A DNA stretch of 64,000 nucleotides from Gluconobacter roseus NBRC 3990. GTDB taxonomy: Bacteria > Pseudomonadota > Alphaproteobacteria > Acetobacterales > Acetobacteraceae. Positions 1 through 64,000 of the stretch are shown here, piece after piece. The stretch spans positions 496,001-560,000 of the forward strand of contig NZ_BJLY01000003.1 of assembly GCF_006538885.1 (NCBI RefSeq). Direction: 5' to 3'. The notes beneath the pieces are model-generated. The model had not been told where the DNA came from. It did no database searches and saw nothing but the letters and a program-made list of their open reading frames with translations. Within the stretch, counting starts at the first letter, position 1. Every line of letters starts with the position of its first letter. The position numbers and the translations under genes are program-made.

Positions 1-308
1 TGCTGCCGGGCATGTTTGTGCATGCACATATTCAGGAAGGCATTGATCCGAACGGTCTGCTGGTGCCGCAGGTCGCCGTGGAACGTGATGCCAAGGGCAA
101 TCCCTATGTCATGACCGTCGATGGCGAGAACAAGGTCAGCCAGCGTTCCATTCAGATCTCACGGACGGTCGGGGATTCCTGGCTGATTTCCGATGGCCTG
201 AAAGCTGGCGAAAAGGTCATCGTGAACGGTCTGCAGAAAGTGCAGCCCGGTGCGAAGGTGACGCCGCATGATGTCCCGGCTGACGCCCCTGCGGGAAAGG
301 CGGAGTAA
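1..308 (+). CDS. RND efflux periplasmic adaptor subunit, C-terminal part
   Basis: Only the last ~100 codons are present; the frame is open to the left edge, so the gene begins outside the window. The visible part starts with the LPGMFVHAHI segment typical of the barrel/membrane-proximal region of AcrA/MexA adaptors, continues with QVAVERDAKG and GLKAGEKVIVNGLQKVQPG, which are standard for this family, and ends in a charged tail. The protein is known to sit in the periplasm, anchored to the inner membrane, bridging pump and outer-membrane channel. Its stop lies 6 bases before the pump gene, so the two are surely co-transcribed. Family assignment is firm; substrate is unknown. Confidence 0.93.
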   Translation, partial: LPGMFVHAHIQEGIDPNGLLVPQVAVERDAKGNPYVMTVDGENKVSQRSIQISRTVGDSWLISDGLKAGEKVIVNGLQKVQPGAKVTPHDVPADAPAGKAE

Positions 309-314
309 CCCCGC

Positions 315-3300
315 ATGTCATTATCCCGCTTCTTCATTGACCGGCCCATCTTTGCGTGGGTTATCGGTCTGATCATCATGCTTGTCGGCGCTGTTGCGAT
401 CACGCGCATGCCGATTGCGCAGTATCCGAGCATTGCGCCGCCGCAGATTGCCATTTCGGTCATGTATCCGGGCGCGTCTGCCGAGACGGTGAACAACACG
501 GTTGTACGCCCGATCCTGCAGCAGATGTATGGTCTGGATCATCTCGAATACTTGTCCGCTTCGTCTTATGCGAGCGGCCAGATGGAGATTGACCTGACGT
601 TCGAGCAGGGCACAAACCCTGACATTGCCCAGGTTCAGGTCCAGAACAAGCTGCAGCTCGCACAGCCGCGCCTGCCGACGGAAGTGACGGCCCAGGGTCT
701 GAGCATCACGAAGGCCACCAAGAACTTCATGATGGTTCTGGCCTTCATTTCCGAAGACGGTAGCATGTCCGGGCAGGACATTGCGGATTATGTAGCGTCC
801 AACATTTCCGATCCGCTGTCGCGTGTGTCGGGTGTGGGCGATCACACGCTGTTCGGCTCCGAATATGCGATGCGCGTCTGGCTGGACCCGTCAAAGCTGT
901 ACAATTTCGGCCTGACGGTCGGGGATGTGCAGGCGGCGATTTCCGCACAGAACATTCAGGTCTCGTCTGGTGAACTTGGTGGTCTGCCGGCCAAGAAAGG
1001 TATTGGTTTTGATGCCACGATCATTGGTCCGACACGTCTGAGCACGCCGGAGCAGTTCAAGGAAATTCTGCTGAAAGTGCAGCAGGATGGCAGTCAGGTA
1101 CGCCTGAAGGATGTGGCACGCGTCGAGCTTGGAGCACAGAGCTACGCACTCGGGTCTGTCTATAACAACCATCCCGCATCCGCGATGGCGCTCAAGCTGG
1201 CGCCGGGTGCGAACCAGCTCAAGACCGAAGCGGCTGTCCGTGCGCGTCTGAACGAACTGAGCCGCTATTTCCCGCAGGGTCTGAAGCTCGTCTATCCGCT
1301 GGATACCGAGCCGTTCATCACACTGTCGATCCATGAAGTGGTCGAGACGCTGATCGAGGCTATTGTCCTCGTGTTCATCGTGATGTTGATCTTCCTGCAG
1401 AACTTCCGTGCGACGCTGATCCCGACGATCGCGGTGCCGGTCGTATTGCTGGGAACATTCGGGCTGATGTCCATTTTGGGCTACAGCATTAACACCCTGA
1501 CCATGCTGGCCATGGTGCTGGCGGTTGGCCTGCTGGTCGATGACGCGATCGTGGTGGTCGAAAACGTCGAGCGTGTCATGACCGACAAGGGACTGTCTCC
1601 CAAGGAAGCGGCCCGCGTCTCCATGGACGAGATCTCGGGCGCGCTTGTCGGCATCGTGCTGGTGCTGACGGCGGTGTTCCTGCCGATGGCGGCGTTCGGC
1701 GGTTCGACGGGTGTGATTTATCGTCAGTTCTCCATCACCATCGTCGCGGCCATGTGGCTGTCGGTTCTGGTGGCGATGGTCATGACGCCGGCGCTGTGTG
1801 CCTCCATGCTCAAGCCGACCCACAAGGGCCATGAGCGTGGTCCCGCAGCCTGGTTCAACCGCACATTCGATCGCCTGACGAACGGGTATATTGGCGGCGT
1901 GAAATGGCTGATCCGCGTGCCGGTCGTCAGCATGATCGGGTTCGCCCTGCTGACCGGTCTGGTCGCGTTCCTGTTCATGCGGGTGCCGGGCGGGTTCCTG
2001 CCGGATGAGGATCAGGGGATCATCTTCGGCCAGGTCACGATGCGCAATGGGGCAACTCAGGAGCAGACGGCCGCCGTTAACCGCAAGATCACCGATTACG
2101 TTCTCAAGACCTACGGCCAGTATGTTGAATCCGTCTTCACCATGACGGGCTTCAGCTTTGCGGGTCAGGGGCAGAGTGCAGGTGCGTTCTTTATCCGCAT
2201 GAAGCCGTGGGATCAGCGGCCGGGCTCCGCGCACACGACCATGACGGTGTCGCGCGAAATCATGATGCATTTCTGGATGGACCCGGAAGCGCAGATCTTC
2301 GCCGTCAATCCGCCGGCTGTGATGGAGCTGGGCAATGCGACCGGCTTCGATCTGGAATTGGAAGACACCGGACATCTGGGTCATGACGCCCTGCTGGCCG
2401 CGCGAAACCAGATCCTGAGTGAAGCGGCCCAGAATCCGCTGCTTCAGGCGGTGCGTCCGCTGGGCATGGAAGATGCGCCACAGTTCAGTCTGGACATCAA
2501 CCGCGAGCGCGCCAACGCACTGGGTCTGACCAATGCGGACATCAACACGACGCTCGAAGGAGCTCTGGGCTCGATCTACGTCAACCAGTTCATGCGCAAT
2601 GACCGTGTCAAACAGGTCTATATCCAGGGCGAACCCTGGGCGCGTATGACACCGGAGGATCTGAACCGCTGGTATGTCCGCAATGCGATCGGGACGATGG
2701 TGCCGTTCAACGCTTTCGCCTCTGGCCACTGGGTCAACGGCCCGCAGAAGGTCGAGGACTATAACGGTCTGAACTCCTACGAAATCCAGGGACAACCGGC
2801 CGTGGGCGCAAGCTCGGGGCAGGCGATGGCCGAAATGGAGAAACTGCTGGCCAAGCTGCCGCGCGGCATCGGTTACGAATGGACGGGTCTGTCCTTCGAG
2901 CAGCTGGCTTCGGGTGGATCGACGGCACCGCTTTATGCGCTGGCTACGGTGGTCATCCTGTTCTGTCTGGCGGCGCTGTATGAAAGCTGGGCCATTCCGT
3001 TCGCGGTGCTGCTGGTGCTGCCGCTGGGTGTGCTCGGTGCCATCGTGGCGACGCTGGGCCGCGGGCTTTCCAATGATGTCTATTTCCAGGTGGGTCTGCT
3101 GACGACGGTTGGTCTGTCGGTGAAGAACGCGATCCTGATCGTGGAATTCGCCAAGGCCTTCTTTGAAAGTGGCGAAAGTCTGGAAGACTCGGTTCTGGAA
3201 GCCGGGCGCGAGCGTCTGCGTCCGATCCTCATGACCTCGATCGCCTTCGTCTGCGGTGTGTTTCCGCTGGCAATTGCGACGGGTGCGGGATCGGCGGCGC

Positions 3301-3491
3301 GAGTGGCGATCGGTACCTGCGTGGTAGGCGGCATGCTCTCCGCAACACTGCTGGCGATCTACTTCGTGCCGGTCTTCTTCGTGGTGGTGCTGCGTCTGTT
3401 CCGCGTCACGCGTGTGCGTGACCGCAAGGACCCGTACGCCCATTTGGACAACAAGGCGGCGCCTGTCGCCGAAGGGGAGCACGGCGCATGA
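315..3491 (+). CDS. RND multidrug efflux permease (AcrB/MexB, HAE1 family)
   Basis: A 1058-residue inner-membrane proton/drug antiporter, the usual length for HAE1 pumps. The N-terminus (SRFFIDRPIFAWVIGLIIML) is the classic first helix. Asp409 and Asp410 in the LLVDDAIVVVENVER segment of TM4 are the proton-relay pair, and a second helix bundle begins near residue 870. Two large periplasmic loops lie between TM1/TM2 and TM7/TM8, as expected. The pump would take substrates from the periplasm or membrane and pass them to the lipoprotein channel encoded next. Its stop overlaps the start of that gene by four bases (ATGA), indicating translational coupling. No local regulator is visible, so control probably lies upstream of the window. 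Confidence 0.96.
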   Translation: MSLSRFFIDRPIFAWVIGLIIMLVGAVAITRMPIAQYPSIAPPQIAISVMYPGASAETVNNTVVRPILQQMYGLDHLEYLSASSYASGQMEIDLTFEQGTNPDIAQVQVQNKLQLAQPRLPTEVTAQGLSITKATKNFMMVLAFISEDGSMSGQDIADYVASNISDPLSRVSGVGDHTLFGSEYAMRVWLDPSKLYNFGLTVGDVQAAISAQNIQVSSGELGGLPAKKGIGFDATIIGPTRLSTPEQFKEILLKVQQDGSQVRLKDVARVELGAQSYALGSVYNNHPASAMALKLAPGANQLKTEAAVRARLNELSRYFPQGLKLVYPLDTEPFITLSIHEVVETLIEAIVLVFIVMLIFLQNFRATLIPTIAVPVVLLGTFGLMSILGYSINTLTMLAMVLAVGLLVDDAIVVVENVERVMTDKGLSPKEAARVSMDEISGALVGIVLVLTAVFLPMAAFGGSTGVIYRQFSITIVAAMWLSVLVAMVMTPALCASMLKPTHKGHERGPAAWFNRTFDRLTNGYIGGVKWLIRVPVVSMIGFALLTGLVAFLFMRVPGGFLPDEDQGIIFGQVTMRNGATQEQTAAVNRKITDYVLKTYGQYVESVFTMTGFSFAGQGQSAGAFFIRMKPWDQRPGSAHTTMTVSREIMMHFWMDPEAQIFAVNPPAVMELGNATGFDLELEDTGHLGHDALLAARNQILSEAAQNPLLQAVRPLGMEDAPQFSLDINRERANALGLTNADINTTLEGALGSIYVNQFMRNDRVKQVYIQGEPWARMTPEDLNRWYVRNAIGTMVPFNAFASGHWVNGPQKVEDYNGLNSYEIQGQPAVGASSGQAMAEMEKLLAKLPRGIGYEWTGLSFEQLASGGSTAPLYALATVVILFCLAALYESWAIPFAVLLVLPLGVLGAIVATLGRGLSNDVYFQVGLLTTVGLSVKNAILIVEFAKAFFESGESLEDSVLEAGRERLRPILMTSIAFVCGVFPLAIATGAGSAARVAIGTCVVGGMLSATLLAIYFVPVFFVVVLRLFRVTRVRDRKDPYAHLDNKAAPVAEGEHGA

Positions 3492-4954
3492 AGGCCCGTC
3501 TCACACTGACTCTCGGCTTTCCCGGTCTGCTGCTGGTGTCGGGATGCAATCTGGCCCCGACCTACCATCAGCCGACCCAGGCCATACAGAACAGCTATCC
3601 GGCTGATACTGGATCGAAGAATGTTGCGGCGGCTGCCAAGGTTGCCAATCTGGGGTGGGAGGATTTCTATACCGATCCGCGCCTGAAGGCGCTGGTGGAG
3701 CTTGCGCTGCATAACAACCGCGATATCGCGGCGCAGGCTGCGGCCGTCACAGTCTCGCGCGGCCAGTACGAGATCCAGAACGCGTCCCTGTTCCCGATTA
3801 TTTCGACAGGTGGGCAGGGCATGTTCCTTGGCCCGTCTGACACGGCGGGTTTCTCCTTTGCGCCGGGTCTGGGCACCAATGTTTCCACGCTGCGCCTGTA
3901 TCAGACGTCCATCGGGTTCTCGTCCTATGAAGTCGATCTGTGGGGGCGCATCCGGAACCTGACGCGCCAGCAGATGGAAGCCGTGCTGAACAGTGTGGAA
4001 AATACCCGCAATGTTCTGCTCACGACCGTCTCGCAGATCGGTACAACCTACATCCAGTGGCTTGCGGATCGTGAAGAGCTTCGGGTCACGCGGGATACGC
4101 TGAAATCCGAGCGTGATACGCTGCGTCTGACACAGCTTGCGTATGACAACGGGGAAGCGGATGCCCTGACGCTGGCGCAGGTTAAGACGCAGGTCGAGCA
4201 GGCTTCGGCTTACGAGGCGCAGTATCTGCGGGCTGTGGCGGATGACGAACATGCGCTTCAGCTCCTGGTGGGGACGCCTCTGCCAGCCAACCTGCCTGAG
4301 CCAGCCCCATTTGGGGCACAGACGATGATCGGCGATCTGCCGGAGGGGCTGCCGTCAGATCTGCTGGCGCAGCGTCCGGACATCCGTGCGGCCGAGCATA
4401 CGCTCATCGGTGCGAACGCCAATGTGGGTGCCGCGCGCGCGGCGTTCTTCCCGCGTGTGACGCTGACAGCATCCGAAGGGACGAGTTCGCTGCAGTTCCG
4501 CAAGCTCTTTACGCCGGGTGCCGAAACATGGACCGTCTCGCCGTCGATCAGCCTGCCGATCTTCACTTGGGGACAGAGCGAGGGAAATCTCCGGATGGCG
4601 AAGGGGCAAAAGCTGCAATATGCCGCGCAGTACGAAAAGACGGTGCAGACGGCGTTCCGTGAAGTCTCCGATGCCCTGACGGCGCGTGAAACCTACACGA
4701 CGCAGGACAGGCATATGGCCGCACTGGTCGATCAGTCCCAGAAGGCGTTTGATCTGGCGATGATGCGCTATCGGGCTGGAATCGACAGCTATCTGACGAC
4801 CCTCACACAGCAGCGCACGCTGTTTCAGGCGCAGCAGAACGCCATCACGGTCAAGGCGGCGCGCTTCCAGAACATTGTGACATTGTATCGCGCGCTCGGA
4901 GGTGGGTGGAGCCAGAAGACGGTTTCGCCTAAGGTGCCCACACAAACGCACTGA
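3488..4954 (+). CDS. Outer-membrane efflux lipoprotein (NodT/OprM family)
   Basis: A 488-residue TolC-like channel of the NodT/OprM branch. The start gives a lipoprotein signal peptide with lipobox LVSG followed by Cys20, so the mature protein is lipid-anchored. The body has two OEP repeats: residues ~60-260 and ~275-470, each with long helices forming the periplasmic tunnel; the segment LLAQRPDIRAAE at the second repeat start is diagnostic. It overlaps the pump gene by four bases and completes the adaptor-pump-channel set. A 117-codon secreted protein follows 12 bases downstream. Function as the exit duct is secure by family; export substrate is not deducible. Confidence 0.95.
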   Translation: MKARLTLTLGFPGLLLVSGCNLAPTYHQPTQAIQNSYPADTGSKNVAAAAKVANLGWEDFYTDPRLKALVELALHNNRDIAAQAAAVTVSRGQYEIQNASLFPIISTGGQGMFLGPSDTAGFSFAPGLGTNVSTLRLYQTSIGFSSYEVDLWGRIRNLTRQQMEAVLNSVENTRNVLLTTVSQIGTTYIQWLADREELRVTRDTLKSERDTLRLTQLAYDNGEADALTLAQVKTQVEQASAYEAQYLRAVADDEHALQLLVGTPLPANLPEPAPFGAQTMIGDLPEGLPSDLLAQRPDIRAAEHTLIGANANVGAARAAFFPRVTLTASEGTSSLQFRKLFTPGAETWTVSPSISLPIFTWGQSEGNLRMAKGQKLQYAAQYEKTVQTAFREVSDALTARETYTTQDRHMAALVDQSQKAFDLAMMRYRAGIDSYLTTLTQQRTLFQAQQNAITVKAARFQNIVTLYRALGGGWSQKTVSPKVPTQTH

Positions 4955-4966
4955 CCGGAGAGCCTC

Positions 4967-5320
4967 ATGCGCAGGTTGATTGTCCCAGTACTGGCCGCCC
5001 TTGCTGTTTCAGGCGCGGCCTTTGGCACGGCTGTGGCGCAGGATGCGGGCGATGAGGGAGGCCCCAAGAAGCCGAGCATGCACGACCTGTATCACAACTC
5101 GTCGCTGCCCAAGAGCCATGCCGATTTCAGCCGCTACCGCTATCGCCCACCCGGGGATAAGGTAATCGAGCAGCCGGACGCGTTCCGGCTGCTGTTCCAG
5201 ACCAAGGATGGCCAGCCGGATGGCTATGCCGAACGGCGCGGAACATCGGTGTTTTACTATGATCGCTACGGCAAGCTACGCCAGATCCAGCCTCTGCCGG
5301 AAGATGCGACGGCTGGCTGA
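4967..5320 (+). CDS. Small secreted protein in RND efflux operon
   Basis: A 117-residue protein with a clear Sec signal peptide: basic MRR, a hydrophobic stretch to about residue 20, and probable cleavage after AVA (residue 24). The mature part is about 93 residues, hydrophilic and rich in Tyr, Arg and Asp/Glu, without membrane helices or cysteines. I do not recognise a family. The GGAG ribosome site and the 12-base gap after the channel gene place it in the efflux operon, ahead of the terminator. It may be a periplasmic accessory of the pump, but this rests only on position. The start is well supported by the signal peptide. Confidence 0.8.
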   Translation: MRRLIVPVLAALAVSGAAFGTAVAQDAGDEGGPKKPSMHDLYHNSSLPKSHADFSRYRYRPPGDKVIEQPDAFRLLFQTKDGQPDGYAERRGTSVFYYDRYGKLRQIQPLPEDATAG

Positions 5321-5337
5321 TTGCCCCTGCTTTAATG

Positions 5338-5372
5338 AAAAGCCGCCCTGCACCGTCAGAGCGGCTTTTTTT
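5338..5372. terminator. Bidirectional rho-independent terminator
   Basis: A seven-base stem (AAGCCGC / GCGGCTT, 5340-5346 and 5361-5367) with a 14-base loop is followed by a T run on the plus strand and preceded by an A-rich stretch that gives T residues on the minus strand. It lies between the convergent efflux operon and the pnuC-like gene and probably ends both transcripts. Confidence 0.85.
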
Positions 5373-5390
5373 ATGTTCTGTCCGATGTGC

Positions 5391-5972
5391 TCAGGATGGC
5401 AGGACGGATGACGGTCTGGCTGAGGTATCCGGCTTCCAGAGGCGGTAACCATTGGTGGCCAGCAGGACAAAGCCTGCATAGAGGATCGCAGTCGGATAAA
5501 GGCTGCGGCTGATGAATAGAGCGACATAGGCACTGTCCACTACGATCCACAGAAGCCAGGTCTCGCGGTAGCGCATCGTGTCCCAGCACTGGGCAACAAT
5601 ACTGTAAGCGGTCAGGGTGGCGTCCGTGACGGGTGTGGGGTCGTTGGTGAAGCGGGCCAGAACGAAAGCCCACACCGCGCTGCCTGCTGCACCGCAAAGC
5701 ATGCCATTGACGAGCGTGCGATTGGTGGGGCGGCGGACGCGGATCCTGCCATCGTGCTTTTCCATCTGACGCCAGTGTTGCCATCCGTAGATAACATAGA
5801 GGCTGAAAGCGATCTGAAGCCCTGCATCGGCATAGAGATGCGCTTGCAGGAAGATCCAGCAATAGAGTCCGGCCGCAGCCAGCGAGACGGGCCAGCAGAT
5901 CATGCTGCGTCGCGATGTCAGCCAGACGGCGAGTGCGCTGAGGACAGCGCCCAGAATTTCGATCAGGGACAT
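5391..5972 (-). CDS. pnuC: PnuC-family vitamin transporter, probably thiamine (PnuT-like)
   Basis: A 193-residue polytopic inner-membrane protein with about seven hydrophobic segments and the family signature YGWQHWRQM (tryptophan-rich motif). PnuC proteins are facilitators that keep their cargo by coupling to a kinase inside the cell: nicotinamide riboside for PnuC, thiamine for PnuT. Here it is the last gene of a three-gene operon behind a TPP riboswitch, and its start overlaps the preceding kinase gene by ten bases. Thiamine is therefore the likely cargo, which is inference from regulation and not from binding residues. Automatic annotation would probably call it a nicotinamide mononucleotide transporter. 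Confidence 0.88.
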   Translation of the reverse strand: MSLIEILGAVLSALAVWLTSRRSMICWPVSLAAAGLYCWIFLQAHLYADAGLQIAFSLYVIYGWQHWRQMEKHDGRIRVRRPTNRTLVNGMLCGAAGSAVWAFVLARFTNDPTPVTDATLTAYSIVAQCWDTMRYRETWLLWIVVDSAYVALFISRSLYPTAILYAGFVLLATNGYRLWKPDTSARPSSVLPS

Positions 5973-7117
5973 GAAGGGGCCTGAAGGGTCCGGGTCAACC
6001 AGCGCAGGAACTGCTGCCCGGAGGGCGAGGCGAACCAGTGGGCGTGGCCCAGAAGATAGTCCGTATAGGCGGCTTTCACGCCAGCCCGGTCGTGGACCAG
6101 CGTCTCGTAATAGGCGACTTCGGAGAGGGCATATTCGACGTGAACGAGGGGCAGGAAGAGGGGCACCAGACGGCGTTCTTCGCAGGAGAGCGCATATTGC
6201 GCCAGATAGCCGGACAGGAACGCTTCGAGCCGTTCATGGATGACGGGGCAATTGTTCTGGGGTTCGAGCCATGCGATGGCGGTGCGTTCGATGGCGACCG
6301 CAAGATCATAGGCGGCGCAGGTGCGGTCCGACATGCCGAAATCAAGAATGCCGCAGACCTGCGCATCGGCTCCTGTCCCTGTCCAGAACAGGTTTGATGG
6401 ATGCCAGTCGCCATGGCCCCAGCGGGGCTGGATCGTGCCGAGATGGGGTTTCAGTCTCTCATGAAACGGCAGCAGGGCGGCGGGGATATCCTCACGCCAG
6501 GGATGACGGGGCAGGGCCTCTGTCAGCCCGGCCTGTTGCGGGATCCAGCGTTCCAGTCCGGCCATCAGGTTGGGGGATGTGATGACCTCGAACGTGGAGA
6601 GCAGGGGGCGTCGTGAAGGGCGGGCAGGGGCATTGAAATTTCTGGCCGCATCGTGAAGCCGCCCCAGATGCAGGCCGCCGGAAAAGGCCTGTTTGACGTT
6701 GTGGAATGGCTCCCAGGACTGCACGGTTTCGTACAGGTCATGGCCGGGCATGATGGAAAAAACCTCATAGGCTGACCCACCGAGATCAAGGGCGGCCTGC
6801 CCGGTTTTCGTACGCCATGTCTGGCCGACCGGAACGCCCTGTTCGGCCAGATGCGTGATGAAGTGGTGTTCTTCCCCAAGAGCTGCAGCATCGCGCAGGC
6901 AATGGTCATGACGTTTGACAAAAACCCGGCTCCCATCCGCCAGCAAGACGACGCCCGTTGAGGAAAACGGTCGCCGGCCATGCCAGACGACCTGTCGGGC
7001 CGGGGCTGGAAGCGGGAAATGGGACAGGACCTCGGAGGCTTCGGCATCCGACAGTGCCGGCCAGTCCCGTTTGTTTTCGGGACCGTTGACGCCGAACTGT
7101 CCGGATGCCTCTGCCAT
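5963..7117 (-). CDS. APH-fold phosphotransferase, candidate thiamine kinase
   Basis: A 384-residue protein of the aminoglycoside phosphotransferase/choline kinase fold. A VFVKRH segment in the N-lobe supplies the ATP-binding lysine, HGDWHPSNLFW near residue 236 is the catalytic Brenner motif (HGDxxxxN), and CGILDFGM is the metal-binding DFG-like motif. ThiK, the thiamine kinase of E. coli, belongs to this fold. The gene starts two bases after the TonB receptor stop and overlaps the PnuC-like gene by ten bases, so all three are one translational unit under the TPP riboswitch. I infer a kinase that traps imported thiamine or a precursor by phosphorylation. An antibiotic-resistance role is unlikely from context. 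Substrate remains unproven. Confidence 0.85.
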   Translation of the reverse strand: MAEASGQFGVNGPENKRDWPALSDAEASEVLSHFPLPAPARQVVWHGRRPFSSTGVVLLADGSRVFVKRHDHCLRDAAALGEEHHFITHLAEQGVPVGQTWRTKTGQAALDLGGSAYEVFSIMPGHDLYETVQSWEPFHNVKQAFSGGLHLGRLHDAARNFNAPARPSRRPLLSTFEVITSPNLMAGLERWIPQQAGLTEALPRHPWREDIPAALLPFHERLKPHLGTIQPRWGHGDWHPSNLFWTGTGADAQVCGILDFGMSDRTCAAYDLAVAIERTAIAWLEPQNNCPVIHERLEAFLSGYLAQYALSCEERRLVPLFLPLVHVEYALSEVAYYETLVHDRAGVKAAYTDYLLGHAHWFASPSGQQFLRWLTRTLQAPSCP

Positions 7118-7119
7118 GC

Positions 7120-9594
7120 TCAGAATCCCGTGGAGGCGGTGAACAGGGCCGCGAAGCCGCCACCGATATAATAGCTCGGGGCACTGCCGGCGATGGTGGT
7201 GCCATAGACGCCGGTCGTGTCCTTCGCGTTCAGGGTGGGGCTGGCCACGCCGGAAAGATAGTGCTCGTTCGTGATGTTGATGAAGTTCATCCGCAGGGTC
7301 GGCTGATGCAGATGGACGTGGTCCGAAAAGCGGTAGCCGATGGCGAGATCACCCGTCGTATGATCCGAGACGCGCTCGTCATTCATGAAGGTGGCGTACT
7401 GGTGGCCGGTGTAATGCACGGTGGCGACGCCGAAGATGTGTCCGTCATCGTAGCTCAGCCCGGCCGCGGCCTGAAGGGTGGGGCTGCGGACAGCGATCCT
7501 GCCCCGCGTGCGCAGGAGATCCCCGCCAGACATCAGGTCGTTGTCGATGGTGGCGTGCAGGTATTCACCCGACACATATGGGCTGAAATGGTGCCAGGGG
7601 CGCAGGCCGATTTCCACGTCCACGCCGCGTGACGTCTGGCCGCCGGCATTCATGGTCGTGCTGACGATGGAGCCGTTCTGCACGGCCTGCGTGGAGATCT
7701 GGCGGTTGGTAAAGTTATAGTTGAACAGCGTCAGGCTGCCGATGATCCAGCGTCCCGTCCGGCGATATCCCAGCTCTTCGGAAATGGAATATTCATTGCG
7801 GACATCCGTGGAGCCGGTTCCGTACATCTCGCCCGATGAGGGGTCATAGGTGTTGTAAAGCGCGGTCTGGTCGGGGGCGCGGAAATTGGTCGTGGCGTTG
7901 AAGAAAAGCTGGTTCTCGCCGTCAATCCGCCAGCGCACGCCCAGACGGGGCAGGGGCTCCATGCTGTTGGACGCGACATGGTACTGCGGGCCCGGCAGGC
8001 TGTTTGTGCCGTCACGGCTCATCATGACGGCCTTGAAGCCGAGATCGATGGCCAGATGGTCGTGCAGCAGGGACATGTGATCGCCGACGAACAGGGCATT
8101 GGTCTGGGAAATGGTATGGAAACTGCCGCCCAGAAGCCGCTCGCCGTTTGACAGACGGATCACATCTTTGCCGTTTTCCGCCCAGATGTCCGGCGCATAT
8201 CCGTTGGTCTGGACGGCTGTGAACGGCTGCTGCTCGTTGTCGTCGCCGTAATCGTACCAGTACCCCAGTACGAAATCGTTCCAGCCTGTCTTGTAATGCA
8301 GGGCGCTGGTAAAGCCGGAACGGTAGCTGCGCTGGGTATAATCCGCGCGGACCACGCCGACGCCGTCCTGCGCGCCGGGCAGGTTCAGTGTGTCGGACAG
8401 GGCCTGCGTGCCCTGATAAAGACCGGAGGTGGACATCGTGCTTCCACCCGGCCAGTTGCCATAGGCGAACTGGGCATAAGGCGTGACGTCCAGGGACAGG
8501 CGGTCTGTCAGCGTCAAATGGACGGGTGCTCCGCCATAAAGCGTGCGCTCTCCGTCACGCCACAGACGCCAGTAATTTGCGCCGTTATCAGGATTGCTGC
8601 TGTCATAGCGGGCCAGAAGGTTGTTCTGCCCTTTGATCCCGTCCGACTTCCATGTGTCCATGGTCGGTTCGGGATACCAGCTTGTGATGGTCGTGTTGAA
8701 AGAGCCGAGGAGACTGGCGCGGTTGCCCTGTCCCCATTCCTTGAGGAACTTGAAATCGACGTGTTGTTTCTCGTCGCGTCCGGGTCCGCGCCAGTTGTCG
8801 GTTGCGCCATGGGAATAGGATACGAAGCCACGGATGCCGGTATGGGCGATGTCACCGGTATCGAGGCGGATGAATTCGCGGTTGGTGTTGTAGGAGCCGT
8901 AAGAGACGCTGGCATCGCCACCGGCCTTTTTGGCGGGGTCGCGGAATGTCAGGTTCATCAGGCCGCCGACCGCATTCAGGACAGGACTGTCGAGATCGGC
9001 CGATCCCTGCGCCAGGGCGATTTCCTGATAGTTCTCGCTGTCCGCGAACTGGCTGGGCGTGCCGGAATAATAGGCCACGTCATTCAGCGGCATGCCTTCG
9101 AGGACATAGCCGATGGCGCTGTTGTCGAGACCGCGAACGGTGATGTTCGTATTCGGAGAAAAGCCCATCGGATCGGATGAGGCGACATTGGCGCCAGGGA
9201 GCATGGAGGCAAGCTGGAAGGCCGTTGCCATCGGCGCCTGTTTGGAAATGAAATCCTGACTGACCGTACTGACGGATTTTACGCCGTCCTGCAGATGGAT
9301 CAGTCCGCCCCCCGGCTGGTTGCCGGGTGCGCTGTCCGAGACCCGATGGACGATGATGTGCTCGGCCTTGGGAGACTGTGTAGCATGCGCCTGCGAGGCG
9401 GTCTGCTGGATGGCTGGCTTGTTTGTGGCCGGTGTGTCGGCGGCACGCGCAACCGAAAAGCACACCGTTGTGCCGATCAGGACGGGCAGAAGGCTGCGGT
9501 ACCGCGAACGGCAGACAGGAGGCGTGGGTGCCTCCCGGTGGGTAGGGCCATAGGGTCTGACAGGCGGTGTGGCCCGGTCGTGTCTGTATGCCAT
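7120..9594 (-). CDS. TonB-dependent outer-membrane receptor, probably for thiamine
   Basis: An 824-residue receptor when started at the ATG at 9594, which has a GAGGAG ribosome site nine bases upstream; a longer TTG start at 9621 lacks one. The signal peptide runs to about residue 51 (SVARAA). The plug domain follows with conserved segments ITVRGLDNSAIGYVLEGMPLND and QGSADLDSPVLNAVGG, then a 22-strand-type barrel ending in Phe as these porins do. It would take its ligand through the outer membrane using TonB energy. A TPP riboswitch lies 100-220 bases upstream on the same strand, and kinase and PnuC-like genes follow at once. Thiamine or a thiamine precursor is the best guess; an iron siderophore is less likely. 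Confidence 0.92.
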   Translation of the reverse strand: MAYRHDRATPPVRPYGPTHREAPTPPVCRSRYRSLLPVLIGTTVCFSVARAADTPATNKPAIQQTASQAHATQSPKAEHIIVHRVSDSAPGNQPGGGLIHLQDGVKSVSTVSQDFISKQAPMATAFQLASMLPGANVASSDPMGFSPNTNITVRGLDNSAIGYVLEGMPLNDVAYYSGTPSQFADSENYQEIALAQGSADLDSPVLNAVGGLMNLTFRDPAKKAGGDASVSYGSYNTNREFIRLDTGDIAHTGIRGFVSYSHGATDNWRGPGRDEKQHVDFKFLKEWGQGNRASLLGSFNTTITSWYPEPTMDTWKSDGIKGQNNLLARYDSSNPDNGANYWRLWRDGERTLYGGAPVHLTLTDRLSLDVTPYAQFAYGNWPGGSTMSTSGLYQGTQALSDTLNLPGAQDGVGVVRADYTQRSYRSGFTSALHYKTGWNDFVLGYWYDYGDDNEQQPFTAVQTNGYAPDIWAENGKDVIRLSNGERLLGGSFHTISQTNALFVGDHMSLLHDHLAIDLGFKAVMMSRDGTNSLPGPQYHVASNSMEPLPRLGVRWRIDGENQLFFNATTNFRAPDQTALYNTYDPSSGEMYGTGSTDVRNEYSISEELGYRRTGRWIIGSLTLFNYNFTNRQISTQAVQNGSIVSTTMNAGGQTSRGVDVEIGLRPWHHFSPYVSGEYLHATIDNDLMSGGDLLRTRGRIAVRSPTLQAAAGLSYDDGHIFGVATVHYTGHQYATFMNDERVSDHTTGDLAIGYRFSDHVHLHQPTLRMNFINITNEHYLSGVASPTLNAKDTTGVYGTTIAGSAPSYYIGGGFAALFTASTGF

Positions 9595-9695
9595 GATGAG
9601 AGACTCCTCGCCTGCAAGCAATGAGATCTCAGCTCTGACAGGAAAGGTTCAAGCTGCTGGCTGCATTGTGTACGAATTTTCGCTAGGCAGACAGC

Positions 9696-9815
9696 GACCA
9701 CCATCCCTCCGCCAGTATGAACTGGATCAGGTTCGATGGGTCACTGCGCCACATGACTTTTGACGGTCATGCCAGCAGAATCTCAGCCCCATGCCAGGGC
9801 TCCCCACGGTGAAGC
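9696..9815 (-). promoter_or_regulatory. TPP riboswitch (THI element)
   Basis: Read on the minus strand, the thi-box parts occur in order: GGGGAGCCC, then GGCTGAGA (pyrimidine pocket, P2/J), a P3 arm with stem CATGAC/GTCATG (9752-9757 and 9766-9771), then ACCC, GAACCTGATC and the closing GGAGGGA. A P1 helix CACC/GGTG (9808-9811 with 9699-9702) closes the element. This is a canonical thiamine pyrophosphate aptamer. No T-run terminator follows before the receptor gene about 100 bases downstream, so control is more likely at translation initiation. Binding of TPP should lower expression of the receptor-kinase-transporter operon. Confidence 0.93.
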
Positions 9816-10013
9816 GCCAGAGATCCTCCGTGTAAGAGAAATTGTCAACATGATGGAGCATTCCCAGACAATGCGGCGCAACATGGCTACGAATGTGTTG
9901 CAAACAATTTCGAGAGGAATGTTCATTTTTTATTAATAACGACATGTATAGTTTTGCAGGCACTCACGCCACTCTCTGAACAGAGCGTGAGACCAGAGGT
10001 CAAAAAGGCTCTC

Positions 10014-11441
10014 ATGCTGAACTGGATTGAAAAAACCGCCTACGTTCGCCAGAAAATCAAGGCACTCTTCGCCATCCTGGTGATGATCGCCGTGATCCAG
10101 TTCGTGGTTGAGCAGCTTTGTGAATATGTGTTTGTTCACTACCGGCATGAACAGTTCCTGTCACAGTGCGCCGGTCTGGTGTTTCAGGTCGGGCTGACGC
10201 TTCTGATCGCAAAATTTGCGGTCCGGGTCATTGCTGTTCCGTTCGAGCAGATCACCGCTGCAACGGAAAAGGTAGCAGGAGGTGCCCTGAACATTACCAT
10301 TCCATGCCTGCACCATCAGGATTGTGCGGGGCGCCTTGCACGTTCGCTGCAATCGTTTCGGGAAAACAGCCAGAACCAGCTGAAGCTGCAGGAACTGTCT
10401 GCCGCAGAAGCTCGCGAAGCCGCGCGTATCCAGAAAGAGCTTTCGGGAAAAAGCGAGAGCATCCGGAGACTGCAGGGTGAGACGATCGGGACGATCTGCG
10501 CCGGGATGGAAATCGTGAAGAAAGGGGATCTGACCTTCACGTTCCAGGAGCACTTTCAGGACAGGTTTGAAGAGTTTCGTCAGGATTTCAACACGCTCAT
10601 CCAGATTTACCGGACGGCAATTGCCAAGATTTCCGACGCCACATCCGTTATCGCAAACGGGACCTCGGAAATCGCATCTGCTTCTGCGGAACTGAGCGAG
10701 CGGACGGAGCGTCAGGCCATTAACCTTGCGGAGTCCGCCGCGTCCATTAACAGCATTACAAAGACGGTCGGGAAAACCGCCCGCTCTGCCGTGCAGGCTC
10801 GGGAAACGGCTTTGGAGACCCGCGGACAGACAGTTGTGATTTCCGGGATCATGCATTCGGCCAATACGGCCATGGGTGAAATCCGTTCGTCCTCGCGGCA
10901 GGTTGAGAGTATTTTGGGTCTGATCGAGGAAATTGCGTTTCAGACAAATCTCCTGTCGCTGAATGCAGGGATCGAAGCTGCACGTGCGGGAGAGGCCGGT
11001 CAGGGTTTTGACGTAGTGGCCAAGGAAATCCGGGCACTTGCGCAGCGCTCGGCCAAATCCGCGCAGGATATCCGGAACATCATCACGTCTTCAGGGCGGC
11101 AGGTGGAAGAAGGTGTTCAGCTTGTCGGTGAGGCAGACCGGTCAATGAAAATGATCAGTCAGCATGTGGATGGCATCACGTCCCTGCTCGAGGACATCTC
11201 CCATTCTACAACCGGGGAGGCGGAGAGCCTTGAGACGATCAACAAGGCCATCAACGAAATGGACCAGATGACCCAGCGGAACGCCGCGATGGCGGAAGAG
11301 GTGAATGTGGCCTGCCGGAATCTGAGCAACGAAGCGAAGGATCTGTTTGCCGAACTGTCCAGATTCCGGTTTGGTCCTGCACAGTCTTCCGCCAACCATG
11401 TGTTTTCCGCGTCGCGGACGCTGGCCCCGAGCGAATTCTGA
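10014..11441 (+). CDS. Methyl-accepting chemotaxis protein with minimal periplasmic loop
   Basis: 475 residues from the ATG at 10014; an upstream in-frame TTG at 9954 is less convincing. Two hydrophobic helices (residues ~14-34 and ~52-70) are separated by only about 18 residues, so there is no periplasmic ligand domain. A HAMP-like region follows, then the MCP signalling domain whose tip reads [18 protein letters not shown] (about residues 307-325), the CheA/CheW contact. It would feed the flagellar signalling pathway, sensing something at the membrane or in the cytoplasm. No other chemotaxis genes are adjacent, and the flagellin gene 8 kb away is broken. The family call is firm and the stimulus unknown. 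Confidence 0.93.
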
Positions 11442-11578
11442 AAACCATGCTCTTTTCCGCCGAGGCTGTAGGGGAACATTTTCGAGACATGCCTCGACAT
11501 CTGTCAGGATATTCCCGAAACTGACGGCATGTCAGCCGGTTTCTTCCGTGTTCATGTCCTGAATGACAGGTATCGCCC

Positions 11579-12817
11579 ATGATGGGGCAGGCCTTCCGGT
11601 CTCTGGGGAGGCGTAACTACCGCATCTGGGCGACGGGTGCTCTGGTCTCGAATATCGGGACCTGGATGCAGATGACGACGCAGGACTGGCTGGTTCTGAC
11701 AGAACTGACCCGGCATGATGCGACGGCTGTAGGCATTGTCATGGCGCTTCAGCTGGCGCCGCCGCTTCTGTTGATTCTCTGGACCGGGAAAATTGCCGAC
11801 AGGGTTGAAAAGCATCGCTTCCTGCTGCTGACGCAGGCAGCTCTCGGAACCCTGGCCATTGCGCTTGGGGTTCTGGTGGTGACGGGCATGGTCCGGCTAT
11901 GGGAAGTGGACCTGTTTGCGTTTCTGAGCGGATGCGTCGCAGCGTTTGACAGTCCTGTGCGGCAGATCTTTGCAGGCGAACTCGTCGGTGAGGAAGATCT
12001 GGCCAACGCCGTTGCACTCAATTCTGTCTCATACAATGCCGGGCGCATGATCGGGCCAGCCGTGGCGGGGTTCTGTATTGCGGAGCTGGGGTCGGGATGG
12101 TCGTTCATCCTGAACGGGCTTTCATTTTATGGCGTGCTGATGTCACTCCTGTCTTTGCGGATACAAGATCTGCATCGCTTGGCACCCGCAAAACCGGAAA
12201 ACGCACATCAGGAAAAACAGGATCTGCTGACGGGCGTGCGCTACGTCTGGAAACGCGATGACCTGAGAACCATCCTGTTCATGCTGTTTCTGCTCGGAGC
12301 ATTCGGGCTCAATTTCCCGATCTACATTTCGACCATGGCGGTCAGCGTTTTTCACGTCGGGGCACATGGTTATGGCGTTCTCAATTCCGCCATGGCGGTC
12401 GGGACAATTGCTGGTGCGCTGTTCGCCGCCAGCCGCAGAACCATGAAATTTTCTGCCCTGCCGCAAGGGGCGGTGGTGTTCAGTCTTGCCTGTCTTCTGG
12501 GGGCTTTGTCGCCGGGCTACTGGGCCTTTGCAGTCGCACTGGTTATGGCGGGCATGGCGTCCCTGACTTTCACGGCGGTGAGCAACAGCTACATGCAGCT
12601 GGCGACAGATCCGGGCATGCGCGGGCGCGTGGTGTCGATCCGGTTTGCCGTTTTTGCCGGATCTTCGCCGCTTGGGGCTCCTCTGGTGGGAATGATCGCG
12701 AACTGTTTTGGGCCACGCTGGGCTCTGGGCGTTGGATCACTGTCCGGCATTCTGGCGGCGGGAGTGGCGTTGCTTTACCTGCACCGGTTGCGTGCCGGGC
12801 AAGAGAATGCCTCCTGA
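11579..12817 (+). CDS. MFS transporter (EntS/transmembrane secretion effector type)
   Basis: A 412-residue protein with about twelve hydrophobic helices and the N-terminal pattern FRSLGRRNYRIWATGALVSNIGTWMQ, typical of the MFS_3 exporters that include EntS. The cytoplasmic 2-3 loop carries GKIADRVEKHR, the usual MFS motif A position. It is likely a proton-driven exporter of a small molecule in the inner membrane. The stop overlaps the next gene by one base (TGATG), so the DUF218 protein is translated with it. No siderophore genes are nearby, so the substrate cannot be named. Confidence 0.9.
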   Translation: MMGQAFRSLGRRNYRIWATGALVSNIGTWMQMTTQDWLVLTELTRHDATAVGIVMALQLAPPLLLILWTGKIADRVEKHRFLLLTQAALGTLAIALGVLVVTGMVRLWEVDLFAFLSGCVAAFDSPVRQIFAGELVGEEDLANAVALNSVSYNAGRMIGPAVAGFCIAELGSGWSFILNGLSFYGVLMSLLSLRIQDLHRLAPAKPENAHQEKQDLLTGVRYVWKRDDLRTILFMLFLLGAFGLNFPIYISTMAVSVFHVGAHGYGVLNSAMAVGTIAGALFAASRRTMKFSALPQGAVVFSLACLLGALSPGYWAFAVALVMAGMASLTFTAVSNSYMQLATDPGMRGRVVSIRFAVFAGSSPLGAPLVGMIANCFGPRWALGVGSLSGILAAGVALLYLHRLRAGQENAS

Positions 12818-13407
12818 TGTTCAGGAAGTTCTGGCGGCGGGCTGTCATGAGAGGATTGACCGCGGGACTGGTGCTGGGTGGTCTGCTGCTGGCCTGGATG
12901 GGGTTTGTGGCGGTTCGGGGTTTCTCGGCCATGCCGGTACGCTCTGAAATGGCCGTGATTTTCGGTACGGCAGTAACCGCCGAGGGGAAACCGCGTCCGG
13001 CGTTGCAGGAACGGTTGGAAGAGGGCCTGCGACTATGGCGTGTCGGTCTTGTCCGGATTGTCATGGTCAGCGGTGCGATCGAAAGCGGCAACCATCAGGA
13101 CGAAGCCCGGATCATGGCGGACTGGCTGAGGACGCGCGGTGTCCCGGCCTTTGCCATCATCGTGGACTCGCACGGAAATAATACTTGGCTGACAGCGCTG
13201 CATGTTGCCCAAATGCGGCCTGACGGTGCCATTGTGGTTACGCAGTGGTTTCATGTGCTGCGTGCGGAATGGGCGTTGCGCCATGCGGGTGTGGCACCGG
13301 TTTCGGGCGCGGCACCATCCCGGTTCCGGCCTGTGGAGCTCTGGTATCTGTTCCGGGATTCTATGGCGCTTCCGGTCTATGTCCTGACGAAAGCGCCGCC
13401 GGGTTAG
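12817..13407 (+). CDS. YdcF/SanA-like DUF218 membrane-anchored protein
   Basis: A 196-residue protein with one N-terminal membrane helix (residues ~12-33) and a single DUF218 domain. Family hallmarks seen are AVIFGTAV, the RLEEGLRLWR helix, VMVSGA, the DEARIMADWL helix, and the SHGNNTW and VTQWFHVLRA segments. Members such as SanA and YdcF bind nucleotide-like ligands or affect the envelope barrier, but biochemical roles are poorly known. It is coupled to the MFS exporter by a one-base overlap. It ends only three bases before the convergent AGE-family gene, with no terminator between them. Confidence 0.9.
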   Translation: MFRKFWRRAVMRGLTAGLVLGGLLLAWMGFVAVRGFSAMPVRSEMAVIFGTAVTAEGKPRPALQERLEEGLRLWRVGLVRIVMVSGAIESGNHQDEARIMADWLRTRGVPAFAIIVDSHGNNTWLTALHVAQMRPDGAIVVTQWFHVLRAEWALRHAGVAPVSGAAPSRFRPVELWYLFRDSMALPVYVLTKAPPG

Positions 13408-13410
13408 CGA

Positions 13411-14670
13411 TCAGTAAGGGACGCCGATCTGTTCGATAGCAGTCGCGAGAGACGGCGCAAGCGGCATCATCGGGGCGATTGTGGCCTGATAGGCGTGATA
13501 CAGGTCGCCTTTACCCTTGTAGATCGTCTCGGTGGGTTCGCCTTCCGGGCTGACTTCATTGAACCAGCTTCCGAAATCGCGGTCGATCAGGGTTGTGTCG
13601 ATATAGTCCCAGATCATACGGTACCAGTGCTCGTAATGGGGATTGCCGGTCCGTTTGTAGAGATTGATGGCAGCGGTCAGGGCTTCGGCCTGTGCCCAGT
13701 GAATGCGGCTGCGGTTATGCGGGCCATGTTCCCAGTTGATGGTGTAGAGCATGCCTGGCCGACCATCGGCGTTCCAGCCGGTGTTTATCCCGGTTTCGAA
13801 TAGGGCCTGGGCGTCATGCAGCATCCATTCCGGCGTCTCGAGTCCATGGCGCAGGAGAGCGGCTTCGAGCTTCAGGGTCAGATGTGACCATTCCACGAAA
13901 TGTCCCGGCGTCATGCCGTAAGGGCGCAGGTCATCATTGGGTTTGTCGCTGTTAAAATCACGCAGGAGCGTCCAGTTGCGGTTGAAATGCTCCGGCATGG
14001 CAAACCCTTCTGCTGCCGCCAGTTCATGCACAAAGCGCGTGACGATGCGCCGGGCACGATGCAGCCATTTCACGTCGCCGGTGACGTCTGCTAGTGCCAT
14101 GAAGGCCTCGGTGGAATGCATGTTGCTGTTGGCGCCGCGGTAGTCTTCCTCGTCCGACCAGTCCGGAGCAAAACTTTCGCGCATGACGCCTTCGTCTTCG
14201 CTCCAGAAATGGGTTTCGATCTGCTCGATCGCATCTTTAAGCAGATCGCCCGCGCCTTCCGCTCCGATCAGGACAGCGGATGAGGCTGCTAGGGCTACGA
14301 AAGCGTGCAGATAGGCCTGTTTGCGGTCGTTGTCCTTATCGGCAAAATGCTGCCAGCCTCCATGAGCCTCATCGCGGAAATTCGTGCGCAGGGCGTGAAT
14401 GCCATGTGTGACAAGCGGTGCGCTTCCAGGCAGTCCCTGAAGCTCGGCCACGGCATAGGCATGGACGCAGCGGGCGGTCAGCGTGGCTTCGGGTTTTGCG
14501 TTTTCAAGCAGCGTACCTTCCAGATCCAGTCCGGTAAAACCGCCGTCTATGCACCCGCCCTTGCTGAAATCCAGAAGGCGACGGCCCTGCATTTCCAGCC
14601 AGGCCCGATGGGAAGGGCGGCGGATCCAGCTGTCGCGGCTGAGCAAGGTGGGTGAAAGGCGATCGGTCAT
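13411..14670 (-). CDS. AGE-family sugar epimerase/isomerase
   Basis: A 419-residue (alpha/alpha)6-barrel protein of the N-acylglucosamine 2-epimerase family. Segments such as HGIHALRTNFRDEAHGGWQ, NSNMHSTEAFMAL and GHFVEWSHL carry the conserved histidines of the active-site pocket, and the C-terminus has the SWFNEVSPEG pattern of mannose isomerases and related aldose-ketose enzymes. The likely reaction is interconversion of mannose and fructose or 2-epimerisation of a free sugar in the cytoplasm. It is divergent from rpe with a 155-base spacer holding both promoters. The exact sugar cannot be told from sequence. Confidence 0.88.
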   Translation of the reverse strand: MTDRLSPTLLSRDSWIRRPSHRAWLEMQGRRLLDFSKGGCIDGGFTGLDLEGTLLENAKPEATLTARCVHAYAVAELQGLPGSAPLVTHGIHALRTNFRDEAHGGWQHFADKDNDRKQAYLHAFVALAASSAVLIGAEGAGDLLKDAIEQIETHFWSEDEGVMRESFAPDWSDEEDYRGANSNMHSTEAFMALADVTGDVKWLHRARRIVTRFVHELAAAEGFAMPEHFNRNWTLLRDFNSDKPNDDLRPYGMTPGHFVEWSHLTLKLEAALLRHGLETPEWMLHDAQALFETGINTGWNADGRPGMLYTINWEHGPHNRSRIHWAQAEALTAAINLYKRTGNPHYEHWYRMIWDYIDTTLIDRDFGSWFNEVSPEGEPTETIYKGKGDLYHAYQATIAPMMPLAPSLATAIEQIGVPY

Positions 14671-14825
14671 GAGGCGCTCCGGGCAGGTCGGCAGATGTGG
14701 GCATCAGGACGTTTCAGGCGCTCGGGGGTTCCGGAAGGAGGGGCGCATGACATGATCCTCACGAAGATGCGCACGGATGCGGATGTGGCTTGCGTCGCGC
14801 GATGGGTTTGCCGATACATGAGAGT

Positions 14826-15500
14826 ATGACTGACCGTCCTTCGATCATCGTCGCTCCCAGCCTTCTGGCTGCTGACTTTTCCCGCCTTGGGGAAGAGATC
14901 GCCTCCATTGCGCGTGCGCCCTGGCTTCATCTTGATGTGATGGACGGGCATTTCGTGCCGAACATTTCGTTCGGTCCTCCGGTCATTGCGGCCCTGCGCA
15001 AGTATACGGATGCGAAGTTCGACGTCCATCTGATGATCGATCCGGTGGATCCGTATCTGGAAGCGACGGCCAAAGCGGGTGCCGATCACATCACGGTCCA
15101 TGTCGAGAACGCACCCCATCTGCACCGTTCGCTCCAGACCATCCGTGCGCTGGGATGCCGTCCCGGTGTGGCGATCTGCCCGGCGACGCCGGCGGTGGCG
15201 CTGTCGGAAGTCATGGATTTGGTGGACATCATCCTGGTCATGACCGTGAATCCGGGTTTTGGCGGACAGAGCTTCCTCGACAGCCAGTTGTCCAAAATCC
15301 GGACGCTTGCCGAGATGATCCGTGAGAGCGGTCGTGACATTGTTCTGGCTGTGGATGGCGGGATTGATCCGCGCACGGCTCCGCGGGTTGTGGACGCCGG
15401 AGCGACCATGCTGGTTGCGGGCTCGGCGGTTTTCGGAAAAGAAGACCGTGATGCCGCGATCAGGGCACTCGAAGGACCGTTCGTGGATCACACGACCTGA
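14826..15500 (+). CDS. rpe: Ribulose-phosphate 3-epimerase
   Basis: 224 residues from ATG 14826, which gives the standard N-terminus [17 protein letters not shown]; an upstream TTG at 14790 adds a non-conserved tail. TIM-barrel hallmarks are [17 protein letters not shown] with the metal-binding His and catalytic Asp, [18 protein letters not shown], and VDGGI with the second catalytic Asp. The enzyme interconverts ribulose-5-phosphate and xylulose-5-phosphate. This is central in Gluconobacter-type metabolism, where the pentose phosphate pathway carries most sugar flux. The stop overlaps the heparinase-family gene (TGATG), so the two form an operon. Confidence 0.97.
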
Positions 15501-17152
15501 TGACAGGCAGTCGCTGGCTTCGTGGTCTCCGTCTTTCCCTTGCCCGTCTGCCGTTCGGGGGACCTGCCTCGGAAGGGCCCGTGCATACGTTCCGTGATCC
15601 CTGGAAGGGAGATCCGGAACAGGGTGCCCGTCTTATCGCAGGACATTTTCGCTTCGACCGACAGGATTATACGCTTCCAAAGGGCAACTGGGAACGTGGC
15701 CCCTGGCCGGAGCCGGTGCGGGAATGGTTGCATGGATTCAACTGGCTGCGGGATCTGCGGGCGCTTGGAAGTGACAAGGCCCGTCTGACCGCGCGGGCGC
15801 TTGTCAGTGACTGGCTGGCGCATCCACCAACCGATCCGCTGGTTCGGGATGCCTGCGTCACCGGGTCCCGTCTGGCATCATGGCTGTCGAACCACGAGTT
15901 CTGCCTGGCCTCTGCCGATCCGCGTCTTCAGCAGCGTCTGATGGAGCGGATGCTGGTGGAGGGGCGAACCATCGCAGCGCTCCTGCCGCTGCCGCCACAG
16001 GGCGCGCGCGGGCTGATGGCATTCCGGGGCCTGCTGGCCGCAGCGATGGCGATGCCAGAGCATACGGGCTTCATGTCCCGCTTCCTTCGGTATCTGCCTG
16101 CCGAGCTGGAACAGCTTATTCTGGCAGATGGCACGGTCATCGAGCGCAGCCCGGAAGCGCAGTTTCTCGCAGCGCGCGAACTGGCGGAAATATCCGTCAT
16201 GTTCCGCACGGCCCATGCCAGTGTGCCGCCCCTGATTGACCGGGCCTTGGACAAGGTCTGTCCTGTCCTGCGGGCCATGCGTCATGGTGACGGCGGGCTG
16301 GCCGTCTTCAATGGTGCGAATGAACGGCACAGTGCGGCTGTGGAAGATGTTCTGGCGCAGGGGTCGCGGCAGAAGCTGATTGCGCCCTCCATGCCGCAGG
16401 GAAAATTCACCCGGCTGGCGCTTGGTAAATCGCTGCTGATCGTGGACAGCGGCCCGCCGGCACCTGCCGGGTTCGACAGCATGGCCCATGCCGGAACGCT
16501 GTCTTTCGAGTTCTCGCATCAGCGTCACCGGCTGTTCGTCAATTGCGGAAGTGCGGTTGTTGGCGCCTGGCGCGACGCGATGCGGTGCAGCGCTGCCCAT
16601 ACGGTGCTTGTGGCGGATGGTCTGTCGTCCGCGGACTTCGGACCGGATGGCGGCATGACGCGCCGGCCGGTCACTGTGTCCTGCGATCATCAGACGGACG
16701 GTTCCGCGCACTGGCTGGATCTGTCACACGATGGCTACCACGCGCCGCTGGGAGCAAAATGGACCCGGCGTTTGTATTTCGGCTCGGATGGCGAGGATCT
16801 GCGTGGGCAGGAGCTGATAGACGGCGAACGCAACATTGATTTCGCCATCCGTTTTCACATTCATCCGGATGTGAAAGTGACGCAGGATGACGAGGACATC
16901 ATCCTTCAGGCTGGTGGGACAATCTGGCGCTTCAGGCAGCGTGATGGTGTCGTGCGGCTGGAAAACGACGTTTATCTGGGACGAGGCAAGCGTGAAGTCT
17001 GCCGTCAGATCATTATTACGCCACCGGTGACCCCGGATGTTGCTCCTTCGGATGCGGAGGATGAGGTGGAGCAGGATAAACCAGTAGTTCCAAAGTCGGG
17101 GAAACGGACTCATCAGAGCATAACATGGCTTCTCGAACACATTCCGGAATAG
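15500..17152 (+). CDS. Heparinase II/III family protein
   Basis: A 550-residue protein with an N-terminal alpha-barrel-like region (to ~residue 290) and a C-terminal beta-sandwich heparinase II/III domain around GTLSFEFSHQRHRLFVNCGS and HTVLVADGLSSADFG. The AHTVL and SHDGYHAPLGAKWTRRL segments match the family region with the catalytic histidine. There is no signal peptide, so it appears cytoplasmic, unusual for a polysaccharide lyase; its role in alphaproteobacteria is not established. It directly overlaps rpe, a linkage I recall as common in Acetobacteraceae, often with purH next. Here a glycosyltransferase follows. Confidence 0.88.
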   Translation: MTGSRWLRGLRLSLARLPFGGPASEGPVHTFRDPWKGDPEQGARLIAGHFRFDRQDYTLPKGNWERGPWPEPVREWLHGFNWLRDLRALGSDKARLTARALVSDWLAHPPTDPLVRDACVTGSRLASWLSNHEFCLASADPRLQQRLMERMLVEGRTIAALLPLPPQGARGLMAFRGLLAAAMAMPEHTGFMSRFLRYLPAELEQLILADGTVIERSPEAQFLAARELAEISVMFRTAHASVPPLIDRALDKVCPVLRAMRHGDGGLAVFNGANERHSAAVEDVLAQGSRQKLIAPSMPQGKFTRLALGKSLLIVDSGPPAPAGFDSMAHAGTLSFEFSHQRHRLFVNCGSAVVGAWRDAMRCSAAHTVLVADGLSSADFGPDGGMTRRPVTVSCDHQTDGSAHWLDLSHDGYHAPLGAKWTRRLYFGSDGEDLRGQELIDGERNIDFAIRFHIHPDVKVTQDDEDIILQAGGTIWRFRQRDGVVRLENDVYLGRGKREVCRQIIITPPVTPDVAPSDAEDEVEQDKPVVPKSGKRTHQSITWLLEHIPE

Positions 17153-17177
17153 GCAATTCCGTATCGAGGGTATTGCC

Positions 17178-18323
17178 GTGAAAATCCTTGAAATCACCAA
17201 CGTGGATTTTGCGCTCAGACAGTTTCTGTTGCCGTTGATGCGGGAATTGCGTGAGGCTGGTCACGACGTTCAGGGAGCCTGCGCGGAAGGGGCACATCTG
17301 GAGCCAGTGCGGGCCGAGGGCTTTACGGTACATGGTGTCCCGATGGCGCGGTCGCTGTCGCCAGTGGCACAGTACCGGGCATTCATGGCTCTGATCAGGC
17401 TGATCCGGCAGGAAAAGCCGGATCTGGTGCATGGTCATATGCCGATCAGCGGCATTCTGGCGCGTTTTGCCGCGCGGCTCTGCGGTGTGCGGATCGTGGC
17501 CTATACCTGCCACGGCTTTCTGTTTAACCAGCCAGGCTCATGGCGCCGCCGACTGCTCTCCCTAGTTCTGGAATGGGCGGCGGGACGGATCACGGATCTG
17601 TATATGACGGTCTCGCGCGAAGAGGCGCGGGATGCACGTCGGCTGCACCTGAACCGCAACCCCATAGCTATTGGCAATGGTCGTGATCCTCAGCGCTATC
17701 ATCCCGATGCAGAGACGCGCGCACGGTTGCGCAGGGAGCTTGGGGTGCCGGAAGACCGGCCGGTGGTGATCGTGGTGTCGCGTCTGGTGCGGCACAAGGG
17801 GCATCCCGAACTGCTGCGTGCAATGGAAGATGTGCCCGAAGCCGAACTCTGGGTTGTCGGGGAACGTCTGCCTTCGGATCATGGCGCGGATCTGACGGCG
17901 GCATTCGAACGTGCGCGGGAGCGTCTGGGGCCACGACTGCGACTGCTCGGCTATCGTGAAGACGTGTCTGACCTTCTGAAGGCAGCGGATGTGTTTGCGC
18001 TCCCCAGTCATTTCGAAGGGCTGCCGATGTCAGTCATCGAGGCGATGCTGACTGGACTGCCGGTTGTGGCGACGGATGTCCGCGGCCCGAGAGAGCAGGT
18101 ATTAGAAGGGAAAACGGGTTTTCTCGTCCCGCCAGGTCTGTCCGCGCCTCTTGCCCAGGCTCTGCTTATTCTCACGCGGGATACAGCGTTGAGGGAAAGG
18201 ATGGGACATGCCGGACGGCAGATGGCGCTTGAGGCATATGATGAGCCTCATATTCTCAGGCATGTTGTAAAGCTGATGGAGAAGGCCGCCTCTGGAGAAG
18301 GCCGCCTCTCAAAAATCCCTTAG
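17178..18323 (+). CDS. Glycosyltransferase family 4 (group 1)
   Basis: A 381-residue GT-B fold enzyme, starting with GTG at 17178 behind a GAGGG ribosome site. The N-terminal domain begins KILEITNVDFALRQFLLP and contains PDLVHGHMPISG. The C-terminal domain has VSRLVRHKGHPELLRAM and the nucleotide-sugar motif FALPSHFEGLPMSVIEAML (EX7E type), typical of GT4. It probably transfers a sugar during capsule, exopolysaccharide or lipopolysaccharide assembly at the cytoplasmic face. It lies 25 bases after the heparinase-family gene. Its stop overlaps the end of the convergent flagellin pseudogene. Confidence 0.92.
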   Translation: MKILEITNVDFALRQFLLPLMRELREAGHDVQGACAEGAHLEPVRAEGFTVHGVPMARSLSPVAQYRAFMALIRLIRQEKPDLVHGHMPISGILARFAARLCGVRIVAYTCHGFLFNQPGSWRRRLLSLVLEWAAGRITDLYMTVSREEARDARRLHLNRNPIAIGNGRDPQRYHPDAETRARLRRELGVPEDRPVVIVVSRLVRHKGHPELLRAMEDVPEAELWVVGERLPSDHGADLTAAFERARERLGPRLRLLGYREDVSDLLKAADVFALPSHFEGLPMSVIEAMLTGLPVVATDVRGPREQVLEGKTGFLVPPGLSAPLAQALLILTRDTALRERMGHAGRQMALEAYDEPHILRHVVKLMEKAASGEGRLSKIP

Positions 18324-20695
18324 CTCTGGAACAGTTTGAGAATCATCGAAGACTGACTATCCATGATTGAGAGAGACTGCACGGCAAGTTGTTGCTTCGT
18401 TTGTGCCGAAAGAAGAACACTCTCTTTGGCCAGATCGGCATCTGTCAGTGCAGATATTCCAGTCGTAATCGCATCCTGTTAGGCAGCGGTATTTTTTGTC
18501 AGCTGCGTAATCAGGGTTGAACTGTTTCCAAGAGACGCATTGATAGACGCCATTTTCGAGATGGCAGCAGTGACAGCGCCGATGGCGACATCATAGCCGC
18601 TGGTCTGCTCACCGGAGAGCGTATTTCCGGAAAAATTCCTGCTGTCTGCTGCAAGCAGAGAGGAATTCGGTGACTGGGAATTATAGACCGGAAAGTAGGT
18701 ATACAGATCAATGTTATGCGGATCTTTGATGTTGCTGTAAGTATAAGGTGTGCCCGGTGTTGCCCAGACAGGGGTGCCGTCATCTGCTGTGACTGCACCG
18801 GACGGAACAGACCCGGCGATTTTTGATCCGCTTGCGACAATGGAGAGTGTACCTGCATCGATGCCGCTTCCGTTCGTCGTGATGCCTGCTGACTTCAGGG
18901 CGGTGACAATCGGTGTAAGAAGGCTGTTCTGATAGGTCGTTGATGAAGTCATATCGGGTGTGACATTCACGGCCACGATAGTGTTCGTTTCCCCTTGAGG
19001 AAACTCGGAAGATGCCGAAACCGAATAGGTCAGATTCCCGGTTGTCCCGTCTATTCCGAGGCTGACATACATGGGATTGCCAGAAGCAGTCGTCGAGACC
19101 TGGAAAACGGTTCCTGCACTGCTTTGTGAAATAATCTTTGAGGGTGTTACGTGCCCGGTCGTGGGATCAATACTGATTTCAGGAGTGCTGTCGGTCAGGG
19201 CCTGAATACTGCGGCCTATCGTTTTTGAACTTGAAAGCATTCCATCGGTAGTGGTCTGGTTCAGAACAAGTTGATAGCCGTCCAACCCGAATGATGCACC
19301 GTTCGTATTGAAGTCCATCTGGGTTGCAACGGGATCGGCAAGACTGGCTTGGGCCGTCGTCAGATTAACCTGCTGCCCGTAGGTGGAAATAAAAGATTCT
19401 GTAGCGCTGGCGTGTCCGATGTTTCCGTCGCTGTCGTAAACCAGATACCCGTTCTCGTCTCTCTGGGGCACCGAAACGGTCTTGGTATCGGTTGCCACTG
19501 GAACGATCGACCCCGAAAGAGGCGTGGTATTGATGGCATTCGTCAGGGCCGAAACATTTGGGCTGGAGGACGAATTTGGAGCGTAGATATTCCCGCCGCT
19601 GATGGTCAGTGCACCATCTGTGCTGCTGCGATCGACATGAAATCCCTGCCCGGAAATAGCCTTTATGAAGGTATCAGAAATGGCCTGATCGTCCATCTTC
19701 CCAGTGCCGGATGTATCAATTGAAACAGGTGTGATGACTGTCTGGGCGGTAGGATTTCCGAGCGCATCGAATGTCGAACTTACAGTATAGACAGGTTCGC
19801 CATTACTCCCCTGAGAGACCTGAATGGCCTTGCCCGAGTTCAGCGTATAAAGTTTCACCCCGTTTGGGTCGGTATACTGCGATGTGATGACGCTGCTTTT
19901 GCCGGAGGTAAGATCTCCTGTTTTCGGGTCCCATTTCAGGTCCGAACCGGTGCCAATTGCGGTATTAATCGTGGCCAGCGTGGAACTGCCCGAATTGTTG
20001 GTGCCGGTATTGCTTTCTTCAGCGACGAACTGGTACCGGACCGCCGGATCCTGGGCGGTTCCATTACCGGAAGCCTGTGCAATGTTATTCAGTGTCAGGG
20101 TGGTGGTGGCAGAACCTGAAACAACAAGTGTTTCCGGGTCAAATGCAAGCGTGACTCCGGTTTGATCGACATTCAGACCTGACAGGCCGAGGCCTGCCGA
20201 GGTGGCATTGTTCCCTGCAATCTTGAGAGAGTCACCATAGGCATCCAGCGCAGTTGAAGCAGTATTGGACGTCACGCCGTTCACAACGGCGCCTGCAAGA
20301 AGATTGACACCATTGAATGTGGCAGATGAGGCCATCGTGTCGATTTGGCTTAACGCTGTGGAAATCTGCGTATTGATGGTGTTACTGTCGAGACCGGTAT
20401 TCTGTCCTTCTCTGATATTTGCTGCAATGGATGTCAGAACATTGTTGATGAGCGAGCCTTGGGTGCTGGCGGTCTGAACGACCTGACCAAGAATATTCAG
20501 TCCCTGTGAGATGCCAGTAAGCGCGCAGGACTGGGCCTGCATGCTATTGGCGATCGAGTAGATTGCAGGATTGTCTGAAGCAGTCGCTACGGTCTTTCCA
20601 GTCGAAACCGCTGTCTCCGCCTTATTCAGGGCTGTGGTGGTCTGCGAAAGAACCTGAAGTCCGGAAAGAACAGCGGAATTGTTCACACTAAGCAC
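18320..20695 (-). pseudogene. Large flagellin gene interrupted by an in-frame TAA
   Basis: Read from GTG 20695 (GAGAG upstream), the N-terminus LSVNNSAVLSGLQVLSQTT and the stretch ASDNPAIYSIANSM are classical flagellin D0/D1. The open frame ends with TAA at 18479-18481, after TQLTKNTAA. Past this stop the same frame continues for 52 codons, giving GISALTDADLAKES, QTKQQLAVQSLSI and a terminal KLFQS then TAA. That is exactly the C-terminal D0 helix of flagellins. One base change in one codon would therefore restore a 791-residue protein. Without this helix a flagellin normally cannot polymerise. The central ~550 residues are a Ser/Thr/Asn-rich variable region. Alternatives are a sequencing error or stop-codon read-through. 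Confidence 0.88.
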
Positions 20696-21091
20696 AGATC
20701 GACATCTCTCAGAGATCAAAAGACATGTTTTGATACTGTCAGTGCCCTTATAATTTTTCGTTAACGAAGAGAAAATCTTTTTTTGATTCTGGAAATATTC
20801 AGGGAAGATTTTTGACTTCTCCCTTTAATAAAAGAGCGGGCACGAAGATTTAAATCGGAATATCATATGTATAAAATCAATAAACAAATTAAAAATAAAA
20901 ACATCAAAGGTAATTTTTTAAAAAATACAAGACCTAGTCCTATAATTCACTATTATTTTTTGGTGTTATTATCAGGACTAAAATACTCTTCTTATTGTGA
21001 CTTTGATTCTCCCATAAACTTGTCTTTTGTTTCTGCGTTAATTTTATGAAACTGTCAGCGCAAGAGATGATTGAAGACAAAGGTATTCCCC
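20696..21091. other. AT-rich divergent intergenic region, flagellin / lutA
   Basis: About 400 bases between the flagellin start (leftward) and lutA (rightward). The part from about 20860 to 21050 is far more AT-rich than the flanking genes, with runs of A and T. It must hold promoters for both directions. I could not place a convincing sigma-28 or sigma-54 flagellar promoter, nor a clear GntR-type operator for lutABC. No gene is supported here. Confidence 0.5.
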
Positions 21092-21835
21092 ATGAAGGTC
21101 GGTCTGTTCGTTCCATGTTATGTGGACATGTTTCACCCTGAGACAGGAATTGCGACTCTGGAACTGCTGGAGCGCTTCGGGCTGTCCGTTGAATATCCCG
21201 TTGACCAGACATGTTGTGGACAGCCCATGACCAATACGGGTTGCGAGCGTGAAGCGGCCAAGACGGAAGAGTTGTTTGTCCGCAATTTCGAAAAATACGA
21301 TTACATCGTCACGCCGTCCGGAAGCTGCACGAATCAGGTCCGCCACAATATGACGGCCATTGAGGAGAGCGATGCTGTCAAACATGTCCGCAGCCGGACC
21401 TATGAACTGGTCGAGTTCCTGCATGATGTCCTGAAGGTCGATGCTTTCCCTTGGGCCGAGTTTCCGCATCGTGTTGCACTTCACAACAACTGCAACACGC
21501 TGCGGAATCTGCGGATCGCAAGCATGACCGAGCGCCGTGAGGAACCGTTTTCCAAGCCGAAAGCGCTCCTGAAAATGGTCAAGGGCATTGAGTTCGCCGA
21601 TCTGACGCGGCCTGACGAATGCTGCGGCTTTGGCGGCACGTTCTCGGTGTTTGAAGAAGGCGTCTCGGCCAAGATGGGTCAGGACAAGGTCACGGACCAG
21701 CTGAAATCCGGGGCGGAATATGTCACGTCCTCCGACAGTTCCTGCATGATGCATCAGGAAGGCTGTGCACGGCGGATGGGTGCCAATCTCAAATATATCC
21801 ACATCGCCCAGATCCTGAATGGAGCACGCGCATGA
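21092..21835 (+). CDS. lutA: L-lactate utilization protein LutA (CCG-domain Fe-S subunit)
   Basis: 247 residues from ATG 21092 with AAAGG upstream; an in-frame TTG at 21071 is less likely. Two cysteine-rich CCG domains are visible: VPCYVDMF with TCCGQPMTNTGCE in the first half, and CNTLRNL with DECCGFGGTFS in the second. These bind iron-sulfur clusters. LutA, LutB and LutC together oxidise L-lactate to pyruvate and pass electrons to the respiratory chain. The stop overlaps lutB by four bases (ATGA), and the three genes form a compact operon in the usual order. Confidence 0.95.
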   Translation: MKVGLFVPCYVDMFHPETGIATLELLERFGLSVEYPVDQTCCGQPMTNTGCEREAAKTEELFVRNFEKYDYIVTPSGSCTNQVRHNMTAIEESDAVKHVRSRTYELVEFLHDVLKVDAFPWAEFPHRVALHNNCNTLRNLRIASMTERREEPFSKPKALLKMVKGIEFADLTRPDECCGFGGTFSVFEEGVSAKMGQDKVTDQLKSGAEYVTSSDSSCMMHQEGCARRMGANLKYIHIAQILNGARA

Positions 21836-23355
21836 CTGCCGAACTGCATGAAGAACTGACCGATCCGAATGCCGATCAGCTGGATCACGGTGCGGCATCC
21901 TCCCGGCCTCTGAAGTCGCGGATTTCGGAACCCCAGCCCCGTGGTGCCAAGGTTCATGGCAACCGGCCGATCGACCAGTCCGAAGCGGCAAACCGCTTTA
22001 TTGCCGCGACCGAGCATGAAGCCATGCATGATGCGCGTCTGTGGGATCTGCGTCAGAAGCGTGACAAGGAAATGCACGGCATCGAGGAATGGGAAGAGCT
22101 GAGGGACCTGGCTTCGGGCATCAAGGAACACACGCTCTCCAAGCTCGATTATTATCTTGAGTTGTTTGAAAAGAATGCCACGGCCAACGGGATCAAGGTC
22201 CACTGGGCGAAGGATGGCGCCGAGCATAATGCCATTGTTCTTGATATTCTGCGCAAGAAGGGCGTGGAACGGCTGATCAAGAGCAAATCCATGCTGACGG
22301 AAGAATGTGGTTTCCGTCACTTCATGGCCGAGAACAATGTTGAAGTCATCGAGACGGATCTGGGGGAACGGATCCAGCAGCTTGACGACGAAGCGCCCAG
22401 CCATGTGGTCGTGCCCGCCGTGCACAAGCTGCGGACCGATGTGGCCGGTGTTTTTGCAAAGACGATCGGCTCCGACCCCGACAATGCGGATGCGCATTAT
22501 CTGACGGAATGTCAGCGTGAGGCCACGCGTCCGCTGATCCTGTCGGCGCAGGCTGGCATGACGGGTGGCAATTTCGTGGTCGCGGAAACGGGCACGTTTG
22601 TTGTCTGCACCAATGAGGGCAATGCGGATCTGTCAGCCAACACGCCGTCGCTGCATATCGCGTCCATCGGGATCGAAAAGCTGATCCCCGGGCTTGATGA
22701 TCTGGCCGTATTTGTCCGGCTGCTGTCGCGCAGTGCGCTGGGCTCTCCGATCACGCAGTACACGTCGCATTTCCGCGGCCCGCGTGAGGGCGGCGAAATG
22801 CATGTCGTCCTCGTGGACAATGGCCGCTCCGAGCGACTTGGAATGGAGAAGTTCTGGCGGGGGTTGAAATGCATCCGCTGTGGCGCATGCATGAATACCT
22901 GTCCGGTTTTCCGCCGCAGTGGCGGTCTGAGCTATGGCGCGACCTATGCCGGTCCGATCGGGCTGATTATTGATCCGACTTTCAACGTCCACAAATACCG
23001 CAATCTGCCATATTCCTCGACGCTGAACGGCAGCTGCACCAATGTCTGCCCGGTGAAGATCAACATTCACGAGCAGATTGCCGACTGGCGCAAGACGCTG
23101 GCGGGCGAGGGGGAAATCTCGCCAGTCAAGAAGGTCATGATGAAGGCGGCTGGTGAGGTTCTGGCGTCGCCGGTGGTCTACCGGGCGAGCCTGCCACTGG
23201 GACGCAGTGCGCTGCGGCATCTTCCACATTTCATGCTGTACAACAAGCTCAATACCTGGGGCCGCAAGCGCGACATTCCGGAGACGCCCAAGCAGACGTT
23301 CAATGAATGGTATCGCAAAAACCGGAAACAGCAGGCCGAAGGGGGAAAATCATGA
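21832..23355 (+). CDS. lutB: L-lactate utilization protein LutB (4Fe-4S subunit)
   Basis: A 507-residue protein with an N-terminal LUD-type domain and a ferredoxin-like domain near residues 345-410. The cysteines of IRCGACMNTCPVFRR and CTNVCPVKINIHEQI form two 4Fe-4S clusters, and GGLSYGATYAGPIGLIIDP between them is diagnostic for LutB/YkgF. It is the electron-transfer core of the LutABC lactate dehydrogenase. Overlaps by four bases with lutA upstream and lutC downstream show translational coupling. Length and motifs match the family; no defect is seen. Confidence 0.96.
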   Translation: MTAELHEELTDPNADQLDHGAASSRPLKSRISEPQPRGAKVHGNRPIDQSEAANRFIAATEHEAMHDARLWDLRQKRDKEMHGIEEWEELRDLASGIKEHTLSKLDYYLELFEKNATANGIKVHWAKDGAEHNAIVLDILRKKGVERLIKSKSMLTEECGFRHFMAENNVEVIETDLGERIQQLDDEAPSHVVVPAVHKLRTDVAGVFAKTIGSDPDNADAHYLTECQREATRPLILSAQAGMTGGNFVVAETGTFVVCTNEGNADLSANTPSLHIASIGIEKLIPGLDDLAVFVRLLSRSALGSPITQYTSHFRGPREGGEMHVVLVDNGRSERLGMEKFWRGLKCIRCGACMNTCPVFRRSGGLSYGATYAGPIGLIIDPTFNVHKYRNLPYSSTLNGSCTNVCPVKINIHEQIADWRKTLAGEGEISPVKKVMMKAAGEVLASPVVYRASLPLGRSALRHLPHFMLYNKLNTWGRKRDIPETPKQTFNEWYRKNRKQQAEGGKS

Positions 23356-23945
23356 GCGGATCACGCGAAGCCATTCTGGAGGCAATCCGGAAAAATCATA
23401 TCCAGGGTGATCGTGCGCGTCCGAACGTGCCGCTTTTCGATCAGGCCGCGCCTGCGGATCTGAAAGAGCTCTTCCAGAAATCTCTGGAACGCATGGGCGG
23501 CAAACTGCTGACGCCCGATGCTGCAGATCCGATGGCTCCGGTGCGGCAGGCCATCGTCAAGGCGGGGCCTGTCCTGTCCTGCGTACCGGAATTCGAGGGG
23601 GACATGAAAGTCACCCCGCAGACGAAGCCAACGGATATTGCGCTGGTTGAATATGCCGTTCTGCGCGCAGCATTTGGCGTGGCGGAGACGGGATCGCTGT
23701 GCTTCACGGAAAAGCAGCTTCTCGTGAACACAACGGGCTTTCTGCCGCAGCATCTGATCATCCTGCTGGACCCGGCGCAGATCGTCTACAACCTGCATAA
23801 TGCCTACCAGCGCCCGGAATGGACGCAGGCGCATTATGCCGTGTTCCAGAGCGGTCCGTCAGCGACGGCGGATATTGAGGGCGTGCTCGTGCATGGTGCG
23901 CAGGGTGTGCGCTCGCTGAGTGTGCTGTTTCATCCGGCGTCCTGA
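23352..23945 (+). CDS. lutC: L-lactate utilization protein LutC (LUD domain)
   Basis: 197 residues from ATG 23352, which overlaps the lutB stop (ATGA). The LUD domain shows DIALVEYAVLRAAFGVAETGS, NTTGFLPQHLIILLDP and SGPSATADIEGVLVHGAQGV, the hallmark phosphate/nucleotide-like pocket of LutC/YkgG. It is the third subunit required for L-lactate growth in bacteria with this system. The last 16 bases run into the convergent UvrA-like gene, so neither can have a separate terminator there. The operon likely uses lactate made by or co-existing with lactic acid bacteria in the niche. Confidence 0.95.
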   Translation: MSGSREAILEAIRKNHIQGDRARPNVPLFDQAAPADLKELFQKSLERMGGKLLTPDAADPMAPVRQAIVKAGPVLSCVPEFEGDMKVTPQTKPTDIALVEYAVLRAAFGVAETGSLCFTEKQLLVNTTGFLPQHLIILLDPAQIVYNLHNAYQRPEWTQAHYAVFQSGPSATADIEGVLVHGAQGVRSLSVLFHPAS

Positions 23946-26455
23946 GGTCCGGGGTGAACGTAGCGGCGGAGGAACGGGGCGGTGACACTGTGTTCCGAAG
24001 CTGCGACGGTCTCCGGCGTTCCTGATGCCACGATCCGGCCCCCTTTGCGTCCCGCACCGGGGCCGAGATCGATGATCCAGTCACTGGCCGCTGTCACGCG
24101 CATATCGTGCTCGGCCAGAACGACCGTATTGCCCTGATCGACCAGGGCTTGAAGCTGAAGCATCAGCCGGTCTACATCGGCGGGATGCAGGCCGGTCGTG
24201 GGTTCATCCAAGACATAGAGGATGTGTCCGTTGCGCTGTTTCTGAAGCTCGGTTGCGAGCTTTATGCGTTGCGCTTCACCGCCTGACAGTTCGGTGGCGG
24301 GCTGTCCGAGCCGGAGATACCCAAGCCCTCCGCGACGCAGGGTGTCGAAGCCGCGTGCCAGAACAGGCACATCCGCAAAGACGTCACAGGCATCATCAAT
24401 GCTCAGGTCGAGTACGTCCGCGATGCTGTGCCCGTTCCACAGGACTTCCAGCACTTCGGGTTTGTAGCGGCTACCGTGGCAGACGGGGCAGGGTGTCTGG
24501 ACCGTCGGCAGGAACAGGAGTTCCACATCGACCGTCCCTACGCCTTCACAGCGCGGACATCTTCCCTTGGCGACATTGAAGGAGAACCATCCGGCATCAA
24601 AACGGCGTTTCTTGGCGTCCGGCGTTTCGGCAAACAGGCGGCGGATCGTGTCGAACAGGCCGGTATAGGTGGCGGGGTTGGAGCGCGGAGTCCGTCCGAT
24701 CGGCTTCTGGTCGATCATGACCATGCGTTTGATCGGGCCGGTTCCGCCTGAAACGTTTCCCCTGGGTTCGCGATGTTCGGGGGGCGGGGCATCATCCGTG
24801 CTGTCGTCGTCGGGATCGATGTCCACTTTCTGGCCAAGAGTGCGGGCCATGATGGAGACGAGGGCCTGCCCGACGAGACTGGACTTTCCGGAGCCTGACA
24901 CGCCTGTCACCGAGACCAGTACGCCGAGTGGGAGCGTCAGGGCCAGATGGTCCAGATTGTTCCAGCAGATGTCCGTCAGTTCCAGCGTGCCGGTTGGTTT
25001 GCGGACTGGTGTTGTGCGGGGCTGAACCGGGCCGAACAGATAAGGGCGTGTGCGGGACTCTTTTACGTTCCGCAGTCCCTCTGGCAGACCGCTATAGAGA
25101 ATGCGACCGCCCCGTTCGCCAGCATCCGGGCCGACATCCACCAGCCATTCCGCACGGCGGATCACGTCCGGATTATGCTCGACCACGATCAGCGAATTGC
25201 CCGCATCGCGCAGTCCGTCCAGTGCCCGCAGAAGGGCCTGCGTATCGGCGGGATGCAGGCCGGAACTGGGTTCATCCAGCACATAGACCACGCCGAACAG
25301 GTTCGAGCGGATCTGCGTGCCGAGCCGCAGTCGCTGGTACTCGCCGGGCGAGAGGGTCTGCACGCTTCGGTCAAGCTGGAGATAGCCCAGACCCAGATCC
25401 AGCAACACGTCGATCCGCTCGATCATGGCTTCCACCATGCCTCGCGCGGCTACGGCCGTGGCGTCCTTTCCGTCGGCAAGCGCCGTGGCGGATGTGCGGA
25501 GTGAGGCGGCGATGTCTTCCAGTGTGCGGCTTGAAAAGTCGGCGATGTTCAGCCCGTCGAAGGTCACACGCAGGGCATCGGGGTTCAGGCGCTGGCCATG
25601 ACACACGGGGCAGGGTGCGGATACCATGAAGGATGCCGCACGTTTGCGCATCTTCTCGCTTTGCGACTGCGTGAAGGTGTGCAGGACGTAGCGCCGTGCG
25701 CCGCTGAATGTGCCGTTGTAATCAGCCGGGATACCGCGCTTGATGGCGTCCACGACCTGAGCGTGGGTGCGTCCCGGATAGACGGGTTCGGTCGGGGTCT
25801 CCTCGGTGAAGAGGATCCAGTCCCGCGTCTTTTTCGGCAGGTCGCGCCAGGGGCAGTCCACATCCATGCCACGAGTGATGAGAATGTCGCGGAAATTCTG
25901 TCCCTGCCATGCCGTGGGCCAGGCCGCGACGGCGCGGTCACGGATGCTTAGGCTGTCATCGGGGACGAGCGTCTTTTCCGTGACGTCGTAGATACGCCCC
26001 AGCCCGTGACATTTCGGGCAGGCGCCCATGGGCGTGTTGGGGGAAAAGGATTCTGCTTCCAGCCGTGACAGGCCGGGGGGATAGGTGCCGGCGCGGGAAT
26101 AGAGCATCCGCAGCAGGTTCGAGAGCGTCGTTAGGCTGCCGACGCTGGAGCGGCTGCTGCTTCCGCCGCGCTGCTGCTGGAGGGCGACGGCTGGCGGCAG
26201 TCCGTCGATGGACCCCACGACCGGAACCGGCATCTGGTCGAACAGGCGCCTGGCATAGGGGGAGACGGACTCCAGATAGCGCCGCTGGGCCTCGGCATAG
26301 ATCGTGCCAAACGCCAGCGAGGATTTGCCGGACCCTGATACGCCCGTGACGACGATGAGCTTGTCGCGTGGCAGGTCCACATCCACGTTTTCCAGATTGT
26401 GTTCCCGCGCCCCTCTGACGCGGATCATCTCATGGGGCGAGGGCGTCTGGGACAT
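23930..26455 (-). CDS. UvrA-like ABC ATPase lacking the UvrB-binding domain
   Basis: 841 residues, about 100 shorter than UvrA. Both ATP sites are complete: Walker [10 protein letters not shown] near residue 40 and again near 515, LSPGEYQRL and LSGGEAQRI signatures, and [12 protein letters not shown] and [12 protein letters not shown] Walker B regions. Zinc-binding CxxC pairs (CPVCHG, CPRCEG) are present. After [14 protein letters not shown] the chain passes almost at once to [14 protein letters not shown]; in E. coli UvrA roughly 110 residues of UvrB-binding domain occupy that place. This makes it a class II paralogue of unclear role, related to self-resistance UvrA proteins such as DrrC. 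It cannot recruit UvrB in the usual way. Confidence 0.92.
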
Positions 26456-26534
26456 GGGGCACTCCTGATGATGTCTGCCGGGAGTTTAACGCCCGCCGGA
26501 CATCAGAGTATACCAGTCGATCTGTTTTCAGGCG

Positions 26535-27140
26535 CTACAGCCATCCGTTCGCGCGGGCGATGCGGCCAGCTTCTATGCGGTTTCGGGCGTCCAGTTTCTG
26601 CACGATTTCCGAGAAATAGTTGCGGACTGTGCCCGAGGACAGGGAGAGTTCCTCGGCAATTTCGCGGTTGGTGCGCCCGGCTTCGGCAAGGCGCAGCATG
26701 GCGCGTTCGCGTTCGGAGAGCGGGTCGGGCAGGGCGTCCCACACGGCTTCGGCCAGGTCGGGTGCGATGGCCCGGCCGCCTGCCGCGACTTTGCGGATGG
26801 CGGCGGCGAGTTGTGTGATGGGCGCGTCCTTGAGCATGTAGCCGCGCACGCCAGCCTGAAGCGCGCGGCGCAGATAGCCGGAACGGCCAAAGGTCGTCAC
26901 GATCATGACGCGACTGGGCAGGCCTTCCTGAAGGATCTTTTCCGCAAGCTCGATGCCGGTGACATGGGGCATTTCGATATCGGTCAGGACAACATCGGGA
27001 CGATGCTCGCGGATCAGGTCCAGAGCTTGCCGCCCATCGGTCGCCCGGCCGACGATCCGGATGTCGTCTTCGAGTTGCAGGAGGGCCTCGAAGGCATCGA
27101 GGAGCATGGTCTGGTCTTCGGCGAGGATGAGGCGGATCAT
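26535..27140 (-). CDS. LuxR/NarL-family response regulator (DesR-like)
   Basis: A 201-residue two-domain regulator. The receiver domain has the acidic pocket LAEDQ, phospho-acceptor Asp54 in VLTDIEMP, and the switch Lys in GYMLKDAP. The C-terminal LuxR helix-turn-helix reads LSERERAMLRLAEAGRTNRE followed by LSLSSGTVRNY. It binds DNA when phosphorylated, presumably by the kinase encoded directly upstream, whose stop overlaps this start by four bases. DesK/DesR pairs sense membrane state in other bacteria. Target genes are not evident, though the adjacent membrane-protein gene of the same operon may be one. Confidence 0.93.
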   Translation of the reverse strand: MIRLILAEDQTMLLDAFEALLQLEDDIRIVGRATDGRQALDLIREHRPDVVLTDIEMPHVTGIELAEKILQEGLPSRVMIVTTFGRSGYLRRALQAGVRGYMLKDAPITQLAAAIRKVAAGGRAIAPDLAEAVWDALPDPLSERERAMLRLAEAGRTNREIAEELSLSSGTVRNYFSEIVQKLDARNRIEAGRIARANGWL

Positions 27141-28261
27141 GGGAGTGTCGTTGCAGTCAGCTTGAAGCCATGAGGGTAGGGAGAGACGGTCAGTGTACCG
27201 CCCGAGGCCGCCAGCCGTGCGCGCATGCCGCGCAGGCCGTTGCCTTCGACGATGCTGTGGGTCGGCTGTGGGGCCTGAAGCGGGCCGTCATCTTCGAGGA
27301 TGAAGGTGTGGATATGGCCTTCCGCGTTCTGCTGGAAGGTCAGGGTGCAGGTCCGGGCATCAGAATGGCGGATGACATTCGTGACGGCTTCGCGCAGGGC
27401 CAGGGCGAGCACGCTGTTCTGCGGCTGATCGGCGGAGGGTCCGGGACCATTCAGAACGAGCGTGATGCCCGCCGTGTTCAGGGCCTTGCGGGCACGGTCC
27501 AGTTCGCGTTGCAGGGACGCGCCGTTCATACCGGATACGGCATCCCGGACTTCGCGCAGGGAGGTCCGGGCAATCTGGCTGATCTCGGTGAGTTCCTGTC
27601 TCGCCCGGGCGGTATCGCTGGAAAACAGCCGGTCGGCCAGTTCGGCTTTTACAGAAATCACTGTCAGGGAATGACCGAGAAGATCATGCAGGTCGCGGGC
27701 GATGCGTTCGCGCTCGGCGGTTGTGGCGAGGGTGCGGATCTCGTTCTGGGCCTCGCGGAGCTCGAAATTGCGGATGCCGAGCTGCCACTGCACCAGTGTG
27801 CCCATATAGGTGATGATGCTGAAAAAGGCGCTGGGGATGACTTCCAGCGTGGTTTTATGGCGGAAATGCCCGGAGATGATCAGGACGACCTGCAGCAGGA
27901 TGACCATTGTGATGGACTGCCGCTTTCCGGGCAGGCGGGCGCACATTCCGGCGGCGAAAATGCAGTAGACCTCCCAGTCGCCATGCGTCCAGGCGCAGGC
28001 ATAGCCGATCAGGTCGGTCAGGATGATTTCGCCGTAGCCGTAATACCGGTCTTTCCGGTAGGGCGCGAAATAGACCAGCAGGAAAACCAGCATGGCGGCC
28101 GTGGAGAACAGGGCGCCGGCAAGCGTGGGGCGGTGATAGCCCAGCAGCCATGGGACCGGGTAGAACAGCAGGTAGCTCAGATAGGCCACCAGATACTGGT
28201 TGAAATGGGGCCACGGCGTCTTGCGGTCCGCCAGATGGCGGGAGAGGGAATCTGCGGCCAT
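27137..28261 (-). CDS. Sensor histidine kinase, HisKA_3 type (DesK-like)
   Basis: 374 residues from ATG 28261, which overlaps the stop of the upstream membrane-protein gene (TGATG); a far longer frame to 28546 is only an antisense-like extension through that gene. About five or six hydrophobic helices fill residues ~20-165. The HisKA_3 box ERERIARDLHDLLGHSLTV carries the phosphorylated His, and the HATPase domain has REAVTNVIRHS and GNGLRGMRARLAASGG. It autophosphorylates and passes phosphate to the response regulator. With no periplasmic domain it probably reads membrane order, as DesK does; this is inference. Confidence 0.92.
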   Translation of the reverse strand: MAADSLSRHLADRKTPWPHFNQYLVAYLSYLLFYPVPWLLGYHRPTLAGALFSTAAMLVFLLVYFAPYRKDRYYGYGEIILTDLIGYACAWTHGDWEVYCIFAAGMCARLPGKRQSITMVILLQVVLIISGHFRHKTTLEVIPSAFFSIITYMGTLVQWQLGIRNFELREAQNEIRTLATTAERERIARDLHDLLGHSLTVISVKAELADRLFSSDTARARQELTEISQIARTSLREVRDAVSGMNGASLQRELDRARKALNTAGITLVLNGPGPSADQPQNSVLALALREAVTNVIRHSDARTCTLTFQQNAEGHIHTFILEDDGPLQAPQPTHSIVEGNGLRGMRARLAASGGTLTVSPYPHGFKLTATTLP

Positions 28262-28812
28262 CAGGTGAGGGTGGTTGAGGACATGTCCGGGGTCAAGAAT
28301 ACTCCCGAACACCACAGGCGTATGGCGCTTCCGGCCCAGATGGCAATGGCCGTGCCGAAACCCGCGACTTCGAGATGGTGCGGTTCGGGCAGGAGCATGG
28401 AAAGGCCGGAAATCAGAACGATGGCGCCGCCCATGACGATATGAACCGGTTCTCTCAGGGCGCGGCCCAGCGGAATGTAGGACAGGCCGATAATGGCTCC
28501 GAGAAGCGGATAGAACAGGTCCACCCGGTGATGGGCATGTGTCCATGATGCGGCGATGAAAATCCCCACGAAACGCAGGATCTTGATGCGGCGCGTCAGT
28601 TTCGGATCAAGGGAGATTTCGGGGTGTCGAAGCACAAGGTCGCGCCGGATGAAGCCCAGGACGAGAAGGACCGTCGGGATCGCGAGGATTGCAACGGTCA
28701 GGGCGGTGGGAAGCATGGCCGCCTGTGCGCCGCGTGCGGCCCAGAGAGCCGCGAAGGCCAGACCTGCACAGTCGGTCAGCAGACCACGCCAGTTTTTCCG
28801 CTCCGTCATCAT
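28261..28812 (-). CDS. Conserved membrane protein preceding histidine kinase
   Basis: 183 residues from ATG 28812 (GGAG nearby); an upstream ATG at 28905 would add 31 hydrophilic residues and has no clear ribosome site. About five to six hydrophobic helices are predicted by eye, and no enzyme motif is visible. It overlaps the kinase gene by one base, so membrane protein, kinase and regulator are made together. It could be a sensory partner or a target controlled by the pair. I do not recognise the family. Confidence 0.7.
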   Translation of the reverse strand: MMTERKNWRGLLTDCAGLAFAALWAARGAQAAMLPTALTVAILAIPTVLLVLGFIRRDLVLRHPEISLDPKLTRRIKILRFVGIFIAASWTHAHHRVDLFYPLLGAIIGLSYIPLGRALREPVHIVMGGAIVLISGLSMLLPEPHHLEVAGFGTAIAIWAGSAIRLWCSGVFLTPDMSSTTLT

Positions 28813-28932
28813 CCGCGCTGCATCTCCATCGGGCGCGCCCCGTGACAAGGATGCCTGTTCCGGCGGAGAAAAACAGGGTGCAGTGTCAGATGCTGCGGAT
28901 GACATCGGTCATGGCTGGGGTCATGACGGGCT

Positions 28933-30183
28933 TCAGACCGGGCGCAGCAGGATATGCTTCTTCTTGCCAGACGAGACCTTCAGAACACCATCCCGCAGGT
29001 CGTCGAGTGTGAAGGTCTGGTTTTCGTCCGAGACCACCACATCGTTGATGCGACCGCCACCACCACGGATCAGACGGCGGGCTTCACCACCACTGGCGGC
29101 AAGGCCGGCTTCCTGAAAGACGCGGAAAGCGGGCAGACCTTCGGCGATCAGGTTGGCGGGCAGGTCGATTTCCGGCAGGGCAGCCTGAGTGGAGCCCTGC
29201 TCGAAGACGCGGCGGGCCGTCTCGGCGGCTTCTTCGGCGGCGGCGCGGCCGTGGCAGATGGCGGTGGCCTCGGTTGCGAGGATTTTCTTGGCCTCGTTGA
29301 TCTCCGAGCCTTCGAGCGCACCCAGACGTTCACATTCCTCAACGGGAAGATCCGTGAAGAACTTGAGGAAGCGGCCGACATCGGCATCTTCGGTGTTGCG
29401 CCAGAACTGCCAGTATTCGAAGGCTGGCAGCTTCTCTGGACGGACCCATGTGGCGCCCTTGGCGGACTTGCCCATCTTGGCACCCGACGACGTGGTGACG
29501 AGCGGAGTGGTCAGGCCGAAGATCTGCTTGCCATCCGTACGGCGCGTTAGATCGATGCCGGAGACGATGTTGCCCCACTGGTCCGAGCCACCCATCTGCA
29601 GGACGGCGCCATGACGGCGGTTCAGTTCGCGGAAATCATAGGACTGGAGGATGGAGTAGTTGAACTCCAGGAAGGTCAGGCCCTGTTCGCGTTCCAGACG
29701 CTGGCGCACGCTGTCGAAACCCAGCATCCGGCTGACCGAGAAATGCACGCCCACATCCTGTAGCAGGTTGATGTAGGACAGCTTGTCCAGCCAGTCGGCA
29801 TTGTTGGCGAGGATGGCGCCGCTGGACGGGTCTTCATCGCTGAAGGTGATGAACTGGCGCAGGGATTTTTCGATCCCGGCGATGTTGTGCGCGATCGTCT
29901 CATTCGTGATGAGGGAGCGGGCCTCGTCGCGGAAGGACGGGTCGCCGATCTTGGCCGTGCCGCCACCCATCAGGGCGATCGGGCGATGGCCGTGCTTCTG
30001 GAGCAGGCGCAGCGCCATGATGGAGAGCGCATTGCCGACATGCAGGGAGTCCGCTGTCGGGTCGAAGCCCACATAGGCGGTGATCGGTCCGGCCAGCATG
30101 GCCTCGTCGAGGGCGTCGAGGTCGGTGCACTGGAAGATCAGGCCGCGGGCCTGGGCTTCGAGGAGGAACGGACTCTTTGGCAT
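28933..30183 (-). CDS. tyrS: Tyrosyl-tRNA synthetase
   Basis: A 416-residue class I synthetase. The N-terminal Rossmann domain shows YVGFDPTADSLHVGNALS with the HIGH-type HVGN motif, GGGTAKIGDPSFRDEAR, and the QMGGSDQWGNI tyrosine-binding segment. GAKMGKSAKGATW carries the KMSKS-type loop. The C-terminal S4-like RNA-binding domain ends the protein (GGEARRLIRGGGGRIND). It charges tRNA-Tyr in the cytoplasm. It stands alone with its own start; the two-component genes follow about 120 bases downstream on the same strand. Confidence 0.97.
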   Translation of the reverse strand: MPKSPFLLEAQARGLIFQCTDLDALDEAMLAGPITAYVGFDPTADSLHVGNALSIMALRLLQKHGHRPIALMGGGTAKIGDPSFRDEARSLITNETIAHNIAGIEKSLRQFITFSDEDPSSGAILANNADWLDKLSYINLLQDVGVHFSVSRMLGFDSVRQRLEREQGLTFLEFNYSILQSYDFRELNRRHGAVLQMGGSDQWGNIVSGIDLTRRTDGKQIFGLTTPLVTTSSGAKMGKSAKGATWVRPEKLPAFEYWQFWRNTEDADVGRFLKFFTDLPVEECERLGALEGSEINEAKKILATEATAICHGRAAAEEAAETARRVFEQGSTQAALPEIDLPANLIAEGLPAFRVFQEAGLAASGGEARRLIRGGGGRINDVVVSDENQTFTLDDLRDGVLKVSSGKKKHILLRPV

Positions 30184-30288
30184 GGGTCGGTCTTGCTACG
30201 CTGCTACAGGGAATGAAAGGACGCGGACCCTAGCATGACCGGCGCGGGAGCGGAAACTCCGGGGCCGGACATGCGGGCGGGACGTGGG

Positions 30289-31695
30289 TCATTCGGTCTC
30301 GTAAGGCCAGTCAGCCCGCGCAAGCCGGGGCGGAACGAGAAAGAAGCACAGTGCCCCCAGTGCCGCGATGCCCAGGGCGATCGGGCCGAAAATGCGCGCG
30401 CCCAGGATAAACGGGTTGCAGAGCTGCAATATGAAGGCGGGTGCGAGGCTGAGTGCGACGACCAGATTCTGGGGCGGCTGTTTCATGACGAGGAAAGGCA
30501 GCGAGCCGCAGAATGTCACGCCAAGCGTGGCAATCAGGAGTTCCGCGCCATCCAGCAGGGCATGTGTGGGCGCGAGCGGCCTGAAAAGAGTGATGGGCAG
30601 CATGAGGCTCACGGTCCGGAGCGGAGCCGTCATAAGCACCCTGCTGGCCTTGGCGGTGAAAACCGCACGGACAAAATCCAGCCGGCTGCCGAAACGGCCG
30701 GTCGTCAGAAGCAGGGGCCAGTGTGTCCGGGTCCTGATCCATCCATCCTGCAGGGCAATCAAGATCGTCATGCCGGGTGTCAGATGCGCGATACGGGTGC
30801 CGAAACCGCCATGCCCCAATGGCAGGCTTGCCATGATCATGACGGCGCAGGCCGGCATGAACAGGCTGATCAGCAGATCGTTTTTCAGGGTGGTGGGAGA
30901 GGCGGGAGCGAGAAGCATCTGCCGTAACTGATAGAAGCTCAGGTCATGCGGCACGAGGCGGGGCGTGGTGTCCGGTGTCGGGAAAGCCGGTGCCGGAGCA
31001 GTCATGCCGTCCGTAGGGCTCATCATGGCCGGGGAATGCAGCCGGTTCGGCAGCGTCATGATGGCGGCCGTCAGCAGGCCCATCATGGCGATGTCAGCCG
31101 GAACAGTCAGGATGGCCGGACGTGTCAGGGCCCAGAGGGGGAAGTCGGTTGTAAAGGTCAGGAGCATCAGGCCGAGCAGCAGCGCGAAGCCGGTCAGGGT
31201 TGTGATGGCTTTGAGCCGGCGCGAACTCTGCTGCGGCGGTGCATACCACTGGGCGACGGATGGGACCGTATTGAGCAGCGTGTAGAACAGCGTGTCATGC
31301 AGCGGCACGCCGCTCCAGGCCAGCAGGCCCGACAATGCGACGAGAACGACCATGGACACCAGAGCCGCCGCACGTGCTTCGGCGTGAAGCAGGCCAGGAA
31401 CGGCCCGGGCCTGTGAGGCTCCGATCTGGTTGCCGGCATGGGTCTGCAGGCAGTTCTGAAGGAAGGTCGCAGCAAGGGCTGCATTCAGAATGGAGGAATG
31501 CTTGAGGGCCTTTTCCAGACTTTGTGTCAGAAGGGCCGTATGCAGTTCGTGTGCCGTCATGACTGCCAGCAGGATGAAAATTCCCGCTGTGAAGATCATG
31601 GGATTGCCAACGAGAAAGACGCGCGTCCCATACAGGCGCAGCGCGCGGAGCATGTCGCTGCGTTCCAGTGCGCCGGAGGGCAGGAAGCTGTTCAT
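30289..31695 (-). CDS. ABC exporter membrane subunit
   Basis: A 468-residue membrane protein with about ten hydrophobic segments spread along its length and a hydrophilic Pro/Thr-rich stretch near residues 220-250. It carries no ATPase motifs. Its start overlaps the end of the ATP-binding gene by four bases, which identifies it as the permease partner. Sequence gives no closer family; two-gene ABC systems of this layout often export peptides, lipids or antibiotics. The C-terminal basic tail is probably cytoplasmic. The substrate is unknown. Confidence 0.8.
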   Translation of the reverse strand: MNSFLPSGALERSDMLRALRLYGTRVFLVGNPMIFTAGIFILLAVMTAHELHTALLTQSLEKALKHSSILNAALAATFLQNCLQTHAGNQIGASQARAVPGLLHAEARAAALVSMVVLVALSGLLAWSGVPLHDTLFYTLLNTVPSVAQWYAPPQQSSRRLKAITTLTGFALLLGLMLLTFTTDFPLWALTRPAILTVPADIAMMGLLTAAIMTLPNRLHSPAMMSPTDGMTAPAPAFPTPDTTPRLVPHDLSFYQLRQMLLAPASPTTLKNDLLISLFMPACAVMIMASLPLGHGGFGTRIAHLTPGMTILIALQDGWIRTRTHWPLLLTTGRFGSRLDFVRAVFTAKASRVLMTAPLRTVSLMLPITLFRPLAPTHALLDGAELLIATLGVTFCGSLPFLVMKQPPQNLVVALSLAPAFILQLCNPFILGARIFGPIALGIAALGALCFFLVPPRLARADWPYETE

Positions 31696-32618
31696 GCTGC
31701 GGCGTTCGGTGTTTCCGCCTCTGCTGGGGTCGTGCGGGGCGCCGTGATTTCCAGAAAGGCATCCTCGAAATCTGGAACGACTGTTTGAATCCCATCGGGG
31801 AGGGCGAGGTCTTCAGTCCAGCCATGGACCAGCAGGGCGTCAGGGCGTTGACCGAGGATCTGAATATCGGCCGGAAGCGCTGCGAGAACCTGATCAGGCG
31901 TGGGATGCTCGAGCCAGCGGGTCGTGGCCCGGAAGGTTTCGGTCGGCACGTCAAGCACGACGCGGCCCTGACGGACGAACAGCAGGCGGGAGCACAGGCG
32001 TTCGAGATCGGACAGGATATGCGACGAGATCAGGATGCTGGCGCCTGTCCGCTGCGTATAGCTGTCAAGCAGGTTCATGAAGTCGCGCCGGGCATGGGGG
32101 TCCAGGCTGGCGACGGGTTCGTCCAGAACCAGAAACTCGGGGTTGTGACGCATGGCCAGCACAATGGCCAGACGCTGCTTCTGCCCACCGGAGAGGGATC
32201 GGACCATTTTTCGCGGATCGAGATCCGCCCAGGCCATCAGGGCCGGATCGACAGGAGGCAGCTCGCCGTAGAACGCGGCGATGTAATCCATGAGCTGGGC
32301 GACGCGGAACGTGCCGAAACCGGTCATCGTCTGGGGCACGAATCCTGTGCGGGCACGGATTTCGCGCGGCAGGGAAGCGATGCTGTGACCGAAGATGTCG
32401 ATATTGCCGCTATCCGCGAGCAGGAAGCCCATGAGGCATCCGATCAGCGTGGACTTGCCTGCTCCGTTGCGTCCCAGCAGTGCCACGGTCTCGCCCTGTG
32501 CAATCGAGAAGGACACATCATCCAGCGCCGTGAAGCTGCCAAAGCTCTTGGTGAGGTGCGAGACCTCGACAGGCAGGGAAAATGGAGCACCGTGGGACGG
32601 AATGTTTCGGTCTTGCAT
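31692..32618 (-). CDS. ABC transporter ATP-binding protein
   Basis: 308 residues from ATG 32618; an in-frame TTG at 32654 is less likely. The nucleotide-binding domain is complete: Walker A GRNGAGKST near residue 50, Q-loop VPQTMTG, signature SLSGGQKQRL, Walker B FLVLDEP, and the H-loop His in ILISSHILSDLERL. The last ~90 residues form an extra domain as in DrrA/NatA-like exporters. It drives the permease encoded next, with a four-base overlap. The hydrolase terminator lies just upstream, so the pair has its own promoter around 32620-32670. Confidence 0.93.
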   Translation of the reverse strand: MQDRNIPSHGAPFSLPVEVSHLTKSFGSFTALDDVSFSIAQGETVALLGRNGAGKSTLIGCLMGFLLADSGNIDIFGHSIASLPREIRARTGFVPQTMTGFGTFRVAQLMDYIAAFYGELPPVDPALMAWADLDPRKMVRSLSGGQKQRLAIVLAMRHNPEFLVLDEPVASLDPHARRDFMNLLDSYTQRTGASILISSHILSDLERLCSRLLFVRQGRVVLDVPTETFRATTRWLEHPTPDQVLAALPADIQILGQRPDALLVHGWTEDLALPDGIQTVVPDFEDAFLEITAPRTTPAEAETPNAAA

Positions 32619-32674
32619 GAAATATCCGGTTACATATTTGTCTGGACGGAGCAAGGGAGACGAAAGCCGGAATC

Positions 32675-32705
32675 AAAAAGGCTCTCCGGAAGGGAGAGCC
32701 TTTTT
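32675..32705 (-). terminator. Rho-independent terminator after hydrolase gene
   Basis: A long perfect hairpin, AAAAAGGCTCTCC (32675 on) pairing with GGGAGAGCCTTTTT and a four-base loop region, lies 28 bases after the hydrolase stop on the minus strand. The A/T ends give a T run in either direction. It separates the hydrolase gene from the ABC exporter operon. Confidence 0.88.
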
Positions 32706-32733
32706 GAAAATGTCTGACAGGGCGGAACCCGGA

Positions 32734-33399
32734 TCAGTCGGCAGCCAGTGCCAGAGCCTTGCGGCCACGCATCGTATTCACGTGGTCTTCGAGGGCTTCG
32801 GCAACCCGGTCGGCCTGTTTGGCGAAGATGTGGTCGGCGTCTTCGAAAATGCGATAGTCGACGGTCACGTTCTTCTGGGTGTTCAGCTTGTCCACCAGCT
32901 TGCGGATGCCCGGCTCGGGAGCCAGTTCGTCCTTGCCGCCGGCAATCATCAGGCCACCACAGGGGCAGGGGGCCAGAAAGCCGAAATCATAGTCATTGGC
33001 CGGCGGGGCCACGCTGATCCAGCCGCTGATCTCGGGGCGGCGCATCAGCAGTTGCATGCCCACGAAGGCGCCGAAGGAATAGCCCGAGATCCACAGTTCG
33101 GTGGAGTTCGGATTGACCATCTGCATCCAGTCGAGGGCGGCAGCCGCATCGGAAATCTCGCCGATACCACCATCATAACGGCCCTGGGACCGGCCCACGC
33201 CACGCGAATTGTAGCGCATCACCGAGAAGCCCATCTTCTCGAAGCTGCGATACATCGTATAGGTGATACGGTTGTTCATGGTGCCGCCGTGGAGCGGATG
33301 GGGATGCAGCACCAGGGCAAGCGGAGCGTTGGGTTCGCTGGAGTGGTGGTAACGACCCTCAAGCCGGCCGTCGGGGCCGGCGAACATCACTTCAGGCAT
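32734..33399 (-). CDS. Alpha/beta hydrolase (dienelactone-hydrolase-like)
   Basis: 221 residues from ATG 33399 (PEVMFAGPDGRLEGRYH), the family-typical start; a longer frame adds a non-conserved tail. Features are the oxyanion segment LVLHPHPLHGGTMNN, the RYNSRGVGRSQG turn, the nucleophile elbow SGYSFGAF with catalytic Ser, and DADHIF with the catalytic His. Proteins of this exact type are widespread in alphaproteobacteria beside cysteine desulfurase genes, and their substrate is unknown. It is divergent from the first cysteine desulfurase gene and ends at a strong terminator. Confidence 0.9.
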   Translation of the reverse strand: MPEVMFAGPDGRLEGRYHHSSEPNAPLALVLHPHPLHGGTMNNRITYTMYRSFEKMGFSVMRYNSRGVGRSQGRYDGGIGEISDAAAALDWMQMVNPNSTELWISGYSFGAFVGMQLLMRRPEISGWISVAPPANDYDFGFLAPCPCGGLMIAGGKDELAPEPGIRKLVDKLNTQKNVTVDYRIFEDADHIFAKQADRVAEALEDHVNTMRGRKALALAAD

Positions 33400-33536
33400 G
33401 AATACTCTCGCACTGTGTCGGGCAGGATTGGAACTCTGCCGTCCGGTGACGCAGTGTATATCGATTCGCAAAACCCGATTTCCACCAAAATCGACACGGC
33501 GTTGCGATTTCCGCCAGTTTGTCCAATCTGGAAAAC

Positions 33537-34637
33537 ATGATGACTGCGCCTATGACCGCCTCCGGGACGACCTATCTTGATGCCAACGCAACCGAGCTGC
33601 TGCGCCCCTGCGCAAGGGATGCGGCAGTGGACGGAATGATGCTGTCGGGAAATCCGTCTTCGGTTCATGCGCAGGGACGCGAAGCACGCCGGTTCCTTGA
33701 AGACGCCCGCAGTCGCATGGCGGCCGGTTTCGGGCGGATTTCCGGCACCTGCGTGTTCACGTCCGGGGCGACGGAGGCCGATGCAATGGCCGTTCATGCC
33801 TTTGGACAGGGACGCCGGATTTTTGTCGGGGCGACGGAACATGATGCCATTCTCAAGGCCGCACCGGAGGCTGAAATCCTGCCCGTGAACGGGGACGGGA
33901 TTCTGGACGTGGAACACATGCGCGCGCGGTTGCAGGAGACTGGTCCGGCACTGGTCTGTGTGATGTCCGCGAATAACGAGACGGGCGTGCTCTCACCGCT
34001 GGAGGATGTGCTGGCAGTGTGTCGCGACTCGGGGGCGCATCTGCATGTCGATGCTGTACAGAGCGCGGGGCGGGTGTCTTTCACGCTGGGCGGATGCAGT
34101 GTTGCAGTGTCCGGGCACAAGATGGGTGGGCCCAAAGGGGCGGGGGCGCTTTTGCTGGCGGAAGACGAGCCCATGGACGCGCTGGTGGCCGGTGGCGGCC
34201 AGGAGCGGGGACGCCGGGGCGGGACGCAGGCCCTGCCGGCCATTCTGGGCATGGCGGCGGCGTTCGATGCGGCGCGGGTGCAGGACTGGGCTTCGGTGCA
34301 GCGTCTTCGGGATCGGGTCGAAGCAACTGCGAAAAGTGTTAGTGCGCGGGTTGCGGGAGAGGCTGTGGCGCGGCTGCCGAATACGAGCTGTCTGATTCTG
34401 GACGGTGTGGCGGCGCAGGTGCAGCTCATGGCGCTGGATCTGGCCGGGTTCTGCGTCTCGGCAGGGTCGGCCTGTTCGTCGGGGAAGGTGTCGTCCTCGC
34501 ATGTCCTGCGGGCAATGGGAGAGACGGAGGGCGCGTCGCAGGCCATCCGCGTCTCGCTGCCTTGGAATGTGCAGGAAGTCCAGGTCGAGGCATTCTGCGA
34601 GGCTTACGAGGCGATGGCGCGGCGTCTGCGGAAATGA
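33537..34637 (+). CDS. Cysteine desulfurase family protein (first of two)
   Basis: 366 residues from ATG 33537; an upstream TTG at 33519 is less likely. PLP aminotransferase class V fold: the lysine in SGHKMGGPKGAG would hold the cofactor, ATEHDAI has the His above PLP, and the catalytic Cys sits in SAGSACSSGKVSSSHVL. It should release sulfur from cysteine as a persulfide. Only about 22 bases separate it from a second desulfurase, iscS-like, and the two are clearly diverged. The N-terminal and middle parts are shorter than in IscS. The acceptor of its sulfur is unknown. Confidence 0.9.
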   Translation: MMTAPMTASGTTYLDANATELLRPCARDAAVDGMMLSGNPSSVHAQGREARRFLEDARSRMAAGFGRISGTCVFTSGATEADAMAVHAFGQGRRIFVGATEHDAILKAAPEAEILPVNGDGILDVEHMRARLQETGPALVCVMSANNETGVLSPLEDVLAVCRDSGAHLHVDAVQSAGRVSFTLGGCSVAVSGHKMGGPKGAGALLLAEDEPMDALVAGGGQERGRRGGTQALPAILGMAAAFDAARVQDWASVQRLRDRVEATAKSVSARVAGEAVARLPNTSCLILDGVAAQVQLMALDLAGFCVSAGSACSSGKVSSSHVLRAMGETEGASQAIRVSLPWNVQEVQVEAFCEAYEAMARRLRK

Positions 34638-34659
34638 GGTGGGCAAAGGGGCAGCGGGC

Positions 34660-35802
34660 ATGATCTATCTCGATTATCTTTCGACAACGCCGTGTGATCC
34701 GGCAGTCGTGAAGGCCATGCTGCCCTGGTTCGGGGAGGATTTCGGCAATCCGCACAGTCCGCATGGGCCCGGGCGGAAGGCGGCGGCAGCCGTGGAGCGG
34801 GCGCGGGAGAGCGTGGCGCGGCTTCTGGGCGTGGAAGCTCGGGAGATTGTGTTCACGTCTGGTGCGACGGAAGCGAACAATCTCGCCATCAAGGGGGCTG
34901 CGCGTCATTTGGCGCGTCTGGGCGATCCGCGGCGTCGGATTGTCACGGTGGCGACGGAGCACAAATGCGTTCTGGAATCGGTGCGGGATCTGGAAAGTGA
35001 GGGCTTTGAAGCGGTCGTGCTCGGTGTGGACGGCGAGGGGCGGGTTGATCCCGAAGCCATGCGGGAGGCGCTGAAAGTCCCGACGCTGCTGGTCAGCATC
35101 ATGGCGGCGAATAACGAGACTGGCGTGTTGCAGGATATTCCGCAGCTTGCGGCGATCGTGAAGGAGCATGGTGCGCTGATGCATGTCGATCTGGCGCAGA
35201 TGGCGGGGAAGATGCCGGTGTCGCTGCGGGATGTGGATCTGGCATCCGTCTCTGCTCACAAGATGTACGGCCCCAAGGGGATCGGGGCGCTCTATGTCCG
35301 GAGAAAGCCGCGTGTTCGGCTGGAGCCGCTGTTTTCCGGGGGCGGGCAGGAGCGGGGGCTTCGGTCCGGAACGCTGCCGACGCCTCTGATTGTGGGGTTT
35401 GGTGAGGCTGCGGATCTGGCGGCCGCGACCATGGGGGATGAGGCGGCGCGTCAGGTGTTCCTGCGAGATGATCTGTGGGCGCAGCTTCGCGAAGGCCTGC
35501 CGGGGATTGCTCTGAACGGCAGCGGAGCGCCGCGTCTGGCAGGGGCGTTGAATGTCTGTCTGCCGGACGGATGTCGGGCGCTGGATGTCCTTGAAGCCTG
35601 TCCGGATGTCGCTGCTTCGACCGGATCAGCCTGCACGGCAGCGGAGATTGCGCCCTCCTATGTCTTGACGGCGATGAGACTTTCTGCGGAGAAGGCGTCC
35701 CGGTGCTTGCGCCTGTCGGTCGGACGCTCTACCTCCAAGGCCGATATTGACCGTGCGGCCTCTCTTCTGATCGCAGCTGCCCGGGCGTGCCAACCCAACT
35801 GA
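34660..35802 (+). CDS. iscS: Cysteine desulfurase (IscS-like, second of two)
   Basis: 380 residues from ATG 34660 ([16 protein letters not shown]), the canonical IscS start; the frame extends further left only inside the previous gene. PLP lysine lies in [30 protein letters not shown] is the phosphate-binding region, and the catalytic Cys is in [17 protein letters not shown]. It supplies persulfide sulfur for iron-sulfur clusters and tRNA thiolation. A 2Fe-2S ferredoxin follows at 22 bases and mnmA after that, which fits a sulfur-relay operon. No iscU or suf scaffold gene is adjacent. Confidence 0.93.
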
Positions 35803-35824
35803 AACCGGAAAAAGCGGACGAACT

Positions 35825-36139
35825 ATGCCCAAGATGACCTTTATCGAGCGTGATGGAACCCGTCGTGACGTTGACGCGCCTGTCGGCCTGTCGGTGCTGG
35901 AAATCGCACACAAGCATGACATTGACCTGGAAGGTGCGTGCGAAGGTTCGCTGGCCTGCGCGACCTGCCATGTGGTTGTCGATCCGGAATGGGCCGCCAA
36001 GCTGAGTGCGCCGACGGATGACGAGGAAGACATGCTCGACCTGGCGTTCGGTCTGGAAAAGACGTCCCGTCTGGGTTGCCAGATCGTCATGACGGACGCG
36101 CTTGATGGCCTGACCGTCCGTCTGCCGAAGGCGGGCTGA
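35825..36139 (+). CDS. fdx: 2Fe-2S ferredoxin (ISC type)
   Basis: A 104-residue adrenodoxin-type ferredoxin. The cluster ligands are Cys39, Cys45 and Cys48 ([12 protein letters not shown]) and Cys85 (SRLGCQIV), in perfect spacing. The acidic stretch around residues 64-71 (PTDDEEDM) is the partner-binding surface. In ISC systems this protein donates electrons to the desulfurase-scaffold complex. It lies between the iscS-like gene and mnmA with gaps of 22 and 5 bases, so it is part of that operon. Confidence 0.95.
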
Positions 36140-36144
36140 GCATC

Positions 36145-37230
36145 ATGCGGATCCTCGTTGCCATGTCGGGAGGCGTGGACAGTTCCGTAGTGGCCGCGCT
36201 GCTCAAACGGCAGGGCCACGAGGTGATTGGCGCGACGCTTCAGCTCTACGATCACGGACAGGCCGCCAAGCCGGGCGCGTGCTGTGCGGGGCGTGACATC
36301 ATGGATGCGCGCGCCGTGGCGGACCGTCTGGGCTTTCCGCACTACGTGATTGATGCGGAAAGCCGGTTCCGCGACAGCGTGGTCGAGAGCTTTGCCGATG
36401 CCTATGCGCGTGGCGAGACCCCGGTTCCGTGCGTGGCCTGCAATCAGGGCGTGAAGTTCACGGACCTTCTGGGCATGGCGCGGGATCTGGGCTGTGAGGC
36501 CATGGCGACCGGACATTATGTCCGCCGTATCGAGGGGCCGGAGGGTGCGGAAATGCACCGTCCCGTCGATGCGGAGCGGGACCAGACCTGGTTCCTGTTC
36601 GCGACGACAAAAGACCAGTTGGATTATCTGCGCTTTCCGCTGGGCGAGATGCCGGACAAGGCGCATGTCCGTGCGCTGGCGCAGGAACTGGGGCTGGAAA
36701 TTGCCGCCAAGCCCGACAGTCAGGACATCTGCTTCGTGCCCAACGGTTCCTATGCCGAACTGGTCGAGAAGCTGCGTCCGGAAGTCCGGGGCGAGGGCGA
36801 GATCGTGGATGAAGACGGCCGCGTGCTTGGCCGTCATGAAGGCGTGGCGCGCTATACGGTCGGGCAGAGCAAGCGTCTGGGCGACATCCATACTGCAACG
36901 GGCGAGCGCCAGATGGTGACGCGCATCGATGTGCCAAAGCGACGCATTGTGGTCGGACCGCGCGTGCAGGTTTCGGAAGCTGACAGCCGGCGCACCGTGC
37001 GTCTGCGGGACATGAACTGGCTGATCGATGTCCCTGCGGACGGCGTGCGCTGTGGCGTGCAGATCCGGGCGCGGGAGAAGCTGCGCGAGGCTGTCGTGAA
37101 GCCGCTGGAGAATGGTGGCGCGCTGGTGGAACTGACCGAGGCTGCAATGCCTGCGCCGGGTCAGGCCTGTGTGCTGTATGACGGAAGCCGCGTTCTGGGT
37201 GGTGGCTTCATTACTGCGGGAGATGCCTGA
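36145..37230 (+). CDS. mnmA: tRNA-uridine 2-sulfurtransferase
   Basis: 361 residues. The PP-loop SGGVDSS at residues ~8-14 binds ATP; TPVPCVACNQGVKF carries the first catalytic cysteine and DSQDICFVPNGSY the second. MnmA makes 2-thiouridine at wobble position 34 of Lys, Glu and Gln tRNAs, taking persulfide ultimately from IscS. Its place five bases after fdx and behind two cysteine desulfurases puts sulfur donor and user in one operon. The stop overlaps the next gene by one base (TGATG). Confidence 0.97.
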   Translation: MRILVAMSGGVDSSVVAALLKRQGHEVIGATLQLYDHGQAAKPGACCAGRDIMDARAVADRLGFPHYVIDAESRFRDSVVESFADAYARGETPVPCVACNQGVKFTDLLGMARDLGCEAMATGHYVRRIEGPEGAEMHRPVDAERDQTWFLFATTKDQLDYLRFPLGEMPDKAHVRALAQELGLEIAAKPDSQDICFVPNGSYAELVEKLRPEVRGEGEIVDEDGRVLGRHEGVARYTVGQSKRLGDIHTATGERQMVTRIDVPKRRIVVGPRVQVSEADSRRTVRLRDMNWLIDVPADGVRCGVQIRAREKLREAVVKPLENGGALVELTEAAMPAPGQACVLYDGSRVLGGGFITAGDA

Positions 37231-37877
37231 TGGCTGGGGTACTGCTTCTGGGATCGCGCCGGTATTCGTCCTGGTCGCTGCGGGGCTGGCTGGCGGTGCG
37301 TCTGGCCGGGCTGGATGTGACGGAAGAGGTCATCCCGCTCAAGGGTGGGGGCAAGACGACAGAAATTCATGCGCGCTCGCCCAACCGGATGGTGCCGTAT
37401 CTGACGCATGACGGCGCGGATGTCTGGGAAAGTCTGGCGATCTGCGAATACTGCGCTGAAATTGCGCCTTCGCTTTGGCCGGAAGACCGGATCGTGCGCG
37501 CCCATGCCCGCAGCATCAGTGCGCAGATGCATGCCGGTTTCCGCCCGATCCGCCAGAACTGCTCCATGGATGTTGAACGCGTTCCGGTGCCCCTGCCGGA
37601 GATCAGCGAGGAACTGGCCGCCGACGTGGCGTTGCTCAGTCGAACGCTCAAGGGCGCGCTACTGCGCTCGGGCCAGCCGACACCGTTCCTGTTTGGTGAC
37701 CGGATGACGGTGGCGGACTGTATGTATGCGCCGATCGCGATCCGGATTCATATTTTTGAACTGGATGTTGATCCGGTTGTGAAAACCTGGGTACGGACAA
37801 TGCTCGATTATCCGCTGATGCAGGAATGGTACGACCTGGCAGCGGCTGAACCGGCGGAGTGGCGGCTAGCCTACTGA
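37230..37877 (+). CDS. Glutathione S-transferase family protein
   Basis: A 215-residue GST. The N-terminal thioredoxin-like domain starts VLLLGSRRYSSWSLRGWLAV, with SSWS giving the catalytic serine of zeta-like and Tcs-type GSTs; the glutathione contact NRMVPYL and VWESLAICEYCAE follow. The all-alpha C-terminal domain has FLFGDRMTVADCMYAPIA. It likely conjugates or isomerises small electrophiles, or serves in maleylacetoacetate-like reactions. It is translationally coupled to mnmA, but no functional link is known. Confidence 0.9.
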   Translation: MAGVLLLGSRRYSSWSLRGWLAVRLAGLDVTEEVIPLKGGGKTTEIHARSPNRMVPYLTHDGADVWESLAICEYCAEIAPSLWPEDRIVRAHARSISAQMHAGFRPIRQNCSMDVERVPVPLPEISEELAADVALLSRTLKGALLRSGQPTPFLFGDRMTVADCMYAPIAIRIHIFELDVDPVVKTWVRTMLDYPLMQEWYDLAAAEPAEWRLAY

Positions 37878-37880
37878 CGT

Positions 37881-38090
37881 TCAGTGATGGGCGAAGCTCA
37901 TGCCGGTCTGCAACGCAGTGCGGAGGACTTCGGCCCAGATATTGCCGTTGCCACCCATGCCGCCCCGCTGATGATCCCGGACAGTGTAACCGGAATCGTC
38001 ATCATTCGCGGCGTCCGCCATGTCGGCCGGGGAACGTGAGGCACAGGCCGAAAGCAGAATAAAAATGGCAATCGCGCTGGTCTTTCTCAC
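37881..38090 (-). CDS. Small putative lipoprotein
   Basis: A 69-residue protein starting with GTG 38090 behind an AAGGAAC ribosome site. The N-terminus is a lipoprotein signal: RKTSAIAIF, lipobox LLSA and Cys at about residue 16. The mature part is short, polar and glycine-rich with no recognised domain. It ends three bases from the convergent GST gene and runs away from topoisomerase IB. Small envelope lipoproteins like this are common and mostly unstudied. The lipobox and ribosome site support a real gene. Confidence 0.6.
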   Translation of the reverse strand: MRKTSAIAIFILLSACASRSPADMADAANDDDSGYTVRDHQRGGMGGNGNIWAEVLRTALQTGMSFAHH

Positions 38091-38262
38091 GGCGTCCGGT
38101 TCCTTCTGTTCCCCTGCCGGAAAGAATGCGTTCCGCCTGCATGTCTGTCATGTCAGGAACCGTAAGGAAGCGTAAACCAGCAATGCGCCTTCGCATCGGC
38201 TTTCCTGAAACCCGGTCCCGTCTGTGACGCTTTATGTCCGTAACAGAGATGAGGCTGGCGGA

Positions 38263-39363
38263 ATGAGTGCGGCGGATAGCAGGGAAGCGGACGCAAAGAA
38301 GCAGGCGCGCAAGGCGGGACTGCGCTATGTGGACCGCTCGATGCCGGGGATTACGCGTCGTCGCCCCGGGCAGGGCTTTGCGTTCTATGCACCCGACGGC
38401 AGTCATATCGTCGATCCGGATGTCATCGCCCGCATCCGCCGTCTGGCCATTCCCCCGGCCTATCGGAATGTCTGGATCTGCCCTGATCCGCAGGGACATC
38501 TTCAGGCCGTTGGCGAAGATGCACGTGGACGCCTGCAATATCGCTATCATCCGCTGTGGCAGGGTGTGCGGGACGAAGGCAAGTTCGGGCACATGCTGGT
38601 CTTCAGCGAGAAACTGCCACTTCTGCGTGAACGTGTTGATCACGACCTGCGCCGGCGCGGGCTGGAACGCGAGCGTGTTCTGGCGGCGATTGTCCGTCTC
38701 ATGGAACGTACGATGGCCCGGATCGGCAATGACCGTTACGCGAAAGAGAACCGCAGCTACGGGCTGACCACCCTGCGCCACAAACATGCGACCGTGCATG
38801 GCAGGCACCTGACGCTCGATTTTCGCGCCAAGCACGGGATCGAGCAGCATCTGGAACTGGATGATCCCCGTCTGGCCCGTATTGTCTCCCGCCTTGAGGA
38901 CCTGCCGGGGCAGCGACTGTTTCAGTATGTCGATGCGGATGGCGCCCGCCACGACATCCATTCACAGGATGTGAATGCCTATCTTCAGGAGATCACGGGC
39001 GCGGATATTACCGCCAAGGATTTCCGGACCTGGGCCGCAACACAACTTGCTGCCGTCACGCTTTGTGCGTTCAGTCAGTACGATACAAAGGCGAAAGCAA
39101 AGAAGCAGCTTGTTGAAGCCGTCAAATCCGTGGCGGCCAAGCTCGGCAATACGCCGGCAGTCTGCAAACGCAGCTACATCAATCCCTGCGTGCTGGACGG
39201 GTATCTGGACGGAAGTCTGCGCGAAGCCTTCAAGAGCAGGGCGCAGGAGGTTCTGGATCATGAAGGCTATGGTCTGACGGCGGAAGAAGCAGCCGTGGCC
39301 GGTTTTCTGGCCAGCCGTCTGCCTGATCTCAAACCGGGCCAGGACGCCGGCAAGATATCCTGA
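38263..39363 (+). CDS. DNA topoisomerase IB (bacterial type)
   Basis: 366 residues from ATG 38263 (GAGG upstream); a GTG at 38224 would add 13 residues. The N-terminal domain has GITRRRPGQGFAFYAPDG and IPPAYRNVWICP, the standard signature of poxvirus-like bacterial enzymes. The catalytic domain follows with ENRSYGLTTLRHKH and KDFRTWAATQLA, and the active-site tyrosine is in KRSYINPCVLDGY. It relaxes supercoils through a 3-prime phosphotyrosyl bond without ATP. It stands alone, with no Ku/LigD partner. Family assignment is secure. Confidence 0.95.
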   Translation: MSAADSREADAKKQARKAGLRYVDRSMPGITRRRPGQGFAFYAPDGSHIVDPDVIARIRRLAIPPAYRNVWICPDPQGHLQAVGEDARGRLQYRYHPLWQGVRDEGKFGHMLVFSEKLPLLRERVDHDLRRRGLERERVLAAIVRLMERTMARIGNDRYAKENRSYGLTTLRHKHATVHGRHLTLDFRAKHGIEQHLELDDPRLARIVSRLEDLPGQRLFQYVDADGARHDIHSQDVNAYLQEITGADITAKDFRTWAATQLAAVTLCAFSQYDTKAKAKKQLVEAVKSVAAKLGNTPAVCKRSYINPCVLDGYLDGSLREAFKSRAQEVLDHEGYGLTAEEAAVAGFLASRLPDLKPGQDAGKIS

Positions 39364-39396
39364 AACAGCCTGTCCTTTCCAACTGGGAGTTCCGAC

Positions 39397-40578
39397 GTGT
39401 CCTTACCTGATCGCCGTTCCGTTCTTCGTGGAGCCGCTGCTGTTTTCCTGTCCGGCGCGGCCGCGCGGGCTGCAACGCGTGAGCCTCATCCGGCTGATGT
39501 CATGACGCAGCCTGTCCGCGATTTCGGGCCGCATGCGCCTCCGGCGTTCGTTCCCGATCCGGATATTCTTTCGCTGGATCCGTCATTCGGTGATCTGGTG
39601 TTCAAGAACGGCAATATCGAACGCGTCTGGAGCGGTGGTGGCTGGCTGGAAGGGCCTGCCTGGATCAGCGAAGGCCGGTTCCTTCTCCTGTCCGATACGG
39701 TCCGCAGTGCGCAGTACAGGTTTTTGCCGGAAGAGAACCTGATGACGACCTATCGGAAGGAAAGCTTCAACAGCAACGGCAATACCGTGGACCTGCAGGG
39801 ACGCATTCTGACCTGTGAGCATGGTCTGCGCCGTGTCATCCGCTGGGAACAGGACGGGACCTGCACGGTGCTGGCCGATAAGTTTGAGGGGCAGGGGCTC
39901 AACTCGCCGAACGATATCATCGTTAATCCGGCGGATGGGAGCATCCTGTTCAGCGATCCAGCCTATGGCGACTGTCTGGCGGAAGGGCATCCGGATGCTC
40001 CGGGTGGACGTGCCAACCGGGAAGGCAAACTGCGCTGGAACATCGGCACCGAAGCCACGACCCAGTTCGGCAGCGCAAAGCGTCAGGCGGACCATACATT
40101 CCGTATTGATCCACAAAATGGCCAGCTTGAGTCAGTGCTGACCGAAGAGCAGGTTCCGGGACCGAACGGACTGTGCCTTTCGCCGGATTTCAAGACGCTT
40201 TATGTGATTTCCACAGCACCTGATCCCGGCCTGACCGGACCGGGCGGGGACCGGAAGATCCGGGCGTTCGATATGGTCAATGGTCGCCCGCAGAACGGCC
40301 GCGTGTTTTGTGACATGACGCTGGACGGGCAGCATCTTGTGCCTGATGGCATGAAGGCGGACGTGTTCGGGAATCTGTGGTGTGGCGCGTCGGGACCGTA
40401 CGGGCTGTGCGGTGTGTTCTGCTACAGCCCGGCTGGCAAGCTTCTGGGGCGCATCCGGCTGTCCCATGGTGTGTCGAACCTGACCTTTGGCGGTCTCAAG
40501 CGGAACGAGCTTTACATGTGTGCCGCAGGCAGCCTGTATCGTCTCATGCTGAACACGCAGGGCGCGGGATTGTGCTGA
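39397..40578 (+). CDS. Gluconolactonase (SMP-30 family), Tat-exported
   Basis: 393 residues from GTG 39397 with GGGAG upstream. A twin-arginine signal, RRSVLRGAAAVFLSGAAARA, sends the folded protein to the periplasm. The six-bladed SMP-30 propeller contains GGWLEGPAWISEGRFLLLSD with the metal-binding Glu, GLNSPNDIIV with the conserved Asn-Asp, and PDGMKADVFGNLW with the catalytic Asp. In acetic acid bacteria such enzymes hydrolyse gluconolactone made by periplasmic glucose oxidation. A close paralogue lies at 56132-57352 on the other strand. Confidence 0.93.
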   Translation: MSLPDRRSVLRGAAAVFLSGAAARAATREPHPADVMTQPVRDFGPHAPPAFVPDPDILSLDPSFGDLVFKNGNIERVWSGGGWLEGPAWISEGRFLLLSDTVRSAQYRFLPEENLMTTYRKESFNSNGNTVDLQGRILTCEHGLRRVIRWEQDGTCTVLADKFEGQGLNSPNDIIVNPADGSILFSDPAYGDCLAEGHPDAPGGRANREGKLRWNIGTEATTQFGSAKRQADHTFRIDPQNGQLESVLTEEQVPGPNGLCLSPDFKTLYVISTAPDPGLTGPGGDRKIRAFDMVNGRPQNGRVFCDMTLDGQHLVPDGMKADVFGNLWCGASGPYGLCGVFCYSPAGKLLGRIRLSHGVSNLTFGGLKRNELYMCAAGSLYRLMLNTQGAGLC

Positions 40579-40711
40579 AAATCCACAGGTAAGGCCATCG
40601 TGAGAAACTCTTGCTGAAGCAACTTCAGGCGCCCCTCAGCAGTTAAGCAGAAGAAATCTGTTTGCAGGCGGACCGGCATGTTCTGAGCCGGCGCCAGGGG
40701 GAAATGCGACC

Positions 40712-41971
40712 ATGAACTCTCTGGGGCTGTTTGCTCTGCTGCTGGCTGTCGCAACACTGCTTGGAATCATCAATTACCGTACCCTGAAGCTGCCACTGAC
40801 CATTGGGATCCTGCTGATTTCGATGGTGATTTCCCTGATCGTCATGATTCTGAACCCGCTGTTTCCGGGCTATGACCTTCAGCAGGTTCCCCAGACATTG
40901 CTGGGAACGATCAATCTGCCCCGGACCCTGCTGGACGGGGCACTGTCCTTTCTGCTCTTTGCCGGAGCAATGCAGGTCGATCTGGGCTTGCTGGTGTCGC
41001 GCGGAAAATCGGTCGCGGCGCTGGCAATTCTTGGGACATCGCTGGCTGTGGGGCTGCTCGCGGTTCCGGCCTGGCTCATCTTTCCTGTATGCGGGCTTGA
41101 AGTACCTTTCAGCTGGTGTGTGCTGCTGGGGGCAATGCTTGCGCCGACCGACCCGGTTTCGGTCGTGGGGATGCTGCGCCGGCTTGGACTGCCGCCAGCT
41201 CTACAGGCGACTTTTGCGGGTGAGAGTCTTTTCAATGATGGTGTGGGCGTTGTTATTTTCGGCACCATGATCGGTCTGGCGACAGGCGAAACCAGTTCCG
41301 TCTCGATCGGGGATTTCGTCTTCCGGTTTCTGGTCGAGGCTGTCGGGGGCGGTCTGCTTGGGGCATTTACCGGTTGGCTGACGTTGCTGCTGCTGCGCGG
41401 TGTAGACGACACGCAGATCGATCTGCTGGGTTCTCTGGCGCTTGCGACCGGAACTTACAGTCTGGCGAACGGGCTGCACATGTCCGGCCCGATTGCCGTT
41501 GTAGTCGCCGGGATGAGTCTTGCGGGCAAGGCCGGTCATCGAGCCATCACGGCAAAGTCCCGCGAGGAAATGGTGGTGTTCTGGAACCTGATCGATGAAA
41601 TCCTGAATGCGCTGCTGTTTCTGCTCATCGGGTTCGAAATTCTGGAAATCAAACCCCATCTGCCACCCTTCCTGACAATGCTTGTGGTCATCCCGCTTTC
41701 GGTTCTTGTGCGCGGAGCAAGTGTGTTCCTGTCCACCATGCCTGTGCATCTGGAGACGGGTGAGCGGGGGCGGGCTCTGGGTGTGCTGACATGGGGCGGA
41801 CTGCGCGGAGGCATTTCCGTGGCATTGGCACTGTCGCTGCCTGCCGGGGAACTGCGCGATACGCTGCTGCCGGTGTGTTACGGGGTCGTGGTGTTCACGA
41901 TTATTGTGCAGGGGCTGACGATGGGGCGTGTGGTGCGTTGGCTGTATCCCGAGACGGTTCCGCCTGCCTGA
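40712..41971 (+). CDS. Na+/H+ antiporter (CPA1/NhaP type)
   Basis: A 419-residue inner-membrane antiporter with about twelve helices. The CPA1 signatures are LGAMLAPTDPVSVVGML and FNDGVGVVIFG with the transport-site Asn-Asp pair, plus the LTWGGLRGGISVALALSLP arginine-rich helix near the C-terminus. It exchanges cytoplasmic Na+ or K+ for protons and would help pH homeostasis in an acid-making organism. It is a single gene, 133 bases after the gluconolactonase; no cytoplasmic regulatory domain follows the membrane part. Confidence 0.93.
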   Translation: MNSLGLFALLLAVATLLGIINYRTLKLPLTIGILLISMVISLIVMILNPLFPGYDLQQVPQTLLGTINLPRTLLDGALSFLLFAGAMQVDLGLLVSRGKSVAALAILGTSLAVGLLAVPAWLIFPVCGLEVPFSWCVLLGAMLAPTDPVSVVGMLRRLGLPPALQATFAGESLFNDGVGVVIFGTMIGLATGETSSVSIGDFVFRFLVEAVGGGLLGAFTGWLTLLLLRGVDDTQIDLLGSLALATGTYSLANGLHMSGPIAVVVAGMSLAGKAGHRAITAKSREEMVVFWNLIDEILNALLFLLIGFEILEIKPHLPPFLTMLVVIPLSVLVRGASVFLSTMPVHLETGERGRALGVLTWGGLRGGISVALALSLPAGELRDTLLPVCYGVVVFTIIVQGLTMGRVVRWLYPETVPPA

Positions 41972-42070
41972 AGCCTTACCTCCGCAAAAGGTGTTCGGTG
42001 GGGCCGATGGGTTCCACCGGGGCGCTGTGATAGGTTCGGAAAACAGAGAGTTCTGTTGGAGTATTTGCAG

Positions 42071-42535
42071 ATGGTGCGCTTGAAGTATTTCACGGGTTTC
42101 ATGATGGCTGCGGCGCTGGGCGCCGGGCTGGCCCCTCATGGAGCATCAGCCACGCCGCTGGCGGGGCAGACGGCCTGCTGGCAGTCGAATGTGGGTGAAG
42201 ATCCGCGCCCGGAAGTCAGTTGCCAGAGCCTGACGCCGGAGTTCCTGCGCAAGCTTGAACATGCGACCCCGGCTCAGGTGGTCAAGCTGTTCGGCGTTCC
42301 GGGAAAAGACGGCAAGCCGACCTATTTCGAAGGCGTAGGCAAAGTGCCGGGCTTTCGGAACGGTTATGTTGATCTGGTGTATGGAAGCGGCCGCGTGACG
42401 AAGCTGAGCGCGGTTACAACCGAGTTCCAGAACAACGGGATGGCTGGCCCGGAGATGGATTTCGGGTGGGATGCGGGGAAAGGCGAATGTTCGGATTTCC
42501 CGGGTTCGACCCATCGCTGCAACGCGCCGCAGTAA
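42071..42535 (+). CDS. Secreted protein of unknown function
   Basis: 154 residues from ATG 42071, with TTGGAG ten bases upstream; a TTG at 42056 is less likely. A Sec signal peptide runs to about residue 27 (HGASA). The mature protein of about 127 residues contains four cysteines (TACWQ, VSCQS, GECSD, HRCNA), which could form two disulfides in the periplasm. The arrangement LEHATPAQVVKLFGVPGKDG recalls small outer-membrane-assembly-type (SmpA/OmlA) folds, but I cannot confirm that. Convergent with the membrane protein gene 36 bases away. Confidence 0.78.
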   Translation: MVRLKYFTGFMMAAALGAGLAPHGASATPLAGQTACWQSNVGEDPRPEVSCQSLTPEFLRKLEHATPAQVVKLFGVPGKDGKPTYFEGVGKVPGFRNGYVDLVYGSGRVTKLSAVTTEFQNNGMAGPEMDFGWDAGKGECSDFPGSTHRCNAPQ

Positions 42536-42571
42536 AGATCGTGTTCTAATATCCGGTCACCTTCCGTCTCC

Positions 42572-44104
42572 CTACCGGGGAACGGAAGGGAGGCTGGATG
42601 GTGGCAGGACGTGGATCGTTGTTTTGCCGAAATACCGCATGGCAGACTGGACGTCCCAGCCGGGTCCCCCCGCGTGATAGGTTCCAGGCTCCCAGTACCA
42701 GTAATAAAACGCAGGCGAGCTTGTGCCCTGCTGATAGATCATGTCCGTTCCGCTAGACAGGCCCGATGCCCACAGACGCTGATGGGCAGCCTTTTCCAGC
42801 GGGAGGCCTGCAATGGCCAGTGACATGCCAGGCAGCCGCCAGTACCCGGTCCATGCGGTAAACACCAGCAGACCTGCCAGGGCGCTGCTTTCCAGCATTT
42901 TTGCGGGAGCCCTGTTTTGCAACAGGAATGTCAGTCTTTCTGACAGTATCGTGCTCAGGGCTGCTGCAAGGAGAAGGATCAGCAGGAAGGACAGGTCCAG
43001 CCGGAAGGTTTCATGGCGCTGGCAGCACAGGAAGCCGAATTCGTAAAACGCCGCGGCGATCGTCAGATACATTGCGCCGATAAGTGCGATGGCTGGCAGT
43101 ATCAGAGTGCGGAGGGCCGGACGGATACCGCAGGTCATGAAAAGCGCAGTCAATGCACCGGTCAGGATAAGTTTCAGCGTAAGCCCGGCCGCAATTGCTG
43201 ATCCGGTAAAAGTGCTGCCCCTGCTCAGTTCATCCGGCTGAAGCGCGATCATTGTGTTCAGGAGCGGGCTGAAAGATGCGGCGAAACTTGCCCAGACGTG
43301 CCCGTGGGTAGGCGTATACGGGAAGCCTCCAATGCTCACGCGATGGTTGAAAATCATGCTCGCGGCCAGACAGAGCCATGTTCCAGCGGGAAAAAACAGC
43401 CAGTTTCGCTGCCTGTCTGGCAGATCATTACGGAAAAACAGCGCCTGAAAACCACGTCCGCCCAGCCAGAGCGTGCCGAGGAAAAGCCCTGCTTCGCTTG
43501 ACGTCATGGCGAGTGTCAGAAGCAGGGCTTCGGCTCTGCCGGACAGGATGTTTGCGATGTTCAGCAGAACCAGTCCGCAGGCTGCGGCCAGAACGGGAAG
43601 ATGGGCAATTGTTGCCATGGGCCAGTAGAAAAGATCGGCCGATGGATGACCCAGCATGAAAATGGCCGCCAGGGACGCTGCAATCAGCATCCGGGCCGGG
43701 ACCGGGATGCGGGCCTGACGCAGGAAGGGAAGAAACGCCACTATGGCGCAAAACAGCCAGGTCAGAGACAGGAAGACCCAGGTCAGCGGCCGGTGGAGCA
43801 GGTTGACGAGACTTCCATAGCCGAAAATGACGATTTCGGAAAAAGGACGCATGCTCCAGTGCAGCATCCGGTCAGACAGGAAGGCCAGACCATGCTCGCG
43901 GATATTGGAAAAATAGTCATATTCGTCCCCCTGCCAGACTGCGGCAGGAAGAATGAAGGCCTGCAGGCCAATTACGATGACCATGACGCTGACGACAAAG
44001 CCGTAAGCCATGCCCATCAGATCCGGATATCCGGCACCGGATGCTGATGGTCTGAAGCACTGCTTTTGAGTGGCTGGCTGCGAAGGATCTGCCTGTCCGG
44101 ACAC
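42572..44104 (-). CDS. Polytopic membrane protein, possible GT-C glycosyltransferase
   Basis: 510 residues from GTG 44104 with AAAGAG upstream. About ten to twelve hydrophobic helices are visible. An acidic QGDEYDYFSN motif sits right after the first helix, the position where GT-C fold transferases (ArnT, GtrII, PMT-like) hold their catalytic Asp. A soluble tail of about 90 residues follows the last helix. It would move a sugar from a lipid carrier on the periplasmic side. No polysaccharide genes surround it. Function is a guess from topology and the DE motif only. Confidence 0.72.
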   Translation of the reverse strand: MSGQADPSQPATQKQCFRPSASGAGYPDLMGMAYGFVVSVMVIVIGLQAFILPAAVWQGDEYDYFSNIREHGLAFLSDRMLHWSMRPFSEIVIFGYGSLVNLLHRPLTWVFLSLTWLFCAIVAFLPFLRQARIPVPARMLIAASLAAIFMLGHPSADLFYWPMATIAHLPVLAAACGLVLLNIANILSGRAEALLLTLAMTSSEAGLFLGTLWLGGRGFQALFFRNDLPDRQRNWLFFPAGTWLCLAASMIFNHRVSIGGFPYTPTHGHVWASFAASFSPLLNTMIALQPDELSRGSTFTGSAIAAGLTLKLILTGALTALFMTCGIRPALRTLILPAIALIGAMYLTIAAAFYEFGFLCCQRHETFRLDLSFLLILLLAAALSTILSERLTFLLQNRAPAKMLESSALAGLLVFTAWTGYWRLPGMSLAIAGLPLEKAAHQRLWASGLSSGTDMIYQQGTSSPAFYYWYWEPGTYHAGGPGWDVQSAMRYFGKTTIHVLPPSSLPSVPR

Positions 44105-44126
44105 GTCTGAACTCTTTCAATCGGCC

Positions 44127-45056
44127 TCAGGTGCAGGCGTGGCAGTGTTCCGGGGTGATGCTGCGCAGATAGGCTGCGAATTCGCGGAAGACGGGGCCGC
44201 GCGGGTCTGATGCGCGCCAGGTCAGGCCGATCGTGCGACGTGCTTCGGGCTCGGGCAGGCTGCGGACGGTGATCAGATCCTCGAAATCCGTGCGGTTGCG
44301 CAGGGCAAGCTGGGGGATCAGGGAGAAACCTTCACCGGCGCCGATCATGTACCACAGCATCTCAAGGCTGGTGGCCAGGCGCTCTTCGCCGTCGCGGGGG
44401 ACGGTCGGGCAGATGGACAGGGCCTGATCGCGCAGGCAGTGCCCGTCTTCGAGCAGGAGCAGGTCCGGCCGGCCAAGCTGGCTGAGGGACAGTTTGGGTT
44501 TCTTTGCCAGCTCATGCGTGCTTGGGAATACGGCGAGAAAGGCTTCCTCGAAAAGCGGCGCGCTTTCCAGAGCATCCGATGGTGCTGGCAGCGCCATCAG
44601 CGCGACATCCAGTTCGCTGTTGCGCAGGGCGTGGACCAGCGTGTTCGTCATGCTTTCGCGCAGGCGCAGGTTGAGGGACGGATAGTGTTCCCGCAGACGC
44701 GGCAGAAGGCCGGGAATGTAATACGGGCCGAGCGTGGGAATAACGCCGAGCCGCAGGGCCCCTTCCATCGGACCGGTCTGGGCACGGGCGACCTCGAGCA
44801 GGTTGCGGGCCGCCGCCAGGACGTCGCGCCCCAGTGCCAGCAGGCGTTCGCCGTCGGGGGTCGGGGCAACATGGCGCCGGGAGCGTTCGAACAGCGTGAC
44901 ATCCAGAAGCTGTTCGAGCTTGCGGACCTGTTCGGACAGCCCGGCCTGACTGACACCGCAGCGTTCCGCTGCGCGGGAGAAGTTGCGCAGGTCATCGACC
45001 GCAACCACATATTCGATGTCGCGCAGGGAAAGGCCGGAAAGGGGGACGTAGCTCAT
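44127..45056 (-). CDS. oxyR: Hydrogen peroxide sensor regulator OxyR
   Basis: A 309-residue LysR-type regulator. The N-terminal helix-turn-helix has NFSRAAERCGVSQAGLSEQ. The effector domain keeps the redox pair: Cys207 in LEDGHCLRDQ and Cys216 in ALSICP, nine residues apart exactly as Cys199 and Cys208 of E. coli OxyR, where a disulfide forms on peroxide exposure. It lies divergent to ahpC, its classical target, across a 248-base spacer. Oxidised OxyR would activate ahpCF from there. Confidence 0.95.
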   Translation of the reverse strand: MSYVPLSGLSLRDIEYVVAVDDLRNFSRAAERCGVSQAGLSEQVRKLEQLLDVTLFERSRRHVAPTPDGERLLALGRDVLAAARNLLEVARAQTGPMEGALRLGVIPTLGPYYIPGLLPRLREHYPSLNLRLRESMTNTLVHALRNSELDVALMALPAPSDALESAPLFEEAFLAVFPSTHELAKKPKLSLSQLGRPDLLLLEDGHCLRDQALSICPTVPRDGEERLATSLEMLWYMIGAGEGFSLIPQLALRNRTDFEDLITVRSLPEPEARRTIGLTWRASDPRGPVFREFAAYLRSITPEHCHACT

Positions 45057-45218
45057 GCCCCGATAGATATGACCGAATACCCCAATGGGGAAGTGCGGTT
45101 CTGCCTGTCATGAAGAAATAGCGGCGGAATACCCAAGGCTCAGGATGAGGGGGCACGCATCCTGATCGGGAGTCTTGATATCTTCATCTCGTCAATTCGG
45201 TTCTGGCGATCAGTCATA

Positions 45219-45247
45219 TTGACAGGAACTGTTTCCTGTCCCTCTCT
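45219..45247 (+). promoter_or_regulatory. ahpC promoter candidate with 20-bp palindrome
   Basis: A TTGACA hexamer (45219-45224) overlaps an eight-base perfect inverted repeat, GACAGGAA at 45221-45228 and TTCCTGTC at 45233-45240, 65 bases before the ahpC start. The -10 box is poor, as often in activator-dependent promoters. The palindrome does not look like the ATAG/CTAT OxyR consensus, so it may bind another regulator or be a transcript hairpin. Confidence 0.5.
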
Positions 45248-45304
45248 TTCTGTGGGACACAGAGTCCGCAACACAACTTCAACCCAAGGTCAGGAGACAG
45301 TCTG

Positions 45305-45868
45305 ATGGTTCGCATCAACTCCCCGCTGAAGCCCTTCTCTACCGATGCTTTCCGCAACGGTGAGTTTCTCACGGTCACGGACTCCGACGTTCTCGGCAAG
45401 TGGTCCGTTTTCTTTTTCTATCCGGCTGATTTCACGTTCGTCTGCCCGACGGAACTCGAAGACCTCGCCGACAACCAGGCTGCTTTCGACAAGCTGGGCG
45501 TTGAAATCTATTCCGTCTCCACGGACAAGCATTTCACGCACAAGGCCTGGCACGACACCTCCCCGGCCATCGGCAAGATCAAGTACACGATGCTGGGTGA
45601 CCCGACGGGCACGATCGCACGCAACTTCGACGTGCTGATCGAGGAAGCCGGTCTGGCCGATCGCGGCACGTTCCTGATCGATCCGGAAGGCAAGATCCAG
45701 TACATCGAGATCACTGCCGGTGGCGTTGGCCGTAGCGCAACCGAGCTTCTGGAGAAGATCCAGGCTGCACAGTACGTCGCAAGCCATCCGGGTGAAGTCT
45801 GCCCGGCCAAGTGGAAGGAAGGCGGCGAGACGCTGAAGCCGTCCCTCGACCTCGTCGGCAAGATCTGA
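45305..45868 (+). CDS. ahpC: Alkyl hydroperoxide reductase subunit C (peroxiredoxin)
   Basis: A 187-residue typical 2-Cys peroxiredoxin. The peroxidatic Cys near residue 47 is in [13 protein letters not shown] and the resolving Cys near residue 166 in [13 protein letters not shown]. AhpC reduces peroxides and organic hydroperoxides and is recycled by AhpF encoded downstream. AGGAG gives a strong ribosome site. The gene has oxyR divergent upstream. It matches AhpC over its full length, with no defect. Confidence 0.97.
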
Positions 45869-45910
45869 TCCGGCACCGGATCTGATAATGGTGGGGCCTT
45901 CGGGTTCCAC

Positions 45911-45940
45911 CAGCCTCCGCCTCCTTCATGGAGGCGGCTG
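45911..45940 (+). other. Intercistronic hairpin between ahpC and ahpF
   Basis: A strong stem, CCGCCTCC (45917-45924) with GGAGGCGG (45930-45937) and a five-base loop, is extended by CAG/CTG outside a three-base bulge. No T run follows, so it is not a classical terminator. It may stabilise the ahpC message or limit read-through into ahpF, which needs less enzyme. A second small inverted repeat, GATCCGG/CCGGATC, lies at the end of ahpC. Confidence 0.5.
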
Positions 45941-45994
45941 CACCGGACAGTCTTCCGGTTCGATATTCCAAACCCCGAAATCCGGAGAAACCCA

Positions 45995-47566
45995 ATGCTT
46001 CAGGACGACCTGAAAACCCAGATGCGCGCCTATATGGAGTACCTGCGTGATGCGGTGGTCCTTGAGGCGACCCTTGGCACGGATGACCGTTCCACCGAAG
46101 TGCGCGGTCTGCTGGAAGACATTGCCAGCCTGTCCCCCAAGGTGACGTTTTCGGACAAGGGGCAGGGTACGCGTACGCCATCCTTCGTGATCCGCCGCCC
46201 CGGTACGGATGTTCAGGTCTGCTTCGCCGGTCTGCCGATGGGGCACGAGTTCACGTCTCTGGTTCTGGCGCTGCTTCAGGTCAGCGGGCATCCGCCGAAG
46301 ATCGAAGCGGATGTGGTCGAACAGATCCGCGCGCTGGACGGCGACTTCCATTTCGAGACGTATTTCTCCCAGTCCTGCCAGAACTGCCCGGATGTGGTGC
46401 AGGCGCTCAATGCCATGAGCGTGCTGAATCCGAAGATCCATCATACGGCTATTGATGGCGCGGATTTTCAGGATGAGGTGGAACGCCTCGGTATTCGTTC
46501 GGTGCCGCAGGTTTATCTGAACGGTGAGCCCTTTGCGTCGGGCCGGATGGAAGTGGCGGACATTCTTGCCAAGCTGGATACGGCTTCTGTTGCCCGTTCG
46601 GCGGAAAAGCTGAACGACATGGCGCCATTCGATGTGCTGGTGCTCGGAGCCGGGCCTGCAGGTGATGCAGCGGCGATTTATTCGGCGCGTAAGGGCCTGC
46701 GCACGGGTCTTGTGGCCGAGCGGTTTGGCGGTCAGGTCATGGATACGGCCGGGATCGAGAACTTCATTTCCGTGCAGGAAACGGAAGGGCCGAAACTCTC
46801 AGCAGCACTTGAGGCCCATGTGCGGCAGTATGACGTGCAGATCATCCCCTCACAGCTTGCTGCCAAGCTGATCCCGGCTACGGAAACCGCTGGCCTGCAC
46901 CAGATCGTTTTGGAAAGTGGTGCGACCCTGCGGTCAAAGACGGTCATTATCGCGACGGGTGCGCGCTGGCGGCATCTGGGTGTGCCGGGTGAGGACGAAT
47001 ATCGCACTAAAGGTGTGGCCTATTGCCCGCATTGTGACGGCCCGTTCTACAAGGGGCGTCCGGTTGTCGTGACGGGTGGCGGCAATAGTGGTGTGGAAGC
47101 GGCGATCGATCTTGCCGGTATCGTCTCACACGTCACCCTGCTTCAGCGTGGCGCGCATCTGAAGGCGGACAAGGTGCTGCAGGACAAGCTGCTGAGCCTG
47201 CCGAACGTGACGGTCCTGACCAATGCCCTGACCACGGAAATCGAGGGTAACGGCAAGGAAGTCACGGGCCTGACCTACAGCGACGGCGACGGCGGTCTGC
47301 ATCAGGTCAAGACGGATGGTGTGTTCGTCCAGATCGGCCTGCTGCCCAATACGGAATGGCTGAAGGGGGCGCTGAAACTGAGTCCCTATGGCGAGATCGT
47401 CATTAACGATCACTGCGCGACATCTGTGCCGGGCGTGTTTGCTGCCGGTGATGCGACGACTGTGCCTTACAAGCAGATCGTCATTGCCATGGGTGAGGGG
47501 GCAAAGGCGTCTCTGGCAGCCTTCGATTATCTGATTCGTCTGCCGGTAACGGCAAAAGCGGGTTGA
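45995..47566 (+). CDS. ahpF: Alkyl hydroperoxide reductase subunit F (flavoprotein)
   Basis: 523 residues, the normal AhpF length. The N-terminal double-thioredoxin domain (to ~200) carries the redox pair in [13 protein letters not shown]. The C-terminal thioredoxin-reductase-like part has the FAD motif [13 protein letters not shown], the active disulfide in YCPHCDGPF, the NADH-binding [16 protein letters not shown] and the second FAD motif [15 protein letters not shown]. It passes electrons from NADH to AhpC. It is 126 bases behind ahpC, with a hairpin between them. Confidence 0.97.
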
Positions 47567-47613
47567 AGAAGCGGGGGATTGGGGATTTGCAGAACGCGGT
47601 GTAGGTTTCGATC

Positions 47614-48246
47614 ATGCATCCATATCTGATCCCCCTCCTGACCTTTGCCGCTGCCGCTGCGGTCTTTACGATCACGCCGGGCCTCGACACGGCCATGACG
47701 CTGCGAACCGCCACGACGTCCGGCTGGAAGGCCGGTCTGGCGGCCGTTACGGGGATCTGTCTCGGGCTGGGTATCTGGGGACTGGCGGCAGCTTTCGGGC
47801 TGACGGCGCTGCTGGCCGCGTCCGAGACGGCCTTTACGGTCGTCAAATGGGCTGGCGCGCTTTACCTCGCCTGGCTTGGGATCGGATTGATCCTGCATCC
47901 CCGGGCTTCGCTGGGGACTGCGGAGACGGTCCCGGTGCATGACGATGCCCGTGCGGCATTTCGCCGGGGCCTGCTGACCAATCTGCTCAACCCCAAGGTC
48001 GGCATTTTCTACATGACGTTCATGCCGCAGTTCATTCCGCCGCATGTGAACGTACAGGAGTTTTCGCTCCTGCTGACGGCCATTCAGGCCATCCTGTCCT
48101 TCTCGTGGCTGGCGCTTCTCGTCGCCCTGACCGTGCCGCTGGGACGGTTTCTTTCCAGCCCGGTGGTTGTGCGGCGGATGGACAGGTTGACGGGCGGGAT
48201 TTTCATTGCGTTCAGTCTCAAGCTTGCTCTCAGCCGCCGGGCCTGA
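47614..48246 (+). CDS. LysE/RhtB family amino-acid exporter
   Basis: A 210-residue inner-membrane protein with six hydrophobic helices. Family motifs are ITPGLDTAMTLRTATTSGWKAGLAAVTG after the first helix, WAGALYLAWLGI, and FRRGLLTNLLNPKVGIFYMTFMPQFIPP. LysE/RhtB carriers export amino acids or their homoserine-lactone-like analogues by proton antiport. The gene is a single unit between ahpF and a strong bidirectional terminator. The substrate is not predictable. Confidence 0.92.
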   Translation: MHPYLIPLLTFAAAAAVFTITPGLDTAMTLRTATTSGWKAGLAAVTGICLGLGIWGLAAAFGLTALLAASETAFTVVKWAGALYLAWLGIGLILHPRASLGTAETVPVHDDARAAFRRGLLTNLLNPKVGIFYMTFMPQFIPPHVNVQEFSLLLTAIQAILSFSWLALLVALTVPLGRFLSSPVVVRRMDRLTGGIFIAFSLKLALSRRA

Positions 48247-48255
48247 AACGTTAAC

Positions 48256-48287
48256 AAAAATGGCGGGGCCGAAGCCCCGCCATTTTT
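48256..48287. terminator. Bidirectional rho-independent terminator
   Basis: A 13-base perfect stem (AAAAATGGCGGGG and CCCCGCCATTTTT) with a short loop, flanked by A on the left and T on the right, lies between the convergent LysE gene and acnA. It will end both transcripts. Confidence 0.93.
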
Positions 48288-50981
48288 TCAGTCTGCTGAG
48301 GCCATTCCCCGCAGGACGTAGGGCAGGATGTCACCGTTGCGGTAATACTCCGCCTCATCGACCGTATCGACACGGCACAGCAGTGGGACGTCCTGTGTGC
48401 TGCCATCCTGACGGGTGACCGTCATGGTCAGAGTCGCGCGGGGCGTCAGGGTTTCGATGCCGTGGATGGCAATCGTCTCTGTTCCATCCAGCCCCAGCGT
48501 CTTGCGCGTCGTGCTTGGCTCGAAGGTCAGGGGCAGGACGCCCATGCCGACGAGGTTGGAGCGGTGGATACGCTCGAAGCTCTCCGCAATAACGGCCTTG
48601 ATGCCCAGCAGGCGCGTGCCTTTTGCGGCCCAGTCACGGGACGAGCCCATGCCGTATTCCTTGCCGCCGAACACGACGAGCGGCACGCCGTCCTGCGCAT
48701 AGCGGCTGGCGGCATCATAGATGGACATCTGCGCGCCATCGGGCTGATGCAGCGTGACGCCACCTTCGGTTCCGGGAGCCATCTCGTTGCGGATGCGGAT
48801 ATTGGCGAAGGTGCCCCGGACCATGACGCGGTCATTGCCGCGACGTGAGCCGTAGGAATTGAAATCCTTCACCGCAACCTGATGGTCCTGAAGGTACACA
48901 CCTGCAGGCGAAGAGGCCGCAATCGCACCAGCCGGGGAGATGTGGTCGGTCGTGATGTTGTCGCCCAGAAGTGCCAGAATCCGCGCTCCGGAAATGTCCT
49001 TCGTGGGCGCGGGTTTGGCGGTCAGACCGTCGAAATAGGGCGGGTTCTGCACATAGGTCGAGCCCGGCTGCCAGTCATAGGTGGGCGAGGTTCCGGCCGA
49101 GGCCAGGGCCTGCCATTCCTTCGTGCCTTCCGTGATGTGGCTGTAACGCTCGACGAAGGCTTCCCGCGTCACGGCAGAGCCGACGAGTTCTGCGATTTCG
49201 TGGTTGGTGGGCCAGATATCACGCAGATAAACCGGTGTGCCATCGGGTGCGTATCCCAGAACAGCCGTCGTGATGTCTTCGCGCATCGTCCCCAGCAAGG
49301 CATAGGCGACGACCAGCGGCGGGCTGGCGAGATAGTTGGCGCGGACATTGGGCGAAATCCGGCCTTCGAAGTTCCGGTTGCCGGACAGGACGGAGGTCGC
49401 CACCAGACCATTGCCTTCAATGGCGTCCACAAGTTCCTTCGCCAGCGGGCCGGAATTGCCGATGCAGGTCGTGCAGCCGTAGCCGACAGTCTCGAAACCC
49501 AGCGCGTCCAGATCGGCGCTCAGATTGGCGCGATCCAGATAATCCGTGACGACCTGCGAGCCCGGTGCGAGGGACGTTTTCACCCAGGCCTTCGGCATCA
49601 GGCCGAGTGCTCTGGCCTTGCGCGCCACCAGTCCGGCCGCCACCAGAACGGCCGGGTTGGACGTGTTGGTGCAGGACGTGATGGCGGCGATGACGATGGA
49701 GCCGTGCCCGATCGCATAATCCGTGCCAGCGACGGGCGCGGTCTTGTGGATGTCGGCGGATTTGACGCCCAATGCGTCTGTCAGGGCTTTTTCAAAAGCC
49801 GGGGTGGCGGCGGAGAGTTCGATGCGGTCCTGTGGGCGCTTGGGGCCGGAAATGCAGGACGTGACCGTGCCCAGATCCAGCGTCAGAACGTCCGAGAACA
49901 CCGGCTCCGGCGTGGAGGCATCGCGGAACATGCCCTGCGCCCGCAGCCAAGCTTCCGTCAGTGCAATGCGGTGTTCGTCACGGCCGGTCTGGCGCAGATA
50001 GTCGAGCGCCAGCGCATCCACGGGGAAGAAGCCGCAGGTCGCGCCATATTCCGGCGCCATGTTCGCGATGGTCGCACGGTCCGCGACCGGCAGATGATCC
50101 AGCGCCGGGCCAAAGAACTCCACGAACTTGCCGACTACGCCCTTGGCGCGCAGCATCTGCGTGACCGTCAGGACCAGATCGGTCGCGGTCGTGCCTTCCG
50201 GCAGACGCCCTTCCATTCTGAAACCCACGACATCGGGGATGAGCATGGAAATCGGCTGTCCGAGCATGGCAGCTTCGGCCTCGATCCCGCCGACGCCCCA
50301 GCCCAGAACGCCCAGACCATTGACCATGGTCGTGTGGGAATCCGTGCCATACAGCGTGTCGGGATAGGCGTAGGTGACGTCGCCCACGGTTCCCGTCCAG
50401 ACCACCTGGGACAGATATTCCAGATTGACCTGATGGCAGATGCCAGCCCCCGGCGGCACAACGCGAAACTGGTCGAACGCTTCCTGACCCCAGCGCAGGA
50501 ACGCATAACGCTCGCCATTGCGCTCGAATTCCAGCGAGACGTTCTGCTGGAGCGCGTCCTTGCGTCCGGCGACGTCCACCATCACGGAATGGTCAATCAC
50601 CAGATCGACGGGCACGAGCGGATTGACCTTCTGCGGATCACCGCCGAGCGAGACGATGCCGTCGCGCATGGCCGCCAGATCGACGACGGCCGGAACGCCG
50701 GTGAAGTCCTGCATCAGGATGCGCGCGGGCTTGAATGGCACTTCCTGCGTGGAGTGGGCGTTCTTCGTCCAGTCAACGATCGCCTGCGCGTCCTCGACGC
50801 GGTAGGTCGAACCATCCGTAAAGCGCAGGACGTTTTCGAGTAGCACTTTCAGGCTGACGGGCAGGCGCGAAATGTCGCCCAGCTTTTCAGCCGCGACGGG
50901 TAGGGAGAAATAGCGATAGGAGCGCCCCTCGATCGAAAGGTCGCGCTGGCAGTCCAGAAGGTCGTGTCCAACCTGTTTCAT
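48288..50981 (-). CDS. acnA: Aconitate hydratase A
   Basis: An 897-residue aconitase of the AcnA/IRP1 type. The 4Fe-4S ligands are one Cys in ITSCTNTSNP and two in YGCTTCIGNSGPL; active-site segments include DSHTTMVNGLGVLGWGVGG and, in the C-terminal swivel domain, YGMGSSRDWAAKGTRLLG. It isomerises citrate to isocitrate in the cytoplasm. The isocitrate dehydrogenase gene lies 33 bases upstream on the same strand, so citrate to 2-oxoglutarate is encoded by one operon. The stop sits inside a strong convergent terminator region. Confidence 0.97.
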   Translation of the reverse strand: MKQVGHDLLDCQRDLSIEGRSYRYFSLPVAAEKLGDISRLPVSLKVLLENVLRFTDGSTYRVEDAQAIVDWTKNAHSTQEVPFKPARILMQDFTGVPAVVDLAAMRDGIVSLGGDPQKVNPLVPVDLVIDHSVMVDVAGRKDALQQNVSLEFERNGERYAFLRWGQEAFDQFRVVPPGAGICHQVNLEYLSQVVWTGTVGDVTYAYPDTLYGTDSHTTMVNGLGVLGWGVGGIEAEAAMLGQPISMLIPDVVGFRMEGRLPEGTTATDLVLTVTQMLRAKGVVGKFVEFFGPALDHLPVADRATIANMAPEYGATCGFFPVDALALDYLRQTGRDEHRIALTEAWLRAQGMFRDASTPEPVFSDVLTLDLGTVTSCISGPKRPQDRIELSAATPAFEKALTDALGVKSADIHKTAPVAGTDYAIGHGSIVIAAITSCTNTSNPAVLVAAGLVARKARALGLMPKAWVKTSLAPGSQVVTDYLDRANLSADLDALGFETVGYGCTTCIGNSGPLAKELVDAIEGNGLVATSVLSGNRNFEGRISPNVRANYLASPPLVVAYALLGTMREDITTAVLGYAPDGTPVYLRDIWPTNHEIAELVGSAVTREAFVERYSHITEGTKEWQALASAGTSPTYDWQPGSTYVQNPPYFDGLTAKPAPTKDISGARILALLGDNITTDHISPAGAIAASSPAGVYLQDHQVAVKDFNSYGSRRGNDRVMVRGTFANIRIRNEMAPGTEGGVTLHQPDGAQMSIYDAASRYAQDGVPLVVFGGKEYGMGSSRDWAAKGTRLLGIKAVIAESFERIHRSNLVGMGVLPLTFEPSTTRKTLGLDGTETIAIHGIETLTPRATLTMTVTRQDGSTQDVPLLCRVDTVDEAEYYRNGDILPYVLRGMASAD

Positions 50982-51014
50982 GATGGGAATGTTCCTTGGA
51001 GGGCTGTCAGAATA

Positions 51015-52037
51015 TTACTGAATGACGCGCAGAAGGGCCTGCGTGACGTCCTGCGTGGTGGCCTTGCCGCCCAGATCGCGGGTACGGAGGCCTTCGACCT
51101 GAAGGATCTGCTTCATCGCACCGTCCAGACGCTGGGACAGGTCCTGCCGTCCGACATGGGCGAGCATCATGCTGCCCGCCATCATCAGTGCCAGCGGATT
51201 GGCGATGCCCTGTCCGGCGATGTCGGGCGCGGAGCCGTGCACGGCCTCGAAGATTCCCATTTTCTCGCCGATATTCGCACCCGGCGCCATACCAAGACCG
51301 CCCACGAGACCGGCCGTCAGGTCAGACAGGATATCGCCGAACAGATTGGTCGTGACGATGACGTCGTAGTTCTCGGGACGGATCACAAGCTCCATCGCGC
51401 AGGCGTCAACGATGCGCTCTTCCAGCGCCACGCGGCCTTCATATTCCGCGGCGACCTTGCGGCCTTCATGCAGGAACAGGCCGCTCAGGATTTTGAGGAT
51501 GTTCGCCTTGTGGACAAGCGTCACCTTCTTGCGGTTGTTCTTTACGGCATATTCGAAGGCAAAGCGGACGATCCGGTTGCATTCGGCGCGGGTATTGAAC
51601 CCGGCACCATACGCCACGGCTTCGGGGTCGCCATCCACGGCCATGTAATGCTCCATTGCGGCATACAGGCCTTCGATGTTCTCGCGGATCACGACCAGAT
51701 CAACGTTTTCATAGCGGCCGCCGGGGACGATCGTCTGGGTCGGGCGGACATTGGCATACAGGTCAAAGGCCTGACGCAGTGTGACGTTGATGGAGCGGAA
51801 GCCCTTGCCGACGGGGGTGGTCAGCGGACCTTTCAGGACGAGGCCTGTGCGGCGGATGCTGTCGAGCGTGGCCTCGGGCAGGGCGGTTCCGTGCTGGTCG
51901 AACGCGCCTACGCCTGCGCTCTGGTGATCCCAGAGGAAAGGGGTGCCGAGGGCATCCATGACAGTCGTGACTGACTGCATGATTTCCGGGCCAATTCCGT
52001 CACCGGCGATGAGTGTGGCGGGAATGGTCTTGGTCAT
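51015..52037 (-). CDS. icd: NAD-type isocitrate dehydrogenase
   Basis: 340 residues from ATG 52037 with AGGAAC upstream; a TTG at 52058 is less likely. It belongs to the short beta-decarboxylating dehydrogenase group, close to NAD-IDH and isopropylmalate dehydrogenase: IAGDGIGPEIM, GFRSINVTLRQAFDLYANVRP with substrate-binding Arg/Ser residues, VVIRENIEGLYAAMEH, and the catalytic Asp in NLFGDILSDL, with HGSAPDIAGQGIANP near the cofactor. Linkage to acnA argues for isocitrate over isopropylmalate. The product, 2-oxoglutarate, would mainly serve glutamate synthesis if the cycle is incomplete, as is known for Gluconobacter. Confidence 0.92.
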   Translation of the reverse strand: MTKTIPATLIAGDGIGPEIMQSVTTVMDALGTPFLWDHQSAGVGAFDQHGTALPEATLDSIRRTGLVLKGPLTTPVGKGFRSINVTLRQAFDLYANVRPTQTIVPGGRYENVDLVVIRENIEGLYAAMEHYMAVDGDPEAVAYGAGFNTRAECNRIVRFAFEYAVKNNRKKVTLVHKANILKILSGLFLHEGRKVAAEYEGRVALEERIVDACAMELVIRPENYDVIVTTNLFGDILSDLTAGLVGGLGMAPGANIGEKMGIFEAVHGSAPDIAGQGIANPLALMMAGSMMLAHVGRQDLSQRLDGAMKQILQVEGLRTRDLGGKATTQDVTQALLRVIQ

Positions 52038-52123
52038 GGCGCGTTCCTGTCGGGTCAAGGGATGTATCTGTGACGCGGGGGACCTTAAAGGGGTTTCATG
52101 GTGGAAACCAATGTTTGCGGGAA

Positions 52124-52148
52124 GGTTTCATCATACCTTAAAAGTATG
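52124..52148 (+). promoter_or_regulatory. Candidate LysR-type operator
   Basis: The inverted repeat CATAC (52132-52136) and GTATG (52144-52148) ends two bases before the LysR start. Further left, GGTTTC (52092-52097) pairs with GAAACC (52104-52109), and GGTTTC recurs at 52124-52129. The 110-base spacer is shared with icd-acnA, so these sites could serve self-repression and control of the divergent operon. Confidence 0.4.
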
Positions 52149-52150
52149 GG

Positions 52151-53077
52151 ATGATCGAACTCAGACATCTTCATGCCGTCATCGCTATCGCCGAGGAGCG
52201 CAATCTGACGCGTGCCGCCGAGCGTCTCGGGATTCAGCAGCCTCCGCTGACCCGGCTGCTCAAGGGTATGGAACAGGAACTCGGTGTTCAGCTCTTTGAA
52301 CGTCACGCTCGTGGCATGCGTCTGACGACTGCGGGACGCAGCATGCTCAAGGGGGCATATGATGTCATCGAGCGTATGGATGAGACGGTCGAGGATGTCC
52401 GGCGGATTGTACGCGGCGAGGCTGGTGAACTGTCGATCGGGTTCACCAACTCCGCGCTGTGTCATCCAAGCCTGCCTGACCTGCTGGGGCAGTTCCGCGA
52501 AACCTGGCCGGATGTGGGGCTGACGCTGACGGAAGGCAATTCCAGCCAGCTTCTGGGGGCGTTGCGGGAAGATACCGTGGATGTCGCCTTTGTCCGGACG
52601 TCCATTCCCTATGTGTCGGATGTGGTGGTTGAACTGATCGTGGAAGAGCCGATGGTAGTGGCCGTGCCGAAGAACCATCGTCTTGCAAAAGAGGCGCCTG
52701 CTGCGGGTCTGAAGCTGGCTGAACTCGAGGACGAGGACTTCATCCTGTATCAGAGCCAGTACAATAACGGCCTGTACAAGACGATCGTCGATGCCTGTCT
52801 GGGCGCAGGCTTTACGCCCCGTATTCGCCAGAAAGGTCCACAGCTTCTGGCCGCCCTGAACCTTGTTGCTGGGGGCTTAGGGATTTCACTCGTCCCCCAG
52901 TCCATGCAGCAGCATCACGCCGGACAGGTAGTCTATATCCCGCTCTCGTCCCGCACGGCCCTGACGGCGCCGCTTTATCTGGTGTTCCGTTCTGTCCGGA
53001 TGACGGGGGCCAAGCTGTATTTCATCCATCAGGCGCGGCGCATCCGGCAGGCATACAGCACTGTAAAAGCAGGATAA
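52151..53077 (+). CDS. LysR-family transcriptional regulator
   Basis: 308 residues. The winged helix-turn-helix is at residues ~1-60 (RNLTRAAERLGIQQPPLTRLLK, of which the QQPPLTR recognition helix resembles the BenM/CatM/AlsR group). The effector-binding domain follows from ~90 with GELSIGFTNSALCHPSLP. It transcribes away from icd-acnA across a short shared promoter region, the usual layout for a regulator of its neighbour. An aromatic or organic-acid effector is typical of this subgroup. The target is inferred from position only. Confidence 0.92.
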   Translation: MIELRHLHAVIAIAEERNLTRAAERLGIQQPPLTRLLKGMEQELGVQLFERHARGMRLTTAGRSMLKGAYDVIERMDETVEDVRRIVRGEAGELSIGFTNSALCHPSLPDLLGQFRETWPDVGLTLTEGNSSQLLGALREDTVDVAFVRTSIPYVSDVVVELIVEEPMVVAVPKNHRLAKEAPAAGLKLAELEDEDFILYQSQYNNGLYKTIVDACLGAGFTPRIRQKGPQLLAALNLVAGGLGISLVPQSMQQHHAGQVVYIPLSSRTALTAPLYLVFRSVRMTGAKLYFIHQARRIRQAYSTVKAG

Positions 53078-53085
53078 GTATGGTG

Positions 53086-54177
53086 TCAGGAGTCCGACGT
53101 AAGAGACGGGGTCTTTGCGCGTGAATCACTGATCCAGCTTTTAGTCAGTGTATAGGCGACGGACAGGATAAGAGGGCCGATGAAGATACCGACCAGTCCC
53201 AGTCCGCCGAGCCCTCCGATCACGCCGAGCATGATGAGAATGAGCGGAATATCGGCCTGTTTGCGGATCAGGAACGGGCGCAGGACGTTATCGATGATGA
53301 TCGTAATGATGGTGACCACGAGCAGGAGTGCTGCCGGGGCTAGACCACGGTCGAAATAGACCCAGACCACAGCCGGGAGCAGTGTGACGCCCGGCCCGGC
53401 CTGAAGCAGGCAGACCATGAAAGTCACGGCGGTCAGGATACTGACCCAAGGCGCCCCGGCAAGTTTCAGTCCGATCCCGGCCACGGCGGACTCGACAACT
53501 GCGGTGACGGTCACGCCAAATGCGACCCCCCGGATCGTATAGGCGGCGAGCTGGAGCATTTCCTTGCCGCGGCTGCCTGCCAAAATGGTGACAAGACTTT
53601 CTGCAACAGCGATCGCTGATTCAGCACGCATGAGTAGGACGCCCAGAATGATCAGCGTGAGCACGAACTGAAGGGCCAGGATACTGAAGCTTCCCGCATA
53701 GGCCAGGAATGTGTGGATCAGGGTTTCCGGAGCGGGAACAATCTGCCGGACCATTTCAGGGAATTGCATGTGCTGCAGGCGGGTCCAGAACGGTCCGATA
53801 TGTGGGCCCACTAGTGGAAGGCGCGCGAGCCATTTTGGCTCATCTGGAATATGAAGGGTCGAAGATGAAGAAAGCAGGCTGACAATATCGCCAAAATGAC
53901 TGGAAACCGTCGTGATGGCGAGCCAGAGCGGCAGAATGAAGACCAGCATCGCAATCAGAATGGTGAGAGAAACGGCGGCTCTGCGGCTGTTTCCGACAAG
54001 AGCCTGAAGGCGTCGCAACATGGGCCAGGTGGTCACCGCAATCGTAACGGCCCAGATCGTGGCAGGCAGGAACGGTTTGAGGATCCAGATGGCGCTGATG
54101 ACAATAGCACTCGCCAGCAGGGCAACCAGAACGGACCGGGTGCTGTCCTGTGAACCATTCTGGAAAAGATCTGGCAT
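53086..54177 (-). CDS. AI-2E family transporter (YdiK/PerM-like)
   Basis: A 363-residue inner-membrane protein with about eight helices. The family signature is in the C-terminal half: LLPAVVWVYFDRG, TIIIDNVLRPFLI and IPLILIMLGVIGGLGGLGLVGIFIGPLILSVAYTL region (shown here in parts). Members include TqsA, and others act as Na+/H+ antiporters; most are uncharacterised. It ends eight bases from the convergent LysR gene, without a terminator. It is the last ordinary gene before the AT-rich accessory region. Confidence 0.9.
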   Translation of the reverse strand: MPDLFQNGSQDSTRSVLVALLASAIVISAIWILKPFLPATIWAVTIAVTTWPMLRRLQALVGNSRRAAVSLTILIAMLVFILPLWLAITTVSSHFGDIVSLLSSSSTLHIPDEPKWLARLPLVGPHIGPFWTRLQHMQFPEMVRQIVPAPETLIHTFLAYAGSFSILALQFVLTLIILGVLLMRAESAIAVAESLVTILAGSRGKEMLQLAAYTIRGVAFGVTVTAVVESAVAGIGLKLAGAPWVSILTAVTFMVCLLQAGPGVTLLPAVVWVYFDRGLAPAALLLVVTIITIIIDNVLRPFLIRKQADIPLILIMLGVIGGLGGLGLVGIFIGPLILSVAYTLTKSWISDSRAKTPSLTSDS

Positions 54178-54954
54178 CAGGTCATCACCTTCAGGCTAAA
54201 ATGAGATCAAGAAAATATAACAGATATGATCAAGGTATGTATTTTTCGAATAAAATAAAGCTATGGATAGGCGATTTTTATGAAATTGCCCTATGGGGAT
54301 CATTAATTTCCAAAAGGCATTAATCCAATTTTCGCAAGCAATGCGGATGAGTGGTATTGTATTTTCCCATATAAGAAAATAGTCATCTATAATTATTATA
54401 TTGCAAAAATACTCTTTAATTTATCGAAGGTGTCATAACAATATTTAATATATAGAAATATACTTTTGGTCATCCCTGAAAATCATAAGTGAAATTTGCT
54501 AATATAAACGTTACTATAGGGAAGGTTTGGCACTTTATGGCAAAGGCCAGAATATATGTGCTGGCTACAGACCATAGACTTTGTGGTACGAGATGTTAGG
54601 GCTCTAACCCTAAGATGTGGGAACTGTCCCGCACGTAACCTTCTGAAAGTTGGCCGAAAAATCTCCCGGCGGCCTTTCCATGACTAAATCTGTTTCCATT
54701 TTTTTGGCAAACGTTCTGGTAAGGCCAACCCATGGCAGTCGTGCCATTTCCTTTGAAACGCAAGAAGATCTGCACTGGATAAATGTCTGTTCATAAAAGC
54801 TATGGGTTTTGGCTGATATGAACTATTGAGGGGATGGATGATCAAGAAGTCGGCATCACATTTTGGTTGAAGCGACAAGGGGCAGAGGGCTGATTACGGC
54901 TTTGCCTGACTGAAGGAGCGTGTCATCCTTCCGGAGACGCCGGAGAATGCCCTC
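54178..54954. other. AT-rich non-coding region at the border of the accessory part
   Basis: Nearly 780 bases without a supported gene. The first ~330 bases are extremely AT-rich for this genome and show no motif I recognise. From 54520 to 54645 there is a set of nested hairpins listed separately. Another inverted repeat, GGCCG/CGGCC, lies near 54652-54673. An open frame of 64 codons on the minus strand (54684-54878) has no ribosome site or recognisable similarity and is not called. Confidence 0.6.
54520..54645 (+). ncRNA. Candidate structured RNA of unknown type
   Basis: A closing helix GAAGGTT (54521-54527) with AACCTTC (54637-54643) encloses four hairpins in series: GCCAG/CTGGC (54546-54550, 54561-54565); ACCATAG/TTGTGGT with a three-base loop (54571-54587); TTAGGG/CCCTAA (54596-54601, 54608-54613); TGTGGGA/TCCCGCA with a four-base loop (54616-54622, 54627-54633). 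The whole is about 125 bases and resembles a multi-branched riboswitch or small RNA. It matches no class I know. The strand is arbitrary apart from the nucleoside hydrolase downstream. Chance folding is possible. Confidence 0.35.
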
Positions 54955-55899
54955 GTGATCACACCTATGCCGATCATCATTGATACCGATCCGGGACAGG
55001 ATGATGCGCTGACCTATTTTCTGGCACTGGCCAGCCCGGAAATTGAGCTTCTGGGTGTTACGACCGTGGCAGGCAATGTTTCGCTCGCCCAAACAACACG
55101 AAATGCCATTGTCGCGCTGGACGTCGTTGGGCGGGCAGATGTTCCAGTCTGTTCAGGGGCCGATCGGCCCCTGTTACGTCCGCTTATCGATGCGGCGCAT
55201 GTTCATGGAAGGACAGGGTTTGAAGGGGCGGTCCTGCCGCCGCCCAGCCGAAAGCCATCTTCTGAACATGCCGTTGATTTCATTATACGGACGGTCATGG
55301 AGCGTGAAGCCGGGACCGTGACGCTCTGTGCGATCGGCCCCATGACGAATATTGCTCTTGCAATCACAAAGGAACCTGCACTTCGGTCAAGACTCAAACA
55401 GATTGTGGCGATGATCGGTGCTTTTTCGGAAGTCGGCAACATTACACCTAGTGCAGAATTCAATAGCTATGTTGATCCTCATGCCGCTGCCTTAGTGTTT
55501 GAGGCAGGTGTTCCCATCGTCATGGCGCCTCTGGATATCACGCACCAGTTGCACACCAGTGTCGCTCGCCTACACAGGCTTGAAACTCTTCCCAATAAAA
55601 CATCGCAGATCGTGGTGGACTGGCTACGTTTTGAGAAACGTTTTGAAGCAAAGAAATATGGCACAGATGGTGGCCCACTGCACGATCCTAATACGGTGCT
55701 GTGGCTACTGCGACCGGACCTTTATCGGGGGCGGAAGGTCAATGTTCGGATTGAAACGGGAAGCGAATTGACCATGGGGGCAAGTGTGATTGACTGGTGG
55801 GGCATTACGGACCTGCCGAAGAATGCGCTGGTCCTTCGGGAGGTTGATGCTGATGCGGTTTATGAGGTGCTGACAGAGCGGCTGGCTCGTCTTCCCTGA
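54955..55899 (+). CDS. Nucleoside hydrolase (inosine-uridine preferring type)
   Basis: 314 residues from GTG 54955, which has GGAG nine bases upstream; ATG 54967 is the alternative. The calcium-binding signature IIIDTDPGQDDALTYFLAL at residues ~6-24 and the LLGVTTVAGNVS strand are hallmarks; MAPLDITHQLHTS and DPNTVLWLLRPDLY carry other metal and substrate contacts. It splits ribonucleosides into base and ribose for salvage. No signal peptide is seen, so it acts in the cytoplasm. It stands alone between AT-rich DNA and a toxin remnant. Confidence 0.93.
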   Translation: MITPMPIIIDTDPGQDDALTYFLALASPEIELLGVTTVAGNVSLAQTTRNAIVALDVVGRADVPVCSGADRPLLRPLIDAAHVHGRTGFEGAVLPPPSRKPSSEHAVDFIIRTVMEREAGTVTLCAIGPMTNIALAITKEPALRSRLKQIVAMIGAFSEVGNITPSAEFNSYVDPHAAALVFEAGVPIVMAPLDITHQLHTSVARLHRLETLPNKTSQIVVDWLRFEKRFEAKKYGTDGGPLHDPNTVLWLLRPDLYRGRKVNVRIETGSELTMGASVIDWWGITDLPKNALVLREVDADAVYEVLTERLARLP

Positions 55900-55922
55900 C
55901 GGTTGGCCGCTGTGATCAGTCA

Positions 55923-56063
55923 GACCTAGACAGCATGATCCTGGCCTGTGCCATTGAAAACGGCCTCGAAACAGTTCTGTCAGAAGATATGCAGGATGGT
56001 CTGTCAGTGTTCGATATGACCGTTATCCGGAACCCGTTTGCGCCTGCACAGGCTGCCGGATAA
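55923..56063 (+). pseudogene. C-terminal remnant of a PIN-domain (VapC-like) toxin
   Basis: In the frame ending with TAA at 56061-56063, the peptide DSMILACAIENGLETVLSED followed by MQDGLSVFDMTVIRNPF reproduces the last third of PIN-domain toxins, where an Asp before the helix and the SEDMQ acidic motif help bind metal. Homology fades about 25 bases after the nucleoside hydrolase stop, and no N-terminal half or antitoxin gene is present. The fragment is therefore a decayed toxin gene, a common leftover of plasmid maintenance modules. Confidence 0.75.
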
Positions 56064-56131
56064 GCCAGAAACTCTCTGGGCATTTACGTCCCAGCGTATT
56101 TTTGGAGGAGCGTAGAGTCCCTCATATTATC

Positions 56132-57352
56132 TCAAGAGGGTGCAAATCCCTGCACACCGACCTGGAGTGTGAAAAGAGATCCAGCCGCGCACATAAAGAG
56201 ATGGTCACGTTTTGGACCGCCAAAGGTCAGGTTGGAGCAGCCTTGAGGGAGTCTGATCCGTCCAATCAGCTTTCCTGCCGGATTGAAAATCATTACACCG
56301 CACAAGCCGAGAGGGCCGGAGGCTCCACACCACAGATTTCCAAAAACGTCTATGCGGATGCCGTCCGGGTTCATCTGTGCGCCATTGAGTTGCATATTGG
56401 TGAAAATACGCCCATTGCTCAGGACGCTGCCATTAACGTCATAAACGTGAATGGCCTGGTCTCCTCCAACTGTCTGACCGGGACCCTTGGGTGTGGAAAC
56501 GAGGTAGAGCTTTTTATAATCCGTTGAAAAACACAGGCCGTTCGGGTCACGAACGTCTTTTTCCTGAAGGATAGATGTGAGTGTCCCGTCTGGAGCAATT
56601 CGAAACACATTGTCAGCCTGGCGCTTTGTGCCGCCAATTTCGCCAGTAAGTTCGCGCCCGATATTCCAGCGAATTTTTCCGTCCGGATTTGTCGGTCCTC
56701 CCGGTGCGTCAGGATGGCCTTCGGTCAGGTTCGTGCCGTAGCCTGGGTCGGTGAACCAGACACTTCCATCTGGATGGGGTACGACATCATTGGGAGAGTT
56801 CAGGCCCTGTCCATTATATCGGTCGGCAAGAACTTTGACGCTTCCATCATGTTCCCAACGGACCACACGTCGGAAAAAATCCTCGCAGACAATGAGGCGT
56901 CCCGTGAAATCGAAACAGTTACCGTTTGCAGCATAACTGTCAGGACGAAAGTCTGAAATCGCGCCTGTTTCCCATGTATAGCGCAGGGCACGGGAACGGA
57001 TGACGTCGTTTAAAACCAGAAAGCGCCCTTCGTTACTCCAGGCCGGGCCTTCCAGCCAGCCACCCTGGTCCCATACGCGACGGATGGGAGATGCAAAATA
57101 GGTAAGGTCTTTAAAGAACGGGTCGAGAGTGATGACATCCGGGTCCGGCACATAGCTCGGGCCTGCCTGTGTTCCCCATGCCCGTGGGGGCTGACTGACG
57201 ACGCTTGGAGGTGAAACGCTGCCTGGAACACTGGCGGCTCGGACACTGCTGAATCCCAGAAGGGCAATTCCTGCGACGCCGCTTAGAACGCTGCGTCGGG
57301 TGAGGTATTTTTCGGATTGGGTTGGTGCCTGAAGCGAAAGGTGGTCAGTCAT
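56132..57352 (-). CDS. Gluconolactonase paralogue (SMP-30 family), Tat-exported
   Basis: 406 residues from ATG 57352 with GAGGG upstream. A Tat signal TRRSVLSGVAGIALLGFSSV directs it to the periplasm. Propeller motifs match the copy at 39397: GGWLEGPAWSNEGRFLVLND, GLNSPNDVVPH, PDGIRIDVFGNLWCGASGP. The two proteins share many identical stretches but differ in signal and loops, so they are paralogues and not a recent duplication. This copy lies in the accessory part, between a toxin remnant and a mobilization cassette. It may act on a different lactone. Confidence 0.92.
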   Translation of the reverse strand: MTDHLSLQAPTQSEKYLTRRSVLSGVAGIALLGFSSVRAASVPGSVSPPSVVSQPPRAWGTQAGPSYVPDPDVITLDPFFKDLTYFASPIRRVWDQGGWLEGPAWSNEGRFLVLNDVIRSRALRYTWETGAISDFRPDSYAANGNCFDFTGRLIVCEDFFRRVVRWEHDGSVKVLADRYNGQGLNSPNDVVPHPDGSVWFTDPGYGTNLTEGHPDAPGGPTNPDGKIRWNIGRELTGEIGGTKRQADNVFRIAPDGTLTSILQEKDVRDPNGLCFSTDYKKLYLVSTPKGPGQTVGGDQAIHVYDVNGSVLSNGRIFTNMQLNGAQMNPDGIRIDVFGNLWCGASGPLGLCGVMIFNPAGKLIGRIRLPQGCSNLTFGGPKRDHLFMCAAGSLFTLQVGVQGFAPS

Positions 57353-57600
57353 GAAATTTCCCTCGGGTCATTCGTGTATTTTCATGAATTACGGCGCCGA
57401 GAGAAATCAACATCGCGTAATTAAAAGAAGATATTCCCATGGGTATTCCAATATTTTTGGAGAGAGTGAGTTCCGAAATTCATTTTTTAATAAAAATCAG
57501 GAAAACGATGCATTGGCTTCGAGTGAAATAAAATAATTACTATTTTCTTCTCTCTCGTTCTGAAATCCGGTTCTTGAATTGCTATCCTGTTCTGTGAGGC
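57353..57600. other. AT-rich intergenic DNA upstream of mob cassette
   Basis: About 250 bases between the second gluconolactonase and the oriT candidate, markedly AT-rich in its left two thirds. It must hold the promoter of the gluconolactonase gene. No other element is recognisable. Confidence 0.5.
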
Positions 57601-57611
57601 CTTCTTGTCCT

Positions 57612-57672
57612 GAGCCAGCAGTGTTGAATGGCTACCCATTCAACAGCTGGCAAGGGGGAGTACCTCCCCCGT
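57612..57672 (+). other. Candidate origin of transfer (oriT)
   Basis: Two palindromes stand side by side just before mobC. The first pairs TGTTGAATGG (57622-57631) with CCATTCAACA (57636-57645) around a four-base loop, extended outward by CCAGC/GCTGG across a two-base bulge. The second is GGGGGAG (57654-57660), TAC, CTCCCCC (57664-57670). Paired repeats directly upstream of mobC and the relaxase gene are the expected layout of a relaxase recognition and nick region. The nick site itself cannot be named. Confidence 0.7.
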
Positions 57673-57703
57673 TGACCCCCACAGAAAAACAGGATGCCCC
57701 GTT

Positions 57704-58099
57704 ATGCCTATCGCTCCATCTCCATCCCGTATCCGCTCCTCTCGCCTTTCTATCCGAGCCTCTCCCGGCGAACTGGCATGCTGGAGCAGGATGGCCCAAA
57801 TCCTCGGCCATGCCACAACGGCGGACTGGGTCCGCACTCTGCTCCAGGATGCGGTTCTGTTCCATCGTCATGGCGGAACTGTCGATATCGAGATCCGGAA
57901 GTTGCGGGGCGAGCTGGGGCGCATCGGCAACAACCTGAACCAGCTCGCTCATGCGGCCCATCTCGGGGAGGCCGTTGCCTGTGGTGACACGTTGCAGGAC
58001 ATCGACCGCCTGAAAGACCAGACCGACATCCTTCTGCGCAGCCTGCGTTCCGGTCGGCCCCGTCGGCTTCGATCTGCTCCCGTTCCTCTCATGCATTGA
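57704..58099 (+). CDS. mobC: MobC-like mobilization accessory protein
   Basis: 131 residues from ATG 57704 with AGGA upstream. The C-terminal half contains VDIEIRKLRGELGRIGNNLN, where the LGRIGNNLNQLA stretch is the hallmark of MobC/BmpH-like relaxosome proteins that help melt oriT. The N-terminal part is rich in Arg, Ser and Pro and likely contacts DNA. It lies 33 bases after the palindromes and 33 before the relaxase gene. The call rests on the short motif and on context. Confidence 0.8.
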   Translation: MPIAPSPSRIRSSRLSIRASPGELACWSRMAQILGHATTADWVRTLLQDAVLFHRHGGTVDIEIRKLRGELGRIGNNLNQLAHAAHLGEAVACGDTLQDIDRLKDQTDILLRSLRSGRPRRLRSAPVPLMH

Positions 58100-58132
58100 A
58101 CCGGCACTCAGGTTCTCGCAGGTGCCGGCGCC

Positions 58133-59554
58133 ATGATTGTGCAGGAAAGCCGGATCAAGACCAGGAGCGGACATCAGGCCGTCTCACGACATGTCCTGTC
58201 GGGTCCGAAAAATGATGCCATCCGGCTGGTTGTAGGAAGTGACTATCTCCTGAAGGACTGGATGAAGGAAGCACGGCGTGAGGGCATCCGGTACGGCCTA
58301 CGTCATATTGCCTTCAATCCATCCGAATACATGAGTGATGGGCAACTGACCCACTTCGCCAACCAGATCTGTCGGGAACTGGGCGCTGACCCCGAGCGCC
58401 TGACACTGGTCATCCATCAAAAGGATGGCGGCACACATGGCCACCTGCTTCTTCCTGAATGGCAGGACGATCATGTTCTCAGCAGTAGATTTACATGGCA
58501 GCGACTGGAAAAGATTGCCCGACTGGAAGAACTCCGGCTGGGCCATGACCTCGTCTCCGGCCGTCATGATAAAGCGATCGCGAAGGCCTTGAGGGAAGCC
58601 GGAAATCCTGAGGCGGCGGACAGGATTGCTGCCCTAGTTCCGGAAGACATTTCTGCACCTCCAGTCTCTGCTTACACATCGCAGGCCCGGAGGATGACGG
58701 AACGTCAGGGTTTCGACCTTCCAGCAGCGAGACACGAGATCATGGCGTTCTGGGAGAAGTCCGGAAATGACCTGAAGACGTTCCGCCAGCTGCTGGCCAA
58801 GAAAAACTGGCGCATGCGATCAGGAGACCGGACAGACCGGCGACGGGAAGCCCATGTCATCGAAACAGAGGATGGCATGCTGATCGGGTCATTCACACGA
58901 CTGACCAAAGTACGCATGAAAGATTTCCGTCTTCTGCTGGAAGAAGAGGCGGCAAGACCATCACCTGTGGATCTTCGACCCATCGTCAAACGCCTGGAAC
59001 GACGCGAAACCCGGCACCAGCAGCGGGGGGAGCGGAAACGGGAAAACGAAGACCTGATCTGGGCTCCGCCAGCTCCACTGTCTGTACTGGACCGGCAAAG
59101 GCTCCACGACCATGCACAGAGAGAAGTGGATGCTCTCCGAAAGCGCCTGCCGTCCATCGGCTCCTCTCGGCACGCCGAACAGTTCAGCGAAGGATTCCAG
59201 ATCTATCTGCAAGACTGGAAACAGGAGATGCAGGCTGCCCGAACTGTCCTGAATGCCCGACATCCGCTGGAACGGCGCTACGGGCCGGAAAGTCCTTTGG
59301 ATATCCAGACTGAATGCATCCTGCGAATGATGAGGGACGGGTGGACCAGACTGGAAAAAGCCAATCTGGCCGTTGCGCAGGCGCGACAGAGACTGGATGA
59401 GCTGGAAGCCCGGAAAGGCCTGTTCTCCCGGAAGAGCAGGATATCTGAGGCGGAGGCACAGTACCGCCAGGCGCTGGCCCAGCTGGCCGAGATCCTTCGG
59501 TATCTCGTACAGTTCATTCTTTTATCATCTGGGACTGAGCAGCCAGAAACCTGA
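58133..59554 (+). CDS. mobA: Relaxase (MobA/VirD2-like mobilization nuclease)
   Basis: 473 residues. The relaxase domain fills the N-terminal ~200 residues: KTRSGHQAVSRHVL, GLRHIAFNPSE and the metal-binding motif LVIHQKDGGTHGHLLLPEW with its His-x-Asp and His-x-His pattern. Residues ~230-470 are Arg/Glu-rich coiled coil. It would nick oriT, stay bound to the 5-prime end and pilot the strand into a helper secretion channel. The start is close behind mobC and the stop is followed by a related small gene. No frameshift is seen, so mobility may be preserved. Confidence 0.87.
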   Translation: MIVQESRIKTRSGHQAVSRHVLSGPKNDAIRLVVGSDYLLKDWMKEARREGIRYGLRHIAFNPSEYMSDGQLTHFANQICRELGADPERLTLVIHQKDGGTHGHLLLPEWQDDHVLSSRFTWQRLEKIARLEELRLGHDLVSGRHDKAIAKALREAGNPEAADRIAALVPEDISAPPVSAYTSQARRMTERQGFDLPAARHEIMAFWEKSGNDLKTFRQLLAKKNWRMRSGDRTDRRREAHVIETEDGMLIGSFTRLTKVRMKDFRLLLEEEAARPSPVDLRPIVKRLERRETRHQQRGERKRENEDLIWAPPAPLSVLDRQRLHDHAQREVDALRKRLPSIGSSRHAEQFSEGFQIYLQDWKQEMQAARTVLNARHPLERRYGPESPLDIQTECILRMMRDGWTRLEKANLAVAQARQRLDELEARKGLFSRKSRISEAEAQYRQALAQLAEILRYLVQFILLSSGTEQPET

Positions 59555-59588
59555 CCCGATCCAGATCCCGGTTCCCACAGAACGGGAA

Positions 59589-60005
59589 ATGACATGGCAG
59601 GACTATCTGCAAGACCGACGCGAGTTGCTCCAGACACTGCTGAACGAGAAAACCCGTCGCATCTGGATTAAGGATCGCTGCCGTGAGGCGGAACACAAAC
59701 GGGCCCAGATTATTGCCCAATGGCATGCGGAGCGTATGCCGGACTGTGATCAGGCCCGGCATACGGTTGCCCGGCTTGAGCGACTGGCCCGGCTTCCGCG
59801 TCAGATCCCTGAAGATATCCGTTTGGCGGTCAGAGATCTGAAACGGAAAGGGCAGTTCCAGATGGCATTGAGGGAACTGGATCGTTTTTACGACAGGAAC
59901 ACTCCTGTCTCTCCGCCGTCCGATCATCGTGCTGGCGTCAATCGGTCGCTTCAACCCATGGCGTTACAGGAGATGGCTTCCCGTAGGTCCTCTCCATCTC
60001 CATAG
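59589..60005 (+). CDS. Hypothetical mobilization-associated protein
   Basis: 138 residues from ATG 59589; the open frame extends left only inside the relaxase gene. The protein is highly charged and helical, with many Arg, Glu and Gln residues and a likely coiled coil (TWQDYLQDRRELLQTLLNEK and RHTVARLERLARLPRQIPED). No conserved domain is recognised. It follows the relaxase stop by 34 bases in the same direction and resembles the relaxase C-terminal region in composition. It may be a relaxosome partner. Confidence 0.6.
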   Translation: MTWQDYLQDRRELLQTLLNEKTRRIWIKDRCREAEHKRAQIIAQWHAERMPDCDQARHTVARLERLARLPRQIPEDIRLAVRDLKRKGQFQMALRELDRFYDRNTPVSPPSDHRAGVNRSLQPMALQEMASRRSSPSP

Positions 60006-60096
60006 GAAATGAGTAAGCATTCGACTACTTTCGCCTCATCCCAGACATTCTGTCCGTAAGCGACGTTCCCGTAAGCCGACTTCGATGGGTAGATTT

Positions 60097-63000
60097 CTAT
60101 GCAGCAACAGCGTCGTTCAGAGCTCTCACAATCTGAATAATCTCTTTAGCCTGATCTCGGTTGAAGATACCGGCGATGCCCATGTCGTCCAGATCGGTGA
60201 ACGGACTCTCATAGAAGCTGGCCGGGTCGACATAACCAGCCTCCGTCAGACTGTTGATAACCAAGTCTAGGAACTCGGTCTGGTCGGCGTTCAACTGGTG
60301 TAGCCCCACGAATGTGCTGAAAGCCTCCTTCGCGGCAGCTTTGTCCAAGCCAGTCAATGATCGCAAGAAGCGTCCGAGACCTCCTTCCTTGTCGAGGGCA
60401 GCGATGAGGGTATCATTCGCGACCTCCTGCTCGATCATTATGCGCTGTAGTTCTTCGAGATCCTGCTTAGTCAGGGGCTCACCTCGGCGGACCTTGATCA
60501 AGGTGATGTGGTTACGATGATCGTCGATGAAGCGACGGACCTTCATCTTGAAGCGCGCCTTGTCCACGCCGCTGCCCACCTCCGGCATGGTAACCTCGGT
60601 TCCTTCGCCGATGTCATCTTCGAAGTCGGTGACGACCACCTTGCGCTCCACAGGCTTGATGAGCTCAGCCAGGTGACGGAGGCGTCGACGCACCATCTCC
60701 AGAATCTCCGGTGTGATGTCTTCCCAGAAGGCGTCAGTCTGAATGTCGAGAATCAGCTCCATTTCCTTCGCCACGAGAGGCACGTTGTCGATGCCTTCCA
60801 GCGCTGAAGCGAAGCTAATGATCCGCTTCTGGAGGCGGGTGAAGGCTCCGGTCTGCTTCAGCAGCTCTAACTGTGTGGTCAAAAGCAACAGGTCGAACTG
60901 CTTTGCGGGCAGGTTGCCATCCTTAAAGGCCGTTGGCAGCCCGGCGATCTCCTCGATCAGCGTCAACCGGTCGTCGAGGGTCAAGTTGTCCCAGCCCTTC
61001 GGGGCGCGAAACTTCTCGACACTCCGCCGCTTGGCCCGGACGATGAAGTTGTCCAGTGGCATGCCAAGTACCTCGTCATGGAGCCGCGTTTTGATGTCCT
61101 TGATCAGCGCCTCGTGCGGCTCGCCAGCGTCTGCTAAGGCCTCAATCAGTTCGACGCGTGCGCCGAACAGTCGCTCGCCTAGCGGTTTGGCCGTGGGGCC
61201 ATCAGTCTTGTTAAGGTTCTCTTGGAAGAACTCAAGGTTCTGGCAGTAGTCGAAGATGACGAACTGCTGCTTGTCCTTGCTTAGCCCGAACAGATCGGGG
61301 CACAGACGGGTGCCTCGACCGACCATCTGCCAGAACTTGGTCTTGGACCTAACGATCTTGAAAAAGACGAGGTTCACGACCTCGGGTACGTCGATGCCGG
61401 TATCAAGCATGTCGACCGAAACCGCGATGTGCGGAGCCTTGTCCGCCTCGGAGAAGTCGTCAATCAGCGACTGGGCGTAGCTGACGCTGTAATCGATCAG
61501 CTGGGCGAATTGCCCCTTGTAGTATGGATAGGCCTCATTAAAGCGGTCGACGATGAACCGGGCGTGCTTGCTGTTCTTGGCGAAGATGATCGTCTTGCCC
61601 AGCCGGTCGCCCCCCTCGACCTTGATCCCGTTGCACATCAGGTGCTCCAGCACCTTGTCCACCGTGTCTTTGTTGAAAAGCCACTTGTTCAGGTCGGCAC
61701 TTTCGACGCGGTCCCGCACTGTGCCGTCCTCGTCCCACTCGATGGCGTCCCAAGCTTCCTTTTCTTCGTCGGTCAGCTGATCGTAGTCGATGCCGTCGCG
61801 CTGGAACTTCAGCGGCACGGAGATGGTGGTCGGCGGCACGAGGTAACCATCGCCCACGGCATCATTGAGGTCGTAAGCGTCGGTTGGCACGCCCTTCTCG
61901 AGCCCAAACAGGGAATAGGTGTCCTTGTCGATTTCATCGCGCGGTGTCGCGGTCAGACCAACCAGTAGGCTGTCGAAGTAATCGAAAATCGCCCTGTATT
62001 TGCGGTAGACCGACCGGTGCGCCTCGTCGATCACGATCAGGTCGAAATGACCAGGGCCGTAACGCTTTTCGCCGCCTTTGCTCTCTTCGATCAGCCCCAT
62101 CATTGTCGGATAGGTCGATAGGCAGACCCGCGCTCCGGCGTGGTCATTCTTCTTGGTGTCGTGTCGCTCAAGCAGGTTGGCCGAGGGCGTCGAGGGCAGA
62201 TGCGTCTTGAACGCTCCGTGTGCCTGCTTCACCAGCGCGATCCGGTCTGCTAGGAACAGCACGCGCTTCACCCGGTTGGCTCGCATCAGCTGGTCAATCA
62301 GGGCGATGACGGTCCGGGTCTTGCCGCTGCCCGTAGCCATGACCAGCAGGGCCTTGCGCTGAGCGTCGCGTTCGATGGCCTCCCCCACACGGCGAATGGC
62401 CCGCTGCTGGTAATGGCGCCCCGCAATCTCTGGGTCTACATCGACTTTCGCCAAGGGGCGGACGTTCTCGCGACGCTGCAAGAGCAGCTGTAACTCATCC
62501 TTCTTCAAAAACCCCGAGATCCGTCGCGGCGGATAGGCCTGGTCGTCCCAGATCCAGTGCTCATAGCCGTTACTGGTGAAAATCACCGGGCGGCGACCGT
62601 ATCGTTTCTCCAGACAGTCAGCGTACAGCTTCGCCTGCTGCTGCCCCGTCCGGCTGTCTTTCTTGGTCCGCTTGGCCTCGACCAAACCCAGCGGCTTCCC
62701 GTCGTCGCCCCAGAGCACGTAGTCGACGTAACCGTCACCGCTCTGATTGGGCATGCCCGTCACGGCGAATTCCCGGTCCCGCTCCTGATCGAGAGGCCAG
62801 CCCGCCTCGCTCAGAAGCAGGTCGATGAAGTTGTCGCGGGTCTCGGCCTCACCGTAGTCGTGGTCGTCCTGCACCGTGCTGTTGGCCTTGCGCAGTGCGG
62901 CCATCTCAGCCCGAACGGCGGCTAGTTCCGCATCCAGCTTGGCGCGTCCCTCTTCAGAAGTACGAAGGGCTTCTTCGGCCTCCGCCGCGCGCTTGCGCTC

Positions 63001-63492
63001 GGCCTTGATGTCCGCTTCAATCTTCTGAATCTGCGCCACGGTGCTGGCGGTGATTGTCAGCGACTTCTCCAACTTCCCAGCATCGAAGGTCAGCGCCGGG
63101 TCCGGGCGCTTGATCTTTGCGTAGGTTCGGGCAATCCAGTAGCAGACATGGAACAGCTCGCGGACACAGGCACTGGCGTCGTAGGCGCTCAGTGGCTTGC
63201 CGGTGTCATGGGCGGCGCGGTTGCCCTGGTCCTTGATGTAGCGGGCCTTGATGACGATGGCCGGTCCGGTCAGCGCCTCCAGGCTTGGCTCTGCAATCAT
63301 CGCGGCCAGCGTGTCGGTGTATACGGTTCGCAGCGCCGGGTCTGTCCGGTAGAGCCATTTCAGCGCCGTCTCTAGCGTCAGCCGTGCCCAGAAGCAGGCT
63401 CCCCGCGGGTCGGATAACGCGTGTGTCTCGGCTTTGCTGGCCGTTTTAAAGAGGGCTGGAAAGTCTGCTGACAGAAAACTGAATTGGCTCAT
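60097..63492 (-). CDS. hsdR: Type I restriction enzyme R subunit (HsdR-like)
   Basis: 1131 residues. The N-terminal ~120 residues form a DUF4145-type domain (ACFWARLTLETALKWLY, YIKDQGNRAAHD). A coiled coil at ~155-205 follows, then the nuclease core GYVDYVLWGDDGKPLGLVEAKRT with its Asp and Glu-x-Lys. The helicase shows MATGSGKTRT (Walker A), IVIDEAHRSVYRKY (DEAH), LVGLTATP and VGRGTRLCPDLFG (motif VI). The C-terminal part binds the rest of the complex. It translocates and cuts unmodified foreign DNA together with HsdM and HsdS, which are not in this window. It overlaps a small upstream ORF by four bases. Confidence 0.94.
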   Translation of the reverse strand: MSQFSFLSADFPALFKTASKAETHALSDPRGACFWARLTLETALKWLYRTDPALRTVYTDTLAAMIAEPSLEALTGPAIVIKARYIKDQGNRAAHDTGKPLSAYDASACVRELFHVCYWIARTYAKIKRPDPALTFDAGKLEKSLTITASTVAQIQKIEADIKAERKRAAEAEEALRTSEEGRAKLDAELAAVRAEMAALRKANSTVQDDHDYGEAETRDNFIDLLLSEAGWPLDQERDREFAVTGMPNQSGDGYVDYVLWGDDGKPLGLVEAKRTKKDSRTGQQQAKLYADCLEKRYGRRPVIFTSNGYEHWIWDDQAYPPRRISGFLKKDELQLLLQRRENVRPLAKVDVDPEIAGRHYQQRAIRRVGEAIERDAQRKALLVMATGSGKTRTVIALIDQLMRANRVKRVLFLADRIALVKQAHGAFKTHLPSTPSANLLERHDTKKNDHAGARVCLSTYPTMMGLIEESKGGEKRYGPGHFDLIVIDEAHRSVYRKYRAIFDYFDSLLVGLTATPRDEIDKDTYSLFGLEKGVPTDAYDLNDAVGDGYLVPPTTISVPLKFQRDGIDYDQLTDEEKEAWDAIEWDEDGTVRDRVESADLNKWLFNKDTVDKVLEHLMCNGIKVEGGDRLGKTIIFAKNSKHARFIVDRFNEAYPYYKGQFAQLIDYSVSYAQSLIDDFSEADKAPHIAVSVDMLDTGIDVPEVVNLVFFKIVRSKTKFWQMVGRGTRLCPDLFGLSKDKQQFVIFDYCQNLEFFQENLNKTDGPTAKPLGERLFGARVELIEALADAGEPHEALIKDIKTRLHDEVLGMPLDNFIVRAKRRSVEKFRAPKGWDNLTLDDRLTLIEEIAGLPTAFKDGNLPAKQFDLLLLTTQLELLKQTGAFTRLQKRIISFASALEGIDNVPLVAKEMELILDIQTDAFWEDITPEILEMVRRRLRHLAELIKPVERKVVVTDFEDDIGEGTEVTMPEVGSGVDKARFKMKVRRFIDDHRNHITLIKVRRGEPLTKQDLEELQRIMIEQEVANDTLIAALDKEGGLGRFLRSLTGLDKAAAKEAFSTFVGLHQLNADQTEFLDLVINSLTEAGYVDPASFYESPFTDLDDMGIAGIFNRDQAKEIIQIVRALNDAVAA

Positions 63493-63632
63493 GTATCAGC
63501 CCCCTTAAGATCGAATTCCGTTTCACCAAGACTAGCTTGACCAAGAGAGAAATCGGCTCCTGTGGTCACGAGCTGACGCATGCCCTTTTGGATTGCATGG
63601 CTTTCGGTAGCACTGGTAAAACTGGTGGTCAT
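63489..63632 (-). CDS. Small ORF translationally coupled to hsdR
   Basis: 47 codons from ATG 63632 to TGA 63489-63491, overlapping the hsdR start as ATGA. The peptide begins MTTSFTSATESHAIQKGMRQ and continues with an acidic, Gly-rich tail; there is no signal peptide or recognisable domain. It begins seven bases after the stop of the gene upstream, so all three are one transcription unit. The overlap favours real translation. It could be a small regulator, a lead peptide for hsdR or a decayed gene end. Confidence 0.5.
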   Translation of the reverse strand: MTTSFTSATESHAIQKGMRQLVTTGADFSLGQASLGETEFDLKGADT

Positions 63633-63639
63633 CTAATCT

Positions 63640-63999
63640 TCAACCCAAATAAATTTTTTCGGGATCAGTAGTCGAATTCACGTAAGGGAAAAGCCCTGTG
63701 AGGACGACGGACATAGACAGCAAGTCACGCATATCAATTTCACGCTTACGGTTCCTCGGGCGGCCAGCATGCCTGATGCCGGGATAATCTGAGGCAAACC
63801 GGTAGAGTTCTTTTGCTGAGTTCAAAACAGCAGCATGAGGCCACACCTGCGCCGTGTCGCACATCGCACCAAAAGTATTTACTTCATTCCCCCTGCGGGC
63901 TCCGCTAGCTACGTCCGCATTGAAAGCCAGTACATCCGGATGCTGGGATAGAAGTGCCTCCAGCAGGTTGAATTGCGCGGCGACGCAGCGTTTGATCCG
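63640..63999 (-). CDS. Unrecognised protein, C-terminal part, upstream of hsdR
   Basis: The frame is open to the right edge and ends at TGA 63640, giving 119 residues of C-terminus. It includes RIKRCVAAQFNLLEALLSQH, ELYRFASDYPGIRHAGRPRN and DLLSMSVVLTGLFPYVN. The YPGIRHAG motif followed by a charged helix is distinctive, and I associate such tails with abortive-infection or HEPN-like proteins, without proof. It ends seven bases before the small ORF and thus belongs to the hsdR operon. Genes inserted between hsdM/hsdS and hsdR are often extra defence functions. Confidence 0.65.
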   Translation of the reverse strand, partial: RIKRCVAAQFNLLEALLSQHPDVLAFNADVASGARRGNEVNTFGAMCDTAQVWPHAAVLNSAKELYRFASDYPGIRHAGRPRNRKREIDMRDLLSMSVVLTGLFPYVNSTTDPEKIYLG

Positions 64000-64000
64000 G

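Follow-up and report, generated by a model that had tools for sequence, protein, structure and literature searches.

The closest described relative of the locus reported here is the OMthi-pnuT-tnr3 system of Bacteroides, which, in the available portion of its description (PMC5613172), likewise brings together a TPP riboswitch, a TonB receptor, PnuT, and a kinase; these form one operon in most of the genomes studied there, deletion data support thiamine transport, and the Tnr3 kinase is termed a thiamine pyrophosphorylase. ThiK, ThiM, and ThiN are listed as vitamin B1 salvage enzymes in the accessible part of PMC6593275, and an extract of PMC7749635 notes an occasional association of PnuT genes with TPP riboswitches.

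The riboswitch and the three genes

The window, the whole 64-kb stretch of Gluconobacter roseus DNA analyzed here, contains an operon that very probably provides TPP-controlled thiamine salvage, in which uptake is coupled to trapping by a thiamine kinase of a family other than ThiK. It codes for an 824-aa TonB-dependent outer-membrane receptor (TBDR; 7120 to 9594, minus strand; PF00593, 89.8 bits, and PF07715, 36 bits), a 384-aa kinase of the APH fold that is the proposed thiamine kinase (5963 to 7117, minus strand; PF01636, 83.6 bits, cutoff 23.2), and a 193-aa inner-membrane carrier of the PnuC family that is the proposed PnuT (5391 to 5972, minus strand; PF04973 [NMN_transporter], 171.9 bits, cutoff 27.3). 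The gap of 2 bases between TBDR and kinase and the 10-base overlap of kinase and carrier, given for this minus-strand trio in the initial annotation, are confirmed by the ORF coordinates. The TBDR is assigned a start at the ATG at 9594; the mechanical ORF begins with a TTG at 9621, which is the less likely start because GGCGAGGAG directly precedes the ATG.

Upstream of the receptor is a TPP riboswitch aptamer (9687 to 9816, minus strand), a class assignment made by the curated Rfam covariance model RF00059, which scores 70.2 bits (gathering score, 54.3; E, 9.2e-12) and matches at model positions 1 to 105 of 105. It is the sole Rfam gathering match within the window, and its ends agree to within 9 bases with the thi-box aptamer that had been read from the letters at 9696 to 9815. 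A second model, R1, trained on 20 Acetobacteraceae aptamers, gives 88.6 bits on this stretch (locus L034), which is within its training set, and R1 matches inside the Acetobacteraceae are partly circular. The leader between aptamer and start codon (9595 to 9686, minus strand) contains GGCGAGGAG and is largely kept across most of 11 aligned Gluconobacter relatives. Its purine-rich stretch can pair upstream, a possible hairpin over the ribosome site, in a single-strand fold that is no better than those of shuffled sequences (z, -0.67), and a terminator scan of the leader found no terminator-like site. Control would be of the OFF type, as expected from the aptamer class, and our guess is that it is repression at the level of translation.

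PnuT proteins pass thiamine through the inner membrane by facilitated diffusion, and ThiL needs thiamine monophosphate (TMP) as its substrate. When TPP is scarce, the leader would allow expression of all three genes; the TonB receptor would then carry thiamine across the outer membrane, the PnuC-family carrier would let it diffuse across the inner membrane, and the kinase would use ATP to convert it to TMP, which would be trapped in the cell and serve as the substrate for ThiL. Substrate and inward direction are the predicted elements of this scheme. An RND-type efflux pump and outer-membrane channel pair, recognized by eye, lies beside the operon on the opposite strand (315 to 4954). A role of the operon in defence was rejected, with PADLOC giving no match.

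The genome of this strain has a second RF00059 match (58.2 bits) ahead of a thiamine biosynthetic operon, in which NCBIfam models identify ThiC (1049.6 bits) and ThiE (335.2 bits); ThiO falls short of its cutoff (237.1 bits, cutoff 250.8), as do ThiF and ThiD, and ThiG was assigned by eye only, a profile scan of its supposed ORF being empty at 1e-10. ThiL is present (313.7 bits), and neither pyrophosphokinase nor ThiB has a match in the genome. The host is probably prototrophic and, since a de novo thiamine operon is also encoded, the salvage operon is here an addition that supplements it. Besides the ThiE of the thiC operon there is a second ThiE-like match below the cutoff (G000:C2:491542-492072; 111.7 bits), and genome G279 has a similar one. 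For G. oxydans 621H, the accessible part of PMC5756330 lists one TPP riboswitch, before thiC, suggesting that strain 621H either lacks the second element or has one that the list omits.

The kinase and the carrier

The APH catalytic motif consists of a Lys, a Glu, HxDxxxxN, and the Asp of DFG. K68, E83, H235, D237, N242, and D259 of the kinase are invariant across 60 aligned sequences, and the invariant aromatics include W135, W233, W245, W283, and W361; the catalytic-type residues and the PF01636 score together place the protein in the APH superfamily. The alignments comprise 32 of 40 kinases over 300 aa (A2), 31 of 39 carrier matches (A3), and two sets of rows chosen by hand (A4, 60 rows; A5, 23 rows). 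An AlphaFold2 model of the kinase (mean pLDDT, 92.9) ranks N-acetylhexosamine kinase, homoserine kinase, and aminopropanol kinase first in Foldseek at 14 to 17% identity. N-acetylhexosamine 1-kinase (4wh3 and 4ocu) is the best match (E, 1.9e-13), but differs in having only 16% identity and TM-scores of 0.59 and 0.62 for 4wh3. The nearest named relatives by profile are the homoserine kinase ThrB (HSK2), SrkA, and amicoumacin kinase (1zyl, 6sui, and 2ppq), which also occur among the Foldseek matches.

No named NCBIfam family is reached at its cutoff. The homoserine kinase models TIGR00938 (39.9 bits, cutoff 255.9) and PRK05231 (50.8 bits, cutoff 271) are so far from their cutoffs that this identity was rejected, a Bombella-type ThrB has 26% identity to the window kinase, and PRK11768 gives 38.6 bits (cutoff 194). 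A resistance kinase was likewise rejected, on the operon context and the riboswitch. The ThiK profile (TIGR02721 / PRK10271) is not among the NCBIfam matches of the kinase at an E of ≤0.1, whereas the control, Escherichia coli ThiK, scores 338.1 and 554.5 bits, and BLAST finds no match between the two proteins at an E of ≤10; the earlier judgment that the kinase is not close to ThiK was right, and by sequence it is a family apart. Thiamine pyrophosphokinase (TIGR01378) matches in none of the 43 Acetobacteraceae genomes that carry the kinase, and hence does not match the kinase gene either.

The carrier has the motif W139-L-L-W142-I-V-V-D146, with the Asp present in at least 90% of aligned relatives. 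E. coli PnuC belongs to the same family (26% identity) but has Asn at this position (W-x-x-W-x-x-x-N), as does the PnuC structure 4qtn, which matches the carrier at an E of 5.6e-5; Asp146 could suit positively charged thiamine. The PF04973 score puts the carrier in the PnuC/PnuT family, and it also exceeds the equivalog cutoff of TIGR01528 (PnuC, nicotinamide riboside; 82.4 bits, cutoff 42.45). The resulting name, nicotinamide riboside transporter, is likely a misnaming, as TIGR01528 probably does not separate PnuT.

Distribution, partners, and riboswitch linkage

A search of 299 Acetobacteraceae genomes (E ≤1e-15) identified the kinase in 43, at 44 loci. TBDR, kinase, and carrier are all present at 36 of these, an association that is more than chance, and the gap between kinase and carrier is 31 bases or fewer in 34 of 37 measured pairs. 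Three of the 36 full trios have broken genes, the receptor in L047 and both receptor and kinase in L076 and L077, the genomes of the latter two having ThiC. A linked TPP aptamer is found at 19 of the 44 loci (RF00059 and R1); 17 are upstream of the TBDR and above the RF00059 cutoff, and the others (L056 and L065) lie between kinase and TBDR, score below the cutoff, and have no carrier gene nearby. The other 19 of the 36 full trios have no aptamer match, although at L039 the contig starts 112 bases before the receptor, so only 112 were searched. At the 25 loci without a linked aptamer, R1 found nothing, and an Rfam search of 18 of them found two tRNAs only. Among the upstream sequences of 13 aptamer-less operons, those of L064 and L069 have a palindrome in common before the receptor, ACTATGAT...ATCATAGT, possibly a repressor site in the place of the riboswitch.

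When one genome per species was scanned, 366 stretches encoding kinase relatives were recovered, and the 80 best form the set used here; some of these are the same records as loci of the 44-locus set, and the two sets are not independent. The closest among the best 80 of 366 are the kinases of Gluconobacter aidae and G. potus (both 96%), and 45 of the 80 loci have an R1 aptamer. G. wancherniae (L128) is the only one of the 20 Gluconobacter loci in this set without an R1 aptamer. In Asaia platycodi (L187) the receptor match is split over three frames, with kinase and carrier each in one open frame. RF00059, a check independent of the R1 training, is above its cutoff beside the kinase at 10 of the 11 relative loci given to it (L178, L180, and L190 were left out), in Sphingomonas, Novosphingobium, Stenotrophomonas, Dyella, three Rhodanobacter, a Lysobacteraceae bin, an Acidobacteria bin, and an uncultured member of the Acetobacteraceae (L148). 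The one missed, L188, is labeled Acidobacteria and matches a contig (G080:C48) that genome search places in the Acetobacteraceae.

The gene partners vary. In the xanthomonads examined, the kinase is followed by the aptamer and then, after ∼2 kb, by the carrier; in Dyella (L169) a TonB receptor is encoded between aptamer and carrier. Burkholderia (L142) has the order receptor, carrier, kinase with no aptamer, and Herbaspirillum (L176) has receptor and kinase; no TPP aptamer was found at the Burkholderia, Zymomonas, Herbaspirillum, and Gram-positive kinase loci searched. The TPP riboswitch listed for Zymomonas mobilis belongs to thiC in the available extract of PMC5770649, in line with an aptamer-less kinase operon. 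At the Gram-positive loci (L164, L171, L179, and L186) the neighbors are NMT1/THI5 or ABC permease genes: Cohnella has an NMT1/THI5 gene, Paenibacillus has NMT1/THI5 genes with an ABC permease and an ATPase, and Streptomyces has an ABC permease, with an NMT1/THI5 gene in one of two. A SAM-IV riboswitch (L179:7788-7901; 92.9 bits) follows one Streptomyces kinase and precedes a solute-binding protein gene.

The TonB receptors fall into two classes with no BLAST match between them at 1e-3 (40 to 68% within groups among the matches listed). Both classes occur with TPP aptamers, and kinase and aptamer thus stay while the receptor changes. On a kinase tree (the 80 relatives minus 23 near-duplicates, plus nine other loci, the window kinase, and two outgroups), built by a quick method and with many weak forks, linkage to a TPP aptamer changes at least seven times.

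The proposed step and its relation to known systems

ThiL is above its cutoff in all 43 kinase-bearing genomes. ThiC has no match in 10 of these and is in pieces in one further, G211, in which thiC and thiE are fragmented (G211:C1:288681-290540) and the salvage operon is retained; thiamine biosynthesis is apparently under loss there. Six near-complete genomes (G136, G296, G273, G032, G243, and G070) have neither ThiC nor a credible ThiE, with no ThiE match in five and only 19.7 bits (cutoff 145.1) in G032. Profile searches found neither ThiB nor the pyrophosphokinase TIGR01378 in any of the six, all of which keep ThiL. Lacking ThiC, ThiE, pyrophosphokinase, and ThiB, these genomes could feed ThiL with phosphorylated thiamine only, which indicates conversion of thiamine to TMP as the kinase reaction, on the assumption that there is no direct TMP import and no unknown enzyme. 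The TBDR frame of G136 is in pieces, which implies that the receptor can be dispensable. No enrichment of the kinase is seen among ThiC-less genomes (ThiC is missing in 10 of 43 kinase bearers versus 79 of 256 nonbearers), and the kinase shows no complementarity with pyrophosphokinase, which is present in one of 16 ThiC-less genomes without the kinase (16 tested of 79); as most of these nonbearers lack pyrophosphokinase too, the lack of it does not set kinase bearers apart.

There is a slim chance that the substrate of the kinase is instead a precursor of thiamine, either HMP or hydroxyethylthiazole, imported by the carrier. NMT1/THI5 proteins are the ThiY part of ThiXYZ, and the relatives in Cohnella, Paenibacillus, and Streptomyces antibioticus adjoin genes of this family. 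In the accessible part of PMC6593275, ThiXYZ is assigned to the transport of HMP and ThiXYZ2 to that of B1. Without ThiE, however, no TMP is made from precursors, and the kinase is kept in the five genomes with no ThiE match and in the one with the 19.7-bit match; HMP and thiazole are disfavored because such genomes could use neither.

About equally improbable is that an unrecognized enzyme elsewhere phosphorylates thiamine and that the kinase is an accessory in the operon. The elimination covers known families alone, and G136 and G070 have three PF01636 matches each, including the extra APH proteins L094 (G136) and L089 (G070); L094 passes no NCBIfam cutoff, its ThiK match being 30.1 bits (cutoff 299.45). 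But PF01636 finds just two proteins each in G296, G273, G032, and G243, the kinase and a ThrB with 371 to 402 bits (cutoffs 255.9 and 271), and the close spacing of kinase and carrier also counts against this reading. The least credible reading, import of another vitamin or nucleoside (e.g., nicotinamide riboside) or of haem or iron with the TPP aptamer as a regulatory curiosity, could draw on the TIGR01528 score, on weak NCBIfam haem-receptor matches of the TBDR (61.2 bits, cutoff 316.85), and on the full operons without an aptamer match, but it runs against the recurrence of TPP aptamers beside the kinase in several distant groups, the Asp in place of Asn in the carrier motif, and the elimination in auxotrophs.

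Thiamine salvage by uptake and kinase trapping, the route put forward in the initial annotation, is thus supported by the TPP aptamer, the conserved trio, the distant TPP linkage, and the elimination in auxotrophs, with thiamine as the predicted substrate. Counting against it are the 19 full trios without an aptamer match, the aptamer-less loci of Burkholderia, Zymomonas, Herbaspirillum, and the Gram-positive relatives (the last near NMT1/THI5 ABC genes), the NCBIfam name of the carrier, and the missing enrichment among ThiC-less genomes. We consider it likely that the kinase represents an undescribed thiamine kinase family, related to ThiK visibly only at the superfamily level and with members in Pseudomonadota, Acidobacteriota, Bacillota, and Actinomycetota. 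Its partners would be interchangeable importers, either PnuT together with one or the other of two unrelated classes of TonB receptor or ABC systems of the NMT1/THI5 type, and it would supply the TMP-forming step that thiamine-dependent acetic acid bacteria such as Bombella otherwise lack. Thiamine salvage in such bacteria is easily missed, since NCBIfam takes the carrier for a nicotinamide riboside transporter and leaves the kinase unnamed, and genomes with ThiL alone appear incapable of vitamin B1 use. If true, the addition of another thiamine kinase family of the APH fold would account for the use of external thiamine by acetic acid bacteria such as Bombella, and the kinase is a directly testable enzyme. 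It is not named in the available portions of PMC5613172, PMC7749635, and PMC6593275, and no recognized description of it came up in the literature searched, although an earlier prediction may exist.

The likeness to E. coli ThiK (YcfN) lies in the proposed reaction and the APH-type superfamily. ThiK is shorter (274 aa versus 384 aa), lacks a close sequence relative of solved structure (best E, 0.016), and is encoded between lpoB and nagZ, unlike the window kinase in its operon with TBDR and carrier. The layout of that operon is already known from Bacteroides, with riboswitch, TonB receptor, and PnuC-family carrier all shared. The kinase is the new part: Tnr3 is presumably a pyrophosphokinase, a type to which the APH-fold kinase of the window does not belong.
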